A stretch of 64,000 nucleotides of DNA, taken from positions 62,001 through 126,000 of the forward strand of contig QCFE01000002.1 in assembly GCA_003278425.1 (NCBI GenBank), in the 5' to 3' direction. Shown one piece after another: positions 1 to 64,000 of this stretch (positions within the stretch are counted from its first letter, which is position 1; the number at the start of each line of letters is the position of its first letter). Source of the stretch: Prochlorococcus sp. AG-363-B11. Its GTDB lineage: Bacteria; Cyanobacteriota; Cyanobacteriia; PCC-6307; Cyanobiaceae. Made by a program: the position numbers and the translations under genes. The notes beneath the pieces are model-generated. The model did not search any database and was not told where the DNA came from. It was given only the letters and a program-made list of their open reading frames with translations.

Positions 1-491
1 GAGAAGAAATAACTGTTGCTTTATTAAGAGAGAATAGTCTCTTTGGCGTTCTTTCTTTGTTAACAGGAGATAGATCAGATCGTTTTTATCATGCAGTTGC
101 TTTTACTAAGGTCGATATGATTTCTGCCCCTGCAGGTTCAGTAAGGAATGCTCTAGAAGGAGATAGCGGGGTTGGTCTTCTTCTCCTTCAAGGGTTGTCC
201 AGCAGAATTTTGCAAACGGAAACAATGATTGAAACTTTGACTCATAGGGATATGTCATCAAGATTGGTTAGCTTTTTACTTGTACTTTGCAGAGACTTTG
301 GTGTTCCGAGTGACAAAGGAATTACTATCGACCTAAGATTGTCTCATCAAGCAATAGCAGAAGCTATTGGTTCTACGCGCGTTACAATTACTAGATTGTT
401 AGGCGATTTGAGAAATCTAGGTTTGCTCCAGATTGATAGAAAGAAAATAACAGTTTTTGATCCCATTGCTCTTGCTAAACGATTTAACTAA
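1..491 (+). CDS. ntcA: Global nitrogen regulator NtcA, 3' part (5' end outside window)
   Basis: NtcA is the CRP-family transcription factor that senses 2-oxoglutarate and controls nitrogen genes in cyanobacteria. The frame is open from base 3 ([11 protein letters not shown]...), so the gene begins before the window, and the TTG at 57 in the ORF track is only an internal codon. The visible part includes the end of the effector domain ([11 protein letters not shown]), the dimer-helix motif [12 protein letters not shown] and a C-terminal helix-turn-helix ([21 protein letters not shown]) near-identical to what I know of NtcA. A good NtcA box lies 14 kb downstream, in front of amt. Identity is very secure; only the N-terminus is unseen. 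Confidence 0.96.
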
Positions 492-546
492 TAACTTTTT
501 CTTGAAGTAGTAAATTACTCTAAGTACATAATTAATATTTACTGAA

Positions 547-1518
547 GTGGCAGGTTGGTTACTTATTATTGTTTTGCTGCTTTTAGGAGGTACGCTCTCA
601 ACACTTGGTGATTTATTGGGTAGTCGAATAGGCAAGGCCAGGCTAAGTGTTTTTAAATTAAGACCTCGTAGAACAGCTATTTTAGTAACAATATTGACTG
701 GCAGTCTAATCAGTGCAATCTCATTGAGCTTAATGCTTTTAGTAAGCCGGGAGCTTCGAGTTGGATTGTTTGAGCTCGATGATATTCAAGCGAAACTAAA
801 AGAGAGTAAACAGGCTTTATTACCTTTGAAAAAACAAAGAGAAACACTGGAATTGAAGATCAAAAATGCTGAGAAGGAACTAGTCAAACTTGGGAAAGAT
901 TTGTTTGCATTTCGTCAAGGAGAAGTTGTAATAGCTAGTGGTCAAAGCCTTGGAACTTTTACTGTGAAATTAGAAAATAGATCCAACGCCACTGAAGAGA
1001 TAGAAAATCTATTACGTAAGGCAAATTTCAATGCTTTTATTAGAGTGAAGCCAGGAAAGACTCCTATATCAAGAATAGTCTTGGTAAGACGAGATCATAT
1101 TGAGCGTTTAGAAGAACAGATTTCTGATAAAGGGGAATGGATAATCAATATTCGCTCTGCAAGTAATGTTTTATTAGGAGAAGGATTTGTATATGCTTTT
1201 CCTGAAGCACTACCCAATAAAAAGATTGTTAGTAAAGGTGAAGTAATAGCAAGTTTAAATATTAGAAATATAAAGCTCACTAGAGATTTCCTTAGTAAGC
1301 AAATTAAAATTTTACTTGCCTCCACTCTGGCTGAAGTTAAAAGGAGGGGCTCTTTTGTTACAGAAATTCAAGTTGATTCTAATTCTTTTCAGAAGCTGTT
1401 TGATCAATTAGAGTTTAAAAAGGAGAGTATTTTGAAATTAGACACTATTTCTATAAGCAATAGTAATACGGCAGATAAAGTTTCTGTAAAATTAAGAGTA
1501 ACTAAGCAACCTCTATAG
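547..1518 (+). CDS. DUF3084 family membrane protein
   Basis: A conserved cyanobacterial protein of unknown function. Two hydrophobic segments (about residues 3-22 and 43-66) flank a short basic stretch (RIGKARLSVFKLRPRR), which is characteristic of DUF3084. A coiled coil follows at about 75-120 (LKESKQALLPLKKQRETLELKI), then a mixed alpha/beta C-terminal half. It starts with GTG and follows ntcA by 55 bp. The gene just downstream encodes a YqgF-like protein, possibly in the same transcript. No enzymatic motif is visible, and a membrane-anchored structural or scaffold role is only a guess. Confidence 0.85.
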   Translation: MAGWLLIIVLLLLGGTLSTLGDLLGSRIGKARLSVFKLRPRRTAILVTILTGSLISAISLSLMLLVSRELRVGLFELDDIQAKLKESKQALLPLKKQRETLELKIKNAEKELVKLGKDLFAFRQGEVVIASGQSLGTFTVKLENRSNATEEIENLLRKANFNAFIRVKPGKTPISRIVLVRRDHIERLEEQISDKGEWIINIRSASNVLLGEGFVYAFPEALPNKKIVSKGEVIASLNIRNIKLTRDFLSKQIKILLASTLAEVKRRGSFVTEIQVDSNSFQKLFDQLEFKKESILKLDTISISNSNTADKVSVKLRVTKQPL

Positions 1519-1537
1519 AAAAGTTTTAGCTTATTCA

Positions 1538-1975
1538 ATGACTAAGGTAATTGCAATTGATCCAGGACAAAACAAATGTGGATTGCTATTGGCAGAAGTA
1601 GAGGACTCTATTGCTATAGATGGGAAAATATCTATAAACTCATCTGTGATTAATTTAATTAATCAATGGAGGGAAGAACATTCAGTTGAATTAATTCTGC
1701 TTGGTAATGGAACATCAAGTAAATATTGGCATTCAGAACTTCTTTCAGAACAAATATCTCCTATACAACTAGTTGATGAAAGAATGACAACACTTCGGGC
1801 TAGGGAAAGGTATTTAGAAATATTTCCACCAGGATTTTTTTTAAAGTTTGTTCCAAAGTCTTTAATTTTTCCACCTAAAAACTTAGATGTAATAGTAGCT
1901 TTAATTTTAATAGAAGATTATTTTAATATAAAACTGCGATGGTCAAAATCTATTGAGCTTAAAATTTGGCCCTAA
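1538..1975 (+). CDS. RuvC/YqgF-fold putative nuclease (RuvX-like)
   Basis: The protein has the RNase H-like fold of the YqgF/RuvC families. The first strand motif is AIDPGQNKCG (residues 6-15, catalytic-type Asp8), a second strand ends LLGNGT, and the VDERMTT motif (79-85) and a late Asp (NLDVIVAL) complete the acidic set. At 145 residues it is the usual size for this family. The family includes pre-16S rRNA processing nucleases, but this copy is divergent, so substrate is uncertain. Its 3' end overlaps the convergent DUF3146 gene by 17 bp. It follows the DUF3084 gene by 19 bp, suggesting cotranscription. Confidence 0.75.
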   Translation: MTKVIAIDPGQNKCGLLLAEVEDSIAIDGKISINSSVINLINQWREEHSVELILLGNGTSSKYWHSELLSEQISPIQLVDERMTTLRARERYLEIFPPGFFLKFVPKSLIFPPKNLDVIVALILIEDYFNIKLRWSKSIELKIWP

Positions 1976-2216
1976 CTGTAAAATGATAGTTTCCTCCAGG
2001 CTCAAGAGAATAATCAGCTTTTATTAAAAAACGAAGTAGTGCATCTTGTATTAGAGCTCTTCCAAGAGGTGGTTCTACTGATAATTGACCATTGCTAAAT
2101 TGCCAATTGAATTGCCAGTTAAACCCTCCTGCTGAAACTTCACCTTCTATAGACTTAGTTGCAAAGCTTTGTCTATAAATCCTTAAATGTGCTCTAGTTG
2201 AAGAAGGTTTTTTCAT
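1959..2216 (-). CDS. DUF3146 family protein
   Basis: A short soluble protein (85 aa) matching my memory of the cyanobacterial DUF3146 family. The core is GEVSAGGFNWQFNWQFSNGQLSV followed by a helix (GRALIQDALLRFLIKADY) and a C-terminal strand. It has no membrane segment or catalytic motif. It is the last gene of a tight minus-strand run psbH-tatA-pth-DUF3146 with gaps of 20-32 bp. Its 3' end overlaps the convergent YqgF-like gene by 17 bp. Function unknown. Confidence 0.8.
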   Translation of the reverse strand: MKKPSSTRAHLRIYRQSFATKSIEGEVSAGGFNWQFNWQFSNGQLSVEPPLGRALIQDALLRFLIKADYSLEPGGNYHFTVRAKF

Positions 2217-2236
2217 AGGTCTATATTTTGCTTTTC

Positions 2237-2836
2237 CTATTCAGATGAATTGATAAAATTTACCCCTTTCTCGAAACCAAACTCTTGAATGATATCTAAA
2301 CCTTTGATTACCTTATCTAACACGATATCAACTCTTGCACTTTCTTCTTTCGAGAATCTCCCTAAAACGTGACTTACAGTTTTGTTTTTTCGTTCATGAG
2401 CTAATTCAGATGGAGGGCCAATACCTATTCTTAATCTACAAAAATCTTTGCTGCCTAATTCAGAAATGATGCTTTTTAGCCCATTATGTCCTCCAGAACC
2501 ACCTTCTTTCCTGAGTCTTAATTTACCTAAAGGTAAGTCCATGTCATCAACAAGTATAAGAATTTGACTTATGTCTAGTTCAAACCATTTCATTGCGGCA
2601 TTAATCGATCTACCACTTTCATTCATATAAGTATTTGGCATTAACAATTTTCTTTTTTTATAACCATTGTGAAGATTGGCGAGTTGCCCATAAAGCTTTT
2701 TATTTTGATAAAAAATAGCAGAATCTTTATTAGCGAGCCTTTTTAGGACCATGAATCCAATATTGTGACGCGTGTTTTCATATTTTGTACCCGGATTGCC
2801 CAGGCCAGCTAATAACAGAAAATCACACGGACTCAT
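2237..2836 (-). CDS. pth: Peptidyl-tRNA hydrolase
   Basis: Pth hydrolyses the ester bond of peptidyl-tRNAs released by stalled ribosomes, recycling tRNA in the cytoplasm. The family signature GLGNPGTKYENTRHNIGF is at residues 11-28, with the catalytic His at 24. The second signature, VDDMDLPLGKLRLR, lies near residue 95, followed by the glycine-rich GGSGGHNGLKSI with a conserved His. The 199-residue length is normal. It lies 27 bp downstream of tatA and 20 bp upstream of DUF3146 in the psbH operon-like run. Confidence 0.96.
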   Translation of the reverse strand: MSPCDFLLLAGLGNPGTKYENTRHNIGFMVLKRLANKDSAIFYQNKKLYGQLANLHNGYKKRKLLMPNTYMNESGRSINAAMKWFELDISQILILVDDMDLPLGKLRLRKEGGSGGHNGLKSIISELGSKDFCRLRIGIGPPSELAHERKNKTVSHVLGRFSKEESARVDIVLDKVIKGLDIIQEFGFEKGVNFINSSE

Positions 2837-2863
2837 TTAAATGAATAAACAGCTCTAATGAAA

Positions 2864-3115
2864 TTATATTTTTTTATTTTGCTGAGGGGAATCATCCTGA
2901 GTTGTTAACTCAGGTTGACTTTCACTATCAACATCATCTGAATTGGCAACTGCTTTTTGGAATTCACTCTCAAATTCAGAAGATGCTTTCTGAAGTGTTT
3001 TAAGTGTTTTCCCAAGACTTTTTCCAACTTCAGGAAGTTTTTTGGGTCCAAAAATAACCAATGCAAGAGCTGCTATGACTGCGATTTCAGGCAGCCCTAC
3101 TCCGAAGATGTTCAT
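2864..3115 (-). CDS. tatA: Sec-independent translocase protein TatA
   Basis: TatA forms the oligomeric pore component of the twin-arginine pathway, which exports folded proteins across the thylakoid and plasma membranes. The short N-terminal membrane helix (about residues 7-21, GLPEIAVIAALALVIFGP) ends in the diagnostic FGPKKLPE hinge. An amphipathic helix (VGKSLGKTLKTLQKAS) and an acidic, disordered tail follow. At 83 residues with one TM it fits TatA/E; the rest of the Tat system is not in this window. It sits between psbH and pth. Confidence 0.93.
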   Translation of the reverse strand: MNIFGVGLPEIAVIAALALVIFGPKKLPEVGKSLGKTLKTLQKASSEFESEFQKAVANSDDVDSESQPELTTQDDSPQQNKKI

Positions 3116-3147
3116 TTAGATAACAGCTTTAGTCAGATAGTAATGAC

Positions 3148-3351
3148 TTAATTGACTCCGTTCCAGTCAACTGAGAAACCTTGCAGCAGTAGTGATTGGT
3201 TGTAAATTTGCAGCATGATTACTAAGAAAACAAGCAGTAATACTCCGACTAGAGCCATTACAGGGACTGCTCCCCAGCCTGCAACAACTTTGCCCTGACC
3301 GGAATTGCCAATTGATTTAAGGAGTGAGCCCAGAGGGGTTTTTTGTCCCAT
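3148..3351 (-). CDS. psbH: Photosystem II protein PsbH
   Basis: A small PSII core subunit near the QB site, involved in PSII stability and repair. The 67-residue sequence starts [17 protein letters not shown] and has a single membrane helix (about 29-48, [22 protein letters not shown]) followed by the conserved [14 protein letters not shown] tail. This is the full cyanobacterial form, which lacks the plant phosphorylated N-terminal extension. It is the first gene of the minus-strand run psbH-tatA-pth-DUF3146 and diverges from psbN, the conserved cyanobacterial and plastid arrangement. Confidence 0.97.
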
Positions 3352-3437
3352 TTTTAGTTTCGAGCCTCAGTTAATGAATAATTTTGGATATTGTATGTGA
3401 AATACCCTCTAAGGTTTACAACCTGTAGAAAGATTTG

Positions 3438-3578
3438 ATGCAAACTTCATCTCCTGCACTGTCAATAGCTGTAACTCTCCTGGTGCTTTTGTTGGGTTTA
3501 ACTGGTTTTGGTATCTATACAGCCTTTGGCCCGCCTGCAAGGAGCCTTGAGGATCCTTGGGATGATCATGATGATTAA
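3438..3578 (+). CDS. psbN: PsbN
   Basis: Too short for the ORF track. ATG at 3438 gives a 46-residue protein starting MQTSSPALSIAVTLL, with one membrane helix and the diagnostic GLTGFGIYTAFGPPARSLEDPW motif. Although named as a PSII subunit, PsbN is understood to act in assembly and repair of the PSII reaction centre rather than as a permanent subunit. It lies 86 bp from psbH on the opposite strand, the universal psbH/psbN arrangement. It ends in an acidic tail (DDHDD). Confidence 0.95.
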   Translation: MQTSSPALSIAVTLLVLLLGLTGFGIYTAFGPPARSLEDPWDDHDD

Positions 3579-3653
3579 AACTTCTAAAAAATTATTTTTA
3601 TTAAGCTAAACAGCATAGAAACATTTCAATCCAAGGTAATAATTGGGCCATTT

Positions 3654-3669
3654 TGGGCACAAGTGCCCA
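3654..3669. promoter_or_regulatory. Perfect 16-nt palindrome upstream of psbI
   Basis: The sequence TGGGCACAAGTGCCCA has 7-nt arms around a 2-nt centre and lies about 38 bp before the psbI ATG, after psbN. No T-tract follows, so it does not look like an intrinsic terminator. Its GC-rich arms stand out against the AT-rich spacer. A regulator-binding site or small RNA hairpin in the psbI leader are both possible; neither can be shown from sequence alone. Confidence 0.45.
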
Positions 3670-3706
3670 TAAGATACATTTGTTTCCATAGTCAAATTAG
3701 CTAGTC

Positions 3707-3835
3707 ATGCTTGCCCTAAAGATTTCCGTATACACGGTCGTCTTCTTTTTTGTTGGTGTTTTCCTTTTTGGCTTCTTGGCAAGTGACCCAACAAGAACAC
3801 CAGCCAGAAAGGATCTTGAAAGCCCTCAGGACTAA
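3707..3835 (+). CDS. psbI: Photosystem II reaction centre protein PsbI
   Basis: Too short for the ORF track. ATG at 3707 gives 42 residues: [20 protein letters not shown] then [22 protein letters not shown]. PsbI is a one-helix subunit beside D1 that takes part in early PSII assembly. The N-terminal MLxLKIxVYTVV and the FLxxDPxRNPxR-type motif after the helix match the family closely, with TPAR in place of the commoner NPGR. It follows psbN by 128 bp on the same strand, with a 16-nt palindrome between them. Confidence 0.94.
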
Positions 3836-3956
3836 TTTAATTTAGTCTTGCTCGTTACTTCCAACTAAACTAATATTGGTTTAAGTCAGGCCAGTATTAA
3901 TAGCTTTATGCAATTTTTTTGCTCGTCGGCATGTATTTATTGGCGACGGTAGTTTT

Positions 3957-6056
3957 ATGCGATTGCTTCCAGGCTACATATCTGTAGCCTTTTTTCTTTG
4001 TATCCCAGTAGAAGCAGGTTTAGCTTCGAAGAGGTTCTTAGAGGATTTTTCTTCTAAGAACAAAGGTTCACTTAGCTTTATTGGTTTAGAACAAGCCAAT
4101 TTAAAAGCTTATTCAACCAAGAAACATTTATTTCTTAAAGATACTCACTTGTTTTCTTCTTTGACTGATGAAATAGATCAGAGCTATCAAATATCTCAGA
4201 ACCTTCAAAACTCATCTTTTGTTGAATTACAAATAAGCTCTGACAAACAGTCTTGGGAAAATGAAAATCTGTTTGTTGCTGAGGGAAATGCAAAAGCAGT
4301 CCTTCATGGTGGGAGCCTTAAGGCAGATAGAATTGAAATTGATAAATTAAATAATACTGTCTTTGCATCAGGCAATGTCTATTTCCGTAATGGGAAGACA
4401 CTTTTATCTGCTAGTTCTTTTAGATATAATCTAGAAAAAAAGAAGGGTGATTTGGAAAATGTCTATGGTGTAATAGATATCAAATTGATAGCAAAGGATT
4501 TAAATTTAAAGAAAATTATAAATTCTAATGATTTGTCTTCTACTGATCAGGAACAAGATTCACTTAGGGATATTGAATTGATAGATGGATTTATTCTTCA
4601 AGGGGGATTTGATCAAAATTTGGAGATAATAAATCATGGCAGAAATAAAAGAAATTCTATAAATAAATGGCGTATAAAAGCATCTAAGATTTTCTTTAAT
4701 CAAGATGGGTTGACAGCAAATAAGGTCAGTTTTACTAATGATCCTTTTAACCCTGTTCAAATAAGAATTGAATCTTCTGAAGTTGAAATTAGAGCAAGAG
4801 AAAGAACCGTAGAAGAAGCAATTGTTTTTGCAAAAAAAAGTTACTTAGTATTTGAAGATAAATTTAAGCTCCCTATTGGGAATAGGAGACTTAGACTTAG
4901 TAAAAAATGGAAAGTAAGAAAATGGACTCTAGGAAGTGACGGAAGTGATAAGGATGGTGTTTTTATAGGTAGACAACTTCAGCCTATTAGGTTAAATAAA
5001 AATCATATATTATCTCTACAGCCTCAGTATTTAATTCAGAGATCAATAAAAGGAAAGACATCATCTTATCCTAAAGATGGTTCCTCTGTTAATAGCAGTA
5101 AGGTATCAACTCCAACAAAGTTTGAGGACTTATTTGGACTAGAGGCAGAAATCCAAGGAAGAGTATTTGATTGGGATAGCAATATTTCGGCTGATATAAG
5201 TACTTTTAATAGTAAAAGATTTTTAAATGGCTCAAGGTTTTCTGCAGAGATCTCAAGAAAATTCAATTTTAATAGTTTTAAAGAATTAGATTTAAGTTTC
5301 TTTGGGTTATACAGAGATAAAGTATTAAATGGTTCAATAGGTAGTACTGATATTTATACTGCATATGGTTTAAATATTGGTAGAAATGGTTTTTGGGAAT
5401 CGGGTAAAACGGAATATAAATCTCAATTAAGTACTGGTGTGGCTAAATATCAAGCAGAGAAATTGAACGATAAAGAACTTATTTCGTTATGGAGATCAAA
5501 TTTGATTTATGACTTAGAGATAAAACATCCTCTTAAAAATTTTAGTAAAAAAAAGGATGTTGGATATGAGAAATCACCATATTCTCCAAAAACAATTTAT
5601 CCTGGTCTTTACCTCAACAGTAATTTCAATGCATCCAGCTTTATATATGAGAGTAATAGTTCTCAATCTTATGTCACGTTCGGACTGGGACCTGAAATTA
5701 CTCTTGGAAATTTAAAAAGAAATTACTTTGATTATACAAAGCTTTCAATTACTCCTTCCTATACTTTTATATCTGGGGAGAGCCCATTTAAATTTGATAA
5801 TCAAAATGATTTAGTAACTTTGAAAGTAGATCTTACACAGCAATTGGTAGGACCAATACTTGCAAGAAATGTTCAAGAGTTTAATATTGATTCAAATTCT
5901 GATGATTATGGTAAATCGATTACTTCAAAGTTATCAATAATGTGGCAAAGAAGAGCGTATGAATTTGGTCTTTTTTATGATTTCAAGAATGACTCTGGTG
6001 GTCTAAGCTTTCGTTTGAATGGATTTAACTATAATGGCATGTCTGATTCGTTCTAA
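3957..6056 (+). CDS. OstA/LptD-like outer-membrane protein (DUF3769 type)
   Basis: A 699-residue predicted envelope protein. A hydrophobic N-terminus (about 1-22, MRLLPGYISVAFFLCIPVEA) resembles a signal peptide. Residues about 95-180 look like an OstA/LptA beta-jellyroll (FVAEGNAKAVLHGGSLKADRIEID, then VFASGNVYFRNGKTLLSAS). The C-terminal two thirds alternate polar and hydrophobic residues and end in aromatic-rich strands, as in outer-membrane beta-barrels. In cyanobacteria such proteins carry DUF3769 and are thought to be the LptD-like LPS assembly factor. It is monocistronic as far as can be seen and convergent with leuD. Confidence 0.8.
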   Translation: MRLLPGYISVAFFLCIPVEAGLASKRFLEDFSSKNKGSLSFIGLEQANLKAYSTKKHLFLKDTHLFSSLTDEIDQSYQISQNLQNSSFVELQISSDKQSWENENLFVAEGNAKAVLHGGSLKADRIEIDKLNNTVFASGNVYFRNGKTLLSASSFRYNLEKKKGDLENVYGVIDIKLIAKDLNLKKIINSNDLSSTDQEQDSLRDIELIDGFILQGGFDQNLEIINHGRNKRNSINKWRIKASKIFFNQDGLTANKVSFTNDPFNPVQIRIESSEVEIRARERTVEEAIVFAKKSYLVFEDKFKLPIGNRRLRLSKKWKVRKWTLGSDGSDKDGVFIGRQLQPIRLNKNHILSLQPQYLIQRSIKGKTSSYPKDGSSVNSSKVSTPTKFEDLFGLEAEIQGRVFDWDSNISADISTFNSKRFLNGSRFSAEISRKFNFNSFKELDLSFFGLYRDKVLNGSIGSTDIYTAYGLNIGRNGFWESGKTEYKSQLSTGVAKYQAEKLNDKELISLWRSNLIYDLEIKHPLKNFSKKKDVGYEKSPYSPKTIYPGLYLNSNFNASSFIYESNSSQSYVTFGLGPEITLGNLKRNYFDYTKLSITPSYTFISGESPFKFDNQNDLVTLKVDLTQQLVGPILARNVQEFNIDSNSDDYGKSITSKLSIMWQRRAYEFGLFYDFKNDSGGLSFRLNGFNYNGMSDSF

Positions 6057-6105
6057 TTCTAATGATATATTCATAGATAGTATCAATTAACTAATTATTA
6101 CTTTT

Positions 6106-6786
6106 TTATTTATTAGATAGAGAGTTGAATTGGTTTATATAAGGCAAACTATTTTTGATTTGATTGATTCTTTCTTTTTCTTGAACGAGAGTTTTTGTTG
6201 CATCCCATTTCCCAGATAGCAACATTTCTTTCATTCCCAACTCTATTGTTAAAGGCCATGATTCTGTTGAATTAAAGATGCTTTGTGAAGCAATATCTAA
6301 ATTGAATGGTAGGTTAGGCTTATCAATAATTGTTTTAGTTAATGAGTTAATACATGGTTCGGAAATACTTGCACAGGGAATACCAATAGATAGGCAGTTT
6401 CCATAAAATATCTCAGCAAAACTTTGCCCAATAATTGCTCTTATTCCCCATCTCATAAGTGCTTGAGGTGCATGCTCTCTGCTTGATCCACATCCGAAGT
6501 TTTTATTTACTATAAGAATTGAACTATTTAGATTCTGTTCTTGATCAAAGGGGTGCATGCCTTTTTGATCAATTCGATCATCTGCAAATACGCTTTTACC
6601 AAGGTCTTCAAAACTTATGCATTTTAGAAAACGTGCAGGGATAATTCTATCGGTATCGATATCATTCCCATTCAAGTACAAGCATTTCCCTTCTACTTTG
6701 ACAATAGGCCCTGTTGGGAAAAGGTGTTCTTGATTCATGAAATCTAAAGCTAGTGAGGAGTTTTCAAGAATAGAATTTTCTGACAT
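6106..6786 (-). CDS. leuD: 3-isopropylmalate dehydratase small subunit
   Basis: LeuD is the swivel-domain subunit of isopropylmalate isomerase (leucine biosynthesis), working with LeuC to convert 2- to 3-isopropylmalate. The motif [15 protein letters not shown] (about 40-54) and the glycine-rich [14 protein letters not shown] are the family's substrate-binding elements. The protein is 226 residues, with an N-terminal extension of about 25 residues compared with typical LeuD. Its start lies 23 bp inside the 3' end of leuC, implying translational coupling. Confidence 0.95.
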
Positions 6787-8170
6787 CTATTACACTTCCT
6801 GAAATAGCTGCTGCGGCAACCATTGCAGGACTCATTAATAAAGTTCTTCCTTTTGAGGACCCTTGTCTCCCTTTAAAGTTTCTATTGCTAGAACTTGCAC
6901 TAATTTGATTTTTTTCGAGTTTATCTGGGTTCATAGCCAGGCACATTGAACAACCAGGCTTTCTCCATTCAAAACCTGCATTTTTGAAAATTTTATCTAA
7001 TCCTTGTTCTTCTGCATCTTTCGCAACTTTTTCTGAACCAGGAACCACAAATGCTTTGACTCCTTTTGCTACATGCCTATCTCTGACTATTTGAGAAGCT
7101 ATTTGAAGATCACTTAATCGTCCATTTGTACAACTGCCAATGAAGCAGACGTCTATTGCTAGTCCTTCTATAGATCCCCCAGGTTGTAAATCCATATATT
7201 GATAAGCTTCTAAAGCAATTTGTTGATCGCTTGGATTTAGTGATTCTGGACTCGGGATAGTTTCATTTATTGCTATTGCTTGTCCAGGAGTAATGCCCCA
7301 AGTAACAGTTGGAGGAATTTTGGAAGCATTGAATTTTACCTCATCGTCATAAATTGCATTTTCATTGCTGCAGAGTGATTCCCACCACTTAATTGCTAAA
7401 TCCCAACTTGCACCTTTTGGTGAATATCTTTTCCCTTTTAGATATTCAAAAGTGACTTCGTCTGGGTTTATATAGCCACACCGAGCGCCTCCTTCTATGG
7501 CCATATTGCATATAGTCATTCTTTCATCCATAGAGAGATTTTTTATGGCAGGTCCTGCAAATTCATATGCATAGCCCACTCCATCATTAACCCCAAGTTT
7601 TTGAATTACATAAAGTATGAGATCTTTAGCAAAAACACCTTTTTGAAGCTTTCCTTCAAACCAGATACGTCGAACCTTTAGTTTTTTCATAGTTAAGGTT
7701 TGACTTGCCAGTACATCTCGAACTTGACTTGTCCCAATACCAAATGCAATGGCTCCAAAAGCACCATGGGTAGAGGTGTGTGAGTCACCACATGCAACTG
7801 TCATGCCAGGTTGTGTTAAGCCTGCTTCTGGAGCAATAACATGAACAATCCCTTGATAGCCAGAACCTAATTTGAAAAATTCGATATCGTTTTTTTTGCA
7901 ATTAGACTCAAGCGTTGTGAGCATTTGTTCTGCTAATGGATCAGCAAAAGGTCTTATTTGATTAGTTGTAGGAACAATATGGTCGACTGTGGCAATCGTC
8001 CTGTCAGGGGAATGCACTTGCAGGCCTTTCTCTTCAAGCGCAGCAAATGCCTGGGGGCTGGTTACCTCATGAATTAAATGCAAGCCAACAAAAAGCTGGG
8101 TGGAGCCTCCTGTAAGTTCCCTTACTCGGTGAAGATCCCAAATCTTGTCATAGAGCGTTTCTGAACTCAC
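6764..8170 (-). CDS. leuC: 3-isopropylmalate dehydratase large subunit
   Basis: LeuC is the aconitase-like 4Fe-4S subunit of isopropylmalate isomerase. The cluster ligands are visible in [14 protein letters not shown] (about residue 345) and [13 protein letters not shown] (about 408). Other aconitase signatures are [15 protein letters not shown] and [10 protein letters not shown]. The 468-residue length is normal. It follows cinA by 28 bp and overlaps leuD by 23 bp, so glyA-cinA-leuC-leuD form a probable operon. Confidence 0.97.
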
Positions 8171-8198
8171 AGATTAATTCCACTTATTCATTTTGAGA

Positions 8199-9467
8199 TT
8201 AGCTTTGCTTGAGCATAAATAAACGCAGTCTATCCAGGGCTCTTACAACACTCAATTTTTGTATGCAATCCCTTCCTCTATAAGACCCGAAATTTTCTTG
8301 AATTGACTCCTCTGAAGTCTTTCCTGATATAAATATTTCTACTAGTCCTACAGGTTTATTTTTACTTCCCCCGCTTGGTCCTGCAATTCCACTTGTAGCA
8401 ATAGACCAATCGCTATGAAATAATTGACGTGTATTTCTTGCCATGGCCATAGCAACGGCTGAGGAGACAGCGCCATGTTTTTCTAAAAGATTAAGAGGTA
8501 CTTTTAAGATGTTTTGTTTGATTGAATTGTTATAAGCAACTACTCCACCAAGGAAGACATCTGAAGAGCCTGGAATGGAAGTAAAGGCAGATGCAATTTG
8601 ACCACCTGTACAAGACTCAGCAAGTGAAATCGTCTCTCCCCTTTTTCTTAATAAGTCAATTAAAATCGAAGCTAAGGTTTCTTCATCTTTGCCAAAAATA
8701 CTTGTTCCAAAAATTTTTTCTAATTCATATTCAATAGGATTAATGATTCTATTTGCTTCTTGATTAGTTTTAGCTTGGGCTGTGATTCTTATTTTAACTT
8801 CACCTAATGATGCATAAGTTGCAACGGTTGGATTTTTTTTCTTTAGTAAATCAGCAATCTTTTCAGTTAATACAGATTCTTGGATTCCGGCGATTTTAAT
8901 AGTTTTGCTTTTGAAAATTTTGTTAGAGGGTTGTTTTTTAATAAGCCAAGGTTTAACAGTCTCTTCCCACATTTTTTTCATTTCAGATGGAACGCCAGGG
9001 AAAGTAATGATTGTGAAGTTATCTTTTGGGGACCAGATCATACCAGGAGCAGTTCCCAAGGGATTTGGGAGAATATTTGCTCCTTCAGGTAAAAGGGATT
9101 GCTTTAAATTGCTTTCAAGTAATTGATTAAGGCCATTTAATTTTTTTTTAATATCTTCTAAAATAGTTTTGTGCTCGACAAGTTTAGTTTGGAATAATTG
9201 GGCAATTGTTTCTGTAGTTAAGTCATCAGGTGTGGGACCTAATCCACCAGTAGTAATTAAAATCTGACTCCTTTGAGATATTTCAAGAATTATTTCTTTT
9301 AAGCGTTCAACATTATCTCCAATAACACTTTGCCGATAGTGAGGTAAACCAATTAAAGCAAGTTGCTCTGCCAGCCATTTTGCATTGCTGTTTAATATGT
9401 TACCTAGTAATAACTCTGTCCCAATAGCAAGGATTTCTACTCCTTGATTACTTTTTTTTTTAGTCAA
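8199..9467 (-). CDS. cinA: CinA-family protein (MoCF domain plus nicotinamide-nucleotide amidase domain)
   Basis: Two-domain CinA. The N-terminal molybdopterin-binding-like domain has AIGTELLLGNILNSNAKWLA (about 14-33), TTGGLGPTPDDLTTE and TFPGVPSEMKKMWEE. The C-terminal PncC/CinA domain contains LAESCTGGQIASAFTSIPGSS with the catalytic-type Ser, and SGIAGPSGG. The family acts in pyridine-nucleotide recycling (NMN deamidation) and ADP-ribose hydrolysis; a competence role is historical and not implied here. The 422-residue length is typical. It lies 5 bp downstream of glyA. Confidence 0.93.
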   Translation of the reverse strand: MTKKKSNQGVEILAIGTELLLGNILNSNAKWLAEQLALIGLPHYRQSVIGDNVERLKEIILEISQRSQILITTGGLGPTPDDLTTETIAQLFQTKLVEHKTILEDIKKKLNGLNQLLESNLKQSLLPEGANILPNPLGTAPGMIWSPKDNFTIITFPGVPSEMKKMWEETVKPWLIKKQPSNKIFKSKTIKIAGIQESVLTEKIADLLKKKNPTVATYASLGEVKIRITAQAKTNQEANRIINPIEYELEKIFGTSIFGKDEETLASILIDLLRKRGETISLAESCTGGQIASAFTSIPGSSDVFLGGVVAYNNSIKQNILKVPLNLLEKHGAVSSAVAMAMARNTRQLFHSDWSIATSGIAGPSGGSKNKPVGLVEIFISGKTSEESIQENFGSYRGRDCIQKLSVVRALDRLRLFMLKQS

Positions 9468-9472
9468 GATTA

Positions 9473-10738
9473 TTAATGGTTATTGATTTTATTGTAAAGA
9501 GGAAAAGTATCACATAGTGCTAAAACTTTTTCTTTGCATTGCTTTTTGATGGAAGAATCTTCTTTGCTCAAAAGACAATCAGCTATGACATTAGCAACTT
9601 CTTTAAAGGCTTTATTATCAAAACCTCTCGATGTTAATGCGGCACTACCAAGCCTAAGTCCACTGGTAACAAAAGGAGACTCGGGATCAAACGGAACAGT
9701 ATTCTTATTAGCTGTTATATTAACCTCACTAACAAGTGCATCTGCAGCTTTACCTGTCATACCAATACTTCTTAGATCTAGAAGAACAATATGATTATCA
9801 GTTCCTTTACTTACAACAGCAATCCCTCTTTCTTGTATTTGTTTTGCTAATGTCTTCGCGTTAGATACGACTTGTTTGATATATTTTTTAAAGCTTGGAT
9901 TGAGAGCTTCGCCAAACGCAACAGCTTTTGCTGCAATAACATGCTCTAAAGGACCCCCTTGATTACCTGGGAAAACAGCTTTATCAAACTGTTTTCCGAA
10001 TTCTGCATCTTTACAGAGTATTAATCCACCTCGAGGCCCTCTAAGAGTTTTGTGGGTAGTGGTGGTCACGACATCACAATAAGTAATTGGATTGGGGTGA
10101 GCTCCGGTTGCTACAAGACCTGCTATGTGGGCCATGTCAGCTAATAAATAAGCACCTACTTCATCTGCGATAGCTCTGAATGATTTGAAGTCGATAGTTC
10201 TTGGGTAAGCAGAATATCCACAGATGATTAACTTGGGTCGATGAAGAAGAGCAATTTCTCTTACTTGCTCCATATTTAGGATTTCTGTATCAGGATCTAC
10301 CCCATAATGAACTGCTTTGAACCATTTCCCACTTACATTTACAGGGGAACCATGAGTTAAATGGCCTCCATGTGCAAGGTCCATTCCCATGATTGTGTCG
10401 CCTGGTTTAAGAAGTGCCAGAAATACAGCAAAATTGGCTTGAGCACCACTATGGGGCTGTACATTTGCCCAAGCAGAATTGAATAGGGATTTTGCTCTAG
10501 ATATAGCTAATTGCTCAATTTCATCAATATGTTCACATCCTCCGTAGTAACGCTTGCCCGGAAGACCTTCTGCATATTTATTTGTTAATACAGTTCCTTG
10601 TGCTTGCATCACAGCTTGGGATGCAAAATTCTCACTAGCAATCATTTCTAGATGAGTTTGTTGCCTTAAGAATTCCTTATCAATTAGAAGGGATATATCA
10701 GGATCGGCATTTTCTAGATTTGAACTAATCGAAATCAA
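9473..10738 (-). CDS. glyA: Serine hydroxymethyltransferase
   Basis: A PLP enzyme interconverting serine and glycine while loading one-carbon units onto tetrahydrofolate. The PLP lysine lies in [16 protein letters not shown] (about residue 230). [23 protein letters not shown] and [14 protein letters not shown] are near the N-terminus, and [18 protein letters not shown] follows the lysine. At 421 residues it is full length. It appears to start at TTG, with GGAG about 9 nt upstream. It heads the likely glyA-cinA-leuCD transcript and is preceded by tRNA-Arg on the same strand. Confidence 0.97.
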
Positions 10739-10853
10739 GGTAATAGTCTCCTAGTGGAGTTACTGATGGGATAGTAAACAAAGCTTGGCAAGCATCAACA
10801 AAAATCCTTCTTAATTTTGCTTTTATGTGTTGATCACGTTAAAAACTTTTTAA

Positions 10854-10927
10854 CGCGCCTGGAGAGATTCGAACTCCCGACCCTCTGATCCGTAGTCAGA
10901 TGCTCTAATCCGCTGAGCTACAGGCGC
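10854..10927 (-). tRNA. tRNA-Arg (anticodon ACG)
   Basis: The minus strand folds as a 74-nt cloverleaf: acceptor GCGCCTG paired with CAGGCGC plus discriminator G, D arm GCTCAGCGGATTAGAGC, anticodon arm TCTGA-CTACGGA-TCAGA giving ACG, and T arm GGGAG-TTCGAAT-CTCTC. The 3' CCA is not encoded. A34 is expected to be edited to inosine to read CGU/CGC/CGA. Confidence 0.96.
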
Positions 10928-11007
10928 ATATGATTTTAGTTAAGAGTTTTGAGATCCTCTTCGTCAACTATAAGATGACGTAAAGACCACATTAATACAA
11001 AATTCAA

Positions 11008-11265
11008 ATGCCTCTTAGGTGGTACGGAAATGGGGATTCAAATGATCCTCTCTACTTACATTTTTCCAGAATAGTTAATTTGACTATTCATGCTATGGCC
11101 TTCTCAGCTATAAATAGCGGGCTTTGGCTAGTTCAGCAGATTCGTCATAGTTGGACAAATTTGGAATGGTTTACGGGAATCTGGTTGCTTTTACTGATTT
11201 CTCATCTTGTTTTCGTCATTATTAGAAAACCTGCTCCATCTGAGGACTCTCTTCAGGAGGAATAA
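11008..11265 (+). CDS. Small conserved membrane protein
   Basis: An 85-residue protein of unknown function. It shows two hydrophobic segments, about residues 25-43 (weakly: IHAMAFSAINSGLWLVQQI) and 54-74 (FTGIWLLLLISHLVFVII), with a polar acidic tail (PAPSEDSLQEE). The start MPLRWYGNGDSNDPLYLHF lacks a signal peptide. I believe it is a conserved picocyanobacterial 2TM-type protein but cannot name a family. It is followed by two other short conserved genes at 24-25 bp spacing, suggesting one transcript. Confidence 0.7.
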   Translation: MPLRWYGNGDSNDPLYLHFSRIVNLTIHAMAFSAINSGLWLVQQIRHSWTNLEWFTGIWLLLLISHLVFVIIRKPAPSEDSLQEE

Positions 11266-11290
11266 AATTGGGTGCTTTGCCTGAATTTTT

Positions 11291-11581
11291 ATGACTACCG
11301 ATTTAGAACAATTGCGCGAGATGGAGGCCTTAATTGCCGATCGCTTGTATATAAAAATTGAGAAGTGGAATCTTTCCTTGGGTAATGCAGGCCTAGCACA
11401 AAGTCTTGCTATTGAATGTCAAGTTAATCTTAAAGACGGCCCAACTCTTGCTGCACAAAAGGCCTTAGAGACAGTTCAAGTTAAATTTGGTGGTGGCAAG
11501 AGTCAGCTGCCATTGTCTAGATTGATTTCTTCTGCTCAGGTTTTTGAATTGGAAGAGATTTTGGACACCTATTGCAGATAA
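11291..11581 (+). CDS. DUF3181 family protein
   Basis: A 96-residue soluble cyanobacterial protein. Opening (LREMEALIADRLYIKIEKWNL), middle (AGLAQSLAIECQVNLKDGP) and end (PLSRLISSAQVFELEEILDTYC) match my memory of the DUF3181 family. It has no membrane segment or catalytic motif. It is the middle of three short genes in tandem upstream of the convergent murJ. Function unknown. Confidence 0.8.
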   Translation: MTTDLEQLREMEALIADRLYIKIEKWNLSLGNAGLAQSLAIECQVNLKDGPTLAAQKALETVQVKFGGGKSQLPLSRLISSAQVFELEEILDTYCR

Positions 11582-11605
11582 GGTTGATTTACTTGACCTG
11601 TCCAT

Positions 11606-11875
11606 ATGCTAATTATTGAAGTTACTAATGCAAGAGATGTGGTTCGACAGCAAATTGGTAGATTAGGGGAAAGGCTTATTGGGAAAGTTGCTGATGCAGA
11701 ATCTCAAGTTGAGAAAGCATTGATTCAAGAAATGGAAAATGCATTTCAGGAATTTGGGATTGAGGCAAGAATCCTTTCAGTTAAAGGACCAAGCTTAGAT
11801 GAAGGTGACTCCCTACAAATACCTCTGCAAGTTAGGGAAGCACGTGATATTACTTTGCATGTTGACGAGGCATAA
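11606..11875 (+). CDS. Conserved hypothetical protein (89 aa)
   Basis: A short, probably soluble protein. The first two thirds are helical and charged (ARDVVRQQIGRLGERLIGKVADAESQVEKALI), and the end is a strand-rich segment (QIPLQVREARDITLHVDE). I recognise the type as conserved in cyanobacteria but know no function. It follows DUF3181 by 24 bp. Its 3' end overlaps convergent murJ by 26 bp. Confidence 0.7.
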   Translation: MLIIEVTNARDVVRQQIGRLGERLIGKVADAESQVEKALIQEMENAFQEFGIEARILSVKGPSLDEGDSLQIPLQVREARDITLHVDEA

Positions 11876-13469
11876 TCTTTCCCTGAAATATCTTGGCTAT
11901 TTCAGCTACCTCTTGAATTTTAAATAAATTAGAAAGAATTAAGAATGATATTAACCCTGCAATTGTTGAAGATATCAATTGAAGTAAGCTCCAAATGAAA
12001 CTTAAATCTTGTAAATAAAGAGAGTTTAGCTTCCAGGAAATTAAACCTGAAAGTAATCCACAAAATAATAGTTTTATGAAATCAATTAACCAATCTTTTA
12101 AGGGAATCAATTTTATTTTTGACTTTAATTTTGATAAAAGCACTATACATGTAAATAAGTTCACACCTACTGTTGCTAAAACAAGACCATTGGCACCTAA
12201 GTTGATTGGAAAATTTGACCCGCCAGGTAAACGGCCACCAATAAATATCCAATCTAAAATAATGTTAAGAGCTATACCGATTGTAGAAATCTTGAAAGGG
12301 GTATTGGCATCTCCAAGTGCATAAAATACTCGTACTAATAGATCTCTTATAAGATAGGCTGGCATGCCAATACCATAGAAAATAAGTAATCCTTTTACAA
12401 GATTTATTGCGTTATAATCAAATACTCCTCTCCCAAAAATAATTTTAGTAATTAATTCACTTAATGCTATGAAGATGGAACCTAGGCAGATCATACTTGC
12501 GGAAGAGAAAATAAAACCTTGTCTAATTCTTTTTACTAGTTCCTGACTGTCTTTCTTTCCCCCAAGCCTTGATAATAGTGGTAAAAGTGGCAGTAGGAGC
12601 GCATTTGAGATGAGACCTAGTGGAGCCTGAACTAAAAAGTTTGCGTAACTTAAACCCGATGCAGCTCCAACAATATTTGATGCAAAAAATAGGTCTGTGA
12701 AAACATTAATTTGCAACATTCCTGATGAAAGGGTTGCTGGAAAAATAATTTTCCATACTTCTTTAACACCTGAATTGCTCCAATCAAGGGCTAATTTAAA
12801 CTTAAGCAGTCCTTTCTTTCTTAATATTGGGATTTGGATTGCCCATTGCATAATTGCTCCTATAAGAGTTGCTTGTGCTATAAGAAGCCCTCCTTTTAAT
12901 GCAATATTCATAGATTCAATTTCTCCACTTTTGTATAAACCAAAGAGACTGACACTACTGATTAAAATTAAACTTGAAATTATTGGTGAAATGGATGGTA
13001 TTAGGAATTCATTCCTCGCATTTAATGAACCAAAACCTGTGCCAATTAATCCTGATATAAAAATGATAGGAGACATTATTTTTAATTGCTGAGTTGCAAT
13101 TTGGTGAGTTTGTTCTTCCAGGCCTGGCCCTATAAGTTGAATAATTGGATCTGCTGCACAAAATAAAATGGCACTAATTAGTATTAATGGAATAAGAATG
13201 GATGTATTTATGGAAGAGAGGATATGGGCTCCTTCTTGTCGATTTTTTTTACTTAGAACGCTAACTATTGAGTTGTGTAAAGGTCCATTAATTCCTCCTA
13301 TAAGCACCAGAAAAAATCCAGGTAAAATATAGGCATAGTTATAAGCGTCATAAGCTGCACTAACCCCAAAGACGGCAGCTATCGTAATTTGTCTAACTAA
13401 TCCAACAGATTTGCTGAGCAGCGTTCCAATGCCAATTATCGTAGAAATGCTTTTGAGTGATCTTTTCAT
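11850..13469 (-). CDS. murJ: Lipid II flippase MurJ
   Basis: MurJ (MviN) flips undecaprenyl-linked peptidoglycan precursor across the plasma membrane. The 539-residue protein has about 14 hydrophobic helices. The N-terminus shows the MurJ signature (GIGTLLSKSVGLVRQITIAAVFG), and VGAASGLSYANFLVQAPLGLISNALL in the middle and GRGVFDYNAI later are further family matches. Its 3' end overlaps the 89-residue gene by 26 bp. Its start region overlaps only the spurious upstream extension of sfsA. Confidence 0.94.
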   Translation of the reverse strand: MKRSLKSISTIIGIGTLLSKSVGLVRQITIAAVFGVSAAYDAYNYAYILPGFFLVLIGGINGPLHNSIVSVLSKKNRQEGAHILSSINTSILIPLILISAILFCAADPIIQLIGPGLEEQTHQIATQQLKIMSPIIFISGLIGTGFGSLNARNEFLIPSISPIISSLILISSVSLFGLYKSGEIESMNIALKGGLLIAQATLIGAIMQWAIQIPILRKKGLLKFKLALDWSNSGVKEVWKIIFPATLSSGMLQINVFTDLFFASNIVGAASGLSYANFLVQAPLGLISNALLLPLLPLLSRLGGKKDSQELVKRIRQGFIFSSASMICLGSIFIALSELITKIIFGRGVFDYNAINLVKGLLIFYGIGMPAYLIRDLLVRVFYALGDANTPFKISTIGIALNIILDWIFIGGRLPGGSNFPINLGANGLVLATVGVNLFTCIVLLSKLKSKIKLIPLKDWLIDFIKLLFCGLLSGLISWKLNSLYLQDLSFIWSLLQLISSTIAGLISFLILSNLFKIQEVAEIAKIFQGKIMPRQHAK

Positions 13470-13558
13470 GTTTTAGTCTTAGCTATAAGAAATCCCATGA
13501 ATTATTTAGAGGTTTTTTAATAGATTTCTTGAATGTATTCAATAGAGAATGGATTTTC

Positions 13559-14302
13559 ATGATTGGCAAGACTATTTCAACTTTTCCGATTCTTACTGAA
13601 GGAACCCTAAAGAAAAGATATAAACGTTTTTTAGCAGATGTTGAATTAGATACAGGTGAGGTGGTGACTGCACATTGTGCAAATACCGGACCGATGAAAG
13701 GTGTTTTGTATCCTGGAGGACGAGTTCGATTGAGATATGCACCTTCTCCAAAACGTAAATTGGCCTGGTCTTGGGAGCAAGCTCAAGTTCCTTCTTTAGG
13801 AGGCTTTTGTTGGGTGGGAATTAATACTTCTTTACCTAATAAACTTGTCAGAATGGCTATTGAGGAAGGTTTTTTCAAAAAACAATTTGGTGAGATCTTG
13901 GAGATTAAAAATGAAGTTGTTTATGGTGTTGAAAGGAAAAGCCGAATTGATTTGCTCTTAACCCCTAAGGATCCTGAGTCTAGAAAAATCTTCATAGAAG
14001 TGAAAAATACAACTTGGGTAAAAGGAACAAGAGCTCTTTTCCCAGACACAGTGACTAGTCGAGGGCAAAAACATTTGAAAGAAATGATTGCAGAATTACC
14101 TTCTGCGAGAGCTGTTTTAGTTCCTTGTATTAGTAGAAATGATGTAGAAGTTTTTGCTCCTGGAGATTCAGCTGACAAAGAATATGGAGACCTTTTTCGG
14201 CTTGCTTTAGCTAAAGGCGTAGAGGTTGTTCCATGTTCTTTTAATTTCCAAGTAGATCGAATAACCTGGCAAGGTTTGAAACCTTTTGATGAAAGAGAAT
14301 AG
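13559..14302 (+). CDS. sfsA: SfsA family protein (DNA/RNA nuclease-like)
   Basis: SfsA was named for sugar fermentation stimulation; the family has a PD-(D/E)XK nuclease-like fold and its role in cyanobacteria is not established. I take the ATG at 13559 (MIGKTISTFPIL), giving 247 residues, because the ORF-track start at 13457 adds 34 unrelated residues and would overlap murJ. Motifs include FLADVELDTGEVVTAHCANTG, RIDLLL and IFIEVKNTTWV (catalytic-type E-x-K), then FPDTVTSRGQKHLKEM. It is complete. Confidence 0.92.
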   Translation: MIGKTISTFPILTEGTLKKRYKRFLADVELDTGEVVTAHCANTGPMKGVLYPGGRVRLRYAPSPKRKLAWSWEQAQVPSLGGFCWVGINTSLPNKLVRMAIEEGFFKKQFGEILEIKNEVVYGVERKSRIDLLLTPKDPESRKIFIEVKNTTWVKGTRALFPDTVTSRGQKHLKEMIAELPSARAVLVPCISRNDVEVFAPGDSADKEYGDLFRLALAKGVEVVPCSFNFQVDRITWQGLKPFDERE

Positions 14303-14323
14303 TTAATATTGGACGTTAGGTTT

Positions 14324-14470
14324 CTAGAAGATCTTTGTTTTAATTACAAAAGCCAGTAATGCTATTGATGTTAATGCTATGAAAACTCCTCCTGTAATCA
14401 TTGCATTGGATCTTTCAGATTGATTATTTTTCATCTTTGTAGTTTGGTTCTTTGTATGAGATTTAACCAT
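14324..14470 (-). CDS. Small single-pass membrane ORF (48 aa), divergent from amt
   Basis: Not in the ORF track. ATG at 14470 to TAG at 14324 encodes a 48-residue protein. Its polar basic N-terminus (MVKSHTKNQTTKMKNNQSER) is followed by one hydrophobic helix (AMITGGVFIALTSIALLAFVI) and the tail KTKIF. This layout is typical of genuine small membrane proteins rather than noise. It faces away from amt, with an NtcA box 51 bp upstream of its start. No clear Shine-Dalgarno is seen and I know no family, so it remains a candidate gene. Confidence 0.55.
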   Translation of the reverse strand: MVKSHTKNQTTKMKNNQSERSNAMITGGVFIALTSIALLAFVIKTKIF

Positions 14471-14520
14471 TATTCAAATGACTCTCTTGGAATCAGAGAA
14501 GGGAATGAATTCTTGATTAT

Positions 14521-14564
14521 GTATTAACCATTACTAGACGTTGTCTCTTAATTGCTCATATTGA
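14521..14564 (+). promoter_or_regulatory. NtcA-activated promoter of amt
   Basis: GTATTAACCATTAC at 14521-14534 is a perfect GTA-N8-TAC NtcA box. A -10-like TATTGA lies at 14559-14564, 24 nt downstream, close to the usual class II spacing with the box centred near -42. The amt ATG at 14622 would then have a leader of about 50 nt. Nitrogen-limited induction of ammonium transport by NtcA is established in marine cyanobacteria. Direct binding here is inference. Confidence 0.8.
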
Positions 14565-14621
14565 TATATGTAATAGCTTTTTTCTTAGAAATCAGCTTCT
14601 TTTGCAGAATTTCATTTTTTC

Positions 14622-16115
14622 ATGACCACTGCTTTGCAATCACCGCCTAGGCGACGCACTGCGCGTCTTCAGGAGGCAAGCCTCCTTGAAGGGCCATTGC
14701 TTCTCCTGAACAGCATTCGCGGCTTGCGATCAAATCAATCATTGATTTGGTTGGCTACTGTTCCTTTGGCTCTTTTAGGCTTAGGAATTTTCAGCTTCGC
14801 TGCTCGAGCTGGAGTTGGCCTATCTGATTTAACTGGCCCGCAAGCGGCGACTTTTTTGGCAGATAACCTTTGGCTTTTTATTGCAACCATCCTCGTCATT
14901 TTCATGAATGCAGGTTTTGCAATGGTTGAAGCTGGTATGTGCCGATCAAAGAATGCTGTAAACATTCTTGCTAAGAATCTCTTTGTTTTTGCTCTAGCCG
15001 TAACTGCATATTGGTTTATTGGTTATTCATTAATGTATGGAGACTCAGTGGTTGGAGGATGGCTTTATTTTAATGGCTTGTTTTTTGATCCAGACCCTTC
15101 AGGGGCACTAGAATGTGCAGCTGCAGGCGAAACTGGTTGTCTTGTTCCTGCTGTTGACTTCCTTTTTCAAGCTGCTTTTGCAGGTACTGCTGCAACTATT
15201 GTCTCTGGGCTTGTTGCAGAAAGAGTTAAATTCGGAGAATTTATTGTTTTCTCATTGATATTGACTGCATTTATTTACCCAATTTCTGGTAGTTGGCAGT
15301 GGAATGGAGGTTGGCTTTCTGAATTAGGTTTTATTGACTTTGCCGGTTCTTCAATTGTTCACTCAGTTGGGGGATGGGCTGGTCTTATTGGAGCAATGCT
15401 TCTTGGACCTAGAATTGGAAAGTTTGTTGATGGAAAGGCTCAAGCAATGCCTGGACATAACATGGCGTTGGCTACACTTGGTGCGCTGATTCTTTGGATT
15501 GGTTGGTATGGCTTTAATCCTGGCTCAGAATTAGCTATGGATGAGTATGTTGCTTTTGTTGCTGTTACAACAACCCTTGCGGCTGCTGGGGGTGCTATAG
15601 CGGCAACTGTTATTTCAACGCTTTCATCTGGCAAGCCTGATTTAACAATGATTATCAATGGGATCCTTGCTGGTCTAGTGAGTATTACTGCTGGTTGTGG
15701 GAACATGACTTTGACAGGCTCTTGGCTAGCAGGATTTGTTGGTGGTGTAATTGTTGTGTTTGCTGTATCTGCATTGGATTCATTTGGTATTGATGACCCA
15801 GTAGGTGCGTTCTCTGTTCACGGAGTATGTGGTATTTGGGGAACAGTTGTTATTGGACTGTGGGGTGTTGATGGAATGGATCCAGGTGCTGCTGGTATTG
15901 GTCTACTAAATGGAGGTGGAATATCTACTCTCCTTGTTCAGGCTCTTGGTGCTGGTGCTTATGCAGTTTGGACAATAGTTACTTGCTGGATTGCGTGGTC
16001 AATTATTGGTGGCTTCTTTGGAGGTATTCGTGTTAGTGAGGAAGAAGAAAAACAAGGTTTAGATATTGGTGAACATGGTATGGAGGCTTACCCAGACTTT
16101 GCTTCATCTAATTAA
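14622..16115 (+). CDS. amt1: Ammonium transporter (Amt/MEP family)
   Basis: Imports ammonium across the plasma membrane. The 497-residue protein has an unusual basic N-terminal segment (SPPRRRTARL), then about 11-12 membrane helices. The twin pore histidines are visible in SSIVHSVGGWAGLIG and GAFSVHGVCGIWGTVV. AMVEAGMCRSKNAVNIL and FQAAFAGTAATIVSG are classic Amt signatures. A strong intrinsic terminator follows, so the gene is probably transcribed alone from the NtcA-boxed promoter upstream. It is a full-length, high-confidence member. Confidence 0.97.
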   Translation: MTTALQSPPRRRTARLQEASLLEGPLLLLNSIRGLRSNQSLIWLATVPLALLGLGIFSFAARAGVGLSDLTGPQAATFLADNLWLFIATILVIFMNAGFAMVEAGMCRSKNAVNILAKNLFVFALAVTAYWFIGYSLMYGDSVVGGWLYFNGLFFDPDPSGALECAAAGETGCLVPAVDFLFQAAFAGTAATIVSGLVAERVKFGEFIVFSLILTAFIYPISGSWQWNGGWLSELGFIDFAGSSIVHSVGGWAGLIGAMLLGPRIGKFVDGKAQAMPGHNMALATLGALILWIGWYGFNPGSELAMDEYVAFVAVTTTLAAAGGAIAATVISTLSSGKPDLTMIINGILAGLVSITAGCGNMTLTGSWLAGFVGGVIVVFAVSALDSFGIDDPVGAFSVHGVCGIWGTVVIGLWGVDGMDPGAAGIGLLNGGGISTLLVQALGAGAYAVWTIVTCWIAWSIIGGFFGGIRVSEEEEKQGLDIGEHGMEAYPDFASSN

Positions 16116-16133
16116 GAGCAAATGTTTTCTTAC

Positions 16134-16163
16134 AAAATGCCTGGCTTTATGCCAGGCATTTTT
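16134..16163 (+). terminator. Intrinsic terminator after amt
   Basis: AAAATGCCTGGC and GCCAGGCATTTT form a perfect 12-bp stem around the loop TTTAT, ending in a T-rich run. It lies 19 bp past the amt stop and 55 bp before ispH, so it should separate the two transcripts. It is the clearest terminator in the window. Confidence 0.92.
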
Positions 16164-16217
16164 GTGCTTTTTTGCTCTTGCTAATAGAGTCTCAGTATTA
16201 ATGGAACCTTAATAGAA

Positions 16218-17417
16218 ATGGATACCCAAGCTTTTAAACGATCTCTCCACCATTCAGATCGTTATAATCGAAGAGGTTTTGAATCTCCTGCAAAAAGGGC
16301 TAAGGCTCTTGAGAAGGCTTATCAAAGTAATTTAATAGCATCTATTCGTGATAATGGATACTTGCTAGAGCATGGAAGAGTAAGGGTCAAGCTTGCTGAG
16401 GCTTTTGGATTTTGTTGGGGTGTAGAAAGAGCTGTAGCAATGGCTTATGAGACCAGACGGCATTATCCAAAAGAAAGTATTTGGATTACAAACGAAATTA
16501 TTCACAATCCTTCAGTGAATGATCATTTGAGAAATATGAATGTTCGTTTTATCTCAGCTGAGAAAGGAGTAAAAGATTTCTCTTCAGTAAAGGAAGGAGA
16601 TGTAGTGATATTGCCCGCTTTTGGTGCAACTGTGCAGGAAATGAAACTACTTCATGAGCGTGGCTGTCATATTATTGATACAACTTGTCCATGGGTTTCA
16701 AAAGTATGGCACACCGTAGAGAAACATAAGAAGCACGAATTCACTTCAATTATTCATGGGAAAGTTAAACATGAAGAAACATTAGCAACAAGTTCTTTTG
16801 CAGGAACCTATTTAGTTGTTTTAGATCTTGATGAGGCTCAGTATGTTTCTGAATATATTCTTGGTAACGGAAATCGAGATGATTTTATGAGAAGATTTGC
16901 CAAAGCTTTTTCTAATGGATTTGATCCAGATAGAGATCTTAAGAGACTGGGGGTGGCTAATCAGACAACAATGCTTAAGAGTGAAACAGAAGAGATTGGC
17001 AGACTTTTTGAAAAAACGATGCTTAGGAAATATGGCCCTTCTGATTTAAATGAACATTTCTTGGCCTTTAATACAATTTGTGATGCTACTGAAGAAAGGC
17101 AAGATGCAATGTTTTCTTTAGTGGATGAACCACTCGACATGCTGGTAGTTATTGGTGGCTTTAATTCATCTAATACTACTCATCTTCAAGAAATTGCTTT
17201 ATCTAAAGGTATTCGTTCTTTTCATATAGATACGCCTGAGAGAATTGGAGATAAAGACAACACGATCACTCATAAACCATTAGGAAATGATTTAACAGTT
17301 GAATCGGACTTTTTGCCAGAAGGGATAGTTAATGTAGGGATTACTTCTGGTGCATCCACACCTGATAGAATTGTTGAGCATGTAATTCAAAAACTTATAA
17401 ATCTTAGTGAGGCTTAA
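16218..17417 (+). CDS. ispH: 4-hydroxy-3-methylbut-2-enyl diphosphate reductase
   Basis: IspH (LytB) is the last enzyme of the MEP isoprenoid pathway, an iron-sulfur reductase making IPP and DMAPP. Three cluster cysteines are visible in [17 protein letters not shown] (about residue 66), [18 protein letters not shown] and [29 protein letters not shown] and [16 protein letters not shown] complete the signature. At 399 residues it has the longer N-terminus and insert usual in cyanobacteria. It supplies precursors for chlorophyll and carotenoid tails. Confidence 0.97.
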
Positions 17418-17562
17418 GTAATAGCCTAAATAGCATCTTTTAAAAGAAAAGCTAAACCTATATCAGTTCAGAAAATTCACTATTTTAATTTAATAAAAAC
17501 TGATTTTAGTCAACAGAATCTGCTGATAAACAACTAATATGTAATTCTTATACTTATAAGTA

Positions 17563-18123
17563 ATGGCTGATTCAGGACAAATTAATTCGCCAAAACCGGA
17601 TTCTTCTTCATCTAACCAGCCTCAGAAGGTTGAAGTAGTAGTGGCTAGTCCTTCTGATGGGGATGTGAACATTTTGGGAGAACTGGCGACTTTTATCTTG
17701 AGAGTAGGCTTTAGTTTATTTATGGTTCATCATGGACTTGAGAAACTCCAAGACCCTCAGGGGTTTGCGGAATTTGTTGTTGGAAAATATTTTGGATTTT
17801 TACCAGGAGATCCAATAATTTGGACATTTGCAGCAGGGATAACGCAAGTTATTTGTCCAATTGGATTGGCTCTGGGAATATTTACGAGGCTTTGTTCCTT
17901 AGGGCTTCTTAATACAATGCTTTTTGCACTATATTTTCATTTTATTGATACTGGTTTAGAAGGTTTCCCTTTTGCAGTAGTTGAAGGTCATAATTATATC
18001 TTTGAATTATCAGCAATTTATGCTGCAATATCTTTCTACTTTTTATGCGCAGGACCTGGCAGATTAGCAATTTTTAAGAAAAAGAATAAAGTAACTTATT
18101 ATCCTAAAGGTTCTCAAAGTTAA
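17563..18123 (+). CDS. DoxX family membrane protein
   Basis: A 186-residue protein with a polar, Ser/Pro-rich N-terminus (about 1-35) and four hydrophobic helices. Features typical of the DoxX/YphA group are FILRVGFSLFMVHHGLEKLQDPQGF, then GITQVICPIGLALGIFTRLCSLGLL and a final YIFELSAIYAAISFYFLCAGPG. The family has members linked to redox or thiosulfate metabolism, but no role can be assigned here. It is preceded by a 145-bp AT-rich spacer and convergent with purH. Confidence 0.82.
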   Translation: MADSGQINSPKPDSSSSNQPQKVEVVVASPSDGDVNILGELATFILRVGFSLFMVHHGLEKLQDPQGFAEFVVGKYFGFLPGDPIIWTFAAGITQVICPIGLALGIFTRLCSLGLLNTMLFALYFHFIDTGLEGFPFAVVEGHNYIFELSAIYAAISFYFLCAGPGRLAIFKKKNKVTYYPKGSQS

Positions 18124-18159
18124 ATTATATTTGTAATTTAACAGTTAATTTAAAAAATA

Positions 18160-19716
18160 TTAATGTAGAAAATGTCTAATTCCAGTAAAAACCATAGGGA
18201 TATTTAATTCGTCACAAGCTTTGATTGATAATTCATCTTTAATACTTCCCCCTGGTTGAATAATTGCACTTACCCCATATTTTGCTGCGAGACGGATTGT
18301 GTCATCGAAAGGGAAAAAACCATCGCTGGCTAAAACTGCTTGATTTGCCTTTTTACCAGCAGCTTCAAGAGCTATTTTTGCAGAGCCAATTCTATTTGTT
18401 TGACCAGCTCCAATGCCAAGTGTTTGTAAAGATGACGCGATAACTATTGCATTAGAACGAACATGTCTAACTACTTTCCATGCAAAATTAATATCTTCTT
18501 TTTGAAGATGTGTTGGTTGTAATTTTGTGACAACTTTCCAGTTGCTTTCATCTATTACTAGGTCATCACTGTCTTGCACGATGATGCCTCCAAGAATACT
18601 CCTAATAGTTATTCTTTCTGCTCTTTGTATAAAGCTCTTGTTTAGTTCAATTAGCCTTAAATTTTTTTTCTCTGAAAGGATTACTTTTGCGTCTTCATTA
18701 AATTTTGGTGCTACTATACATTCTAAAAATAGACTTTTTAATTCTATAGCTGACTTTAAATCTACAGCACTATTTAATGCAACTATTCCACCAAAAGCAC
18801 TTATTCTATCTGCATCTAAGGCCTTTTTAAGTGCTGATGAAACTGAGCTTCCTATTGCGACTCCGCAAGGATTAGTATGCTTAATAACTACAGCGGCATG
18901 TCTAAATAATTTGTTGCTATTTTCATCCCCATAATGAAAATCTCTTATTGTTGATAATGCTGCTTCTAAATCTAATAAATTATTAGTACTAATTTCTTTA
19001 CCTTGTATTTTATTTGCTCCATCCCAACCTTGATTAGTTGAACTATACCATGCAGCTTTTTGGTGAGAATTTTCTCCGTACCTAAGAGTTTGTTTTATCG
19101 GAATCGATTCAATCCATTGAGATTCTTTGCTAGATACTTTATTTGCCATCCATTTGCTGATAGCAGCATCATAACTTGCTGTATGTTCAAATGCCTCTAG
19201 AGCTAATTGAGATTTAAGAGATTGGGAAATATTCCCTTTACTAAGCTCTTTAATAAATTTTTCATATTGGCTTGGACTTGTTAAAATTGTTACCGACTCA
19301 TGGTTTTTAGCAGCAGCTCTAACCATTGCTGGTCCACCAATATCAATATTTTCAATAGCAGTTTCCCAGCTTACATTTGGATCTTTAATTGTTTCCTGGA
19401 ATGGATATAGATTAACAATAACTAAATCAATATTATTGATTTTTGCTTTTTTAAGATCATTTTGATGAGATTGATCTTTTCTTTTTGCAAGAATGCCTCC
19501 ATGGACTTTTGGATGGAGAGTTTTTACTCTACCTCCCAAGATTTCTGATGCCCCTGTATAGTCTGCAACACGAGTAACTGGAATGGATGCTTCTTCAAGT
19601 GTTTTTGCCGTTCCCCCGCTTGAAATGATTTGATATCCATATTTGCTGGTAAGAGTTTTGGCAATTGGAATTAAGCCTTGCTTGTTTGAAACGCTTATTA
19701 ATGCAATAGGTGGCAT
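18160..19716 (-). CDS. purH: Bifunctional AICAR transformylase / IMP cyclohydrolase
   Basis: Catalyses the last two steps of de novo IMP synthesis. The N-terminal MGS-like cyclohydrolase domain has [35 protein letters not shown] and the [16 protein letters not shown] motif. The C-terminal formyltransferase domain has [14 protein letters not shown] and [14 protein letters not shown], which carries the catalytic Lys-His pair. [17 protein letters not shown] and [10 protein letters not shown] near the end are also diagnostic. It is 518 residues, complete, and divergent from the esterase gene. Confidence 0.97.
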
Positions 19717-19776
19717 AAGAGAAGAAATAAACCCAGTCCAACAGTTAACTTAAGCATTAAAGATGCAATTTGCTTG

Positions 19777-20385
19777 ATGGAAGAAGAACTCTTTTGTTTT
19801 CCTCCTGAAACGGCTACTCATAGATTGATATTGCTTCATGGATGGGGAGCTGATGCTGAAGACCTTATGCCGCTTGGAGAATACTTAGTTAATTCATTGG
19901 AAGGAGTACAAATTGAATTGATCTCTCTGCGAGCTCCTCAGAGTCATCCTGAGGGGATAGGGAGGCAATGGTATGGGCTTTTCCCTGCTGAGTGGGAAGA
20001 GGCAATTGAGTCTGTCCACTCACTTAGAAGACGATTACAAGGGCTTGTTTCAACACAGGTACCATTGGAGAGGACCCTCTTACTTGGATTCTCTCAAGGC
20101 GGTGCAATGGCTATCGATGCTGGTATTACTTTGCCTTTAGCAGGAATAGTTGGATGCAGTGCTTATCCTCATCCCGGCTTTAGACCACCAGTATCATTCC
20201 CACCTGTCTTGTTAACACATGGCACTCAAGATTCAATCGTTCCAATTAGTGCATCTGAAAAACTTTTAGAATTATTTAATCGTAGCGACAGCGCATTAGA
20301 AATTTACCCTTTTGAAGGAGGCCATGAAATCTCTCAAAAGGTCCATGGACCAATAAAGGAATTTATCGAAGGCTGCTTTTATTAG
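19777..20385 (+). CDS. Carboxylesterase/phospholipase family alpha/beta hydrolase
   Basis: A small serine esterase of the type annotated as carboxylesterase/phospholipase (YpfH/acyl-protein thioesterase-like). The oxyanion region is LILLHGWGADAEDLMPL, the nucleophile elbow GFSQGGAMA, the acid lies in THGTQDSIVP and the catalytic His in FEGGHEI. I prefer the ATG at 19777 to the TTG one codon earlier used by the ORF track. There is no signal peptide, so it is cytoplasmic. Natural substrate unknown. Confidence 0.87.
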   Translation: MEEELFCFPPETATHRLILLHGWGADAEDLMPLGEYLVNSLEGVQIELISLRAPQSHPEGIGRQWYGLFPAEWEEAIESVHSLRRRLQGLVSTQVPLERTLLLGFSQGGAMAIDAGITLPLAGIVGCSAYPHPGFRPPVSFPPVLLTHGTQDSIVPISASEKLLELFNRSDSALEIYPFEGGHEISQKVHGPIKEFIEGCFY

Positions 20386-20429
20386 TTAAATGTTCGTTTT
20401 ATGAATAGCTAGAAATTTAATTAAGTTAT

Positions 20430-20798
20430 TTAAACAAAAGCATATTCATATTCTTCTATTTCTTCCCAATCATCAGCTGTTAATTCTAGACCTTCAAACA
20501 TATTATGCTCTCCTACTGCTTCAACAATTGTTCTTAATGAAGGGAAAAGAAAATGATTTTCTTCGGCATATTGTGCACTAAATAATCCTTTCTCACCCCA
20601 GAAAAACCTATCAGTAGTATGTTCATTTCTTCGAACATTGACAATGGCAGGAGCATTGATCGTTGTTTCAGCTATGTAGCGCCTAGCTGCTGTTACGGGT
20701 TTGTACTCTCCAGTCTCAAGGTGAAATGTTGGTACATGTGCCATAACTCTTTGACCAGCCAAGCGTCTGCGGCTAATCCTCTTGCGCTTTTTTGACAT
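20430..20798 (-). CDS. DUF3155 family protein
   Basis: A 122-residue soluble protein with a very basic start (MSKKRKRISRRRLAGQRVMAH) and an acidic end (ELTADDWEEIEEYEYAFV). The layout and the core motif TGEYKPVTAARRYIAE match the cyanobacterial DUF3155 family as I know it. The basic N-terminus suggests nucleic-acid binding, but that is inference. It diverges from the histidine kinase gene across a 364-bp spacer. Confidence 0.82.
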   Translation of the reverse strand: MSKKRKRISRRRLAGQRVMAHVPTFHLETGEYKPVTAARRYIAETTINAPAIVNVRRNEHTTDRFFWGEKGLFSAQYAEENHFLFPSLRTIVEAVGEHNMFEGLELTADDWEEIEEYEYAFV

Positions 20799-21162
20799 GA
20801 GATGATGACCCCTGAAGAAGAACTAAGAACAGTGAATGAAATTAAAATGAAACGGCTAATGCTAAAGAAAATTCCCAGAAAAAAAACTCTTGCTTAAATT
20901 GTGGAGAATTTTTAACAAAAGCTCTTGGCAAACTAATTCGCTAAGAAGCTTTTATCAGACTCTTAGTAAGACTTTGCTCAGGGTACCCATCAACCTCTGA
21001 TATAGCCTTAATAGCACGCTTTTATAGAATTTTGATAAATAGACCATTACATGAGTCTCTTGTAAAGTCTCTTAAATGGCCCTTCAATATCTTAATACTT
21101 TTTTCTGAATTTTCAAGCTTTTCGCTTCCTGGTCGAGATGCTCGAGATTTAAAAAAATAATT
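20799..21162. other. Gene-free spacer between DUF3155 and the histidine kinase
   Basis: This 364-bp divergent spacer must hold the promoters of both flanking genes. I see no tRNA, clear hairpin or NtcA box. A 31-codon ORF on the plus strand from 20802 (MMTPEEELRTVNEIKMKRL) is too short and featureless to call. The region is AT-rich with scattered TATAAT-like hexamers, none of which is decisive. Confidence 0.6.
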
Positions 21163-22281
21163 ATGCAGTTTTCGAATCGATTTTTGAACCTGGTTGATGA
21201 ACAGTTAAGTAGCTTCGAGTTTGATGCTGAACTTGAGGCTGTGGTTGCTTATGTTGCCAAAACCAATGAAAAAGATTCCCCAACTTTAGAGGTTGTAGGG
21301 CAGAGGCCAAAGCAAATCATCAAGAAACTAGGCCCTATTGAGAATGACCCAGACTTGAGAGTCCCTTCGTCTAACCGTCGCTGGTACCCATTGCAAGAAG
21401 GTTCCATATTGTTAGGAGTTTTAAGAGCAGAAAGGCATCCTTCAGATAGTCAATGGCCAGATGCTCTTGATACGCGATTGCAGATAAGTGCTTCAGCTTT
21501 GGCAAGTTTTTTGAGTGTAGAACTTGACCGGGAAAAGCTTGTAAATGAGTTAAGTGAACAAAAAGAACAAATTGGAGTATTGATTCATCAGTTAAGAAAT
21601 CCTTTGGCAGCTTTGCGTACTTATGCTCAGTTGCTTTTGAGAAAGTTAGGACCAGAGAGCAGCCAGAGAAATTTGGTTGAGGGATTATTGAGCGAGCAAA
21701 AACAGGTTGATAAATATTTACGGGCTTTGGATCAGCTTTCTCAACCAAATCTGGCTTCTAAAACATTTGCTCCTGTCAGATTACTTTTGCCGCCATTGCT
21801 TCAAACTGAAAAACCTTTGGATCTGATGGAATTGTTCAATCCTTTAATTGATCGAGCAAAAGCAACCGCAAAACTACAAGGAAGGGAATGGTTTGGACCA
21901 GTTAATTTGCCTGATTGGATTAAAAAGTTAAGGCCATCTAGTGAAGCTGTTTCTGCTGAAATAATTGCCAATCTTTTAGAAAATGCATTTAGGTATTCAC
22001 CCGTATCTGCAGCAATAGGGATTGCTATTAATGATAAAGGGATTTGTGTTTGGGATAGTGGCACGCCGATTCCTCTTTCTGAAAGAGAAAATATATTTGC
22101 TAGCGGTTTTAGAAGTTCTAAAAGTAAAGAGTTTAATGGCTCAGGGTTAGGGCTAAGCCTTGGTAAGAAATTAGCTCAACAATTTGATGGAGAATTAAAA
22201 TTAATTGTTAAACCAACTGATTTTGAAGAATCTCTTCCGAAAGATGGGAATGCTTTTGTGATTAGCTTCCCGGCAAAATGA
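21163..22281 (+). CDS. Soluble sensor histidine kinase
   Basis: A 372-residue two-component kinase without membrane helices. Residues about 1-125 form a sensor region that could be GAF-like (NRRWYPLQEGSILLGVLRAER). The dimerisation/phosphorylation helix has IHQLRNPLAALRTYAQ with the phospho-accepting His near 143. The ATPase domain shows AEIIANLLENAFRYSP (N box), ICVWDSGTPIP (G1) and GSGLGLSLGKKLAQQF (G2). No response regulator is adjacent, so it is an orphan kinase. The signal is unknown. Its end overlaps convergent cobS by 20 bp. Confidence 0.9.
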   Translation: MQFSNRFLNLVDEQLSSFEFDAELEAVVAYVAKTNEKDSPTLEVVGQRPKQIIKKLGPIENDPDLRVPSSNRRWYPLQEGSILLGVLRAERHPSDSQWPDALDTRLQISASALASFLSVELDREKLVNELSEQKEQIGVLIHQLRNPLAALRTYAQLLLRKLGPESSQRNLVEGLLSEQKQVDKYLRALDQLSQPNLASKTFAPVRLLLPPLLQTEKPLDLMELFNPLIDRAKATAKLQGREWFGPVNLPDWIKKLRPSSEAVSAEIIANLLENAFRYSPVSAAIGIAINDKGICVWDSGTPIPLSERENIFASGFRSSKSKEFNGSGLGLSLGKKLAQQFDGELKLIVKPTDFEESLPKDGNAFVISFPAK

Positions 22282-23041
22282 GGGCTAGGGTTATTAGTAA
22301 AGATGTTTCTACTAAAACAACAGAAGCACCATATGAGTCTCCACTATGGCCCTTGATTCTTCTTGCAAGAAAATATGGAACCATTATTGAAGGTATAAAA
22401 CCAATTAGAACAGAGAAGATTAGATATTTTTTTAATATATAGCTAAGATTTATAAATGTTATAGTAAATAATAAAATTGCTATGAAAATAATTGATGGAA
22501 TAGATTCCTCAAAATTACTTTTCCAATTATTTCTATGGAAGTCTGAAGAACTCTCTTTTTGAATTGAAGGATAATTTCCTATTGCGATGACTTGAGAATA
22601 TCTACCCCAGAAAGAAGATATTGGAAGTGCAAATAAGAAAAGTAATCCTAGTTTATTTAAGGCTGCTATTTGTAGTGCAAGATTAATAGCTAATGCAATG
22701 ACTCCACTTGCACCAACTCTGCTATCTTTCATCGCTTCGAGACATTTCTTAGGACCGGCGGAAATTCCATCTGCAGTATCAATTAATCCATCGAAATGAA
22801 TCCCTCCTGTAACCCATAAATTAAAAGCAATGCCAACATAAGGTAATGATTCTTTAGGCCATTTTAGAAAAAATAGAGTTAGCATTAAACATGCTTGTAA
22901 GGCACCTATTAGAAGGCCTATTAAGGGGGCGTACCGAGCAATCCTTTTGAATTTGGGTTTAATACCTGGCCATTGAGGTAGAACAGTATAAAAAACCCAT
23001 GCACCAGAAAGCTCTTTTAACCAATTTGGTGAATACAGAAT
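22262..23041 (-). CDS. cobS: Adenosylcobinamide-GDP ribazoletransferase, apparently non-canonical start
   Basis: CobS joins alpha-ribazole to adenosylcobinamide-GDP in cobalamin synthesis, at the membrane. WVTGGIHFDGLIDTADG and KDSRVGASGVIALAINLAL are family signatures, followed by several hydrophobic helices. The ORF-track start (ATG 22885) omits about 50 upstream residues that look like genuine CobS (LSGAWVFYTVLPQWPGIKP, then FKRIARYAPLIG). That frame is open up to a TAA at 23120-23122 with no ATG, GTG or TTG. An AAAAGG precedes ATT (23041) and CTG (23038), either of which may be the start. The exact start is uncertain. Confidence 0.85.
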   Translation of the reverse strand: MLYSPNWLKELSGAWVFYTVLPQWPGIKPKFKRIARYAPLIGLLIGALQACLMLTLFFLKWPKESLPYVGIAFNLWVTGGIHFDGLIDTADGISAGPKKCLEAMKDSRVGASGVIALAINLALQIAALNKLGLLFLFALPISSFWGRYSQVIAIGNYPSIQKESSSDFHRNNWKSNFEESIPSIIFIAILLFTITFINLSYILKKYLIFSVLIGFIPSIMVPYFLARRIKGHSGDSYGASVVLVETSLLITLALILPGS

Positions 23042-23127
23042 GAAGACCTTTTGAAAACTAGTTAATTCACAACGTAGGTTGTAAGAGTACTCAATGCTGA
23101 GAAAGCTTGTAGTTATTTTTTAAAGAT

Positions 23128-24252
23128 ATGAATATGTTTGATTTTCAGATTCATTCAGAATGCCCTAACACTTCTGGAAGAGTAGGAAGTTTCTTAACTC
23201 CTCATGGAAAATTAAGTACACCGCAATTCATGCCTGTAGGGACTCTGGGCACAGTCAAAGGTATTACTGCAACTCAGTTAAAGGAAGTTAAGGCTCAAAT
23301 GGTTCTTGCTAATACTTTTCACTTGCATATTCAGCCTGGTGAGGAGATTGTTAAAAAAGCAGGGGGTTTGCATAATTTTATGGGTTGGGATCAACCAATC
23401 CTTACTGATTCAGGAGGTTACCAAGTTTTTAGTTTGAGCAAGCTCAACAAAATAGATGATCAAGGCGTGTCGTTTAAGAATCCTCGTGATGGAAGAGATA
23501 TTGATTTAACTCCGGAAAAAGCAATGCAAATTCAAATGGACTTAGGCGCCGATGTAGTCATGGCTTTTGATCAATGCCCTCCATATCCAGCTACTGAGAA
23601 TGAAGTTGAAACAGCCTCAAAAAGGACCCACCATTGGTTAGAACGATGCGTAGAAGCTCATACACGAAAGGATCAGGCCTTGTTTGGAATTGTTCAAGGT
23701 GGTTGTTATTCGCATCTCAGAGAAGAAAGCGTTAGACGAGTTGTAAGTTTTGATTTGCCTGGCATAGCAATTGGTGGAGTTAGTGTTGGCGAGCCATCTT
23801 TAGAGATTCATAAGATAGTTCGTCATGTGTCTCCTCTTTTGCCTGTCAAAGTGCCAAGGTATTTAATGGGAATTGGAACTGTTAGAGAGATGGCCATAGC
23901 TGTTGCAAATGGTATTGATCTTTTTGATTGCGTTCTCCCAACAAGACTGGGAAGACATGGAACTGCTTTGGTACGTGATGAACGTTGGAATCTGCGTAAC
24001 GCATGCTTTAAAAACGATTATCAGCCTTTAGACACAAGTTGCACTTGTGAAGCTTGTCTTAATCACAGCAGGGCATATCTCCATCATTTAATTCGTAACG
24101 ATGAATTGCTTGGCCTGACTCTCTTGAGCTTGCATAACCTTAGTCACCTAATACGTTTTGCACGGGCAATGACACTTGCAATTCAAGATGGATGTTTTTC
24201 AGAGGATTTCGCTCCGTGGCAGAAAGACTCGATTGCGCGTCACACGTGGTAG
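23128..24252 (+). CDS. tgt: tRNA-guanine transglycosylase
   Basis: Tgt exchanges the guanine at position 34 of tRNAs (Asp, Asn, His, Tyr) for a queuine precursor. Active-site motifs are [15 protein letters not shown] (catalytic-type Asp), [12 protein letters not shown] and [13 protein letters not shown]. The zinc site is visible as [17 protein letters not shown]. The 374-residue length is normal. The start [20 protein letters not shown] fits the family. psbK follows 18 bp downstream. Confidence 0.97.
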
Positions 24253-24270
24253 CGTCACTTGCAAACGTCA

Positions 24271-24429
24271 ATGAATTATTTAGGGATGGCACCGCTTACC
24301 CTCGCTTTACTTGCTCAGTTGCCTGAGGCTTATCAAATTTATGCCCCAACGGTTGATGTTCTTCCGTTGATTCCATTGCTTTTCTTTTTGCTTGTCTTTG
24401 TTTGGCAAGCAGCAGTTGGCTTTAGGTAA
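24271..24429 (+). CDS. psbK: Photosystem II protein PsbK
   Basis: Too short for the ORF track. ATG at 24271 gives 52 residues ending [16 protein letters not shown], the hallmark of PsbK. The mature part starts near [20 protein letters not shown], so the first ~15 residues are the usual cleaved leader. PsbK is a one-helix subunit at the PSII periphery, needed for stable association of CP43. It lies 18 bp after tgt and may be cotranscribed. A second ATG at 24286 is an alternative start. Confidence 0.94.
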
Positions 24430-24512
24430 CCCTTTTCTCTATTTAGCTTTTTATAGCTAGGTAAATTTAGGCCTTTCTTTTCTGGCAATTTAAGTCAGAC
24501 AGAGAATTATTT

Positions 24513-24545
24513 AGACTCTTGTTTTAGCAATAAGAGTCGGTTTTA
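24513..24545 (+). terminator. Possible terminator after psbK
   Basis: GACTCTT (514-520) and AAGAGTC (532-538) form a perfect 7-bp stem with an 11-nt loop, followed by GGTTTTA. It is 85 bp past psbK and runs into the 3' end of the convergent oxidoreductase gene, so it could serve both strands. The T-run is short, making it a moderate candidate. Confidence 0.45.
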
Positions 24546-25547
24546 TATTGGCTCATCAAGAGTAATACCCTCTCCAGGTTCTTCCACCGCTTTCTCAATC
24601 AAGTCAGCAAGAAATAATGCTCGTGAAGCTTGTGGGCCATCTACAGCTGGGACTTCTAATCCTCTTACGCATTGTAGAAAGTGTTCAAGTTCAGCATAAA
24701 GTGGTTCGATGGAAGTAGTGCTAACTTCTTCAACAAATCCGTCAGTGCGATAAAGCAGTTCCCCATGGTCTGCTGAGTACCATTCATGAGTCTTCCGGTG
24801 AATATGAAGTGTGTGATTTAAAAAGTCAGTTTCTACAAGACTTTTTTTGCAGTGGGCACTTAAGTTACGTATCTTTCTATGACTCATTTTGCTTGCAGTC
24901 AAACTAGCAATTACTCCATTTGTAAATCCAAGAGTTGCGTTCACATAGTCCATTGGACCGTTCAGGCTGCAACCGCCAACTGCAGCAAGTCTGGAAACAG
25001 GAGCATTGGCTAATTCGAGCACTAGATCTAGATCATGGATCATGAGATCTAGAACTACTGAAACATCATTTGCTCTGTCAGGGTGAGGACTGTGTCTCCT
25101 TGCTTCAAGGACTAAAACTTCTTCTTCAGTTACAACTTTTGTAAGCTCTTTGAAAGCAGGATTAAACCTTTCAATATGGCCAACTTGCAATAATCTATCT
25201 GCATTATTTGAGGCATTGATAAGTTCAGTTGCTTCTTTTTGGCTTGCAGCAATTGGCTTTTCTATCAAAATATGTTTTCCGGCTTCTAAACAATTAATTC
25301 CAACTTTGTGATGAAACAAAGTTGGGACAGCTATACAAACTGCCTCCACTTTTGGGAGAAGTTCTTTGTAATTTGAGAACCAAGAACAATTGAATTGTTC
25401 TTGTGCTAATTGCCCACGTTTCGAATCTAGATCTGCTACACCTACAAGCTCTGCGTCTTTTAGAAGACTTAAAACTCTTGCATGGTGCCACCCCATGTTC
25501 CCTATACCAATTACACCAACCTTCACCGGTACAATGGCGGAGGTCAT
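24543..25547 (-). CDS. Gfo/Idh/MocA family oxidoreductase
   Basis: A 334-residue NAD(P)-dependent dehydrogenase of unknown substrate. The N-terminal Rossmann motif is VGVIGIGNMGWHHARVLSLL (about 8-27). The family EKPIA motif (with catalytic-type Lys) lies near residue 97, and GHIERFNPAF follows. The C-terminal GFO/IDH domain includes DLMIHDLDLVLELANAPV. The family acts on sugars, inositols, biliverdin or nucleotide sugars; the sequence does not decide among these. It is divergent from no gene closely and lies 35 bp downstream of the CNNM/CorC gene. Confidence 0.88.
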   Translation of the reverse strand: MTSAIVPVKVGVIGIGNMGWHHARVLSLLKDAELVGVADLDSKRGQLAQEQFNCSWFSNYKELLPKVEAVCIAVPTLFHHKVGINCLEAGKHILIEKPIAASQKEATELINASNNADRLLQVGHIERFNPAFKELTKVVTEEEVLVLEARRHSPHPDRANDVSVVLDLMIHDLDLVLELANAPVSRLAAVGGCSLNGPMDYVNATLGFTNGVIASLTASKMSHRKIRNLSAHCKKSLVETDFLNHTLHIHRKTHEWYSADHGELLYRTDGFVEEVSTTSIEPLYAELEHFLQCVRGLEVPAVDGPQASRALFLADLIEKAVEEPGEGITLDEPI

Positions 25548-25582
25548 TTTAAAGTCACCGTATTATTCACTTAGAATATCCT

Positions 25583-26878
25583 TTATAGATTTTCTTTTGA
25601 AGTTTTTGATGGCAAGGTTACTTTTACTGTTTCAATTCTAGGGCCTTTCATTGAGATTATTTGGAAATGGATTCCATTATCTAATAGAGAGTCGCCTTTT
25701 AAAGGAACTTGCTGAAATTTTTCTAAAAGAAAACCTGCGAGTGTATGGTAATCATTTGATTCAGGAAGATCAATATCAAGTTGTCGATTGATTTCCATGA
25801 TTTCCAAATCCCCTCCTGAGAGCCATGTCTCAGGGATTATTGCTATTTGTTTTAAAAAAGGTTCTTTTAGAGAATCAATCTCATCTCCAACTATTTCTCC
25901 GGTTAAGTCAGCAGAAGTAATTAACCCTTCTGTGCCTCCATGCTCATCAACTACTAATAAAATAGGGTTCCCACTTTTTATTAGAGGAAGTATCTTATCC
26001 AAAGTGCAGGTTTCAAGAACTTTGGGAACTGATTGCACATATTCTCTTAATGATGTATCAAGTTGCATTGTTCCTTTGGATATTGGATCTGCAAGCTGAC
26101 GAAGATCTAATACTCCTAGAACATCATCGAGTGACTTGTCAGTAACTAGGAAACGAGCATGTCTACTAAAATGAACTTCTTTCATTAATTCAGAGAAGTT
26201 TACATTACTGGGCAAAGTAACCATTCCAGAGCGAGGAACCATTATTTCTCTTACTTGTGTGTCGCGCAAGGCAAATACTCCTTCCAAAATATTCTTTTCA
26301 TCAGGTCTTAATCCAGTTACGCCACCTCTTTCTATTAGAGTTTCTAGTTCTCCTGCAGAAAGGGCAGATACAAGAGAATCCCATCTAGTATTTAGTCCAA
26401 CAATCTCTAGCAGACAGGATGAAATTTTTTCTAATAAGAAAAGAATTGGAGCAATTCCTCTCATTATGAATTCAAGAAGCGGGGAAAGATTTAGAGCTGC
26501 TTTTTCTGTTCTATTAAGCACTAGTGCTTTTGGGACAAGTCCTCCTAGTAGAGTTAGTAGAGTTATACAAGAAATAAATAGAATAATTTCCAAAATAGAC
26601 TTTGATTGACTTTTAGCAACCCATTTAGCTTGAGATAGCTCGTTTATAAGCCATCCAATTGATACTAAAGAAACAGTAGTCCCCAATTGTGTCACCATTA
26701 GAAGCCTTCTCAGCTTTCTCTGTAATCGATTAACAGAATTAGCCCCAGGCTCTTTCTCTTCTATAAGCCTTTCTACACGACTTGGCCGTAATCGAAGCAC
26801 CGCAAGTTCTCCAGCAGCAAATAAAGCTGTTAAGGCAATTAATATGCCTAGTAGAAGAAATTGCATCAATGAATTCAA
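25583..26878 (-). CDS. CNNM/CorC-type membrane protein with CBS pair
   Basis: A hemolysin-like (CNNM/HlyC-CorC) protein of 431 residues. The N-terminal membrane domain spans about 1-160, with FAAGELAVLRLRPSRVERL after the first helix. A CBS pair follows (VREIMVPRSGMVTLPSNVNF, DEHGGTEGLITSADLTGEIVGD). The C-terminal CorC_HlyC domain (WLSGGDLEIMEINRQLDIDLPE) completes the architecture. Family members are linked to magnesium or other divalent-cation efflux; transport here is inferred. The gene begins immediately next to a tRNA on the same strand. Confidence 0.9.
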   Translation of the reverse strand: MNSLMQFLLLGILIALTALFAAGELAVLRLRPSRVERLIEEKEPGANSVNRLQRKLRRLLMVTQLGTTVSLVSIGWLINELSQAKWVAKSQSKSILEIILFISCITLLTLLGGLVPKALVLNRTEKAALNLSPLLEFIMRGIAPILFLLEKISSCLLEIVGLNTRWDSLVSALSAGELETLIERGGVTGLRPDEKNILEGVFALRDTQVREIMVPRSGMVTLPSNVNFSELMKEVHFSRHARFLVTDKSLDDVLGVLDLRQLADPISKGTMQLDTSLREYVQSVPKVLETCTLDKILPLIKSGNPILLVVDEHGGTEGLITSADLTGEIVGDEIDSLKEPFLKQIAIIPETWLSGGDLEIMEINRQLDIDLPESNDYHTLAGFLLEKFQQVPLKGDSLLDNGIHFQIISMKGPRIETVKVTLPSKTSKENL

Positions 26879-26880
26879 AA

Positions 26881-26953
26881 TGGGGGTGGCGAGGATCGAA
26901 CTCGCCTAAGGCGAATTATGAGTTCGCTGCATTCACCAGATTGCTACACCCCC
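26881..26953 (-). tRNA. tRNA with CAT anticodon (Met, or Ile2 if lysidine-modified)
   Basis: A 73-nt minus-strand cloverleaf: acceptor GGGGGTG with CACCCCC plus discriminator A, anticodon arm GCGAA-CTCATAA-TTCGC giving CAT, and T arm GCGAG-TTCGATC-CTCGC. The D arm is atypical (GCAATCTGGTGAATGC). CCA is not encoded. Elongator Met is the default call, but tRNA-Ile(CAU) cannot be excluded because only lysidine modification distinguishes it chemically. It is not the initiator, since acceptor pair 1-72 is a normal G-C. Confidence 0.9.
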
Positions 26954-27066
26954 TAAATAATGGGTTTTTTAAATGGTCTTTGGTGAATATAAAGACCTTA
27001 AGAGGAATAATAATTAGAAGCTAAGCCTCTGAAGTAAGACAATGCTCTAAAGATTTAATTTTCCAC

Positions 27067-27651
27067 ATGAATTCACCATTTAAATCTAGACAAACTTCTA
27101 GAGAAAAGCTCCTAACTCTTTTGGTTTCCAAAGCATATAGATATGGAAACTTTACTCTGTCTTCAGGAAGAAAGAGCAACCACTATGTGAACTGCAAACC
27201 TGTAAGTCTTAGTGGTGATGGACTTGTTCTATTAGGTGGCATGATATTGGAAAAGGTTGAACCAGAATCCTATGCTGTGGCTGGAATGACTCTTGGTGGT
27301 GATCCATTGGTGAGTGCAGTTGCTATGGCAGCAGCCCAATTAGGAAGATCTTTAGATGCATTGATAGTCAGAAAAGAGCCTAAAGGATATGGAACAGCAG
27401 CTTGGATGGAAGGCCCCCTTCCCAAAAAGGGTTCCTTAATTACCGTTTTAGAGGATGTTGTGACAACAGGTGGCTCTTCTTTGAAAGCAGCAAATCAACT
27501 TATTGATGCAGGGTATAAGGTGGAAACTATTATTACTATTGTTGATAGACAAGAGGGTGGCGAAATGGCAATTAAACAAGCTGGTCTAAATTTAAAAAGT
27601 CTTTTTTTATTAGATGAAATTTCTAAAAAATTCAATGCACTTAAGTCGTGA
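27067..27651 (+). CDS. pyrE: Orotate phosphoribosyltransferase
   Basis: PyrE makes orotidine 5'-phosphate from orotate and PRPP in pyrimidine synthesis. The PRPP-binding signature is [16 protein letters not shown] (about residue 127). [20 protein letters not shown] is the substrate-binding N-terminal motif, and [19 protein letters not shown] contains the flexible-loop lysines. At 194 residues it is complete. Its stop overlaps the ygfZ-like gene by 4 bp, indicating translational coupling. Confidence 0.95.
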
Positions 27652-28475
27652 TTTTTTTTAATAATCATTTCTGGGATCAAACATTTACTTTGTTTAAAAT
27701 AGAAGGTCCCGATGCTAGGAATTTTCTAAACAGCCAGACAACTTTTGATGTTTTGGGAATTCAAGAAGGGTGCCTTTTCCGTACTTGTTGGTTATCACCA
27801 ATAGGAAGGTTTAAGTCTTTGCTGGAGGTAAGACTGTCAGGTGAATGTATTGAATTCCTTGTATTATCAGGGAATAATAAAGAGTTAATTGATGGCCTAA
27901 ATAAAGTAATATTTCCTCTCGATAGAGTTAAGATTACAGAGTGTGGTGAAGTTAGAAGATTACAAATATTGTCTATGGAAGACTCATGGAAGGAAACAGA
28001 GACCCAATGGATATCAAATGAAATCCCTGAAAACTTTATGGCTCTTAAACCTGCTGATAAAAGTATACTTCAGGAATGGAAGATTAGACAGGGTTTGCCA
28101 TGTATTTTTAATAATATTCTTGAAAAATGTAATCCGTTTGAGCTTGGTCTTTCCGACTTTGTTAACCTTAAAAAAGGTTGTTACTTAGGTCAGGAAACTT
28201 TGTCTAAGGTTAACAATATGGGAAAGTTAAGGTATAAATTAAGATTGTTTGAATCCCTTGAAAATATTAACTCTGGAGATAGTTTAATTCTTTCATCTAA
28301 AAATAGTTCAAATGAAAATGTAGGTATTGTGTATACTTCGATGCGATCTCGAAATTGTTCATCTATAGGATTAGCCTTAATTAGAGGTAGATTTGCTTCT
28401 TTTGAAAATCTTGATTTGCAAAATGAACTTGGCAAAATTAAGCTTATAAATCCCATAGGATTTAAAGGAATTTAA
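27648..28475 (+). CDS. YgfZ/GcvT-type folate-binding protein
   Basis: A 275-residue tetrahydrofolate-binding protein related to GcvT. The signature [14 protein letters not shown] (about 183-196) is the K-G-C-Y-x-G-Q-E motif of YgfZ/IBA57, which helps assemble or repair certain iron-sulfur enzymes. The N-terminus has [20 protein letters not shown]. It starts with GTG inside the pyrE stop region. That fits an iron-sulfur maintenance role, though the exact clients are unknown. Confidence 0.87.
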
Positions 28476-28493
28476 TAATATAAAATCTTATTT

Positions 28494-29954
28494 TTATTCT
28501 TTACTTAGTATCCATTCGGCTACTTTCCAAGTTGCAATACAATCATCTTTATTATATTCAAGAATTAAATCTAGTTTTTTAGATTTTTGATTTCTAATTT
28601 CGTTTGACCCTCTCCATTGTCTCCACCAAAGTAACGCTCTGGCACCATTACTTCTTCTATGGGTCCATCTAAATTTTAACCATTGAGCAACATTCTTCAA
28701 ACTATAATTTGACACTGGAAGCATCCAACCTTCTTTTAACCTAGCATGAATATCTATAAATCTAATTGTCATTTCTTTAATCTCTTCTTCACTTTCTCCT
28801 TGCCTTTTAGCTAATTTATAAAATGATCTTAGCTCAGTTTCACCATAATGAAGCACAGGGAAATTTTTAAAAGTTTTTAATCTGTTTTTAAGTTTCTTCC
28901 ATATCTTTTCCTCGTTATCATATTCGAAATTTAAGATTGGCTTATATTCGGCATTCGCTAAAGACCATTTTCGATTCTTTTGACGTCGAAGGCAAATAAA
29001 ACCATGAAGGAAGTCATGCTTCGCATCTGGGTCTGATTCGATATCATAAATTAAAACCCCTTCAGCAAATTTGAGTTCAGTTAATAGCATTTTTTCAGCT
29101 AACCTTTTTGGGACTAAATTTATCTGTACCCTTGCTTGATTAATAAGTTGAGAAGCAATTCTCTGATGCGCTTCTCCATATTTGCTTAGGCTATTACTTA
29201 AATTATTTGAACTAGTTGAAGCAAGCTGGCTGAGATCCCTAATGCCTACTTCTTGAAGAAGATTTTTTCTTTTTGCACCAACACCATTTACTTCACTTAA
29301 ATCCCCTTCTTGAGCAGCCTTTTTATCACAGAAATCTTTCCAGGAGCAGAGGTTACATTTTTTTCTATCTGATGTGAGATCAGGTGGATCCCCTTTGGAA
29401 ATGTCTTTATTGATTCTTTTTAACGAATCTAATAATTCATATTTTATTTTTGTTGTGAAAATAATTTTTTCTACTTCTAAACCATTGCTACCTTTTGATA
29501 TAACTAGACCATATTTGACTTCGACTTTTTGTAATTGTTCTAGTAAATATCCCCAAAAAGCTAAAGAAAGACGTTTCTCTCTAGTGACTCTGTGTCCTTG
29601 TCTCACTGCTATTGGGATGTAGGAGAATGCACCCCAGCAACTTTTACCCTTTATTTTTTGAAGTAGAAGAGGGTGACCTTCTATGGATAAACCTAAAGGC
29701 GTAACTCCTTTTAATCGCACTCCAACGACTTCTTCGGCACCTCTGTGAAACCCTTGAACTCCTCTTTGGGGAGAATTCTGTAAGAACTCTTCAACACTTT
29801 TGTGTTGGTGATCAAGCTGAAGAGCTCGATGGGGGGACCAGATTTTTTTTTGATTATTTTCATTGAGATCTAACCAAGCCTTTCTCTTGCAGCGTATCCA
29901 GCTACATAAGATTCGATCAGTTATTGCTTTACTTCCTAGAATATGAGAAGTCAT
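28494..29954 (-). CDS. TM0106-family RecB-like putative nuclease
   Basis: A 486-residue protein with two nuclease-like parts. The N-terminal half resembles RecB/Cas4-type nucleases with possible iron-sulfur cysteines: an early CSWIRCKRKAWLD and a later CNLCSWKDFCDKKA. It then has a helix-hairpin-helix-like segment (GVGAKRKNLLQEVGI). The C-terminal half is a DnaQ/RNase H-like 3'-5' exonuclease with acidic motifs IYDIESDPD and NKDDCIATW. The biological role is unknown; DNA repair is a plausible inference. It stands alone between ygfZ and the phosphohexomutase, and no CRISPR is nearby. Confidence 0.82.
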   Translation of the reverse strand: MTSHILGSKAITDRILCSWIRCKRKAWLDLNENNQKKIWSPHRALQLDHQHKSVEEFLQNSPQRGVQGFHRGAEEVVGVRLKGVTPLGLSIEGHPLLLQKIKGKSCWGAFSYIPIAVRQGHRVTREKRLSLAFWGYLLEQLQKVEVKYGLVISKGSNGLEVEKIIFTTKIKYELLDSLKRINKDISKGDPPDLTSDRKKCNLCSWKDFCDKKAAQEGDLSEVNGVGAKRKNLLQEVGIRDLSQLASTSSNNLSNSLSKYGEAHQRIASQLINQARVQINLVPKRLAEKMLLTELKFAEGVLIYDIESDPDAKHDFLHGFICLRRQKNRKWSLANAEYKPILNFEYDNEEKIWKKLKNRLKTFKNFPVLHYGETELRSFYKLAKRQGESEEEIKEMTIRFIDIHARLKEGWMLPVSNYSLKNVAQWLKFRWTHRRSNGARALLWWRQWRGSNEIRNQKSKKLDLILEYNKDDCIATWKVAEWILSKE

Positions 29955-30021
29955 ATAGCTAGACTAATTTGATTTTCACGAAAACTTATTTAATTAATTG
30001 TTTTGAATGTTTTAGCAAACT

Positions 30022-31464
30022 ATGAAATTGGAAGCATCACCAATTCGATTTGGCACTGATGGCTGGCGAGGGCTATTGGCTGTTGATGTCACTATTGAAA
30101 GACTTCTTTTAGTAGCATTGGCAGCCACTGAAGAAATGCTTCTTAGAGGTAATCAAGATCTTTCTAAGAAGGTAATCATTGGTTATGACAGAAGATTTTT
30201 GGCCTCCGAATTTGCTGAGGCAATAGCCTCAGCAGTGAGAGCTTGTGATTTGGAACCTTTGTTGGCAGATGTTGCAGTAACAACTCCTGCATGCAGTTGG
30301 GCAGTAGTTGAACATAAAGCTTTAGGAGCATTAATCATTACAGCTAGTCATAATCCTCCAGAGTGGCTGGGTTTGAAAATTAAGAACCCAAGTGGAGCTT
30401 CAGTTGATGAAGATTTTACGAGAGCTGTTGAGCAAAGAATTCTTTTAAGGCAGAAATCTATTCCGGTTGTGCAAGAAACCCAGACATTTGAATGTAGAAA
30501 AAATCACTTAATGGGATTAAAGAGGAAATTTGATATTCCTGCACTTGTTAAGGGAGTAAAAAATATGGGATTAAAAGTAATAGTTGATTCAATGCATGGC
30601 TCTGCTGCAGGTTGTATAAAAGAAATTCTTGGGAGTGAGTCTGCGGAGTTTCTAAAAGAAATACGTACAAATCGTGATCCATTGTTTGGAGGAAATGCTC
30701 CTGAGCCATTAGAGAAGAATCTCGATGAACTTATTGCTAAAACTAAAAAATCTTCAAAAGTAGGTTCTCCTTCTTTAGGAATGGCTTTTGATGGTGATGG
30801 TGATCGAATAGCAGTTATTGATGAAACAGGAAGGTTTTGCAGTACACAATTATTGATACCTCTTTTTATTGAGCATTTGGCTAAAGTTAGGGATTTTCCT
30901 GGCTGTGTGATTAAAACAGTTAGTGGTTCTGACTGTATTCGTTCAATAGCAGAAGAGTTTGATAGACCACTCATTGAATGTCCAGTAGGTTTTAAATATA
31001 TTGCGAAAGAAATGCTTCGCTTAAATGTATTGATTGGTGGGGAAGAGTCAGGAGGTATAGGATTTGGTAATCACTTACCAGAAAGAGATGCTCTATATGC
31101 TGCTTTATTATTACTTGAGTCAATTGTCCAAGGGAGGCAGCCCTTAGGAGTTCGGTTAAATAATCTGGCAAATAATATAGGTTCGAGTGCATATGACCGT
31201 TTTGATCTTTTGCTTGCAGACAATGAATCAAGATTAAGATTGGAAGATTTCTTAAGAAGAGATCCTCCATCATTAATTGGAACCAAAAAAGTTCAGCAAG
31301 TAATTTTGATCGATGGATGCAAGCTAAAGTTTGGTGATAGAGACTGGCTTATGTTTCGTTTTTCTGGAACTGAGCCTCTCCTAAGAATTTATTGCGAAGC
31401 TCCAACAAGTAAAGAAGTTAAAGAAACTCTTGCTTGGGCTAAAGAATTTATTGCATCAATATGA
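30022..31464 (+). CDS. Phosphoglucomutase/phosphomannomutase family protein
   Basis: An alpha-D-phosphohexomutase of 480 residues. The catalytic phosphoserine lies in IITASHNPPEWLGLKIK, the metal loop is AFDGDGDRIAVID, the sugar-specificity loop is GGEESGGIGFGNHLPERDALYAALL and the phosphate-binding loop SGTEPLLRIYCEAP. GEESGG suggests gluco/manno phosphates rather than glucosamine phosphate (GlmM). It overlaps rdgB by 4 bp. The specific substrate is not proved. Confidence 0.9.
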   Translation: MKLEASPIRFGTDGWRGLLAVDVTIERLLLVALAATEEMLLRGNQDLSKKVIIGYDRRFLASEFAEAIASAVRACDLEPLLADVAVTTPACSWAVVEHKALGALIITASHNPPEWLGLKIKNPSGASVDEDFTRAVEQRILLRQKSIPVVQETQTFECRKNHLMGLKRKFDIPALVKGVKNMGLKVIVDSMHGSAAGCIKEILGSESAEFLKEIRTNRDPLFGGNAPEPLEKNLDELIAKTKKSSKVGSPSLGMAFDGDGDRIAVIDETGRFCSTQLLIPLFIEHLAKVRDFPGCVIKTVSGSDCIRSIAEEFDRPLIECPVGFKYIAKEMLRLNVLIGGEESGGIGFGNHLPERDALYAALLLLESIVQGRQPLGVRLNNLANNIGSSAYDRFDLLLADNESRLRLEDFLRRDPPSLIGTKKVQQVILIDGCKLKFGDRDWLMFRFSGTEPLLRIYCEAPTSKEVKETLAWAKEFIASI

Positions 31465-32060
31465 ATTTGCATCTTGAAAGCAATGCTTTGCCTACTCTTG
31501 TAATTGCAAGTTCTAATCAAGGCAAGGTTGATGAATTTAAAAGACTCTTGTCAAATTACCCAGCTTTAGTGATTGGTCAGCCCGTTGGAATTGAAGTTGA
31601 AGAAACAGGCAAAAGGTTTATTGATAATGCTCGTTTAAAAGCTATTGCGGTGGCGGAGCATACGGGTGAAATGACTCTTGCAGATGATTCAGGGTTATGT
31701 GTTGAAGCACTAGGTGGGGCACCAGGCGTTCATTCTTCAAGATATGCAAATAGTGATAGAGAGAGGGTTTCAAGGCTCCTAAATGAACTAGAAATTTTCT
31801 CAAATAGGAGTGCTTTTTTCTTGGCAGCTCTTTGCTTAGCTGCTCCTAATGGGAAAGTTTTATTAGAAGTTGAAGGTCGTTGTGATGGCTTTATAACAAT
31901 TGAGCCAAGAGGTAATGATGGATTTGGTTATGATCCCATCTTTATGCCCAAAGCAACGGGAATGACTTTTGCAGAAATGGGCTTTGATGAAAAACAAAGA
32001 ATTAGCCATCGAGCTATTGCTTTTCGAAAATTAATCCCAGGGTTGAAAAATTTTTTTTAA
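31461..32060 (+). CDS. rdgB: XTP/dITP diphosphohydrolase
   Basis: RdgB (HAM1) hydrolyses non-canonical purine triphosphates (dITP, XTP), keeping them out of DNA. VIASSNQGKVDEFKRLL is the N-terminal nucleotide-binding motif. TLADDSGLCVEALGGAPGVHSSRYA contains the catalytic acids, and GNDGFGYDPIFMP is also diagnostic, with SHRAIAFRKL at the end. It is 199 residues and overlaps the phosphohexomutase stop (ATGA). Confidence 0.94.
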   Translation: MNLHLESNALPTLVIASSNQGKVDEFKRLLSNYPALVIGQPVGIEVEETGKRFIDNARLKAIAVAEHTGEMTLADDSGLCVEALGGAPGVHSSRYANSDRERVSRLLNELEIFSNRSAFFLAALCLAAPNGKVLLEVEGRCDGFITIEPRGNDGFGYDPIFMPKATGMTFAEMGFDEKQRISHRAIAFRKLIPGLKNFF

Positions 32061-32090
32061 ATTGTTAGCTTCTAAAATTATTCGTCAAAT

Positions 32091-33590
32091 TCAAAATTCT
32101 TTTGATTCAGCCCAGCTTCCATGTAATCCATGAGGTATTTTTATAGGTATTCTCAAGGTTGCTTGATGGCTAAGGTCTTTCGCTTTTAACACTACCAGTT
32201 CATTGGCTTGGAGTTCTCCATCCCAAATTAAGACTAATACCCATCCTTGGTCTTCTTCTTTAGAAGAGCTATGAGGGACCATGAGTGGTTCACTAACAAA
32301 GCCTCTTGGGGCAATACTCCAGGTATGGAATTCTCCATTACTCAAATCTAATTTTTTGATTGCTTGCAGAGGTCCATTGCCAGTTTCTTTTTCTGCAATA
32401 GCCATCCAACTATATTTTGCTTCAAGACCGACTTTCCTTGGATTTACCATTGCAAATTCACAGCATTGATTGCTTAATGTTGTTTCTTCTATTGAGTTTG
32501 TTAATAGATTAATTCGGCATCTTTTTAAAACCCCTTCGGGAAGTTTATTGAAGTCGATTTTCTTAAAATCTGTATTTGGTTCAATTGAAGGGAAGTCTTT
32601 ATAAAAAATGCTTTCTACAAAGACTTCATCATTTTTTTCCCATGAATTTAAATGATGAAAAACAAAACCATTTGGAGCATCAATGATTCGTGGATTTGTT
32701 TTAGAAAATATTCCATGATCTCTTGGTATTAACCAGAACTTACTTTTCTTTTTGAAGTTAGATTTTAAGCATTGCGCGGCACCTTTTTGACCTAAGAGAT
32801 ATGGGAGAGGGTTCAAATCAAGGGCATTTTGAAGAAAAATTGCCCAATTAGGGGTGATGGCAAAGTCATGGAGAAATGCAAAACCATTAAATGTATCCTT
32901 CCTGTCTGTAATCAAGCTGCCAGTACTTTCTCCTTTATTGGCAAATTCCATTAGTCTTATAGTACTTTTGGGTCCTGTTTTTAGACTAAAGGTGACCATC
33001 CTTGAGTTGTCGTTATAGTGTCCTGGATCAAAGCGAGGGTGAGCACTAAATGCTTCATTTGCTGATAGTGCCCCTTGTAAATTAGCTATTCCATTAGTTT
33101 CTAAAGTCTCGGGGTTTAAGCTATGAGGACTACCTGCTTCCCATAGGGCAAGAAGTTCTTCACCAAGTTTTATTACATTGGTATTAGCAATATTTTTCAA
33201 ACGAAGATCGAAGGCATTAGATAGACTTAAACCTGATTTTTTAGTCCCAAACACTCCTCTGTAAAGGAACTTTTCTGCTTTTTCCTCTTCTTCCCATGCT
33301 TTTGTTCTTACAAAACGATTGCTTAAGGTGACGTTCCCATCTTTGAATTGCATTGATGAAATCATTCCGTCGCCATCAAAAGGATGATGAACCCAGTCTC
33401 CTTTACGTTCTAACCTCCCTGGCCCATTTCTATAAAAAGTACCATTTAGATCTTTGGGAACTTCACCTTTAATTAATTTTAATGGGGTCTTTTTATATTC
33501 TTTGTCTACATTGCAATAGGCACTAGACCAGTCTTCTTGATTAAACCCTTCTGAATTACTGGTTTTATCGGCCTCTATTACAGGATTCAT
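32091..33590 (-). CDS. Carotenoid oxygenase (RPE65/CCD family)
   Basis: A 499-residue iron-dependent carotenoid-cleaving dioxygenase. The four iron-ligand histidines appear in FSAHPRFD, AFLHDFAIT, FVFHHLNSW and the C-terminal HGLHGSWA. The start region has LNGTFYRNGPGRLE and HHPFDGDGMISSMQF, which are strongly conserved in the family. Cyanobacterial members cleave apocarotenoids or carotenes to retinal-type products; the substrate here is not decided. It lies 87 bp downstream of hisB on the same strand. Confidence 0.92.
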   Translation of the reverse strand: MNPVIEADKTSNSEGFNQEDWSSAYCNVDKEYKKTPLKLIKGEVPKDLNGTFYRNGPGRLERKGDWVHHPFDGDGMISSMQFKDGNVTLSNRFVRTKAWEEEEKAEKFLYRGVFGTKKSGLSLSNAFDLRLKNIANTNVIKLGEELLALWEAGSPHSLNPETLETNGIANLQGALSANEAFSAHPRFDPGHYNDNSRMVTFSLKTGPKSTIRLMEFANKGESTGSLITDRKDTFNGFAFLHDFAITPNWAIFLQNALDLNPLPYLLGQKGAAQCLKSNFKKKSKFWLIPRDHGIFSKTNPRIIDAPNGFVFHHLNSWEKNDEVFVESIFYKDFPSIEPNTDFKKIDFNKLPEGVLKRCRINLLTNSIEETTLSNQCCEFAMVNPRKVGLEAKYSWMAIAEKETGNGPLQAIKKLDLSNGEFHTWSIAPRGFVSEPLMVPHSSSKEEDQGWVLVLIWDGELQANELVVLKAKDLSHQATLRIPIKIPHGLHGSWAESKEF

Positions 33591-33677
33591 CGTACAAATT
33601 GATGCGTCAAACCAATTGATTTTCGCGCAAATAGCATGAAAACGCGAGAGAAAATTATTTAGTGGTAGTTTTCACCG

Positions 33678-34295
33678 TTAATTGTTATTGCCTGCTTGTT
33701 CGAGAACCCCTTTGCTACTTGGTATTTCACCTAACCGTCTTGGATCAAACTCTATTGCCATTCTTAATGCTTTAGCAAATGCTTTAAAGCATGCCTCAAC
33801 TATGTGGTGGGAATTGCTTCCGTTAAGTTGCCGTATATGCAACGTTAAACCACTATTGTTTGCAATTGCTACAAAGAATTCTTTTATAAGCTCTGTGTCA
33901 TAAGTGCCAATTTTCTGAGTGGGGATATCTAATTCATAATTTATATGGGGACGACCTGAGCAATCCAAGACAACTTGAACCAGCGCTTCGTCTAATGGTG
34001 CAGTAAATTGCCCAAATCTGTAAATTCCTTTTCTGTCGCCTAAAGCTTTAGACAAGGCTTGCCCAAGAGCAATCCCAACATCTTCATTAGTATGATGATC
34101 ATCTATATGAGTGTCACCTGTTGCTAGGACTTCTAGATTTACAAGTCCATGGCTGGAAAGTTGATGAAGCATATGATCTAGAAAAGCAATCCCTGAAGAA
34201 ATGTTGCTCTTCCCAGAACCATCAAGTTCCAATCGAATTTTTACATCAGTTTCGTTTGTGACTCGATGAATTACCCCTTCCCTTTGATGATTCAT
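33678..34295 (-). CDS. hisB: Imidazoleglycerol-phosphate dehydratase
   Basis: HisB dehydrates imidazoleglycerol phosphate in histidine synthesis, using manganese held by His/Glu-rich motifs. The duplicated signatures are visible: [19 protein letters not shown] (about 64-82) and [18 protein letters not shown] (about 162-179). [16 protein letters not shown] is near the N-terminus. At 205 residues it is the monofunctional form. It is 44 bp downstream of fabI. Confidence 0.96.
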
Positions 34296-34339
34296 ATAAC
34301 TAAAGAACTAGCTCAACTAAACCTATGGTGGCACCAAAA

Positions 34340-35122
34340 CTACATTCCGTTAATAGAATATCCTGCATCTACGTAAATAGTTTGCCCTGAGATGCCACTT
34401 GAAAGGTCACTTAGAAGGAATGCTGCAGCATTACCAACTTCTGTTTGAGTAACAGTTCTGCGTAAGGGTGCTTTCTCTTCAACATTGTGGATCATGTCAA
34501 GTATTCCCCCAATTGCTGAACTGGCCAAAGTTCTAATAGGACCAGCACTGATTGCATTTACGCGAACTTGATTGTCTGGACCTAGCTCTGCAGATAGATA
34601 TCGAACGGATGCTTCAAGGGCTGCTTTTGCTACTCCCATAACGTTGTAATTAGGGATTGCTCTTTCTGCTCCTAAATAAGTCAATGTCACAACACCGGCC
34701 TTTTCACTAAATAGCGGCTTTGCATATTTACAAAGTGGAGCGAGTGAATATGCACTGATATCTAGAGCGCGTGCAAACCCTTCAGAGGTTGTAGCACTGT
34801 AATTGCCAATTAGCTCTTCCTTTCCTGCAAAAGCTAGACAATGTACTAGTCCATCTAATTTTCCCCATTTATGGTTTATTTCACTGAAAACTTCTTCAAT
34901 TTGAGAATTGTCTTGAACATTAAGTGGTAAAAAAAGGCTTGGTTTTAATGGTTTTGTCAATTCGCGAACTTTCCCTTCGAATCGCCCTTTCTCGTCTGGT
35001 AAATAAGTAATGCCAAGTTCAGCCCCCCCTGCGTGAAGTTGTTGAGCTATACCCCATGCAATGGAACGATTGTTAGCTATTCCTGTTACAAGGATTTTTT
35101 TGCCACTTAGATTGAGAAGCAT
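34340..35122 (-). CDS. fabI: Enoyl-ACP reductase (NADH)
   Basis: FabI carries out the last reduction of the fatty-acid elongation cycle. It is an SDR with the FabI-type N-terminus KKILVTGIANNRSIAWGIAQ rather than a simple GxxxGxG. The active-site tyrosines and lysine are in TLTYLGAERAIPNYNVMGVAKAALE (Y-x6-Y-x6-K pattern typical of FabI). SAGPIRTLASSAI follows. It is 260 residues and upstream of hisB on the same strand. Confidence 0.95.
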   Translation of the reverse strand: MLLNLSGKKILVTGIANNRSIAWGIAQQLHAGGAELGITYLPDEKGRFEGKVRELTKPLKPSLFLPLNVQDNSQIEEVFSEINHKWGKLDGLVHCLAFAGKEELIGNYSATTSEGFARALDISAYSLAPLCKYAKPLFSEKAGVVTLTYLGAERAIPNYNVMGVAKAALEASVRYLSAELGPDNQVRVNAISAGPIRTLASSAIGGILDMIHNVEEKAPLRRTVTQTEVGNAAAFLLSDLSSGISGQTIYVDAGYSINGM

Positions 35123-35232
35123 TTTTCGAGAAATATTTAGAAGGTTTTTATAATTCTCTCTTACGGAGGGTACATTCAGCGATATAAATAAGAAACTATT
35201 TTTAGGATTTTTCGCTAAGGATCTTGTGAATT

Positions 35233-35853
35233 ATGGTTAGGACTGCATCGACAATGTTGCCTTTAGGGTCTTTGTTGCCATCATTTGATTTGCCTTTGGT
35301 TCGTAAAAACTTTAAAAGAAAGCTTGGTACTGAAAAATACTCAGATCATATTAATAACTATATGCTTGGTCAAAAACCAGTTTTGGTAATGATTCTTTGC
35401 GCGCATTGTCCATTTGTTAAACATATTGAACAGGAGTTGTCGAAGTTAGATTCTGACTTTTGTAATGATATTCAAATGCTAGCTATAGCAAGTAATTGTA
35501 TAGATACTCATCCTGAAGATAGTCCAGAATATTTGGCTAAACAAGTAGAAGAAAATGGATGGACTTTCCCTTATTTGCTTGATTCAGATCAACAATTTGC
35601 CAAGTCATTAATGGCGGCATGTACACCTGATTTCTTCCTCTTTTCTGCCTCAACTAGAGCTGAACATAAATTAATTTATCGTGGTCAAATGGATGATAGT
35701 AGACCAGGGAATGGAATCCTTCCAACTGGCTTAGATTTAAGGGCTGCTATAAATGCCACTTTGAATTCTCAATTAGTTTCAAAGGATCAAAAACCTTCAA
35801 TTGGATGCAACATTAAGTGGAGGCAAGGTTCTGAACCATCTTGGTTCTGCTGA
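35233..35853 (+). CDS. Thioredoxin-fold peroxiredoxin-like protein
   Basis: A 206-residue AhpC/TSA- or thioredoxin-family protein. The N-terminal GSLLPSFDLPLV is peroxiredoxin-like, and the redox motif MILCAHCPFVKHIEQEL has a CxxC (C-A-H-C). SNCIDTHPEDSPEYLAKQVEENG and FPYLLDSDQQFAKSLMAACTPDFFLF are characteristic of a widespread uncharacterised thioredoxin-like group. No signal peptide is present. The substrate is unknown. Confidence 0.85.
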   Translation: MVRTASTMLPLGSLLPSFDLPLVRKNFKRKLGTEKYSDHINNYMLGQKPVLVMILCAHCPFVKHIEQELSKLDSDFCNDIQMLAIASNCIDTHPEDSPEYLAKQVEENGWTFPYLLDSDQQFAKSLMAACTPDFFLFSASTRAEHKLIYRGQMDDSRPGNGILPTGLDLRAAINATLNSQLVSKDQKPSIGCNIKWRQGSEPSWFC

Positions 35854-35915
35854 AATGCAAATCAAGATAATTTAAGACTAGATAGGTAGTTACTTAAAGC
35901 TTTAAGCTGCCGTCT

Positions 35916-37115
35916 ATGCAGGTACCTCCTTTTAGTCTGAACAAACAATTGTCCGAAATTGGACAAGAAATTAATGACGCTGTTTGGAAAGTGATTAACA
36001 GTGGCCATTTTATAGGTGGGGAGGAAGTTGAAAACTTTGAGAAATCCTTTGCAGAAGCTTGTAATACTCGTTATTCAATTGGATGCAATAGCGGAACTGA
36101 TGCATTGGTGCTTGCCCTTAGAGCTCTAGATATTGGCCCAGGAGATGAAGTTATAACTTCATCTTTTAGTTTCTTTGCTACGGCTGAAGCTATCAGTAGT
36201 GTTGGGGCAAAACCTGTTTTTGTTGATGTAGACCCAAGTAACTATCTATTAGATTTAAATTTAATTGGACAAGCAATTAACTCTTCTACAAAAGCAATCC
36301 TTCCAGTCCATCTTTTTGGTTGCCCAATAGATATGACTCAATTAGTTTCGCTAGCTAAGCAAAATGGATTAAAAGTTATAGAAGATTGCGCTCAAGCTGC
36401 AGGTTCGAGGTGGGATGGTAAGTCTGTTGGGAGTTTGGGAGATGTTGGATGTTTTAGTTTCTTCCCGACGAAGAACTTAGGTGCTGCTGGAGATGCAGGC
36501 GCAGTCACAACAAATGATCATGATTTAGCTCAACGTATTAGACAGCTTGCTGTGCATGGAATGCCTCGGAGATATTTTCATACAGAAGTCGGATACAATA
36601 GCCGACTCGATTCAATTCAGGCTGCAATCCTTAATGTTAAATTGCCCCTTTTACCTAATTGGATAAGGAAGAGGCAGCAGATTGCTAAAAATTACCATGA
36701 TTTATTAGACGGATTACCAGGATTAGAATTGCCTCAGTCTTCTATAGCAAATGCTCAGCTTCACTCATGGAATCAATATGTAATTAGAGTAAAAGATTGC
36801 CTTGATATTGATGAAAAAGAACGGAGAAATAGTGCACAAATAAATAAAAATGCATGCTTTAATTCACAAAATAGTAAAGACAGAGACTGGCTTAAGGATG
36901 GCCTTGAGGCTAAGGGTGTTAGCACAATTATTTATTACCCTATACCAATACATCTTCAGCCTGCATATAAAGAATTTGGGTATGATTCAAGACTTCTATC
37001 AAATACTGAGAGATTGTGTAGTCAAGTTCTAAGCTTGCCAATATTCCCTGAGCTAAATATAGAAGAACAAGAGTATGTTGCAAATTCAATTAGACAATTA
37101 GTAGAAAGTAAATAA
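35916..37115 (+). CDS. DegT/DnrJ/EryC1/StrS aminotransferase
   Basis: A PLP-dependent sugar aminotransferase of 399 residues. IGCNSGTDALVLALRALDIGPGDEVI, AVHLFGCPIDM-type and VIEDCAQAAGSRWDGK motifs are visible, and the PLP lysine is in FSFFPTKNLGAAGDAGA (about 185-201). YNSRLDSIQAAILNVKL follows. Near residue 295-320 there is a polar stretch (DEKERRNSAQINKNACFNSQN) absent from members I know. The family makes amino sugars for surface glycans. No other sugar-modifying genes adjoin, so substrate is open. Confidence 0.92.
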   Translation: MQVPPFSLNKQLSEIGQEINDAVWKVINSGHFIGGEEVENFEKSFAEACNTRYSIGCNSGTDALVLALRALDIGPGDEVITSSFSFFATAEAISSVGAKPVFVDVDPSNYLLDLNLIGQAINSSTKAILPVHLFGCPIDMTQLVSLAKQNGLKVIEDCAQAAGSRWDGKSVGSLGDVGCFSFFPTKNLGAAGDAGAVTTNDHDLAQRIRQLAVHGMPRRYFHTEVGYNSRLDSIQAAILNVKLPLLPNWIRKRQQIAKNYHDLLDGLPGLELPQSSIANAQLHSWNQYVIRVKDCLDIDEKERRNSAQINKNACFNSQNSKDRDWLKDGLEAKGVSTIIYYPIPIHLQPAYKEFGYDSRLLSNTERLCSQVLSLPIFPELNIEEQEYVANSIRQLVESK

Positions 37116-37145
37116 TTAATCAAAACTTTATCTTTTATAGATTGC

Positions 37146-37706
37146 TTAATTTTTTAGAAACTGACAGGCTCGATACCATGCTGTAACGCTTTTGCCGTCA
37201 AGAGCTTCGTTGCCATTTTTAATGGCATTCTCAAGCTCCTGAGGTGACATTTCTAGCACTTCGATGTCTTCATCTTCATCGCCTGCTGGCTGGCTCCTCA
37301 AATGTTGAATTCCTCGGGCTAGAAATAAATGAATGATTTCATCTGAATACCCAGGGCAAGGAAGCATCACTCCTAATGGGTCCCATTGAGTTGCTTTGTG
37401 ACCAGTTTCTTCCTGTAATTCTCTCTTGATTGATCCTAGAGGATCTTCGTTTTTTTCGAGGGTACCTGCTGGAAATTCCAATATTCTTCTCGAGACGGCA
37501 AATCTGTATTGTCTTAAAATAATTATGTTCCCATTTTCTTTTATGGGAACTGCTAAGGCTGCTCCAGGATGATGAATGACTCCAAATGTCCCTGCAACAC
37601 CTATAGGCAGTTGCAATTTCTTAATCTCGAAACTGATTTTTTTGACATTGACTGATTGAATTTTTTCTAGAATTTTAGAGGGCTCTATTGGTGATAATGG
37701 AGGCAT
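37146..37706 (-). CDS. NUDIX hydrolase (ADP-ribose pyrophosphatase type)
   Basis: A 186-residue NUDIX protein with a complete box, GTLEKNEDPLGSIKRELQEETGH (about 100-122). FRFAVSRRILEFPAG-type residues upstream (QYRFAVSRRILEFPAGT) match ADP-ribose pyrophosphatases, as does the PGYSDEIIHLFLARGI segment downstream. It probably hydrolyses ADP-ribose or related nucleoside diphosphates. It is 66 bp downstream of folK on the same strand. Confidence 0.88.
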   Translation of the reverse strand: MPPLSPIEPSKILEKIQSVNVKKISFEIKKLQLPIGVAGTFGVIHHPGAALAVPIKENGNIIILRQYRFAVSRRILEFPAGTLEKNEDPLGSIKRELQEETGHKATQWDPLGVMLPCPGYSDEIIHLFLARGIQHLRSQPAGDEDEDIEVLEMSPQELENAIKNGNEALDGKSVTAWYRACQFLKN

Positions 37707-37772
37707 AGGAAACCTGAGCTATAAAAAATCATGAGTCTATTACCATTATCTTAATTTGGTTTTGATTTATAC

Positions 37773-38354
37773 TTACTCATTCCACCCTTGTTGAGGAAGT
37801 ATTTGAATTGGTGTATCTTGCTCTCTCTTAAGCGTTTCAGCAAGAGGGATTACAACGAAATTTCTTTGTATTGCACGAGGATGAGGGAGTGTGAGCTCTG
37901 AACTGTTTATTTGAAGATCTCCCCAAGCTAGGAGGTCAATATCTAGAGATCTGGGACCCCACTTTACAGATTTGATACTTCTATCTCTCCCAAAATCTTT
38001 TTCTATTAATAAGAATCTGTTTAGGAGGTTTTTGGCTAATTCGAATGAAGGTGGTATCTCTAATAAATTGCCTCCATTAACAATTAATGCAGCATTCACA
38101 AATACTGGTTGCCCTTTAGGCCCCCCTATTGGCTTTGTTTTATACAAAGAGGACCAGAGAAAAACAATTCCTAAATCCATAGAAAGCTTTCTGCCATGGC
38201 CTTTGAAATATGAAGTAATCCATTCATTAATAGCTTTTTCTATCAGAGGTCTGGCAATAATAAGTGTTGTCTCAGGCGATCCTGCAGGACTATTCAGATT
38301 TGCTCCTAATCCGATTGTCAGAGTTTGAGGTATTGAATTGTTAATTGAAGACAT
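37773..38354 (-). CDS. folK: Hydroxymethyl-dihydropterin pyrophosphokinase
   Basis: FolK transfers pyrophosphate from ATP to 6-hydroxymethyl-7,8-dihydropterin in folate synthesis. The N-terminal GLGANLNSPAGSPETTL and the signature KWGPRSLDIDLLAWGD (with the metal-binding D-x-D) are diagnostic, as is FVNAALIV in the middle. LPHPRAIQRNFVVIPLAE completes it. At 193 residues it is a little longer than typical. It diverges from chlD across 90 bp. Confidence 0.94.
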   Translation of the reverse strand: MSSINNSIPQTLTIGLGANLNSPAGSPETTLIIARPLIEKAINEWITSYFKGHGRKLSMDLGIVFLWSSLYKTKPIGGPKGQPVFVNAALIVNGGNLLEIPPSFELAKNLLNRFLLIEKDFGRDRSIKSVKWGPRSLDIDLLAWGDLQINSSELTLPHPRAIQRNFVVIPLAETLKREQDTPIQILPQQGWNE

Positions 38355-38443
38355 GCTCTAATTTTGTCAAACTGATGCGAAAATGATCTGGTTTGGAAGA
38401 TTCGCTGGTTTCTACTAGCACACAACTAAAGGGTATTAGTTAA

Positions 38444-40528
38444 ATGCTTTCTTCTCTTGATCAATTAAATAGATCTTTCCCTTTGGCTGCTGTCACTGGT
38501 CATGGGACTTTGAAGCTAGCTTTGATGCTTGCTGCAGTTGATCCAGGGTTAGGTGGAGTCATTATTGCTGGTGGGAGAGGAACAGGAAAATCAGTTTTAG
38601 CTAGAGGATTGCATGCTCTTTTGCCACCGATTGAAGTCCTTAATATTGATTGCCCAAAAGATTTTAGTGGATCTAGGCCATATGGAAGAAACCTTGATCC
38701 CAATCTTCCTCAAGAATGGGATGAGGCTACAAATAAATTAATTGAACAAAAAGAGTGTTTTCTTTCAGATAGCAATGAGCAAGCGCACCCTAGTAAAGTC
38801 ATCCAAGCTCCCTTTATCCAGGTCCCTATAGGCATCACAGAGGATCGTCTTGTTGGGTCCGTTGATGTAACGGCCTCGTTGGATAGTGGTAGTGCTGTTT
38901 TTCAACCAGGCTTGTTAGCTGAATCACATAGAGGTGTTCTTTATATAGATGAACTTAATTTGCTAGATGATGGGATTGTCAATCTTATGTTGGCTGCTGT
39001 TGGATCAGGTGAGAATTTAGTTGAACGCGAAGGCCTAAGCCTTAGACACCCTTGTCGTCCCCTCTTGATTGCTACTTATAACCCTGAGGAAGGGGCTGTT
39101 CGTGATCATTTATTAGATCGCTTTGCAATTGTTTTATCAGCTGACCAGATTGTTTCTAATGAACAAAGAGTGGAAATTACAGAATCTGCGATTGCATTTG
39201 GTCAGAGTACAGAAGCTTTTTCTAAAAAGTGGAAAGAGGCAACTGAAGCATTGTCTACGCAATTATTATTAGCGAGACAATGGCTACCTGATGTAGTCAT
39301 TAGCAAGGAGCAGATTCAATATTTGGTAAATGAAGCAATTCGAGGAGGAGTAGAGGGGCATCGTTCTGAGCTTTACGCTACTCGTGTGGCAAAAGCTCAT
39401 GCTGCTTTATCTGGACGAGATAAGGTTGATGCTGAGGACCTCCAAGTAGCTGTTCGCCTTGTCATTGCCCCTAGGGCTTTGCAGCTTCCGCCTGATGAAG
39501 AGCAAATGGAACCACCACCTCCAGAAGATCAACCACCACCACCACCTCCAGAAGAGTCGCCAGAGGATAGTAAAGATGAAGATGATACTGATTCTGACGA
39601 AGATACTCCTGATGAAGAGTCTGCGCCTCCTATTCCAGAGGAGTTCATGCTAGATCCTGAGGCTTGTGCAGTTGATCCAGATTTGTTATTATTTTCTGCT
39701 GCTAAATCAAAAAGTGGTAGCAGTGGTAGTAGGTCAGCAGTTTTTAGCGATAGTAGAGGTAGATATGTAAAACCAATTATTCCTCGTGGGCCAGTTACAA
39801 GAATTGCGGTTGATGCAACGCTAAGAGCAGCAGCCCCTTATCAAAAGGCGAGAAGGGAAAGACAACCAGAAAGGAAAGTGATTGTAGAGGAAGGTGACTT
39901 GCGTGCCAAACTTCTTCAAAAGAAAGCAGGTTCTCTGGTTATTTTTTTAGTTGATGCAAGCGGTTCAATGGCACTGAATAGGATGCAAAGTGCTAAAGGT
40001 GCTTTGATTAGATTGCTGACGGAAGCTTATGAGAGTAGGGATGAAGTGTCCCTCATTCCATTTAGAGGAGATCAGGCGGAAGTCTTGTTGCCACCTACAC
40101 GATCTATTACAGCTGCAAAACGTAGATTGGAAACAATGCCATGTGGAGGAGGATCTCCATTAGCTCATGGATTGACGCAAGCTGCAAGAGTTGGAGCAAA
40201 TGCTCTTGCTACTGGCGATCTGGGGCAGGTTGTAGTTGTTGCTATAACGGATGGGAGGGGGAATATACCTTTAAGCAAATCCTTAGGTCAACCTGAATTA
40301 GAAGGAGATGTGCAAGTTGATTTGAAGCAAGAAGTACTAGATGTTGCTTCGCGTTATCGTACCTTAGGCATAAAGTTGTTAGTAATAGATACTGAGAGAA
40401 AGTTTATAGCAAGTGGCATTGGGAAAGACCTGGCTGATGCAGCAGCTGGTAAATATGTTCAACTTCCAAAGGCAACTGATCAAGCACTTGCTTCTATTGC
40501 TATGGATGCAATTAATACAGTTAAGTAA
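38444..40528 (+). CDS. chlD: Magnesium chelatase subunit D
   Basis: ChlD works with ChlI and ChlH to insert magnesium into protoporphyrin IX, the first committed step of chlorophyll synthesis. An AAA+ domain (about 1-330) has the Walker [15 protein letters not shown] and [16 protein letters not shown] proline-rich then acidic linker (about 354-400: [26 protein letters not shown]) leads to a vWA domain with the MIDAS motif [10 protein letters not shown] (about 504). It is 694 residues, a full-length D subunit rather than ChlI. Confidence 0.96.
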
Positions 40529-40532
40529 ATAA

Positions 40533-41378
40533 CTACTTGTATATATCATTGAAAAGCTTGCCAACCCCGATGGCTGCATCTTTTAATGCATTTCTTAAAT
40601 CATCGTCGTTAACAATTTCATCTATTTTGTCACTTATCCTATCAATTTTTGCTGTAAAAGACTTAACAGAGCTTGTGCTTGATTTTATATCTTGAAGCAC
40701 TTCTGGGTCGTCAATTGTACTAAGAATACTATTGATATGATTTACCGATTTCTTAAGTTCTTTGATAATTGGCCTTGCTTTATATAATTCTAACTTTGAT
40801 AACCTTATTAATTCATCTAGATTTTCTTGAGTGCTATCAAATTGTTCGATAGAAGAGACCATCTTATCTATAATTTCTTTTTTCTCAGCATCATTAATGA
40901 ATTTATTGAGATCTCCAGTTAGTTTAGAAATATTGCTTAGGTCATTACCTACTATAGAATCACCTTCACAAAGAATTAGCTTCTGGATACATTCTTCTCC
41001 AGTTGGAAGCATGTTTAAATTTTTAATAGGCTCACCTTTGCTAGTTATAGAGATTTGAGCATCTCCACCTAAAAGGGAATTAGTTTCAATTTTCGCTGTG
41101 ACAGGTTTGAATAAAATAAGGTCATTACTATTAATTCTGAGTTTTGCCTGTACATCTTTTGGCGTGAAAGTGATCTTTTGTACGTTCCCTATTTGAATAC
41201 CTCGGAAGGTAACAGGAGTCCCCTCTGATAATCCTGTCGCATCAGTGAAGTTAGCTGTAATATTCCATGTTTGCCTACTGAGTTTTAATCCTTTCAACCA
41301 AAAAGTTAGCCCTGAAAAGATTACTAAACCTCCAATAAGGGAAAATCCAACAATGGCATCACGGTAGCTGCGACGCAT
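40533..41378 (-). CDS. MCE/MlaD family lipid-transport protein
   Basis: A 281-residue MCE protein with one N-terminal membrane helix (about 11-30, GFSLIGGLVIFSGLTFWLKG). The MCE domain follows (ATGLSEGTPVTFRGIQIGNVQKITF), then a long helical C-terminus. It is the substrate-binding component of an ABC lipid transporter like MlaD or plastid TGD2. It starts 5 bp after the ATP-binding subunit. The permease gene is not in this window. Convergent with chlD, with 4 bp between the stops. Confidence 0.88.
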   Translation of the reverse strand: MRRSYRDAIVGFSLIGGLVIFSGLTFWLKGLKLSRQTWNITANFTDATGLSEGTPVTFRGIQIGNVQKITFTPKDVQAKLRINSNDLILFKPVTAKIETNSLLGGDAQISITSKGEPIKNLNMLPTGEECIQKLILCEGDSIVGNDLSNISKLTGDLNKFINDAEKKEIIDKMVSSIEQFDSTQENLDELIRLSKLELYKARPIIKELKKSVNHINSILSTIDDPEVLQDIKSSTSSVKSFTAKIDRISDKIDEIVNDDDLRNALKDAAIGVGKLFNDIYK

Positions 41379-41383
41379 AGGAA

Positions 41384-42196
41384 TTAAATTTCTTTGGGTT
41401 TCATCGGCCCTTCAAGACTACCTGTTCTGAACTGTTTAATGAAGGGGTTTTCAGTTTTTTTAAAATCTTCGATAGAGCCATCCCATTGAAATTCACCTCC
41501 ATATAACATTACAACCCTTTCTGCAGCTCTTTCAATTGTACTAAGGACATGACTAACTACGATCGAACATCCTTTGGCCAGAGTAGTTGTCTTTACTATT
41601 AGATCTTCGATTCTAGTACTAGCAACAGGGTCTAAACCTGCAGTAGGTTCATCAAAAAGCAACAGTGGCATGGACGATAAATCATTTATAGGATCATTGA
41701 TCAATGCCCTTGCAAAACTTACTCGTTTTTGCATTCCACCACTTAATTGACCTGGAAATTTCTCTGCAATATCGTAAAGACCAACTTCTTCAAGACAGGA
41801 AATAACAATTTCTTTGATTTGCTTATCACTAATATTCGAATTTTTCTTTAAAAGAAATCCTACATTCTCTTCTACGGTGAGAGAGGCTATTAGTGCTGGA
41901 TTTTGAAAAACCAAGCGAACGTCAGGAGGGATATTTTGGTCAAGACGCAAGTATTGTTGGATAATTCCAAATAATTTTAAGTCCCCACTTGATGGAAGCA
42001 ATAAGCCAGCGAGTAATCTCAATACTGTGGATTTCCCACACCCAGAAGGGCCAATTATTGCAATTCTCTCACCAGGTTTCATTGTTAGGTTGACTTTATT
42101 AAGAACAGAATTTGTTCCCCATTGCATTGACAAGTCATCCATCTCAACTACAGGAGAGATTTTGCTGGGTAAAGTTTTAGATGATAAATCTTTCAT
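41384..42196 (-). CDS. ABC transporter ATP-binding protein (MlaF/TGD3 type)
   Basis: The 270-residue ATPase partner of the MCE protein downstream. Walker A is IGPSGCGKSTVLRLL, the signature loop QLSGGMQKRVSFARAL and Walker B PLLLFDEPTAGLDPVAS, with VVSHVLSTIERAA carrying the switch His. The AGLDP motif and QKRVSFARAL form resemble Mkl/MlaF ATPases of MCE systems. Together with the MCE subunit it should energise lipid movement between the envelope membranes or to thylakoids. Confidence 0.9.
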   Translation of the reverse strand: MKDLSSKTLPSKISPVVEMDDLSMQWGTNSVLNKVNLTMKPGERIAIIGPSGCGKSTVLRLLAGLLLPSSGDLKLFGIIQQYLRLDQNIPPDVRLVFQNPALIASLTVEENVGFLLKKNSNISDKQIKEIVISCLEEVGLYDIAEKFPGQLSGGMQKRVSFARALINDPINDLSSMPLLLFDEPTAGLDPVASTRIEDLIVKTTTLAKGCSIVVSHVLSTIERAAERVVMLYGGEFQWDGSIEDFKKTENPFIKQFRTGSLEGPMKPKEI

Positions 42197-42292
42197 ATCA
42201 ATATTTATTTTATCGGACTATAAAGTAGTGTCCTTTAGGGTTCTCTGAATTTCGACCCTTAATTGTTTTAAAGTTCCTTTTCGAGTAAGCCA

Positions 42293-43702
42293 TTGAAAGA
42301 AAAGATTCCTAGAGGGCGCAAATCTTTACGAGGGCGTAAAAAGAGCTCACAAAGAGCTCGAAGATTTGATTTGTTTGGACGATTTCAAAGAGCATTGAGT
42401 TGGCTTTTGCCCGGATTGGTTGTTAAACGGTGGATGCTTATCTCAGCTTGTGGATTGATAGTGGCTCTTTTTGGTGTGAGTATATGGGCTGATTTGAGGC
42501 CAATTTATTGGGGTATAGAGATAATGTTTTCCCTTATAGGGATGATCACCAAGTTTTTGCCTAGTAGCATTACAGGACCAATTGTATTGCTTATTGGAAT
42601 TGCACTTTTGATTTGGGGACAGAGTAGAAGTTTTAAATCAATTCAAAAGGCAGTTGCCCCAGGGAAAGATGATATTCTTATTAATGCTTTGAGAGCTAAA
42701 AGTAAGTTAAATCGTGGACCTAATATTGTTGCTATTGGAGGTGGAACAGGACTTTCGACGCTTCTTAAGGGATTAAAAAGATATAGCAATAGAATTACTG
42801 CTGTTGTCACTGTTGCTGATGATGGAGGAAGTAGCGGAATCTTAAGAAGAGAACTTGGAGTGCAACCTCCAGGGGATATTCGAAATTGTTTGGCAGCTTT
42901 ATCTACTGAAGAATCGTTGATAACCCGACTTTTCCAATATCGATTCTCTTCTGGGACAGGACTTGTAGGACATAGTTTTGGAAATCTTTTCTTGTCAGCA
43001 TTAACTTCAATTACTGGGAATCTGGAAACGGCGATTACTGCTTCAAGTCGGGTTCTTGATGTAAGAGGACAAGTGGTTCCAGCAACTAATGTTGATGTTC
43101 GTTTATGGGCAGAACTTCAGAATGGAGACCGAATTGAAGGTGAATCTGCAATAAGTGAGGTCCAGTTTCCAATTGTTCGAATTGGATGCTTCCCTGAGAA
43201 GCCTCCTGCATTGCCTAGCGCTATTGAGGCCATTGAAAATGCTGAATTGATTGTTCTAGGGCCAGGAAGTTTATATACATCTTTGCTACCGAACTTGTTG
43301 ATCCCGCAGATTGTGGAAGCAATTCAACGAAGTAAAGCGACAAAGCTTTATGTCTGTAATTTAATGACTCAACCTGGAGAAACTGATGGACTGGATGTGA
43401 CAGGACATGTAAGGGCTATTGAGGCACAACTAGCCAGCTTTGGTATTACAAAAAGGATGTTCAATATAATTATCGCTCAGAAGGATTTCCCTCCTTCAGG
43501 CTTGCTTGATTATTATCTCTCTAGAGGGGCTGAGCCAGTTAAATGTGATGCAAGTAGTCTTACTATTAAGGGTTATAAGGTTTTTAAGGCATCACTTCAA
43601 TCCTTGAGCCAAACCACTTCTTGGTCAGGCTTAAGACATGACCCTAGAAGATTATCTTTGGCTGTTATGCGTGCCTTTAAAAATGACAAAAGAGATATTT
43701 AA
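42293..43702 (+). CDS. Gluconeogenesis factor YvcK/CofD-like protein with N-terminal membrane segments
   Basis: The C-terminal two thirds are a YvcK-type (CofD-like fold) domain. The nucleotide-binding loop is [17 protein letters not shown] (about 146-162), followed by [31 protein letters not shown] and [31 protein letters not shown] is also diagnostic. Preceding it is a basic N-terminus and two hydrophobic segments (about 45-65 and 75-110) that soluble Bacillus YvcK lacks. It starts with TTG. YvcK proteins affect cell-wall and carbon metabolism through UDP-sugar binding; its role here is inferred. Confidence 0.87.
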
Positions 43703-44244
43703 TAAGCGTCTTGCATTTCGTAAAAGTCAGGCTGAACATAGTCCTTCCTTAGTGGCCAACCTTTCCAATCTTCTGGCATTAAGAGTCTTTTGGGATGAGG
43801 GTGACCAACAAAATTGACTCCAAACATATCGTATGTTTCTCTCTCCTGCCAATCAGAGCCTCGGAAAATTTGGTACAGAGAAGGAACTTTTAAATCTCCT
43901 TTCCTATCGAGAGATACTTTTAAACGAACCTCTTCTGGCTTCGAACCATGTTTATATTCTTTAATTGCTATTAAATGGTAAAAACAAACTATTTTCTTGC
44001 CTGGACCTTCATCATAGCCTCCTTGGCATTGCAAATAATTAAAACCATACTCCTTTAAGCTTGAAACAATTTCTATTAGTAAATTAGGACTTACATTTAA
44101 AATTTCAATTCCTATATGATCAGGTTCATTAAAGGTATGGGCTAAACCTTTATTTAAAAGTAATTGACTTATTGGACCCCGTTGAGGTCCTATCTCTTTT
44201 TCAACTTGACTATTTTGCTTAATGTCGTTTTGATTTTCATTCAT
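43699..44244 (-). CDS. ndhJ: NAD(P)H-quinone oxidoreductase subunit J
   Basis: NdhJ is a peripheral-arm subunit of the thylakoid NDH-1 complex, used in cyclic electron flow and respiration. Family matches are [38 protein letters not shown] and [22 protein letters not shown]. At 181 residues it is full length. It is the third gene of ndhC-ndhK-ndhJ, 11 bp after ndhK, and overlaps convergent yvcK by 4 bp. Confidence 0.96.
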
Positions 44245-44255
44245 GAGATAAAGAG

Positions 44256-45014
44256 TTAGTTACCTTTAGTTTCTTCAACTAGTTCCTCTGATTTAATTTT
44301 TATTTCTTTACCAGCTTCTAATGCTGCTTTCTGACTTTCTGCATTTAAATACGAACCAGTTACTAATGGGTCAATTCTTTTCATTTTATGCTCAATTGTG
44401 AAGTAACGATGCGTTTGATCTATTTTTTCACGTTCGGTAAATGATTCATTCCCTACTTTTTTGCGAAGTTTGATCACTGCATCAAAAATTGCTTCTGGTC
44501 TAGGTGGACATCCAGGCAAATATAAATCAACTGGTATGAGCTTATCTACTCCACGAACCGCTGTTGTTGAGTCTGCACTAAACATGCCGCCAGTTATAGT
44601 GCAAGCACCCATTGCAATGACATATTTAGGATCTGGCATTTGTTCATAAAGTCTCACGAGAGCAGGAGCCATTTTCATTGTTACTGTTCCTGCAACTATT
44701 AAAAGGTCAGCTTGTCTTGGTGAGCTTCTTGGAACAAGTCCAAATCGATCAAAATCAAATCGAGAACCTATTAATGCTGCGAATTCAATAAAACAGCAAG
44801 CTGTTCCATACAGCAGCGGCCATAAGCTGCTCAATCTTGCCCAGTTGTGTAAATCATCTAAACTTGTAAGAATTATATTTTCACTTAAATCGGTCGTAAT
44901 AGAGGGTGCTCCAACTGGACCGCATGTTGCAGACCGAATTTCCCGAACCGATTTTGATGAAGAAAAATTATTCAAAGATTTAGCTCCATTCAAGTGCACC
45001 TTTGCGCCATGCAT
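44256..45014 (-). CDS. ndhK: NAD(P)H-quinone oxidoreductase subunit K
   Basis: NdhK carries the N2 4Fe-4S cluster of NDH-1. Its ligands are visible in [32 protein letters not shown] and [16 protein letters not shown]. The 252-residue protein has an N-terminal extension (about 1-40) before the conserved core. It overlaps ndhC by 35 bp, the arrangement commonly seen in cyanobacteria and plastids, so the two are translationally coupled; ndhJ follows by 11 bp. Confidence 0.96.
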
Positions 45015-45342
45015 ATGCTAGTGCAACTATAAGAATTGAAATGAAAATAAGTGCTTCTATGAAAGCTAGTAAACCGAGTTTATGAAATGCAACCGCCCAT
45101 GGATAAAGAAAAACTGTTTCAACGTCAAAAATAACGAAAACAAGAGCAAACATGTAATATTTGATATTGAATTGAATCCATGCTCCTCCAATGGGTTCCA
45201 TCCCAGATTCATAAGTTAGTTCTCTTTCCCCAGCCTTGCTTTTTGGAGAAATTAGCTTGTTTGTAACGAGGGCAAGAACAGGTACTGCAGCAGATATCAA
45301 GAGAAAACCAAGGAATGCGTCGTAACCCTCAAGAGCAAACAT
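44980..45342 (-). CDS. ndhC: NAD(P)H-quinone oxidoreductase subunit 3
   Basis: NdhC is a three-helix membrane subunit of NDH-1 (complex I subunit 3). [44 protein letters not shown] is the family core (glutamates and the acidic DVE motif), with hydrophobic helices at both ends. It is 120 residues, complete, and the first gene of ndhCKJ. The promoter lies in the 61 bp separating it from rubredoxin. Confidence 0.95.
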
Positions 45343-45427
45343 GATGCATTAAATACTTGATTATTAGTTTGACACTCACTTAAGCGCACTTTCCTCGATA
45401 GAGTTGAGTTGTGTGAAACTGCAAACG

Positions 45428-45859
45428 GTGAGCGATGAACAAAAACCTGCATTAGATAAGGCCAAAGCCAATTCATTTGGCAATAGTCCTATTGATGCAG
45501 ACAAACCATCAGATCAGAAACTTTCAGGCCTAGAAGAGGATCTGAGCCAAAATAGGTTTGAATGTACTGGCTGCGGTTATGTATATGACCCTAAGGAAGG
45601 TTTGCGGAAATATCAAATCGCCCCAGGAACCCCTTTTTTGGAAATAGACCAAGAAACCTTTCGATGCCCTGTCTGCAGAGCACGATATGGTGCTTACAAA
45701 GATATAGGGGCTAAATTTGTACCTAAGGATGGTTTTGAAGATAACGTTGTTTATGGGTTTGGGTTTAATACACTTCCCCCAGGTCAGAAGAATGTTCTTA
45801 TTTTCGGTGGCTTAGCTTTTGCTGCTGCTTGTTTTTTATCTCTTTATTCCTTGCATTAA
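45428..45859 (+). CDS. rub: Membrane-anchored rubredoxin
   Basis: A rubredoxin domain ([38 protein letters not shown]) binds one iron through two CxxC motifs. A C-terminal helix ([21 protein letters not shown]) anchors it to the thylakoid. This is the RubA type linked to PSII assembly. I choose GTG 45428 ([11 protein letters not shown]); the ORF-track start at 45404 adds eight residues and cannot be excluded. It is 7 bp before ycf48, a conserved pairing. Confidence 0.92.
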
Positions 45860-45866
45860 GAATTTC

Positions 45867-46886
45867 ATGAATCGCTTCATCAACTATTCCATTAATTTAA
45901 TTTTAATTCTTTCTCTTGGTTTTACCTTGACTGGATGCGTGACAACTACTCGTTTACCAGTTGCTGAAGTTAGCCCTTGGGAAGAAATTGAATTGGCAAA
46001 TAATGATAACCCTCTCGATATTGCATTTGTTGATGAAAATCATGGCTTTTTAGTAGGAGCAAATAGGTTGATCCTTGAAACTACTGATGGAGGAATGACT
46101 TGGCAGGAGAGGACTTTAGAAATTCCTAGTGAAGAAAACTTTAGATTAATTAGCATTGACTTCAAAGAAGATGAAGGCTGGATTGTTGGTCAACCCAGTC
46201 TTGTTATGCATACTGAAGATGCAGGACAGAATTGGACTCGTTTATCACTAGGGAGTAAATTACCTGGCGATCCATATTTGATTACAACGCTTGATAAGGA
46301 TTCCGCCGAACTAGCTACTACTGCAGGGGCTGTATATAGAACAAATGATGCAGGTAAGAATTGGGAAGGAAGGGTCGCAGAAGCATCTGGAGGTGTTCGA
46401 GATTTGCGGAGGAGAGAAGATGGTACTTATGTCAGCGTAAGTAGTTTAGGCAACTTTTTCGTGACTTTAGATAGTGGCGAGCAAGCTTGGCAGTCTCATC
46501 AGAGAGCAAGTAGCAAAAGGGTGCAAACATTAGGATTTAAGCCTGATGGACAATTATGGATGCTTTCCCGCGGAGCGGAAATTCGTCTGAATGACCAATC
46601 TGATGATTTTGAAAGTTGGTCAAAGCCAATAGTCCCTTTAGTAAATGGATACAACTATATGGATATGGCATGGGACCCTAATGGTGGAATTTGGGCTGGT
46701 GGAGGAAATGGGACACTCTTGCTTAGTAAAGATGATGGAAAAACATGGAAAAAAGATCCAATTGGTTACGCAACGCCAACAAACTTCATTCGAATACTTT
46801 TTCTAGAAAATTCCCTTGGTAATTCGCCTAAAGGCTTTGCCCTAGGGGAAAGAGGGCATGTTTTACGCTGGATTGGATACTCATAA
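45867..46886 (+). CDS. ycf48: Photosystem II assembly factor Ycf48 (HCF136)
   Basis: Ycf48 is a lumenal beta-propeller that stabilises newly made D1 during PSII reaction-centre assembly. I take ATG 45867 ([15 protein letters not shown]), giving 339 residues; the ORF-track start at 45819 lies inside rubredoxin. A signal peptide ends in a lipobox ([10 protein letters not shown]), so it is probably a lipoprotein. Repeats such as [24 protein letters not shown] and [12 protein letters not shown] are the propeller signature. It sits between rub and psbEFLJ. Confidence 0.96.
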
Positions 46887-46985
46887 ATAGCTTCTAATCC
46901 ACAACGCTCTGTAACCATGCTGATACACCTGCTGTAACTTTTAGATAGACCCTTGTAGGATCTAGCAGCTAATACGCGTGAGGCT

Positions 46986-47234
46986 ATGGCTGCCGGCTCC
47001 ACCGGGGAACGCCCGTTTTTTGAGATCATTACCAGTGTCCGTTATTGGATTATCCATGCCGTGACTCTGCCCGCGATCTTTATCGCAGGATTCTTATTTG
47101 TGTCAACAGGACTTGCCTATGACACATTTGGAACTCCTAGACCAGACACCTATTTTCAGGCTTCTGAAACTAAGGCTCCAGTAGTGTCACAACGCTTTGA
47201 ATCCAAAGCACAACTTGACCTGCGCCTGAAATAA
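46986..47234 (+). CDS. psbE: Cytochrome b559 alpha subunit
   Basis: PsbE is the larger subunit of cytochrome b559 in the PSII core, essential for assembly. The single helix carries the axial heme His in [23 protein letters not shown], followed by [14 protein letters not shown], which is nearly invariant. At 82 residues it is full length. It is the first gene of psbE-psbF-psbL-psbJ, 99 bp after ycf48. Confidence 0.97.
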
Positions 47235-47237
47235 CCA

Positions 47238-47384
47238 ATGACAAACTCTTCTTCTCCCTTACAGGCTGTTGAAGTCCGCACCTATCCAATCTTTACGGTG
47301 CGTTGGCTTGCAGTTCATGCACTGGCTATCCCAACAGTATTTTTCTTGGGTGCTATTGCAGCAATGCAGTTCATCCGTCGTTGA
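47238..47384 (+). CDS. psbF: Cytochrome b559 beta subunit
   Basis: Too short for the ORF track. ATG at 47238 gives 48 residues with [20 protein letters not shown] and ending [13 protein letters not shown]. The His in VHALAIP is the second axial ligand of the shared heme, opposite that of PsbE. It follows psbE by 3 bp, so the pair should be cotranslated. Confidence 0.97.
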
Positions 47385-47405
47385 TTTACGACTTATTTTT
47401 TAGCC

Positions 47406-47525
47406 ATGCAAGTTAATCCAAATCCAAACAAGCTTTCGGTTGAGCTGAACCGAACAAGCCTTTATTTAGGGCTGCTGCTTGTTTTTGTTCTCGGGATTTT
47501 GTTCTCAAGCTATTTCTTTAATTAA
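47406..47525 (+). CDS. psbL: Photosystem II protein PsbL
   Basis: Too short for the ORF track. ATG at 47406 gives 39 residues, [20 protein letters not shown] then a membrane helix ending SSYFFN. PsbL lies at the PSII dimer interface and affects the quinone acceptor side. The [34 protein letters not shown] pattern is family-defining. It is 21 bp after psbF. Confidence 0.96.
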
Positions 47526-47539
47526 ATTCTTCTTTAATC

Positions 47540-47737
47540 ATGAGCTCTAAATTAAAGGGACCTGATGGTCGTCTCCCAGACAGACTTTCTGATGGTCGTC
47601 CAGCTGTTTCTTGGGAACGTCGTTGGACTGAGGGGCAGTTACCTTTATGGTTAGTTGCCACTGCAGGTGGTATTGCAGTTATTTTTGTATTGGGAATCTT
47701 CTTTTATGGTTCTTATACAGGTGTTGGATCAGCTTGA
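47540..47737 (+). CDS. psbJ: Photosystem II protein PsbJ
   Basis: A 65-residue protein ending in a glycine-rich membrane helix ([28 protein letters not shown]), the family core. The N-terminal half ([26 protein letters not shown]) is the cyanobacterial extension. PsbJ helps electron flow from QA to QB and PSII assembly. It is the last gene of psbEFLJ, 14 bp after psbL. Confidence 0.95.
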
Positions 47738-47764
47738 TTTCCTCAACTGGTTTTAAATATGCTT

Positions 47765-48709
47765 TTATTTATTGAACTTGCCCCAGTAATTTTCAGTAAA
47801 TAGATTTATTTTTTCACGAGTTAGTGCTGATACCTTTTCCTTTGAGGTCATAAGACTATTCTTTAGTGCTTTGTGAGCCTCACTTTGAGGCCTAATAGAA
47901 GAGATTCGTCTAGCTATAGCTTCTACTATTGCTGTGGCTAGTTTTGCATTTATTGAAAGATTTTCGATGACCATATCTACAGTTACATTTCCAAAACCTT
48001 CGTGCCAACAGTCATAGTCGGTAACCATAGCCAGAGATGAATAAGCTATCTCTGCTTCTCTGGCAAGTCTTGCTTCAGTATGATTTGTCATTCCTATGAC
48101 ATTGCAACCCCAACTTCTGTAAAGCCTTGATTCAGCACGAGTTGAGAATGCAGGACCTTCCATTGCAAGATAGGTCCCATCTCTATGGAGTTGACGACCT
48201 TCTGGCATAAGTTGCTCGCCTTCTTCCGCAACTAATCTAGATAATGTTGGACAAAAAGGATCAGCCATTGTGACATGCGCGACTGCACCATCTCCAAAGA
48301 AGGTAAGAGGCCTTTGATGAGTCCTGTCAATAAATTGATCAGGAACAACCAAATCTAATGGCCTTACTTGTTCTTGTAATGACCCAACTGCAGACGGCGA
48401 AAGAATCCATCTAACATTTAGTGATCGCAAGGCCCATATATTTGCTCTGTAAGGAATTTCGGTTGGGGTAAAAGTATGATGTCTTCCATGACGAGCCAAG
48501 AAAATAACCTCCATTCCGCCTAGATTACCAATACGTAAATTGTCAGATGGTTTCCCATATGGGGTTTCTATCTCAACTTCTTTGACATTCTCAAGGTTTT
48601 CTATTGAATAAAGTCCGCTGCCTCCTAGAACCCCAAGCCTTGCGTTGTTTAAAAAGCCAGGCTTGGAATCTTTTTCAAGAATCTTTGGAGGAAAATGCTG
48701 GTTGATCAT
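47765..48709 (-). CDS. mtnP: S-methyl-5'-thioadenosine phosphorylase
   Basis: MtnP phosphorolyses methylthioadenosine in the methionine salvage route. Family motifs are LGVLGGSGLYSIENLE, FLARHGRHHTFTPTEIPYRANIWAL and YLAMEGPAFSTRAESRLYRSWG, then GMTNHTEARLAREAEI. At 314 residues it is slightly long, from an N-terminal extension. Its start overlaps the divergent selD gene by 15 bp, so each promoter must lie in the other's coding region. Confidence 0.93.
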   Translation of the reverse strand: MINQHFPPKILEKDSKPGFLNNARLGVLGGSGLYSIENLENVKEVEIETPYGKPSDNLRIGNLGGMEVIFLARHGRHHTFTPTEIPYRANIWALRSLNVRWILSPSAVGSLQEQVRPLDLVVPDQFIDRTHQRPLTFFGDGAVAHVTMADPFCPTLSRLVAEEGEQLMPEGRQLHRDGTYLAMEGPAFSTRAESRLYRSWGCNVIGMTNHTEARLAREAEIAYSSLAMVTDYDCWHEGFGNVTVDMVIENLSINAKLATAIVEAIARRISSIRPQSEAHKALKNSLMTSKEKVSALTREKINLFTENYWGKFNK

Positions 48710-50890
48710 CTTGTATTAGCAGGGGGTGGTCATGCTCATGCACTTGCTTTGTTGAGATGGGCAATGAAGCCTAAATTAAGACCAAAGTGTTTAATCACTT
48801 TGGTAAATCGAGATAGCTCAACAATTTATTCAGGAATGTTTCCTGGTCTTGTAACTGGCCTTTATCAATTAGATGAGGCCTCAATAGATTTAAGGAGGCT
48901 TGCTGATAGGGCAGGAGTTTCTTTAGTTGTCGGAGAAATAGATTCATTAGACCTCTATCAGAATAGATTGTTTTTGCACAAGCGCCCTTCAATAGGATTT
49001 TCTAGATTAAGTTTGGATGTTGGGTCTGAAACTTTTATAGATGATGCTACTGCTCAAGTAATTAAAAATAAAAGTCTTTCAGTTCCTATTAAGCCCTTTG
49101 AAAAATGCCTTGAATGGATAAAACTTTTTGATAAGAGTTCTTTAGAGGATAATCACGATCCGCTAACGGTTATCGGATCAGGTCTTGCTGCTTTGGAAAT
49201 TGTCTTTGCACTTAGAGCCAGATGGCCCTCAAGGCAATTAAGATTGCAAGCTTACAAAGAAAAACTCAATCTAAGCTTCAAGCAGGAACTTTCTTTAGCA
49301 AAGATTGAGATCACTCATCCCACAGAGCCTATTTTTGGTCCTGTCTTGATTTGTACAGGTAGTAAAGCACCGAATTGGTTAAAGAACAGTGGCTTAGATG
49401 TAAATCATGTTGGCAGAGTAGTAACACATTCAACATTCTTGGTGTGTGGTCGTTTTGATGTGTTTGCCGTGGGAGACTGTGGTTTACTTGGCAAGAGTAA
49501 GCCACCACCAGCTGGTGTATGGGCTGTGAAGGCTGCAGTCCCCTTGGCGAAAAATATTGAGAGATCTTTTTCTAATCGACCACTTTTAACTTGGAAACCT
49601 CAGAAATATGCTTTGCATTTAGTAGGTGCTAATAGGGAAGGACTTTCCCCCATTGCTTGGATGCTTTGGGGACCTTTAGTTCTTGGCCCTTACAAATTCT
49701 TTTGGCAATGGAAAAAAAGAATTGATAGGAGCTTTATTCAGAAATTTATCAATATTGAAGCGATGCATAATTCGAAAGATAACCAATTATCTTGTCGAGG
49801 TTGTGCTGCAAAAATGCCTTTCCAACCTCTGCAAAGTGCTTTAAGAGAAGCTGAACTCTCAGAATTAAGTGAATATCCAGAAGATGCTGCTCTTGTGAAA
49901 TCATCTTTAGAGGCAGGTTATTGGGTTCAAAGTGTTGATGGGTTCCCTGCGTTGGTGAGTGATCCTTGGTTAAATTCTCGACTTACGACTTTGCATGCAT
50001 GTTCAGATTTGTGGGCCAGGGGTGTTTATGTATCTTCTGCGCAACCTGTTATTACTATTCCATCTGTTGGTGGATTTCTCCAGACAGAAATTTTGACCCA
50101 ATGTCTTTTAGGAATTAAGTCGGCTTTAGAACCTCAAGGTGCTGATCTGATAGGTGGTCATACTTATGAATCAAGGTCAGCTTTAGATCGCAATATTAAT
50201 CTAGGAATTGCAATTTCTCTTTCAATTAATGGCTTCTTACCTCCAGGGGAGGTGCTTTGGGATAAAGGTGGACTTAATCCTGGCGACTCTATTCTTCTTA
50301 GTAGAGGAATTGGTAGTGGTGTAATCTTTGCTGCTGCAATGCAAGGATCTTGTCCTTTTAACTTTGTCGATAATGCATTATTAACTCTTTCTAAAAGTCA
50401 ACACCAATTGATCGCGAATCTTCATGCAAGAGTTATTGATTCTTCAAATCAACATTTAGTTCATGCATGTACTGATATCACAGGGTTTGGGTTACTAGGT
50501 CATTTAGGTGAAATGATCAAGGCAACAAATCTGAGAAGGCTGAAAGCAAAATTGCCCTCAATTAAAGTTGATCTTATTGGAGAGGCAATTCCAACTTTAA
50601 GTGGAGCAAAAACTCTTCTTGGGCAGGGGTTTGAAAGTACATTTTCTCCTGCAAATAAGATTTTCTTGAATTTATTGAATTCAAATGATCATTTCTCACC
50701 ATATGTAAATATAATTTCAGAAAATGGACTCTTAAATAATTCTGAATTAGAGCTTATTAAAAAACTGTTAGTAGATCCTCAAACATGTGGCCCATTAATT
50801 ATTTCTTGTAATTCAGATTTAGCAAAAGAACTTGTTAAGAATTCATCTTGGTGTCGAATTGGATTAGTTGACTTTCTTAAAAGAGTTTGA
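48695..50890 (+). CDS. selD: Fused NAD(P)/FAD oxidoreductase and selenide water dikinase
   Basis: A 731-residue two-domain protein. The N-terminal part (about 1-350) is a pyridine-nucleotide disulfide oxidoreductase-like domain with a dinucleotide-binding start (LVLAGGGHAHALALLR) and VIGSGLAALEIVFAL. The C-terminal part (about 362-731) is SelD, which makes selenophosphate; LSCRGCAAKMPFQPL contains the catalytic-type Cys and SVDGFPALVSDPW, IGGHTYESR and CTDITGFGLLGHLGEM are family motifs. The natural fusion is known in other bacteria. SelD usually feeds tRNA 2-selenouridine where selenoproteins are absent. Confidence 0.9.
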   Translation: MLVDHLVLAGGGHAHALALLRWAMKPKLRPKCLITLVNRDSSTIYSGMFPGLVTGLYQLDEASIDLRRLADRAGVSLVVGEIDSLDLYQNRLFLHKRPSIGFSRLSLDVGSETFIDDATAQVIKNKSLSVPIKPFEKCLEWIKLFDKSSLEDNHDPLTVIGSGLAALEIVFALRARWPSRQLRLQAYKEKLNLSFKQELSLAKIEITHPTEPIFGPVLICTGSKAPNWLKNSGLDVNHVGRVVTHSTFLVCGRFDVFAVGDCGLLGKSKPPPAGVWAVKAAVPLAKNIERSFSNRPLLTWKPQKYALHLVGANREGLSPIAWMLWGPLVLGPYKFFWQWKKRIDRSFIQKFINIEAMHNSKDNQLSCRGCAAKMPFQPLQSALREAELSELSEYPEDAALVKSSLEAGYWVQSVDGFPALVSDPWLNSRLTTLHACSDLWARGVYVSSAQPVITIPSVGGFLQTEILTQCLLGIKSALEPQGADLIGGHTYESRSALDRNINLGIAISLSINGFLPPGEVLWDKGGLNPGDSILLSRGIGSGVIFAAAMQGSCPFNFVDNALLTLSKSQHQLIANLHARVIDSSNQHLVHACTDITGFGLLGHLGEMIKATNLRRLKAKLPSIKVDLIGEAIPTLSGAKTLLGQGFESTFSPANKIFLNLLNSNDHFSPYVNIISENGLLNNSELELIKKLLVDPQTCGPLIISCNSDLAKELVKNSSWCRIGLVDFLKRV

Positions 50891-52153
50891 ATTAGATCCT
50901 TTTCTGTATTCTCTAAGTTCTATTTCTCTAAGCCTTTTTAACTCTTGGCCTAAAGCCGGTCCCGGTTTCCATCCTTTGCTTAAAAGTTCTTTGGCTGTTG
51001 TCTTGGCTTTTATTAGACGCCATCTTCCCCACCATCTTAATAATTGTTTCCAAAGTGGATTCCCTAAACATATTGTTATACCTATTGAGGTTGGACTCCA
51101 GTTCGCTGATTCAATCTCCTTGCACCACCTTTGGATATCCCAACCTTCTGTTGCTTTTGAACAATAGAGTGAATGAAAATGCTTATTGATTGAAGTGCTT
51201 TCTCTTAAATAGTTTTGATCAGAATGAGATAAATCTAACCGTTTTGCAATATCAACTGGATTGACAGCATTGGCAATCAAGGCAGTCAATGGATTGATTC
51301 CTAATCGATTAGCCCAATTAATCCTTCTCTTCAAGTTATTGTCATCTTGGATTTTTTGATCTATTAAAGTTAATGCTCCCCATTCTTGAAGATATTCAAT
51401 TGCTAACTTCCAATTTTCTTCTTTTTTTAATAAAATATTTAGCTCCTTTTGTAGCCTTGTTGAAATAGCCGGTGGTATTCTGTTAACATTACTTTTTAGA
51501 TAATATTCCCAAGGGCATAGCTTAATTGTTGATTTTATTTGATTTAATGATTCTGTAGATAATTCAAATTTTAATCTTGCTGCATAACGTGCAGCTCGAA
51601 TAATTCTAGTTGGATCCTCCGCAACACTTTTTGAGTGAATAAATTGAATTTTGCGATTAATTATTGCCTCAAATCCATCTAAAGGATCTATTAGTTCATT
51701 TTTCCGAAGGTCTAAGGCGATTGCATTGATTGTGAAATCACGTCTAGATAAGTCATCTTCAATATAAGTTGGATTTATTTCTGGATTTGAAGCAAGTATG
51801 AGGTATTTTTCTACTCTTGCTCTAGCAATGTCTACAGAGATGCCATCTATCTTTAATTCAACAGTTTGATAGTCATTATTGATATTAATGATACTCACTC
51901 TAGAGTCTCCTAAAAGATTTCTTATTTTTTTTGCTAGCTTTTCCGGTTGATCTTCAATGATTAGATCAAGATCATAGAAGTCCTTTTGTGATTGCTTAAG
52001 AGTTAAATTGATAAGATGATCTCGTATGATTCCTCCTACAAGGGCAATTCTTTTAACCCCTGCTTGATCTGCAGCTTTAACTAAGTTCTTTAAAAAACTT
52101 TCAGTTAAGACTGGGAAACTATTTATCAACTCCCGATTTACGGGGGTGACCAT
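50864..52153 (-). CDS. CCA-adding enzyme / poly(A) polymerase family nucleotidyltransferase
   Basis: A class II tRNA nucleotidyltransferase of 429 residues. RIALVGGIIRDHLINL (about 35-50) is the GG[V/I]xRD head motif, then YDLDLIIED (metal-binding D-x-D). SRRDFTINAIALDL and EDPTRIIRAARYAARL are the NTP- and RRDFTxNA-type motifs. Two of the three tRNAs in the window do not encode CCA, so a CCA-adding enzyme is needed somewhere in the genome. It overlaps convergent selD by 27 bp. Confidence 0.9.
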   Translation of the reverse strand: MVTPVNRELINSFPVLTESFLKNLVKAADQAGVKRIALVGGIIRDHLINLTLKQSQKDFYDLDLIIEDQPEKLAKKIRNLLGDSRVSIININNDYQTVELKIDGISVDIARARVEKYLILASNPEINPTYIEDDLSRRDFTINAIALDLRKNELIDPLDGFEAIINRKIQFIHSKSVAEDPTRIIRAARYAARLKFELSTESLNQIKSTIKLCPWEYYLKSNVNRIPPAISTRLQKELNILLKKEENWKLAIEYLQEWGALTLIDQKIQDDNNLKRRINWANRLGINPLTALIANAVNPVDIAKRLDLSHSDQNYLRESTSINKHFHSLYCSKATEGWDIQRWCKEIESANWSPTSIGITICLGNPLWKQLLRWWGRWRLIKAKTTAKELLSKGWKPGPALGQELKRLREIELREYRKGSNSNSFKKVN

Positions 52154-52208
52154 GGCTTTAAAAAATAGATTTCTTTTGTATCATTTCTAATATTAATTGG
52201 TTTGGCTT

Positions 52209-54635
52209 TTAAATATCTTCGATTTGCTTTATTGGTGCTAAACGTGGGTCGAGAATTTTTGGACTCATTGTGCCAAATTTAACGGCAATTGATATTTTTT
52301 CACCACTTCCAAAAATGTGAGTAATTTTTCCCTTCCCAAAGCTTGAATGGATAACTAGGTCCCCTACAGCCCAGTGCTTGTTGGGAGAGGGGCCGGAGTT
52401 CAGTCTTCGTATTGAATTAGTCGGACTTTGTTGGGAAAAACTAGAAGAATTGGGAACATAGGAACTTCTATCTACTCGAGTTAAGCGATCGAGGCGTCTA
52501 TCTCTTCTTATTGCCGTCCCCCCAGATAAAGGCATATCTCCTTCAATTAATTCAGAAGGAATTTCAGAAAGGAATATTGAGGCTACAGCAGGTTCTCTCA
52601 TCCCTCCCCACAATCTTCTTTCATTTGCATGAAATAAGAATAATTGTTCTTTCGCTCTTGTTAGACCTACATAGCAGAGCCTTCGTTCCTCTTCTAAAGA
52701 AGCTGGATCATCAAGAGAGCGATAACTGGGGAATAACCCTTGCTCCATACCAACAAGACAAACTATAGGAAACTCAAGACCTTTACTACTGTGTAAGGTC
52801 ATTAGAGTTATTCTATCGAGAGAGTTGTCTTTCTTGTCAGCATCACTAGCAAGGGCTGCTGATTCGAGAAAACTTTCTATGTCAGCGGATTCATTTTCTT
52901 CTTGATATTGCAGTGCAGCATTTACTAATTCTTGAAGGTTCCTACGTCGTTCTTCAGCTTCATCAGTAGCAGTGGCAATAAGCTCTTTAATATATCCAGT
53001 CTGTTCTAAAACTAGTTGAATGATTTCAGATGGATTGGAGATATTTAATTGAGCCTGCAAACTTTGTATTATTTCTCTGAATTCCAACAATCCTTTTGCC
53101 GATCTACCACCTAGCGATCGAATCGCTTCAGAATCAGTCACCATTTCCCATAAGGGTATACCTAATTGACTAGCTGCTTGAGTAAAATTTTGAACAGTTT
53201 TTTTCCCAATACCTCTTTTTGGTACATTTAGTATTCTTAAAAGACTTACACTATCTGATGGATTAATTAATAACTTTAAGTAAGCTAAAATGTCTTTTAT
53301 TTCTCTTCTGTCATAGAACCTTAAACCCCCAACAACTACATATGGTATATTCCAACGAACTAGAGATTCTTCTATTACTCTAGATTGTGCATTAGTTCTA
53401 TATAAAACTGCAATATCACTCCACTTTAAACTAGTGTCAGCTGCATTAATAATTCTTAGCCTATGTACTAATGCTTCGGCTTCTGATATCTCATCATCAC
53501 ATCTTGTTACCTTTATTAAATCACCACTACTACGAGTTGCTTTCAATACCTTGTCTATTCTTTCTTTATTATGTGATATAAGATTATTTGCTGCTTCTAA
53601 TATATTTGAGGTTGAACGATAATTCTCTTCAAGTTTAATAATCTTAGAATTTTTTCTTGTTTCTGTTTTACTGCTAAAATCTTCTTGGAAACCCATTAAA
53701 ATTCTGAAATCAGCTGCTCTAAAGCTATATATACTTTGATCTGCATCTCCTACTACAAAAACAGAACGGTCTTTCCATTTTTTATAAAGAGATGGACTTT
53801 CTCCATTTGTTACCAAAAGCTTAATTAATTCGTATTGAGTCCAGTTAGTATCTTGATATTCATCAACAAGTAAATGTTTAAATCTATAATGCCAGTACTC
53901 TCTGGTCTCTTTATTTTGTTTAAGTAGTTGTACAGGAAGTAAAAGGAGATCGTCGAAATCTAGAGCATTATTTGCGGCTAGTGCTTTTCTATAAATCCTA
54001 TATGCCTGAGCAGTTATTCTGCTTCTTTTACCTTCAGCTTTTGCCTCTAAAGCATCTGGCAATATACCCTGATTTTTTGCATTACTTATTGCCCAACGAA
54101 TTTTTTTAGGCTCAACTCTTTTTGGATCAAGTTGTAAATCCTGAGTAACTATTTCTTTTATTAAACTTTGTGCATCTGTTTCATCATAAATAGAGAAATG
54201 CTTGGTCCAGCTTAATCCTTCTTTATCACTGTATTTCTCAATATCAAAACGAAGTAAACGAGCAAACAATGAATGGAATGTACCTATCCATAGATCCTTT
54301 GTTACTTCTCTATATATGCGAGTCCGGAGTTCATTTTGAACTGATAAATGTAATGTACTTAGTGGTTGCCCTAAATCACTCTCTGCTAGTTTTTTAGCAA
54401 GTAGTATTTCTAACCTTTCCTTCATTTCTCTTGCTGCTTTGTTTGTAAAAGTTACTGCAAGAATCTCGCTAGGATCAACTTTATATCCTGAAATTAAATG
54501 AGCTATTCTATGGGTTAATGCCTTTGTCTTTCCACTCCCTGCGCCTGCAACAACTAGGAGTGGACCTTCGTAATGATTAACTGCTTTTGATTGATCTTGG
54601 TTAAGACCATGAAGGAAGGTGATTTTATTATTCAT
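52209..54635 (-). CDS. uvrD: UvrD/PcrA-type DNA helicase
   Basis: An 808-residue superfamily 1A 3'-5' helicase for nucleotide excision and mismatch repair. Motif I is LLVVAGAGSGKTKALTHRIAHL (about 26-47), Ia AVTFTNKAAREMKERLE, II LVDEYQDTNWTQYE, III GDADQSIYSFRAADFRI, IV LEENYRSTSNILEAANNLI, V LMTLHSSKGLEFP and VI RRLCYVGLTRAKEQLFL. The C-terminal tail is Ser/Arg-rich and ends with a KxxH-type module (WAVGDLVIHSSFGKGKITHI) seen in PcrA. It is full length and neighbours the phycoerythrin cluster. Confidence 0.95.
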   Translation of the reverse strand: MNNKITFLHGLNQDQSKAVNHYEGPLLVVAGAGSGKTKALTHRIAHLISGYKVDPSEILAVTFTNKAAREMKERLEILLAKKLAESDLGQPLSTLHLSVQNELRTRIYREVTKDLWIGTFHSLFARLLRFDIEKYSDKEGLSWTKHFSIYDETDAQSLIKEIVTQDLQLDPKRVEPKKIRWAISNAKNQGILPDALEAKAEGKRSRITAQAYRIYRKALAANNALDFDDLLLLPVQLLKQNKETREYWHYRFKHLLVDEYQDTNWTQYELIKLLVTNGESPSLYKKWKDRSVFVVGDADQSIYSFRAADFRILMGFQEDFSSKTETRKNSKIIKLEENYRSTSNILEAANNLISHNKERIDKVLKATRSSGDLIKVTRCDDEISEAEALVHRLRIINAADTSLKWSDIAVLYRTNAQSRVIEESLVRWNIPYVVVGGLRFYDRREIKDILAYLKLLINPSDSVSLLRILNVPKRGIGKKTVQNFTQAASQLGIPLWEMVTDSEAIRSLGGRSAKGLLEFREIIQSLQAQLNISNPSEIIQLVLEQTGYIKELIATATDEAEERRRNLQELVNAALQYQEENESADIESFLESAALASDADKKDNSLDRITLMTLHSSKGLEFPIVCLVGMEQGLFPSYRSLDDPASLEEERRLCYVGLTRAKEQLFLFHANERRLWGGMREPAVASIFLSEIPSELIEGDMPLSGGTAIRRDRRLDRLTRVDRSSYVPNSSSFSQQSPTNSIRRLNSGPSPNKHWAVGDLVIHSSFGKGKITHIFGSGEKISIAVKFGTMSPKILDPRLAPIKQIEDI

Positions 54636-54717
54636 AACATGTATATAAAACTAGCTAAATATGTAGGTTTTAAGTATTGTGAAAAGATTTTTTTATAAAT
54701 TTATAAATGATTTCCAT

Positions 54718-54927
54718 TTAATTACTTTCTTTCTGTTTAATAAGCCTATTTAGCATTTTATCTATATTTTCAAGCTCCATATTTTCACTTAGAGTTTTTT
54801 CAATTGTGGATTTCGACATTCGGAGTTTTTGAGACATGTTTATTATTTCTTCTCGAAGTCTATCTCTATAAGTTTTCAATAGCTCTATAGACTCATTTAG
54901 TTCCTTTGAGGTAGCTTGCAAGATCAA
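54718..54927 (-). CDS. Small coiled-coil protein next to the phycoerythrin cluster
   Basis: A 69-residue, wholly helical, charged protein with heptad character (LNESIELLKTYRDRLREEIINM, KTLSENMELENIDKMLNRL). It has no membrane segment and no family I recognise. It is 82 bp upstream of uvrD on the same strand and divergent from cpeB, sharing with it the spacer that holds a perfect 17-nt palindrome. Whether it belongs functionally to the phycoerythrin cluster is open. Confidence 0.6.
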   Translation of the reverse strand: MILQATSKELNESIELLKTYRDRLREEIINMSQKLRMSKSTIEKTLSENMELENIDKMLNRLIKQKESN

Positions 54928-54990
54928 ATATATAAAGCCAATGAGAGGTTAGCTCAAAAAAGTGACAAGTTTCAAATAATTGATTTTTTA

Positions 54991-55008
54991 GTCAAATAAT
55001 ATTTGACA
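54991..55008. promoter_or_regulatory. Palindromic operator candidate upstream of cpeB
   Basis: GTCAAATAATATTTGAC (54991-55007) is a perfect palindrome with 8-nt arms around one base. A related TCAAATAATTGA lies just upstream at 54972-54983. The right arm continues into TTGACA (55003-55008), a consensus -35 hexamer reading toward cpeB. No clear -10 element follows at normal spacing. This is what a dimeric regulator site overlapping a promoter would look like, between cpeB and the divergent 69-residue gene. Confidence 0.55.
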
Positions 55009-55014
55009 TCTTAG

Positions 55015-55716
<702 letters not shown>

Positions 55717-55764
55717 GGGCCATTTTATGAAAGACTTAATTCTCTTATTCAGGAGGTAGCAAAA

Positions 55765-56232
55765 ATGAAATCCGCAGTTACTACTGTCATTTCTTCAGCA
55801 GATGCATCTGGGAGGTTCCCAACTCTCAGTGATATTGAATCTGTTAAAGGCTCTTTTGATAGGGCTGCTTCAAGATTAGAAGCAGCAGAAAAACTTGCTA
55901 TTCATATAGATAGATTTACGTCTGAATCTCTTGACTATGTATATGGGACTCAGTCATATGACCAGGCTAATAAAGATAAGTGTGCCAGAGATATTAATCA
56001 TTACCTAAGATTGATTAACTATTGCTTGGTCACTGGTGGGACTGGACCTCTTGATGAATGGGGGATAGCAGGCATGCGTGAAGTTATAAGAGCTCATCAA
56101 TTGCCCACTGCTGCCTATATAGAAGCATTAACTTTTATTAGAGATAAGGTGAATATTCCTGGAGATATGGGCCAACAGGCTGCCACTGAGTTTAAGGGTC
56201 TGCTTGATTATTTGATTAACGCTTTAGCTTAA
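55765..56232 (+). CDS. cpeA: Phycoerythrin alpha subunit (shortened)
   Basis: CpeA pairs with CpeB. The start MKSAVTTVISSADASGRFP and GGTGPLDEWGIAGMREV are diagnostic. At 155 residues it is about nine shorter than the typical 164-residue form, the loss lying around residues 58-66 before KDKCARDINHYLRLINY. That Cys (residue 73) corresponds to the alpha-82 bilin site. The second common site (alpha-139, usually near RDRLCVP) reads RDKVNIP here, so it is absent. A strong AGGAGG ribosome-binding site lies 8 nt upstream. Confidence 0.95.
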   Translation: MKSAVTTVISSADASGRFPTLSDIESVKGSFDRAASRLEAAEKLAIHIDRFTSESLDYVYGTQSYDQANKDKCARDINHYLRLINYCLVTGGTGPLDEWGIAGMREVIRAHQLPTAAYIEALTFIRDKVNIPGDMGQQAATEFKGLLDYLINALA

Positions 56233-56265
56233 GACTTAATAAATATAATTTAAAGACTTAGTGGA

Positions 56266-56868
56266 ATGCCCTTTAAGGAGATTATACCTACTATAAAAGA
56301 GATATTTGATGATCTTGAGCACCCTAATCCGAATATAAATAGAGTTGCATTCCTTAATATGAAAGAGTATTGGCCTAAAGAATCTATAGCAATATTAATG
56401 AGAAATCTTGATTGTGAAGATGTTGAACTTAGAAGGAGATCAGTTAAAGCACTTGGCTCTTTTGGTACAAGTATTGTTAAAGATATTATTCAAAAATATT
56501 TGTTTAGTAAGGATAAGATATTCAAAGTCAGTTGTTTAAAAGTCTTAGTTATAGTTGCATCAAGAAATACTCTTGATAATTTCAAGGGAGAGCTGAAAAT
56601 ATTAATAGACTCTGCAGTTAAAGATCAATCTGCGGAGGTTATCCTTACTATAATCTCCTTTCTTAGACAAAATGGTGAGGATTCAATCCCATATTTAAAA
56701 GCCTTGTGTAGAGATGAAAATGTTTTAAAGGCTAAGGCTGCTATAACAGCTATTTCTGAGATGAATGAAATTTCCATAGGTTCCTTTCTTGAATCATTAA
56801 TTGATGACGACTCTTTAGACAGTTTAGTTAGGGAGAGTGCTTATTTGGCATTAAACTTTAATAGGTAA
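56266..56868 (+). CDS. cpeZ: CpeZ-like HEAT-repeat bilin lyase/chaperone
   Basis: A 200-residue HEAT/armadillo-repeat protein. NRVAFLNMKEYWPKESIAILMRNLDCEDVELRRRSVKALGSFG matches the CpeZ/CpcF type. In Fremyella-type cyanobacteria CpeZ works with CpeY to attach phycoerythrobilin, with CpeY being the catalytic partner at alpha-82. It lies 33 bp after cpeA and is the third gene of this plus-strand group. The name rests on length, position and motif memory. Confidence 0.85.
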   Translation: MPFKEIIPTIKEIFDDLEHPNPNINRVAFLNMKEYWPKESIAILMRNLDCEDVELRRRSVKALGSFGTSIVKDIIQKYLFSKDKIFKVSCLKVLVIVASRNTLDNFKGELKILIDSAVKDQSAEVILTIISFLRQNGEDSIPYLKALCRDENVLKAKAAITAISEMNEISIGSFLESLIDDDSLDSLVRESAYLALNFNR

Positions 56869-56879
56869 TTAAATATATT

Positions 56880-57773
56880 TTACTTGCTATCAATTTTATT
56901 TAAACTTAAACTGAGAATATTAATCACTTCGGGATCCTTTTCTTTAAGAAGTGACTCTTTAAGTGCTTGCTTTTGTTTTATAGCTTTTAATTTCATTAGA
57001 GAAAGTGCAGATTGTTTCCTAACTTGCGGGTTCCTTGACTTTAATCTTTTAGCTAAAAGATTAAGATCCCAATCTTGGTCATTAAGAAAACCCATTAGCT
57101 TAATAGCTTCGATTTGAACTTCAACTGATGGATCATTTATTGCATTAGTAAGAATATCTTTTGCATCTGTGTCGTTAAGTAATTGAATTTGTTCTCCAAG
57201 GGCTGCAATTGATGACGCGCGAACTCTTTCATTATTTGATAATGCACCTCTTTTAAGAATTCTGGCTCCCTTAGCTCCTATAAAAGAAAGCCCCCAGCTT
57301 GCTAATCCACATTGCATTTCGGAACTGCTTGGACTTTCAAGAACCTCCAGGAAATTTTTTGCAGCATCTTCACCAAAAATTGCCATTGCTCCGACTGCTG
57401 AACCTTGTACCACTGGATCTTGATCATTTAAGAGTGCATGTAACAGATCAGGTAGAGCTGCAGGGTCGCCTATGAGCTTTAGTGTTTTTGCCGCTGCCCT
57501 TCTTGTCGTGACACTTTGACTGTTTATCAAGGCTTCGCGTAATTCAGGAAGAGCAGCTTTTCCAATGATCCCAAGGCTTTCTGAAAAAGTTCTTCTAAGC
57601 AGACCTCTTTTATCACCTAGTCCAGAAATCAGCTTTTTAATTGACAGTATATCTGCCTCAGGTTTTTGCCCTTCTTTTAATTTTTCTTTTAATTCCGCAG
57701 CTAGGTTTGCAGCTTCTTCTGAACTAAGAGCTTTATCTTCGGTGAAAATGTTTTGTTGGTATTCTTCTGGCAA
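56880..57773 (-). CDS. CpeF/MpeU/MpeV-like HEAT-repeat bilin lyase
   Basis: A 297-residue protein built of HEAT repeats. SSEEAANLAAELKEKLKEG near the start, then GDKRGLLRRTFSESLGIIGKAALPELREAL, TTRRAAAKTLKLIGDPAALPDLL and NDQDPVVQGSAVGAMAIFGEDA are typical of the CpeF/MpeU/MpeV group. CpeF attaches the doubly linked bilin at CpeB Cys50/61, and both cysteines are kept here. It is transcribed opposite cpeZ and cpeY, convergent with cpeZ (11 bp) and divergent from cpeY (79 bp). Which subgroup it belongs to is not certain. Confidence 0.8.
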   Translation of the reverse strand: MPEEYQQNIFTEDKALSSEEAANLAAELKEKLKEGQKPEADILSIKKLISGLGDKRGLLRRTFSESLGIIGKAALPELREALINSQSVTTRRAAAKTLKLIGDPAALPDLLHALLNDQDPVVQGSAVGAMAIFGEDAAKNFLEVLESPSSSEMQCGLASWGLSFIGAKGARILKRGALSNNERVRASSIAALGEQIQLLNDTDAKDILTNAINDPSVEVQIEAIKLMGFLNDQDWDLNLLAKRLKSRNPQVRKQSALSLMKLKAIKQKQALKESLLKEKDPEVINILSLSLNKIDSK

Positions 57774-57852
57774 TTGTTCTTATGAAGTAGTGAAATATGA
57801 TAAAAACTTGATTTTAATCATATATTTATAAGAGGCTTGACTTTGTAAACTG

Positions 57853-59187
57853 ATGAAAGCAGGACATTTTGATAATCTTCCACCATTAAGTAAGAACGAT
57901 GCGTTGAGAATTTTAAAAACCCCTATAAACAAATTAGCTTTGTCAAGTGATTATTATAAAGCTGTTTTTCACCTTGCCAAATTTCATTGTTCTGATTCTG
58001 AAAGAGCTCTTCTAGAATTAGTTCAATCTGATTCTAAAGAACCCTCGATTCTTATTGCAAAGAGAAAAGCAATTGAAGTGTTAGGGAGAATGAAGTGTAA
58101 AAAAGCAATTCTACATATAGGTAAGAATCTCAAAAGTTTTGACCCTTATATTGTAGAGAACTCCGCCTGGGCATTGCAAGAAATTGGTTGTACTAATATT
58201 GAGCTTCACAATACTATAGGAGTATTACTAGACAACCCAAAGAATAACCAAAGAGTTCTTATTCAAAGTTTGGCTAAGATGAATGCAATTACAGAACTTT
58301 CAAGAATCCAAAAAGTTAACTCTAAAGAAAATATAGCTCCACCAATTAAAGGCGCATGCATAGCCGCTATAAAGATCCTAACTGGTAAATTGAATGACCC
58401 TAATCTATTAAGGGAGTTCTTAGATCTTGATAATCAAAATGATAGACAATCGGCTGTGCAAGATATTATTGATTCAAAAGCATGCCATTTCTTAGTTGAT
58501 GTTATTCATACCCCAATAGCTCCTTTCTTTAGATTAAGAGCACTTGATTTTCTTTGGCCTACTATTCAAAATGAAGGTTTAGAATTTAATATCTTAGAGG
58601 CTATTGATTTTGTGATCTTAGATGACCCTAGGAAAATAAGACTAGTTAAAAATGAGCAACAATTTTTTGACACTGATACTTTGCTTAATGATCTATTTAA
58701 TACAGATTTTAAGGAATGTTATTCCTCACTAAATAGACTTATCAATATTCCACCAAATAATATATTAACATCTTTAAAATATAATTTGAATAAATTTAAA
58801 AAAGACTATGGGGCAATTTATTTTCTTATAGTTCTTTTTCGATATTTAGGAGTATATTCCGAAAATTTTAAGAAATTAGGAATGGAATTAGTTTCACATT
58901 GCTTAGATAAATCCTGGTCTCCATTTATGAAATTCAAACCTCAGGCAATCTTGTTATCATTCGAGCTTGACATTGATTTTTTTAAGATGAATATTAGTAA
59001 TTGGTTGGATGAGAGGTTAACACCTAGCTGGATATGTCGTTATTCAGTGCTAATTTGCCTTGAGAAACTAATTCAAGATAAATCACTTGATCTTAATATA
59101 GAAGAAATGTTAAAAAATAATTTTGACTCTAATGAATTTATTAGGCTAAAATCAAAGAAAATCCTTTCTCAATCTAGTTTTAAATAG
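57853..59187 (+). CDS. cpeY: CpeY bilin lyase subunit
   Basis: A 444-residue HEAT-repeat protein. ALSSDYYKAVFHLAKF, KRKAIEVLGRMKCKKAI, DPYIVENSAWALQEIGC and PIAPFFRLRALDFLWP match the CpeY family. CpeY is the catalytic partner of CpeZ for bilin attachment to CpeA at the alpha-82-type cysteine, the only candidate site left in this CpeA. It is convergent with cpeT, 14 bp apart. Confidence 0.88.
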   Translation: MKAGHFDNLPPLSKNDALRILKTPINKLALSSDYYKAVFHLAKFHCSDSERALLELVQSDSKEPSILIAKRKAIEVLGRMKCKKAILHIGKNLKSFDPYIVENSAWALQEIGCTNIELHNTIGVLLDNPKNNQRVLIQSLAKMNAITELSRIQKVNSKENIAPPIKGACIAAIKILTGKLNDPNLLREFLDLDNQNDRQSAVQDIIDSKACHFLVDVIHTPIAPFFRLRALDFLWPTIQNEGLEFNILEAIDFVILDDPRKIRLVKNEQQFFDTDTLLNDLFNTDFKECYSSLNRLINIPPNNILTSLKYNLNKFKKDYGAIYFLIVLFRYLGVYSENFKKLGMELVSHCLDKSWSPFMKFKPQAILLSFELDIDFFKMNISNWLDERLTPSWICRYSVLICLEKLIQDKSLDLNIEEMLKNNFDSNEFIRLKSKKILSQSSFK

Positions 59188-59201
59188 TAATTTATTTAAT
59201 T

Positions 59202-59783
59202 TTATCTTTCACATAGTTTGTTGAACTCTAAAAAACCACTTTCTGATCCCCAGACTTTTTGCGATGTATTTATATCAAAACCTTCATCTAAACTTAGGAA
59301 TTTATACTTGTTAAATTCAACTGTGCTTACAAGATAAGTTTGCCTTCCATTCCTTTCAATAATGTATTTTCGACTTTGCTTTAAGTGGCCTTTATATGAA
59401 GCATTACTTGACTTGTAAAAATTCATCTCACAGTTTTCTCTAAGATGTAGATTTTCGTTTTTGATTGTTGAGAGGATTTCATCATTAAAACCCCCACCTG
59501 CAAATCGATATGCATCTTCTATTTTGTAGTTTTGCATTATAAATACTTTGCCTTTAATAGTTAACTTACTTACTGCTTGGCGATATGGTGACCAAGGCGA
59601 ATGGTTGTAACTTTGCTCTGAGTAAATACTTATTCCATTAAACAATGACCAAGGTAAAAGCCTAAAATAGATATTAATATGTGCATATGATTTAGGATCT
59701 TTTTCAGCTTGTAGTTTATTACTATACCTTCCACATATTGTATTAATAAAAATAGATTTTTCTTGAGAATCAAGATCATTCAT
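59202..59783 (-). CDS. cpeT: CpeT-type chromophore lyase
   Basis: A 193-residue protein of the CpcT/CpeT family. DPKSYAHINIYFRLLPWSLFNGISIYSEQSYNHSPWSPYRQ, near the N-terminus, is the family core, and EMNFYKSSNASYKGHL follows. These T-type lyases attach bilin to the beta Cys near 153-165, matching Cys163 of CpeB. It lies 10 bp downstream of cpeS in the ppeC-orf55-cpeS-cpeT group. Confidence 0.9.
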   Translation of the reverse strand: MNDLDSQEKSIFINTICGRYSNKLQAEKDPKSYAHINIYFRLLPWSLFNGISIYSEQSYNHSPWSPYRQAVSKLTIKGKVFIMQNYKIEDAYRFAGGGFNDEILSTIKNENLHLRENCEMNFYKSSNASYKGHLKQSRKYIIERNGRQTYLVSTVEFNKYKFLSLDEGFDINTSQKVWGSESGFLEFNKLCER

Positions 59784-59793
59784 ATCAAGGTAT

Positions 59794-60330
59794 TTATTGC
59801 TTTATTTTCCGAATTTCAGAGGCAAATGAAGTTTGAAGTATTCCACTCATGTTTATAGATTTTATTACAGATGAGCGGCATCTTACATTTTTATTTATAA
59901 ACCAAATGCGTTCTTCTGCAATTGTTTGTTGGTAGGTAGTTGAAAAAAATATAGTACCGTCAGACGAAATTTCATAGTTCGAAATTGCTTGGATTGCTTC
60001 TGCATACCCTTTACTTCTTAAAATGATTCCTGAATTGTTTGAGTGTTTGATAGGAATTAATAAACTATGCCCTCTTAGCTGGCGTTGACTTCCTTTAGTT
60101 TCTTCCCAGTTTGATTCTCCTTCCCATTCTATTTCGAAAGGTGAAATTGCTTGATCCTTTGAATATCCAGTTATATTAAGGAAATCTTGAATCTCAGGCT
60201 CATTTTTACTAAGTAGATTGATTCTCAAATTGCTAATTATTTCTTCAAATTGCTTGAAGGCTAACGAGTGACCACTCCTCATAGAGCTCCATTCACCAAT
60301 GCTTTTACTAACAAATTCATCTATCTCCAT
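59794..60330 (-). CDS. cpeS: CpeS-type chromophore lyase
   Basis: A 178-residue CpcS/CpeS-family protein. It opens with FVSKSIGEWSSMRSGHSLAF, the S-type lyase signature, and has the strand-rich lipocalin-like pattern (FEIEWEGESNWEE, GTIFFSTTYQQTIAEERIWF). CpeS of Prochlorococcus MED4 is known to attach phycoerythrobilin to Cys82 of CpeB, which is present here. It starts 11 bp after the small orf55 and precedes cpeT by 10 bp. Confidence 0.92.
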   Translation of the reverse strand: MEIDEFVSKSIGEWSSMRSGHSLAFKQFEEIISNLRINLLSKNEPEIQDFLNITGYSKDQAISPFEIEWEGESNWEETKGSQRQLRGHSLLIPIKHSNNSGIILRSKGYAEAIQAISNYEISSDGTIFFSTTYQQTIAEERIWFINKNVRCRSSVIKSINMSGILQTSFASEIRKIKQ

Positions 60331-60341
60331 TTGGAGCCTAT

Positions 60342-60509
60342 TTAATTATTTTCAGAATCTAATTCCGTTTTCTTGACACTACCATTTTGAATCATTCGTA
60401 CCATTGAGTCGACCATCATTGACATTGCCATTGGAACCTTCTTCCCAGATGGAGTCTTTGAAGATTGATTCCCCGGTCTCTGGTTTGAAGGCGGCCTTTT
60501 AATGGTCAT
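60342..60509 (-). CDS. Small ORF (55 aa) between ppeC and cpeS
   Basis: Not in the ORF track. ATG 60509 to TAA 60342 encodes MTIKRPPSNQRPGNQ then QSSKTPSGKKVPMAMSMMVD and a polar end (SVKKTELDSENN). The basic, disordered N-terminus and Met-rich central helix (MAMSMMVDSMVRMI) are unusual. It fits exactly between ppeC (16 bp gap) and cpeS (11 bp gap), filling what would otherwise be a conspicuous space in a tight operon. I recognise no family. Its position suggests a role with phycoerythrin or its linker, but that is inference. Confidence 0.6.
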   Translation of the reverse strand: MTIKRPPSNQRPGNQSSKTPSGKKVPMAMSMMVDSMVRMIQNGSVKKTELDSENN

Positions 60510-60525
60510 GCAATGAAAGCTCTTC

Positions 60526-61320
60526 TTAATAAATTACGTTATCACTAGATGCATAGCCTTTCCTAAAGCTTGCTGTATTGATAAAGCTTGATGTAGTTGA
60601 CCCACACGGTGAATTCCAGAATCTTTGGAAAGGGACTATATCCTCTCCAAAAAATTCTTCATACTCTAAGGAATCAACTAAGAAATCAACATGTCCAAAA
60701 AAACCTTCTCGGTTGATGAGATTAAGATTTTCTTGTAACTCTTCCTGCTCAGTCAATGGTCTTCCTAATAGATGCATGTAATTAAGTTCTAAGCACCTCT
60801 TTTGAGAGACGCGCTCAACAAAATGATGGCGATAGAAATCTGATTTACTGATTTCGCGAATAAATTCTCTAATAGGAATATCGCCATTCCTTAGCCGCCG
60901 TTCTATTTCAGGAGAGCATTCGCTTCTCATAGGACGTAAATTCCCAAAAACTTGCTTATAAGAAGCCTTAATTGCTATCAAAAGGGCATCATCATCATGA
61001 GGTTGAAAGTTTTTGTAAGTAAATAAATCTCTGGAGCTATGTGTTAACTTAATCCCAGTAATATTTCTTTCATTTGAATATTTCTCCCGCTTAAATGCTG
61101 AACCTACTCTTAACATGTTTTTTTTTGTTATTTCTTTAGGTTTATGTTTCGAGTTAATTGTAAATAAATTACTCTGCCCAGGCATAAATGTACTTCTACA
61201 GTGCATGATATAGGTCATTAGATTGCTACCTGCAATTCTCCCTTTGCTGTAGGCGGAATAAGGTGACTGGGCTATTTCTGAAAGCTTTTCCTCTAGTTGA
61301 TGTTTTAAAGAAATTTTCAT
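60526..61320 (-). CDS. ppeC: Phycoerythrin-associated linker polypeptide
   Basis: A 264-residue PBS-linker-domain protein (about 85-225). YKQVFGNLRPMRSECSPEIE, IPIREFIREISKSDFYRHHF and LNYMHLLGRPLTEQEELQ are the classic linker motifs, followed by FFGHVDFLVDSLEYEEFFGEDIVPF. Linkers organise phycobiliprotein discs; with no phycobilisome core in view it probably organises or anchors phycoerythrin at thylakoids. It is the first gene of the group that continues with orf55, cpeS and cpeT. Confidence 0.92.
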   Translation of the reverse strand: MKISLKHQLEEKLSEIAQSPYSAYSKGRIAGSNLMTYIMHCRSTFMPGQSNLFTINSKHKPKEITKKNMLRVGSAFKREKYSNERNITGIKLTHSSRDLFTYKNFQPHDDDALLIAIKASYKQVFGNLRPMRSECSPEIERRLRNGDIPIREFIREISKSDFYRHHFVERVSQKRCLELNYMHLLGRPLTEQEELQENLNLINREGFFGHVDFLVDSLEYEEFFGEDIVPFQRFWNSPCGSTTSSFINTASFRKGYASSDNVIY

Positions 61321-61780
61321 TTGTTTTTAGTCAGAAGAAAATTTATGGCTTTAAAGAATTAGCAAGATTCTTATATAAGCCTATTCTGTCTTAACTATCC
61401 CTACTATTGCTGCTTAATATTACTTTTGAAATTAAAATTATAAGTATTACCTCCATCTGCTTGATTTGCTAAATCGAATCTGACTATGTATTCGTTGCTT
61501 TTGATATGACTTGGACTTGGAAAAAGTCAAAAAACATAAAAATCATTAGCTTTAAGAATAATTTGCTATCAAAACCCTTTCTGTGACAACCATCTAATTA
61601 CTTTATTTAGTTTCAATAGCTTTGAATTGCTCTAATATTAGCTCAATTCAACATAGGATTTACTTTTTGGTTGATGGAGGAGGCATTCTAAGAGGTCTAT
61701 AGTTTTATTTATATATTAAAGTATTTTTATACTTTATTTGATTAACTTTAGGTGCACAATATGAAACGTGGGCTAAGGAT
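61321..61780. other. 460-bp intergenic region upstream of ppeC
   Basis: No ORF, tRNA or NtcA box is evident. It must hold the promoters of ppeC (minus strand) and the TVP38-like gene (plus strand). The only clear structure is AAAGTAT-TTTT-ATACTTT at 61718-61735, a perfect 7-bp inverted repeat with a 4-nt loop lying 46 bp before the TVP38-like ATG. That could be a terminator-like hairpin or an operator in the TVP38 leader. Confidence 0.5.
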
Positions 61781-62425
61781 TTGAAAATGAAGAAGTTTCG
61801 CAAGTTTCTTTCAATTACTTTCATAGTTGGATTGTTTGTTTTATTAGTATTTCTGATCCAAACCTATGGAATTGAACCCCTTCGAGAGGCTGTTGAAGAG
61901 ATGGGTATCTGGGCTCCTTTTGGAATACTTATGCTTAGGGGAATTAGTGTAATTCTTCCTGCCCTTCCTAGCTCTGTGTACTCTCTTTTAGCGGGTTCTC
62001 TGCTTGGATTTAAAACAGGATATATAACTATTGTTCTGTCCGACCTTATTTTTTGCCAAATGGCTTTCTTCATAGCCAGAAAATTTGGACGAGGGCCTGT
62101 GCGTCGATTAGTTGGAGTTAAAGCAATGAGAAGAATCGAAGGTTTCAACCAAAATCAATTAGAAGGCAATTTCTTTTTAATGACAGGACTTCTTATGACA
62201 GGACTTTTTGATTTTCTTAGCTATGCCCTGGGAATTGGAGGAACTCGCTGGCGCCTCTTTACTCCTGCTTTAATTATTAGTTTATTAATTAGTGATTCTA
62301 TTATTGTTGCTGTAGGTGCTGGGGTAAGTCAGGGAGCTGGTTTATTGTTAGGGGCCGCTTTACTTGCAATGTTTGCACTTGCAACTATCACTGGCTTTAA
62401 ACGAAATAAAAGATCTAGTTCTTAA
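61781..62425 (+). CDS. TVP38/TMEM64 family membrane protein (DedA-like)
   Basis: A 214-residue protein with about five to six hydrophobic helices. GIWAPFGILMLRGISVILPALPSSVYSLLAGSLLGFKTGY is the SNARE-associated/DedA signature region, and FFIARKFGRGPVRRLVG follows. Family members act in lipid scrambling and envelope homeostasis, though cyanobacterial roles are unknown. It stands alone after a long intergenic region and before an AT-rich, gene-poor stretch. Confidence 0.88.
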   Translation: MKMKKFRKFLSITFIVGLFVLLVFLIQTYGIEPLREAVEEMGIWAPFGILMLRGISVILPALPSSVYSLLAGSLLGFKTGYITIVLSDLIFCQMAFFIARKFGRGPVRRLVGVKAMRRIEGFNQNQLEGNFFLMTGLLMTGLFDFLSYALGIGGTRWRLFTPALIISLLISDSIIVAVGAGVSQGAGLLLGAALLAMFALATITGFKRNKRSSS

Positions 62426-62681
62426 AATTACTATTGTAAGATCTTGCTTTGTCTATAGTTACGCTTCTTTTCTTAAATAGGATTTGGATCTAAATGGACG
62501 GAACTTAATTACTTATTTTTTGTAAATTACATTGACTCCAGTTAATGATTAATTATCTTAAGCATATCTTTTTTGAGATTTCATAGATATAATCTTTAGC
62601 ATAAAGATTTAGGGAAATTATTTAAGTTACTATAGATTCTTATACTATCAACAGCAAGTTTATCTGTGAGTAGATAATTAG

Positions 62682-62903
62682 TTATTCAAGTTGTAATAGT
62701 TTAAGACGGAACCTTGCTACATTTATTGCTTGAGATGGCGAGCTCTTTACAAATGGGTGTTCCTTATTATCTTCGATTATTTTCTCGATCTTCTCTTCAA
62801 CTGTTAACTTCTGATCAGGTCCAAATTTATTTTTTGCCCATGCCTCATCAAAAATCATGGAAAAACTATCTGCATTATTATAGTATGTATTATGATTTTC
62901 CAT
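62682..62903 (-). CDS. Hypothetical protein (73 aa)
   Basis: A short acidic, soluble ORF with no family I recognise. The core FDEAWAKNKFGPDQKLTVEEKIEKIIEDNKEHPFVKSSPSQAINVARFRLKLLQLE looks protein-like (helical, balanced composition). It lies alone in an AT-rich region between the TVP38-like gene and tRNA-Phe. No strong ribosome-binding site was seen. It could be a genuine small gene or a chance ORF. Confidence 0.5.
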   Translation of the reverse strand: MENHNTYYNNADSFSMIFDEAWAKNKFGPDQKLTVEEKIEKIIEDNKEHPFVKSSPSQAINVARFRLKLLQLE

Positions 62904-63200
62904 TTTATTTAAGTAACTTCTTTTAAAGATAGCATTAGGTTATCAAAGATAAACTGAAAAATTGTTCATTTGAAAAAATATTTTATTAGAAACACTAGTG
63001 GATCAATTTTGATATTTCCATATTCTATATATAAAAAGATTAATCAAAAAATATTTTAATTTTATGATAGAAGGTTACTTTTTCTTGAATTTAAGAAATT
63101 ATTTTTAGGCAATAGCTACCTTGTTAAAAAAACTGATTGATTTTGATTAAGTGGATGAGTGTTTATTTTTAGCTAGCTTATGAACTTCAATCTTAAAGAA
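62904..63200. other. AT-rich gene-free spacer before tRNA-Phe
   Basis: Nearly 300 bp of very AT-rich sequence with no ORF, hairpin with T-tract or recognised RNA. It separates the 73-residue ORF from tRNA-Phe. I see no direct-repeat or att-like signature next to the tRNA, so I do not call an integration site. Confidence 0.5.
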
Positions 63201-63203
63201 TGG

Positions 63204-63276
63204 TGCCAGGACGCAGATTTGAACTGCGGACACGGCGATTTTCAGTCGCCTGCTCTACCAACTGAGCTATCCCGGC
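63204..63276 (-). tRNA. tRNA-Phe (anticodon GAA)
   Basis: A 73-nt minus-strand cloverleaf: acceptor GCCGGGA with TCCTGGC (one G-T wobble), D arm GCTCAGTTGGTAGAGC, anticodon arm GGCGA-CTGAAAA-TCGCC giving GAA, T arm CTGCG/CGCAG type around TTCAAAT, discriminator A. TGG on the plus strand at 63201-63203 means a 3' CCA is genome-encoded, unlike the other two tRNAs here. Confidence 0.96.
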
Positions 63277-63405
63277 TTTTAACGCTACTAAAAAGAAATA
63301 GCGACTTTTATCTTATATCAACGCTAATTCCTATTACGCAATTTCTTTGATTTCTGAATCGTGGGTTAATGAAATCCTTGATGACGAAGTTTTTGTGTGA
63401 ATAAA

Positions 63406-64000
63406 TTATCGGATCAATGCTTCCAATGCAAGTCTCGCAACCCCTTCTGCAGCTTGCTTTGAGCAGGTTCTGATAGGAATCCCTATTAGCTTTTCTCTGA
63501 TTTTCCTCCATTGTGGATTTCCAGATCCTCCACCAATAGTGATGATTGTTTTTGGGATTCCAACATCCATTGATTTGAATTTTTCCCACCCTTGAGCTTC
63601 GATTCGAGCTAGTCCTTCTAGGAGGCCATGAAGGTATAAAGAGTCACTAACTGGCCTAGGACCTAGTATGGGCTTTAAGTAGGGATCATTAATAGGAAAT
63701 CGTTCTCCTTGAAATGCAAGAGGGCGAAACATTAGACCGCTATCAGTTTCAGGATTAATTTGTCTGCTCAGCTCAACTAAATCTTTATCACTGAAGAATC
63801 TCTTCAAAACAGCACAGCCTGCATTAGATGCTCCTCCGCATAGCCAGCGATTCCCAACACGATGATTGGTAATACCTGGATAACTTATTGGCCTTCTTAC
63901 AAAACTTTTTATCACGATAGTGCTTCCTAGAACAGTCACTCCTTCGTCTAAAGAGGCACCTGTGGCAAGTACAGATGCATTGGAGTCAGTTGTTCCTGAA
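63406..64000 (-). CDS. FGGY-family carbohydrate kinase, C-terminal part (5' end outside window)
   Basis: The frame stays open to the window edge (SGTTDSNASVLATGASLDEG before the ORF-track start), so the true start is upstream on the minus strand. That GTTDSNAS stretch is the FGGY-type substrate/ATP hinge, and LCGGASNAGCAVLKRFF, LYLHGLLEGLARIE and IITIGGGSGNPQWRKI match the C-terminal ATPase subdomain. Family members phosphorylate sugars such as xylulose or glycerol; the substrate cannot be told from this half. Confidence 0.88.
   Translation of the reverse strand, partial: SGTTDSNASVLATGASLDEGVTVLGSTIVIKSFVRRPISYPGITNHRVGNRWLCGGASNAGCAVLKRFFSDKDLVELSRQINPETDSGLMFRPLAFQGERFPINDPYLKPILGPRPVSDSLYLHGLLEGLARIEAQGWEKFKSMDVGIPKTIITIGGGSGNPQWRKIREKLIGIPIRTCSKQAAEGVARLALEALIR

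Follow-up and report, generated by a model that had tools for sequence, protein, structure and literature searches.

The window, a stretch of 64,000 nucleotides from Prochlorococcus sp. AG-363-B11, contains a phycoerythrin gene region in which ppeC, unk6, cpeS and cpeT follow one another in that order on the minus strand (Table 1). The unk6 frame runs from ATG to TAA over 55 codons, with a gap of 16 bp from the end of ppeC and of 11 bp to the start of cpeS, as an earlier note on this DNA had described. A basic, disordered start followed by a helix, also described there, is borne out. Residues 1-26 are rich in K, R, P and S, include no acidic residue, and lead into PMAMSMMVDSMVRMIQ. Scanning the ppeC-cpeT stretch gave zero terminator-like sites where 1.4 were expected, and promoter-like sites at chance level. 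The scan is compatible with a single operon and otherwise uninformative. Low-light and high-light types alike have a VTT/DedA-like membrane protein, recognized by eye, beside the phycoerythrin locus (window 61781-62425; L125:7351-7986).

Table 1. Features of the phycoerythrin region in the window
Feature	Position	Strand	Basis or remark
cpeB/ppeB, phycoerythrin beta subunit, CpeS substrate	55189..55710	+	PF00502 match G000:C2:117189-117710
cpeA/ppeA, phycoerythrin alpha subunit	55783..56226	+	PF00502 match G000:C2:117783-118226
HEAT-repeat protein	56880-57773	-	
CpeY-like lyase	57853-59187	+	
cpeT, T-type lyase gene	59202..59783	-	PF06206 E=7.2e-52
cpeS, S-type bilin lyase gene, constant downstream neighbour of unk6	59794..60330	-	PF09367 E=2.9e-54; synteny
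unk6, 55 aa MTIKRPPSNQRPGNQSSKTPSGKKVPMAMSMMVDSMVRMIQNGSVKKTELDSENN	60342..60509	-	ATG...TAA frame, conservation; equated with unk6 of Six et al. 2007
unk6 conserved helix, residues 27-43 MAMSMMVDSMVRMIQNG	60381..60431	-	alignment: near-invariant core of the family
unk6 residues 1-26	60432..60509	-	basic, Pro/Ser-rich, predicted mostly disordered
ppeC, phycoerythrin linker gene, upstream of unk6	60526..61320	-	PF00427 E=2e-39

On the basis of position, size and distribution, the frame is taken to be unk6 of Six et al. 2007 (Genome Biol 8:R259, PMC2246261). In that study unk6 of Synechococcus encodes 57-61 amino acids, is very well conserved among PE-containing strains, and belongs to the phycoerythrin portion of the rod gene region for marine Synechococcus phycobilisomes (PMC2246261). 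It also occurs in Prochlorococcus, lies upstream of cpeS in both genera, and is "often missed by annotation software"; RCC307 and two PE-lacking strains are without it in Table 4 of that paper (PMC2246261). Likewise, the frame stands directly upstream of cpeS in the window and at every PE-locus relative examined, and most members here have 52-63 amino acids. The Synechococcus members (L056-L062, L126) have 60-61 and the same helix as the window's Unk6. Strong conservation, missed annotation and absence from an RCC307-like genome (G036) agree as well. The difference is that unk6 is missing here from the cpeS locus of one genus (g56) and from three high-light-type genomes. The frame had been called unlisted, which is true of annotation pipelines, but Six et al. 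had already named it (PMC2246261). A literature search for later work returned only Six et al. 2007, where no function is assigned. The gene is therefore already known and is not a new kind of system. What is added here is its retention in a minimal high-light module, quantified constraint, a fixed coupling, clade-specific losses and a wider helix family.

Constraint on unk6 and its junction with cpeS

A genome search found the frame open and similar in 12 of the 14 genomes of the window's genus, the two without it being incomplete assemblies (67% and 54%). A collection scan added 47 loci, from marine Synechococcus and from Prochlorococcus, the latter including both single cells and isolates such as MIT 0701. 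Across 51 distinct Prochlorococcus sequences, pN is 0.138 and pS 0.721 for residues 1-44, while the helix (26-43) has a pN of 0.055 and a pS of 0.708, a ratio of about 0.08. The neighbours at the same loci have pN/pS values of 0.330/0.728 (cpeS), 0.308/0.768 (ppeC) and 0.335/0.758 (cpeT), so unk6 is much more constrained than any of them, and its helix, judged by pN, is under the tightest constraint of all sequences compared. The other two forward frames are closed in all 51 sequences. unk6 is a real gene, and purifying selection on it is very strong.

At every PE locus examined that has unk6, cpeS follows directly, and at the loci of the collection scan cpeT comes next wherever the flank was covered. 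With start codons assigned by script, 48 of 68 distinct sequences, spanning Prochlorococcus and Synechococcus, share an overlap of exactly 11 nt between unk6 and the start of cpeS, and the remaining junctions fall between -26 (high-light type) and +19. On the other side, anything from 0 to 317 nt (1,260 in L052) separates unk6 from the linker gene, and in Synechococcus the gene upstream is a different linker. The conserved partner of unk6 is cpeS, not ppeC. The earlier note saw an operon-like filling of the ppeC-cpeS space; the gaps are real, but the ppeC side is variable and it is the cpeS junction that is fixed in most clades. Most Unk6 proteins have a conserved acidic C-terminus (DEN/DGN/DED), which is a by-product of overlapping the start codon of cpeS. 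The window's own sub-lineage has gaps of 9-16 bp in place of the overlap, yet its helix is unchanged, so selection acts on the peptide and not on the junction alone.

Retention and loss of unk6

High-light Prochlorococcus has a single degenerate phycoerythrin subunit, for which a photoreceptor role has been suggested (PMC4890579). One genus in our set (g17) has genomes of about 1.4-1.8 Mb and a residual cpeB as its sole phycoerythrin subunit gene, and is probably high-light Prochlorococcus. Its locus reads cpeB -> <- cpeS <- unk6, with no ppeC, cpeT, cpeY/Z or cpeA there (L125:6031-7232, L188-L206). Among 87 such genomes that are at least 90% complete, unk6 is present in 84 and cpeS in the same 84. 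G263, G373 and G387 are without unk6, cpeS and cpeB. Because the three genes are linked, each of these losses may reflect one deletion; more telling is that unk6 was retained when ppeC and cpeT went. Across 20 high-light-type loci, pN is 0.055 for Unk6, 0.178 for CpeS and 0.123 for CpeB. The helix of these orthologues reads VTSAKRLMVDSMVRMIQKA, so that "Met-rich", an apt description in the window, does not hold universally. In one high-light-type assembly (L199, G615) cpeS is in two pieces by a frameshift and unk6 is intact, possibly through an assembly error.

Elsewhere, unk6 has been lost from beside cpeS. Genus g56, which would correspond to an LLI-like low-light clade, keeps ppeC and cpeS with a gap of about 40-50 bp and no unk6 (L150, L152, L155); the g56 genomes matched by the family profile described below carry an unlinked Unk6 paralogue instead. 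In the RCC307-like genome (L140), cpeS is separated by 30 bp from a linker gene, again with no unk6. Both have CpeS with no adjacent unk6, so unk6 is not indispensable for CpeS. It had been expected that the frame would be conserved in strains with ppeC and cpeS and that the gap between these genes would not vary freely. This holds only in part, since g56 has the pair without the frame. Even inside one genus, unk6 goes with CpeS: G125 has both, and G022 has neither, only a paralogue at another locus. G018, G022, G035, G047 and G049 have only weak CpcS-type CpeS-like matches and only the third kind of paralogue described below.

A helix shared by three protein groups

The constant part of the helix is [LM]M[VI]xSxVxM[VI]Q. 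In the N-terminal region, TPSGKKVP is conserved in Prochlorococcus and different in Synechococcus. AlphaFold2 predicts one helix for the single chain, at residues 31-48 with pLDDT of about 70-77, and a whole-chain mean pLDDT of 64. One helix face is formed by M29, M32, V33, M36, M39 and I40. The hydrophobic moment is moderate and in several clades is not distinct from that of shuffled sequences. We also modelled a natural-order Unk6-CpeS read-through chain, in which the TAG stop of L022 is read as a residue. CpeS folds well in this chain, but the Unk6 block means are 70-71 vs 70-77 alone. The absence of any gain in helix confidence does not support Unk6-CpeS docking. The earlier note knew no family for the peptide, and we find none: Unk6 is without a match in Pfam (to E=1), NCBIfam, PHROGs or PDB sequences (to E=10), and its relatives have no linker match at E=10. 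An S-type bilin lyase subunit of the CpcU kind was rejected because Unk6 has no PF09367 match, as was a phycobilisome linker polypeptide, for want of PF00427 or any other linker domain. A virus-borne gene was rejected too, there being no relative in viral contigs, phage records (best E about 2) or PHROGs.

A family profile matches 354 of 400 Cyanobiaceae genomes; none of more than 200 other cyanobacterial genomes has Unk6. The helix is common to three protein groups, all confined to Cyanobiaceae. The first is unk6 at cpeS, including divergent freshwater forms (G057 ...INMMIDTWVHMVQAGR, G030 ...RDLMINSLVHMVQAAR). The second comprises unlinked Prochlorococcus proteins with C-terminal coiled-coil-like 11-residue repeats of the type DLERVDQRARA (L013-L015, L099-L106, L131:4251-4601). 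At two loci (L047 and L051) the cpeS-adjacent copy itself bears a tail of this type, tying the first two groups together. The third consists of proteins of about 80-100 amino acids ending ...DALSMMVSSMVRMVQAGKxSDSRW, found in other, mostly larger Cyanobiaceae genomes. These are encoded within a conserved chlI-ruvC-fthC-[x]-sufE-hom order, with a HAIESS protein before sufE (L128-L130, centre), the gene names coming from reading translations and not from a family search. Outside Cyanobiaceae this group gave no convincing match, only a weak one (E=0.015) with an in-frame stop. Profile comparison joins the first and third groups with a probability of 96% (E=2.6e-9), although the match is short, 20 columns, and could be convergent. 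The earlier note suggested that the peptide could be phycoerythrin-specific. This may be true of unk6, but proteins encoded away from phycoerythrin genes have the helix as well. Its presence at a chlI-ruvC-fthC-sufE locus unrelated to phycoerythrin raises the possibility that the partner of Unk6 is something general.

Possible roles of Unk6

CpeS is the lyase by which phycoerythrobilin is joined to CpeB, the phycoerythrin beta subunit, at Cys82, an activity reportedly established for MED4 by Wiethaus and co-workers in 2010. Because unk6 is conserved and travels with cpeS in ocean picocyanobacteria, its product is most probably a small peptide that helps in phycoerythrin production. More precisely, we propose that Unk6 is an accessory peptide of CpeS-dependent CpeB maturation, to which we give a probability of about 0.48, the mechanism being the conjectural part. 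Unk6 would be translated as a small protein with a short disordered basic N-terminus and one conserved amphipathic helix. It would be co-expressed with CpeS and, in most clades, translationally coupled to it. The Met/Val/Ile face of the helix might dock on CpeS, nascent CpeB or the complex of the two, and Unk6 might then help the chromophorylated subunit to fold, to be handed over or to be placed. Such a role would be accessory to CpeS and CpeB, not obligatory. The strong constraint on the helix, the fixed cpeS junction, retention with cpeB and cpeS alone, and absence where those are absent support this proposal. Counting against it are CpeS without adjacent unk6, the possibility that the high-light losses are single deletions, the lack of any gain in AlphaFold2 helix confidence in the Unk6-CpeS chain, and the helix away from phycoerythrin. 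Of the roles suggested in the earlier note, that of a phycoerythrin accessory, chaperone or membrane-attachment peptide, what stands is that unk6 is a real gene in the phycoerythrin operon and linked to maturation. Its tie, however, is to cpeS, and high-light types keep unk6-cpeS without ppeC.

Unk6 can be compared with two known kinds of protein. S-type bilin lyases of the CpeS/CpcS family (PF09367) have partner subunits such as CpcU. Unk6 presumably acts in the same step, as an S-type lyase partner, but it has no lyase domain, is not a CpeS homologue, and consists of one helix between disordered flanks. NblA-type proteins are small phycobilisome adaptors and are likewise small, helical and connected with phycobiliproteins. 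The Unk6 motif differs from theirs, as far as NblA is generally known, and Unk6 matches nothing in Pfam or NCBIfam.

Two other roles are each unlikely, to about the same degree. Unk6 could serve phycoerythrin structurally, as a micro-linker or membrane-attachment peptide, its helix binding either assembled CpeB/PE or the surface of the thylakoid. An amphipathic helix with an M/V/I face, a basic N-terminus and the keeping of unk6 with CpeB in high-light-type genomes would fit, as would the fact that classical phycobilisomes do not house the phycoerythrin of Prochlorococcus. However, the moment is only moderate and shuffle-like in several clades, the gene is coupled to cpeS and not to cpeBA or ppeC, paralogues that share the helix are encoded elsewhere than near phycoerythrin genes, and there is no match among solved structures. 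Alternatively, Unk6 could be a small regulator that tunes the level of CpeS or PE, such as a proteolysis adaptor, with the helix docking on a general factor shared by all Cyanobiaceae. The occurrence of the helix in three Cyanobiaceae groups, including the chlI-ruvC-fthC-sufE-hom locus of genomes with only weak CpcS-type matches, is consistent with this, and unk6 can go while CpeS stays. On the other hand, no regulator fold, metal-binding or DNA-binding motif was seen in Unk6.

It is far less probable that unk6 is a mere leader ORF, setting cpeS translation by coupling and encoding a peptide without function. The 11-nt overlap in most clades is what such an ORF would look like, but the helix residues are conserved and not just the overlap (pN/pS about 0.08), the window's sub-lineage keeps the helix after losing the overlap, and unlinked paralogues retain it. 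A chance ORF, conceivable for a short frame in an AT-rich genome, is ruled out by conservation across Prochlorococcus and Synechococcus, by pN/pS and by fixed synteny.

The unit kept in the high-light-type genomes is one of three genes, cpeB, cpeS and unk6, not two, and unk6 is the most constrained of them. Reconstituting high-light phycoerythrin without Unk6 may be incomplete. The helix in three Cyanobiaceae protein groups also points to an unrecognized docking module. In its broadest and decidedly speculative form, [LM]M[VI]xSxVxM[VI]Q would be a Cyanobiaceae-only helical module with at least three uses, by cpeS, in coiled-coil proteins and at the chlI-ruvC-fthC-sufE locus, that brings clients to one shared cellular partner. 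Unk6 would then be its phycoerythrin-operon member, and part of the minimal CpeB-CpeS-Unk6 unit of the most reduced ocean phototrophs.
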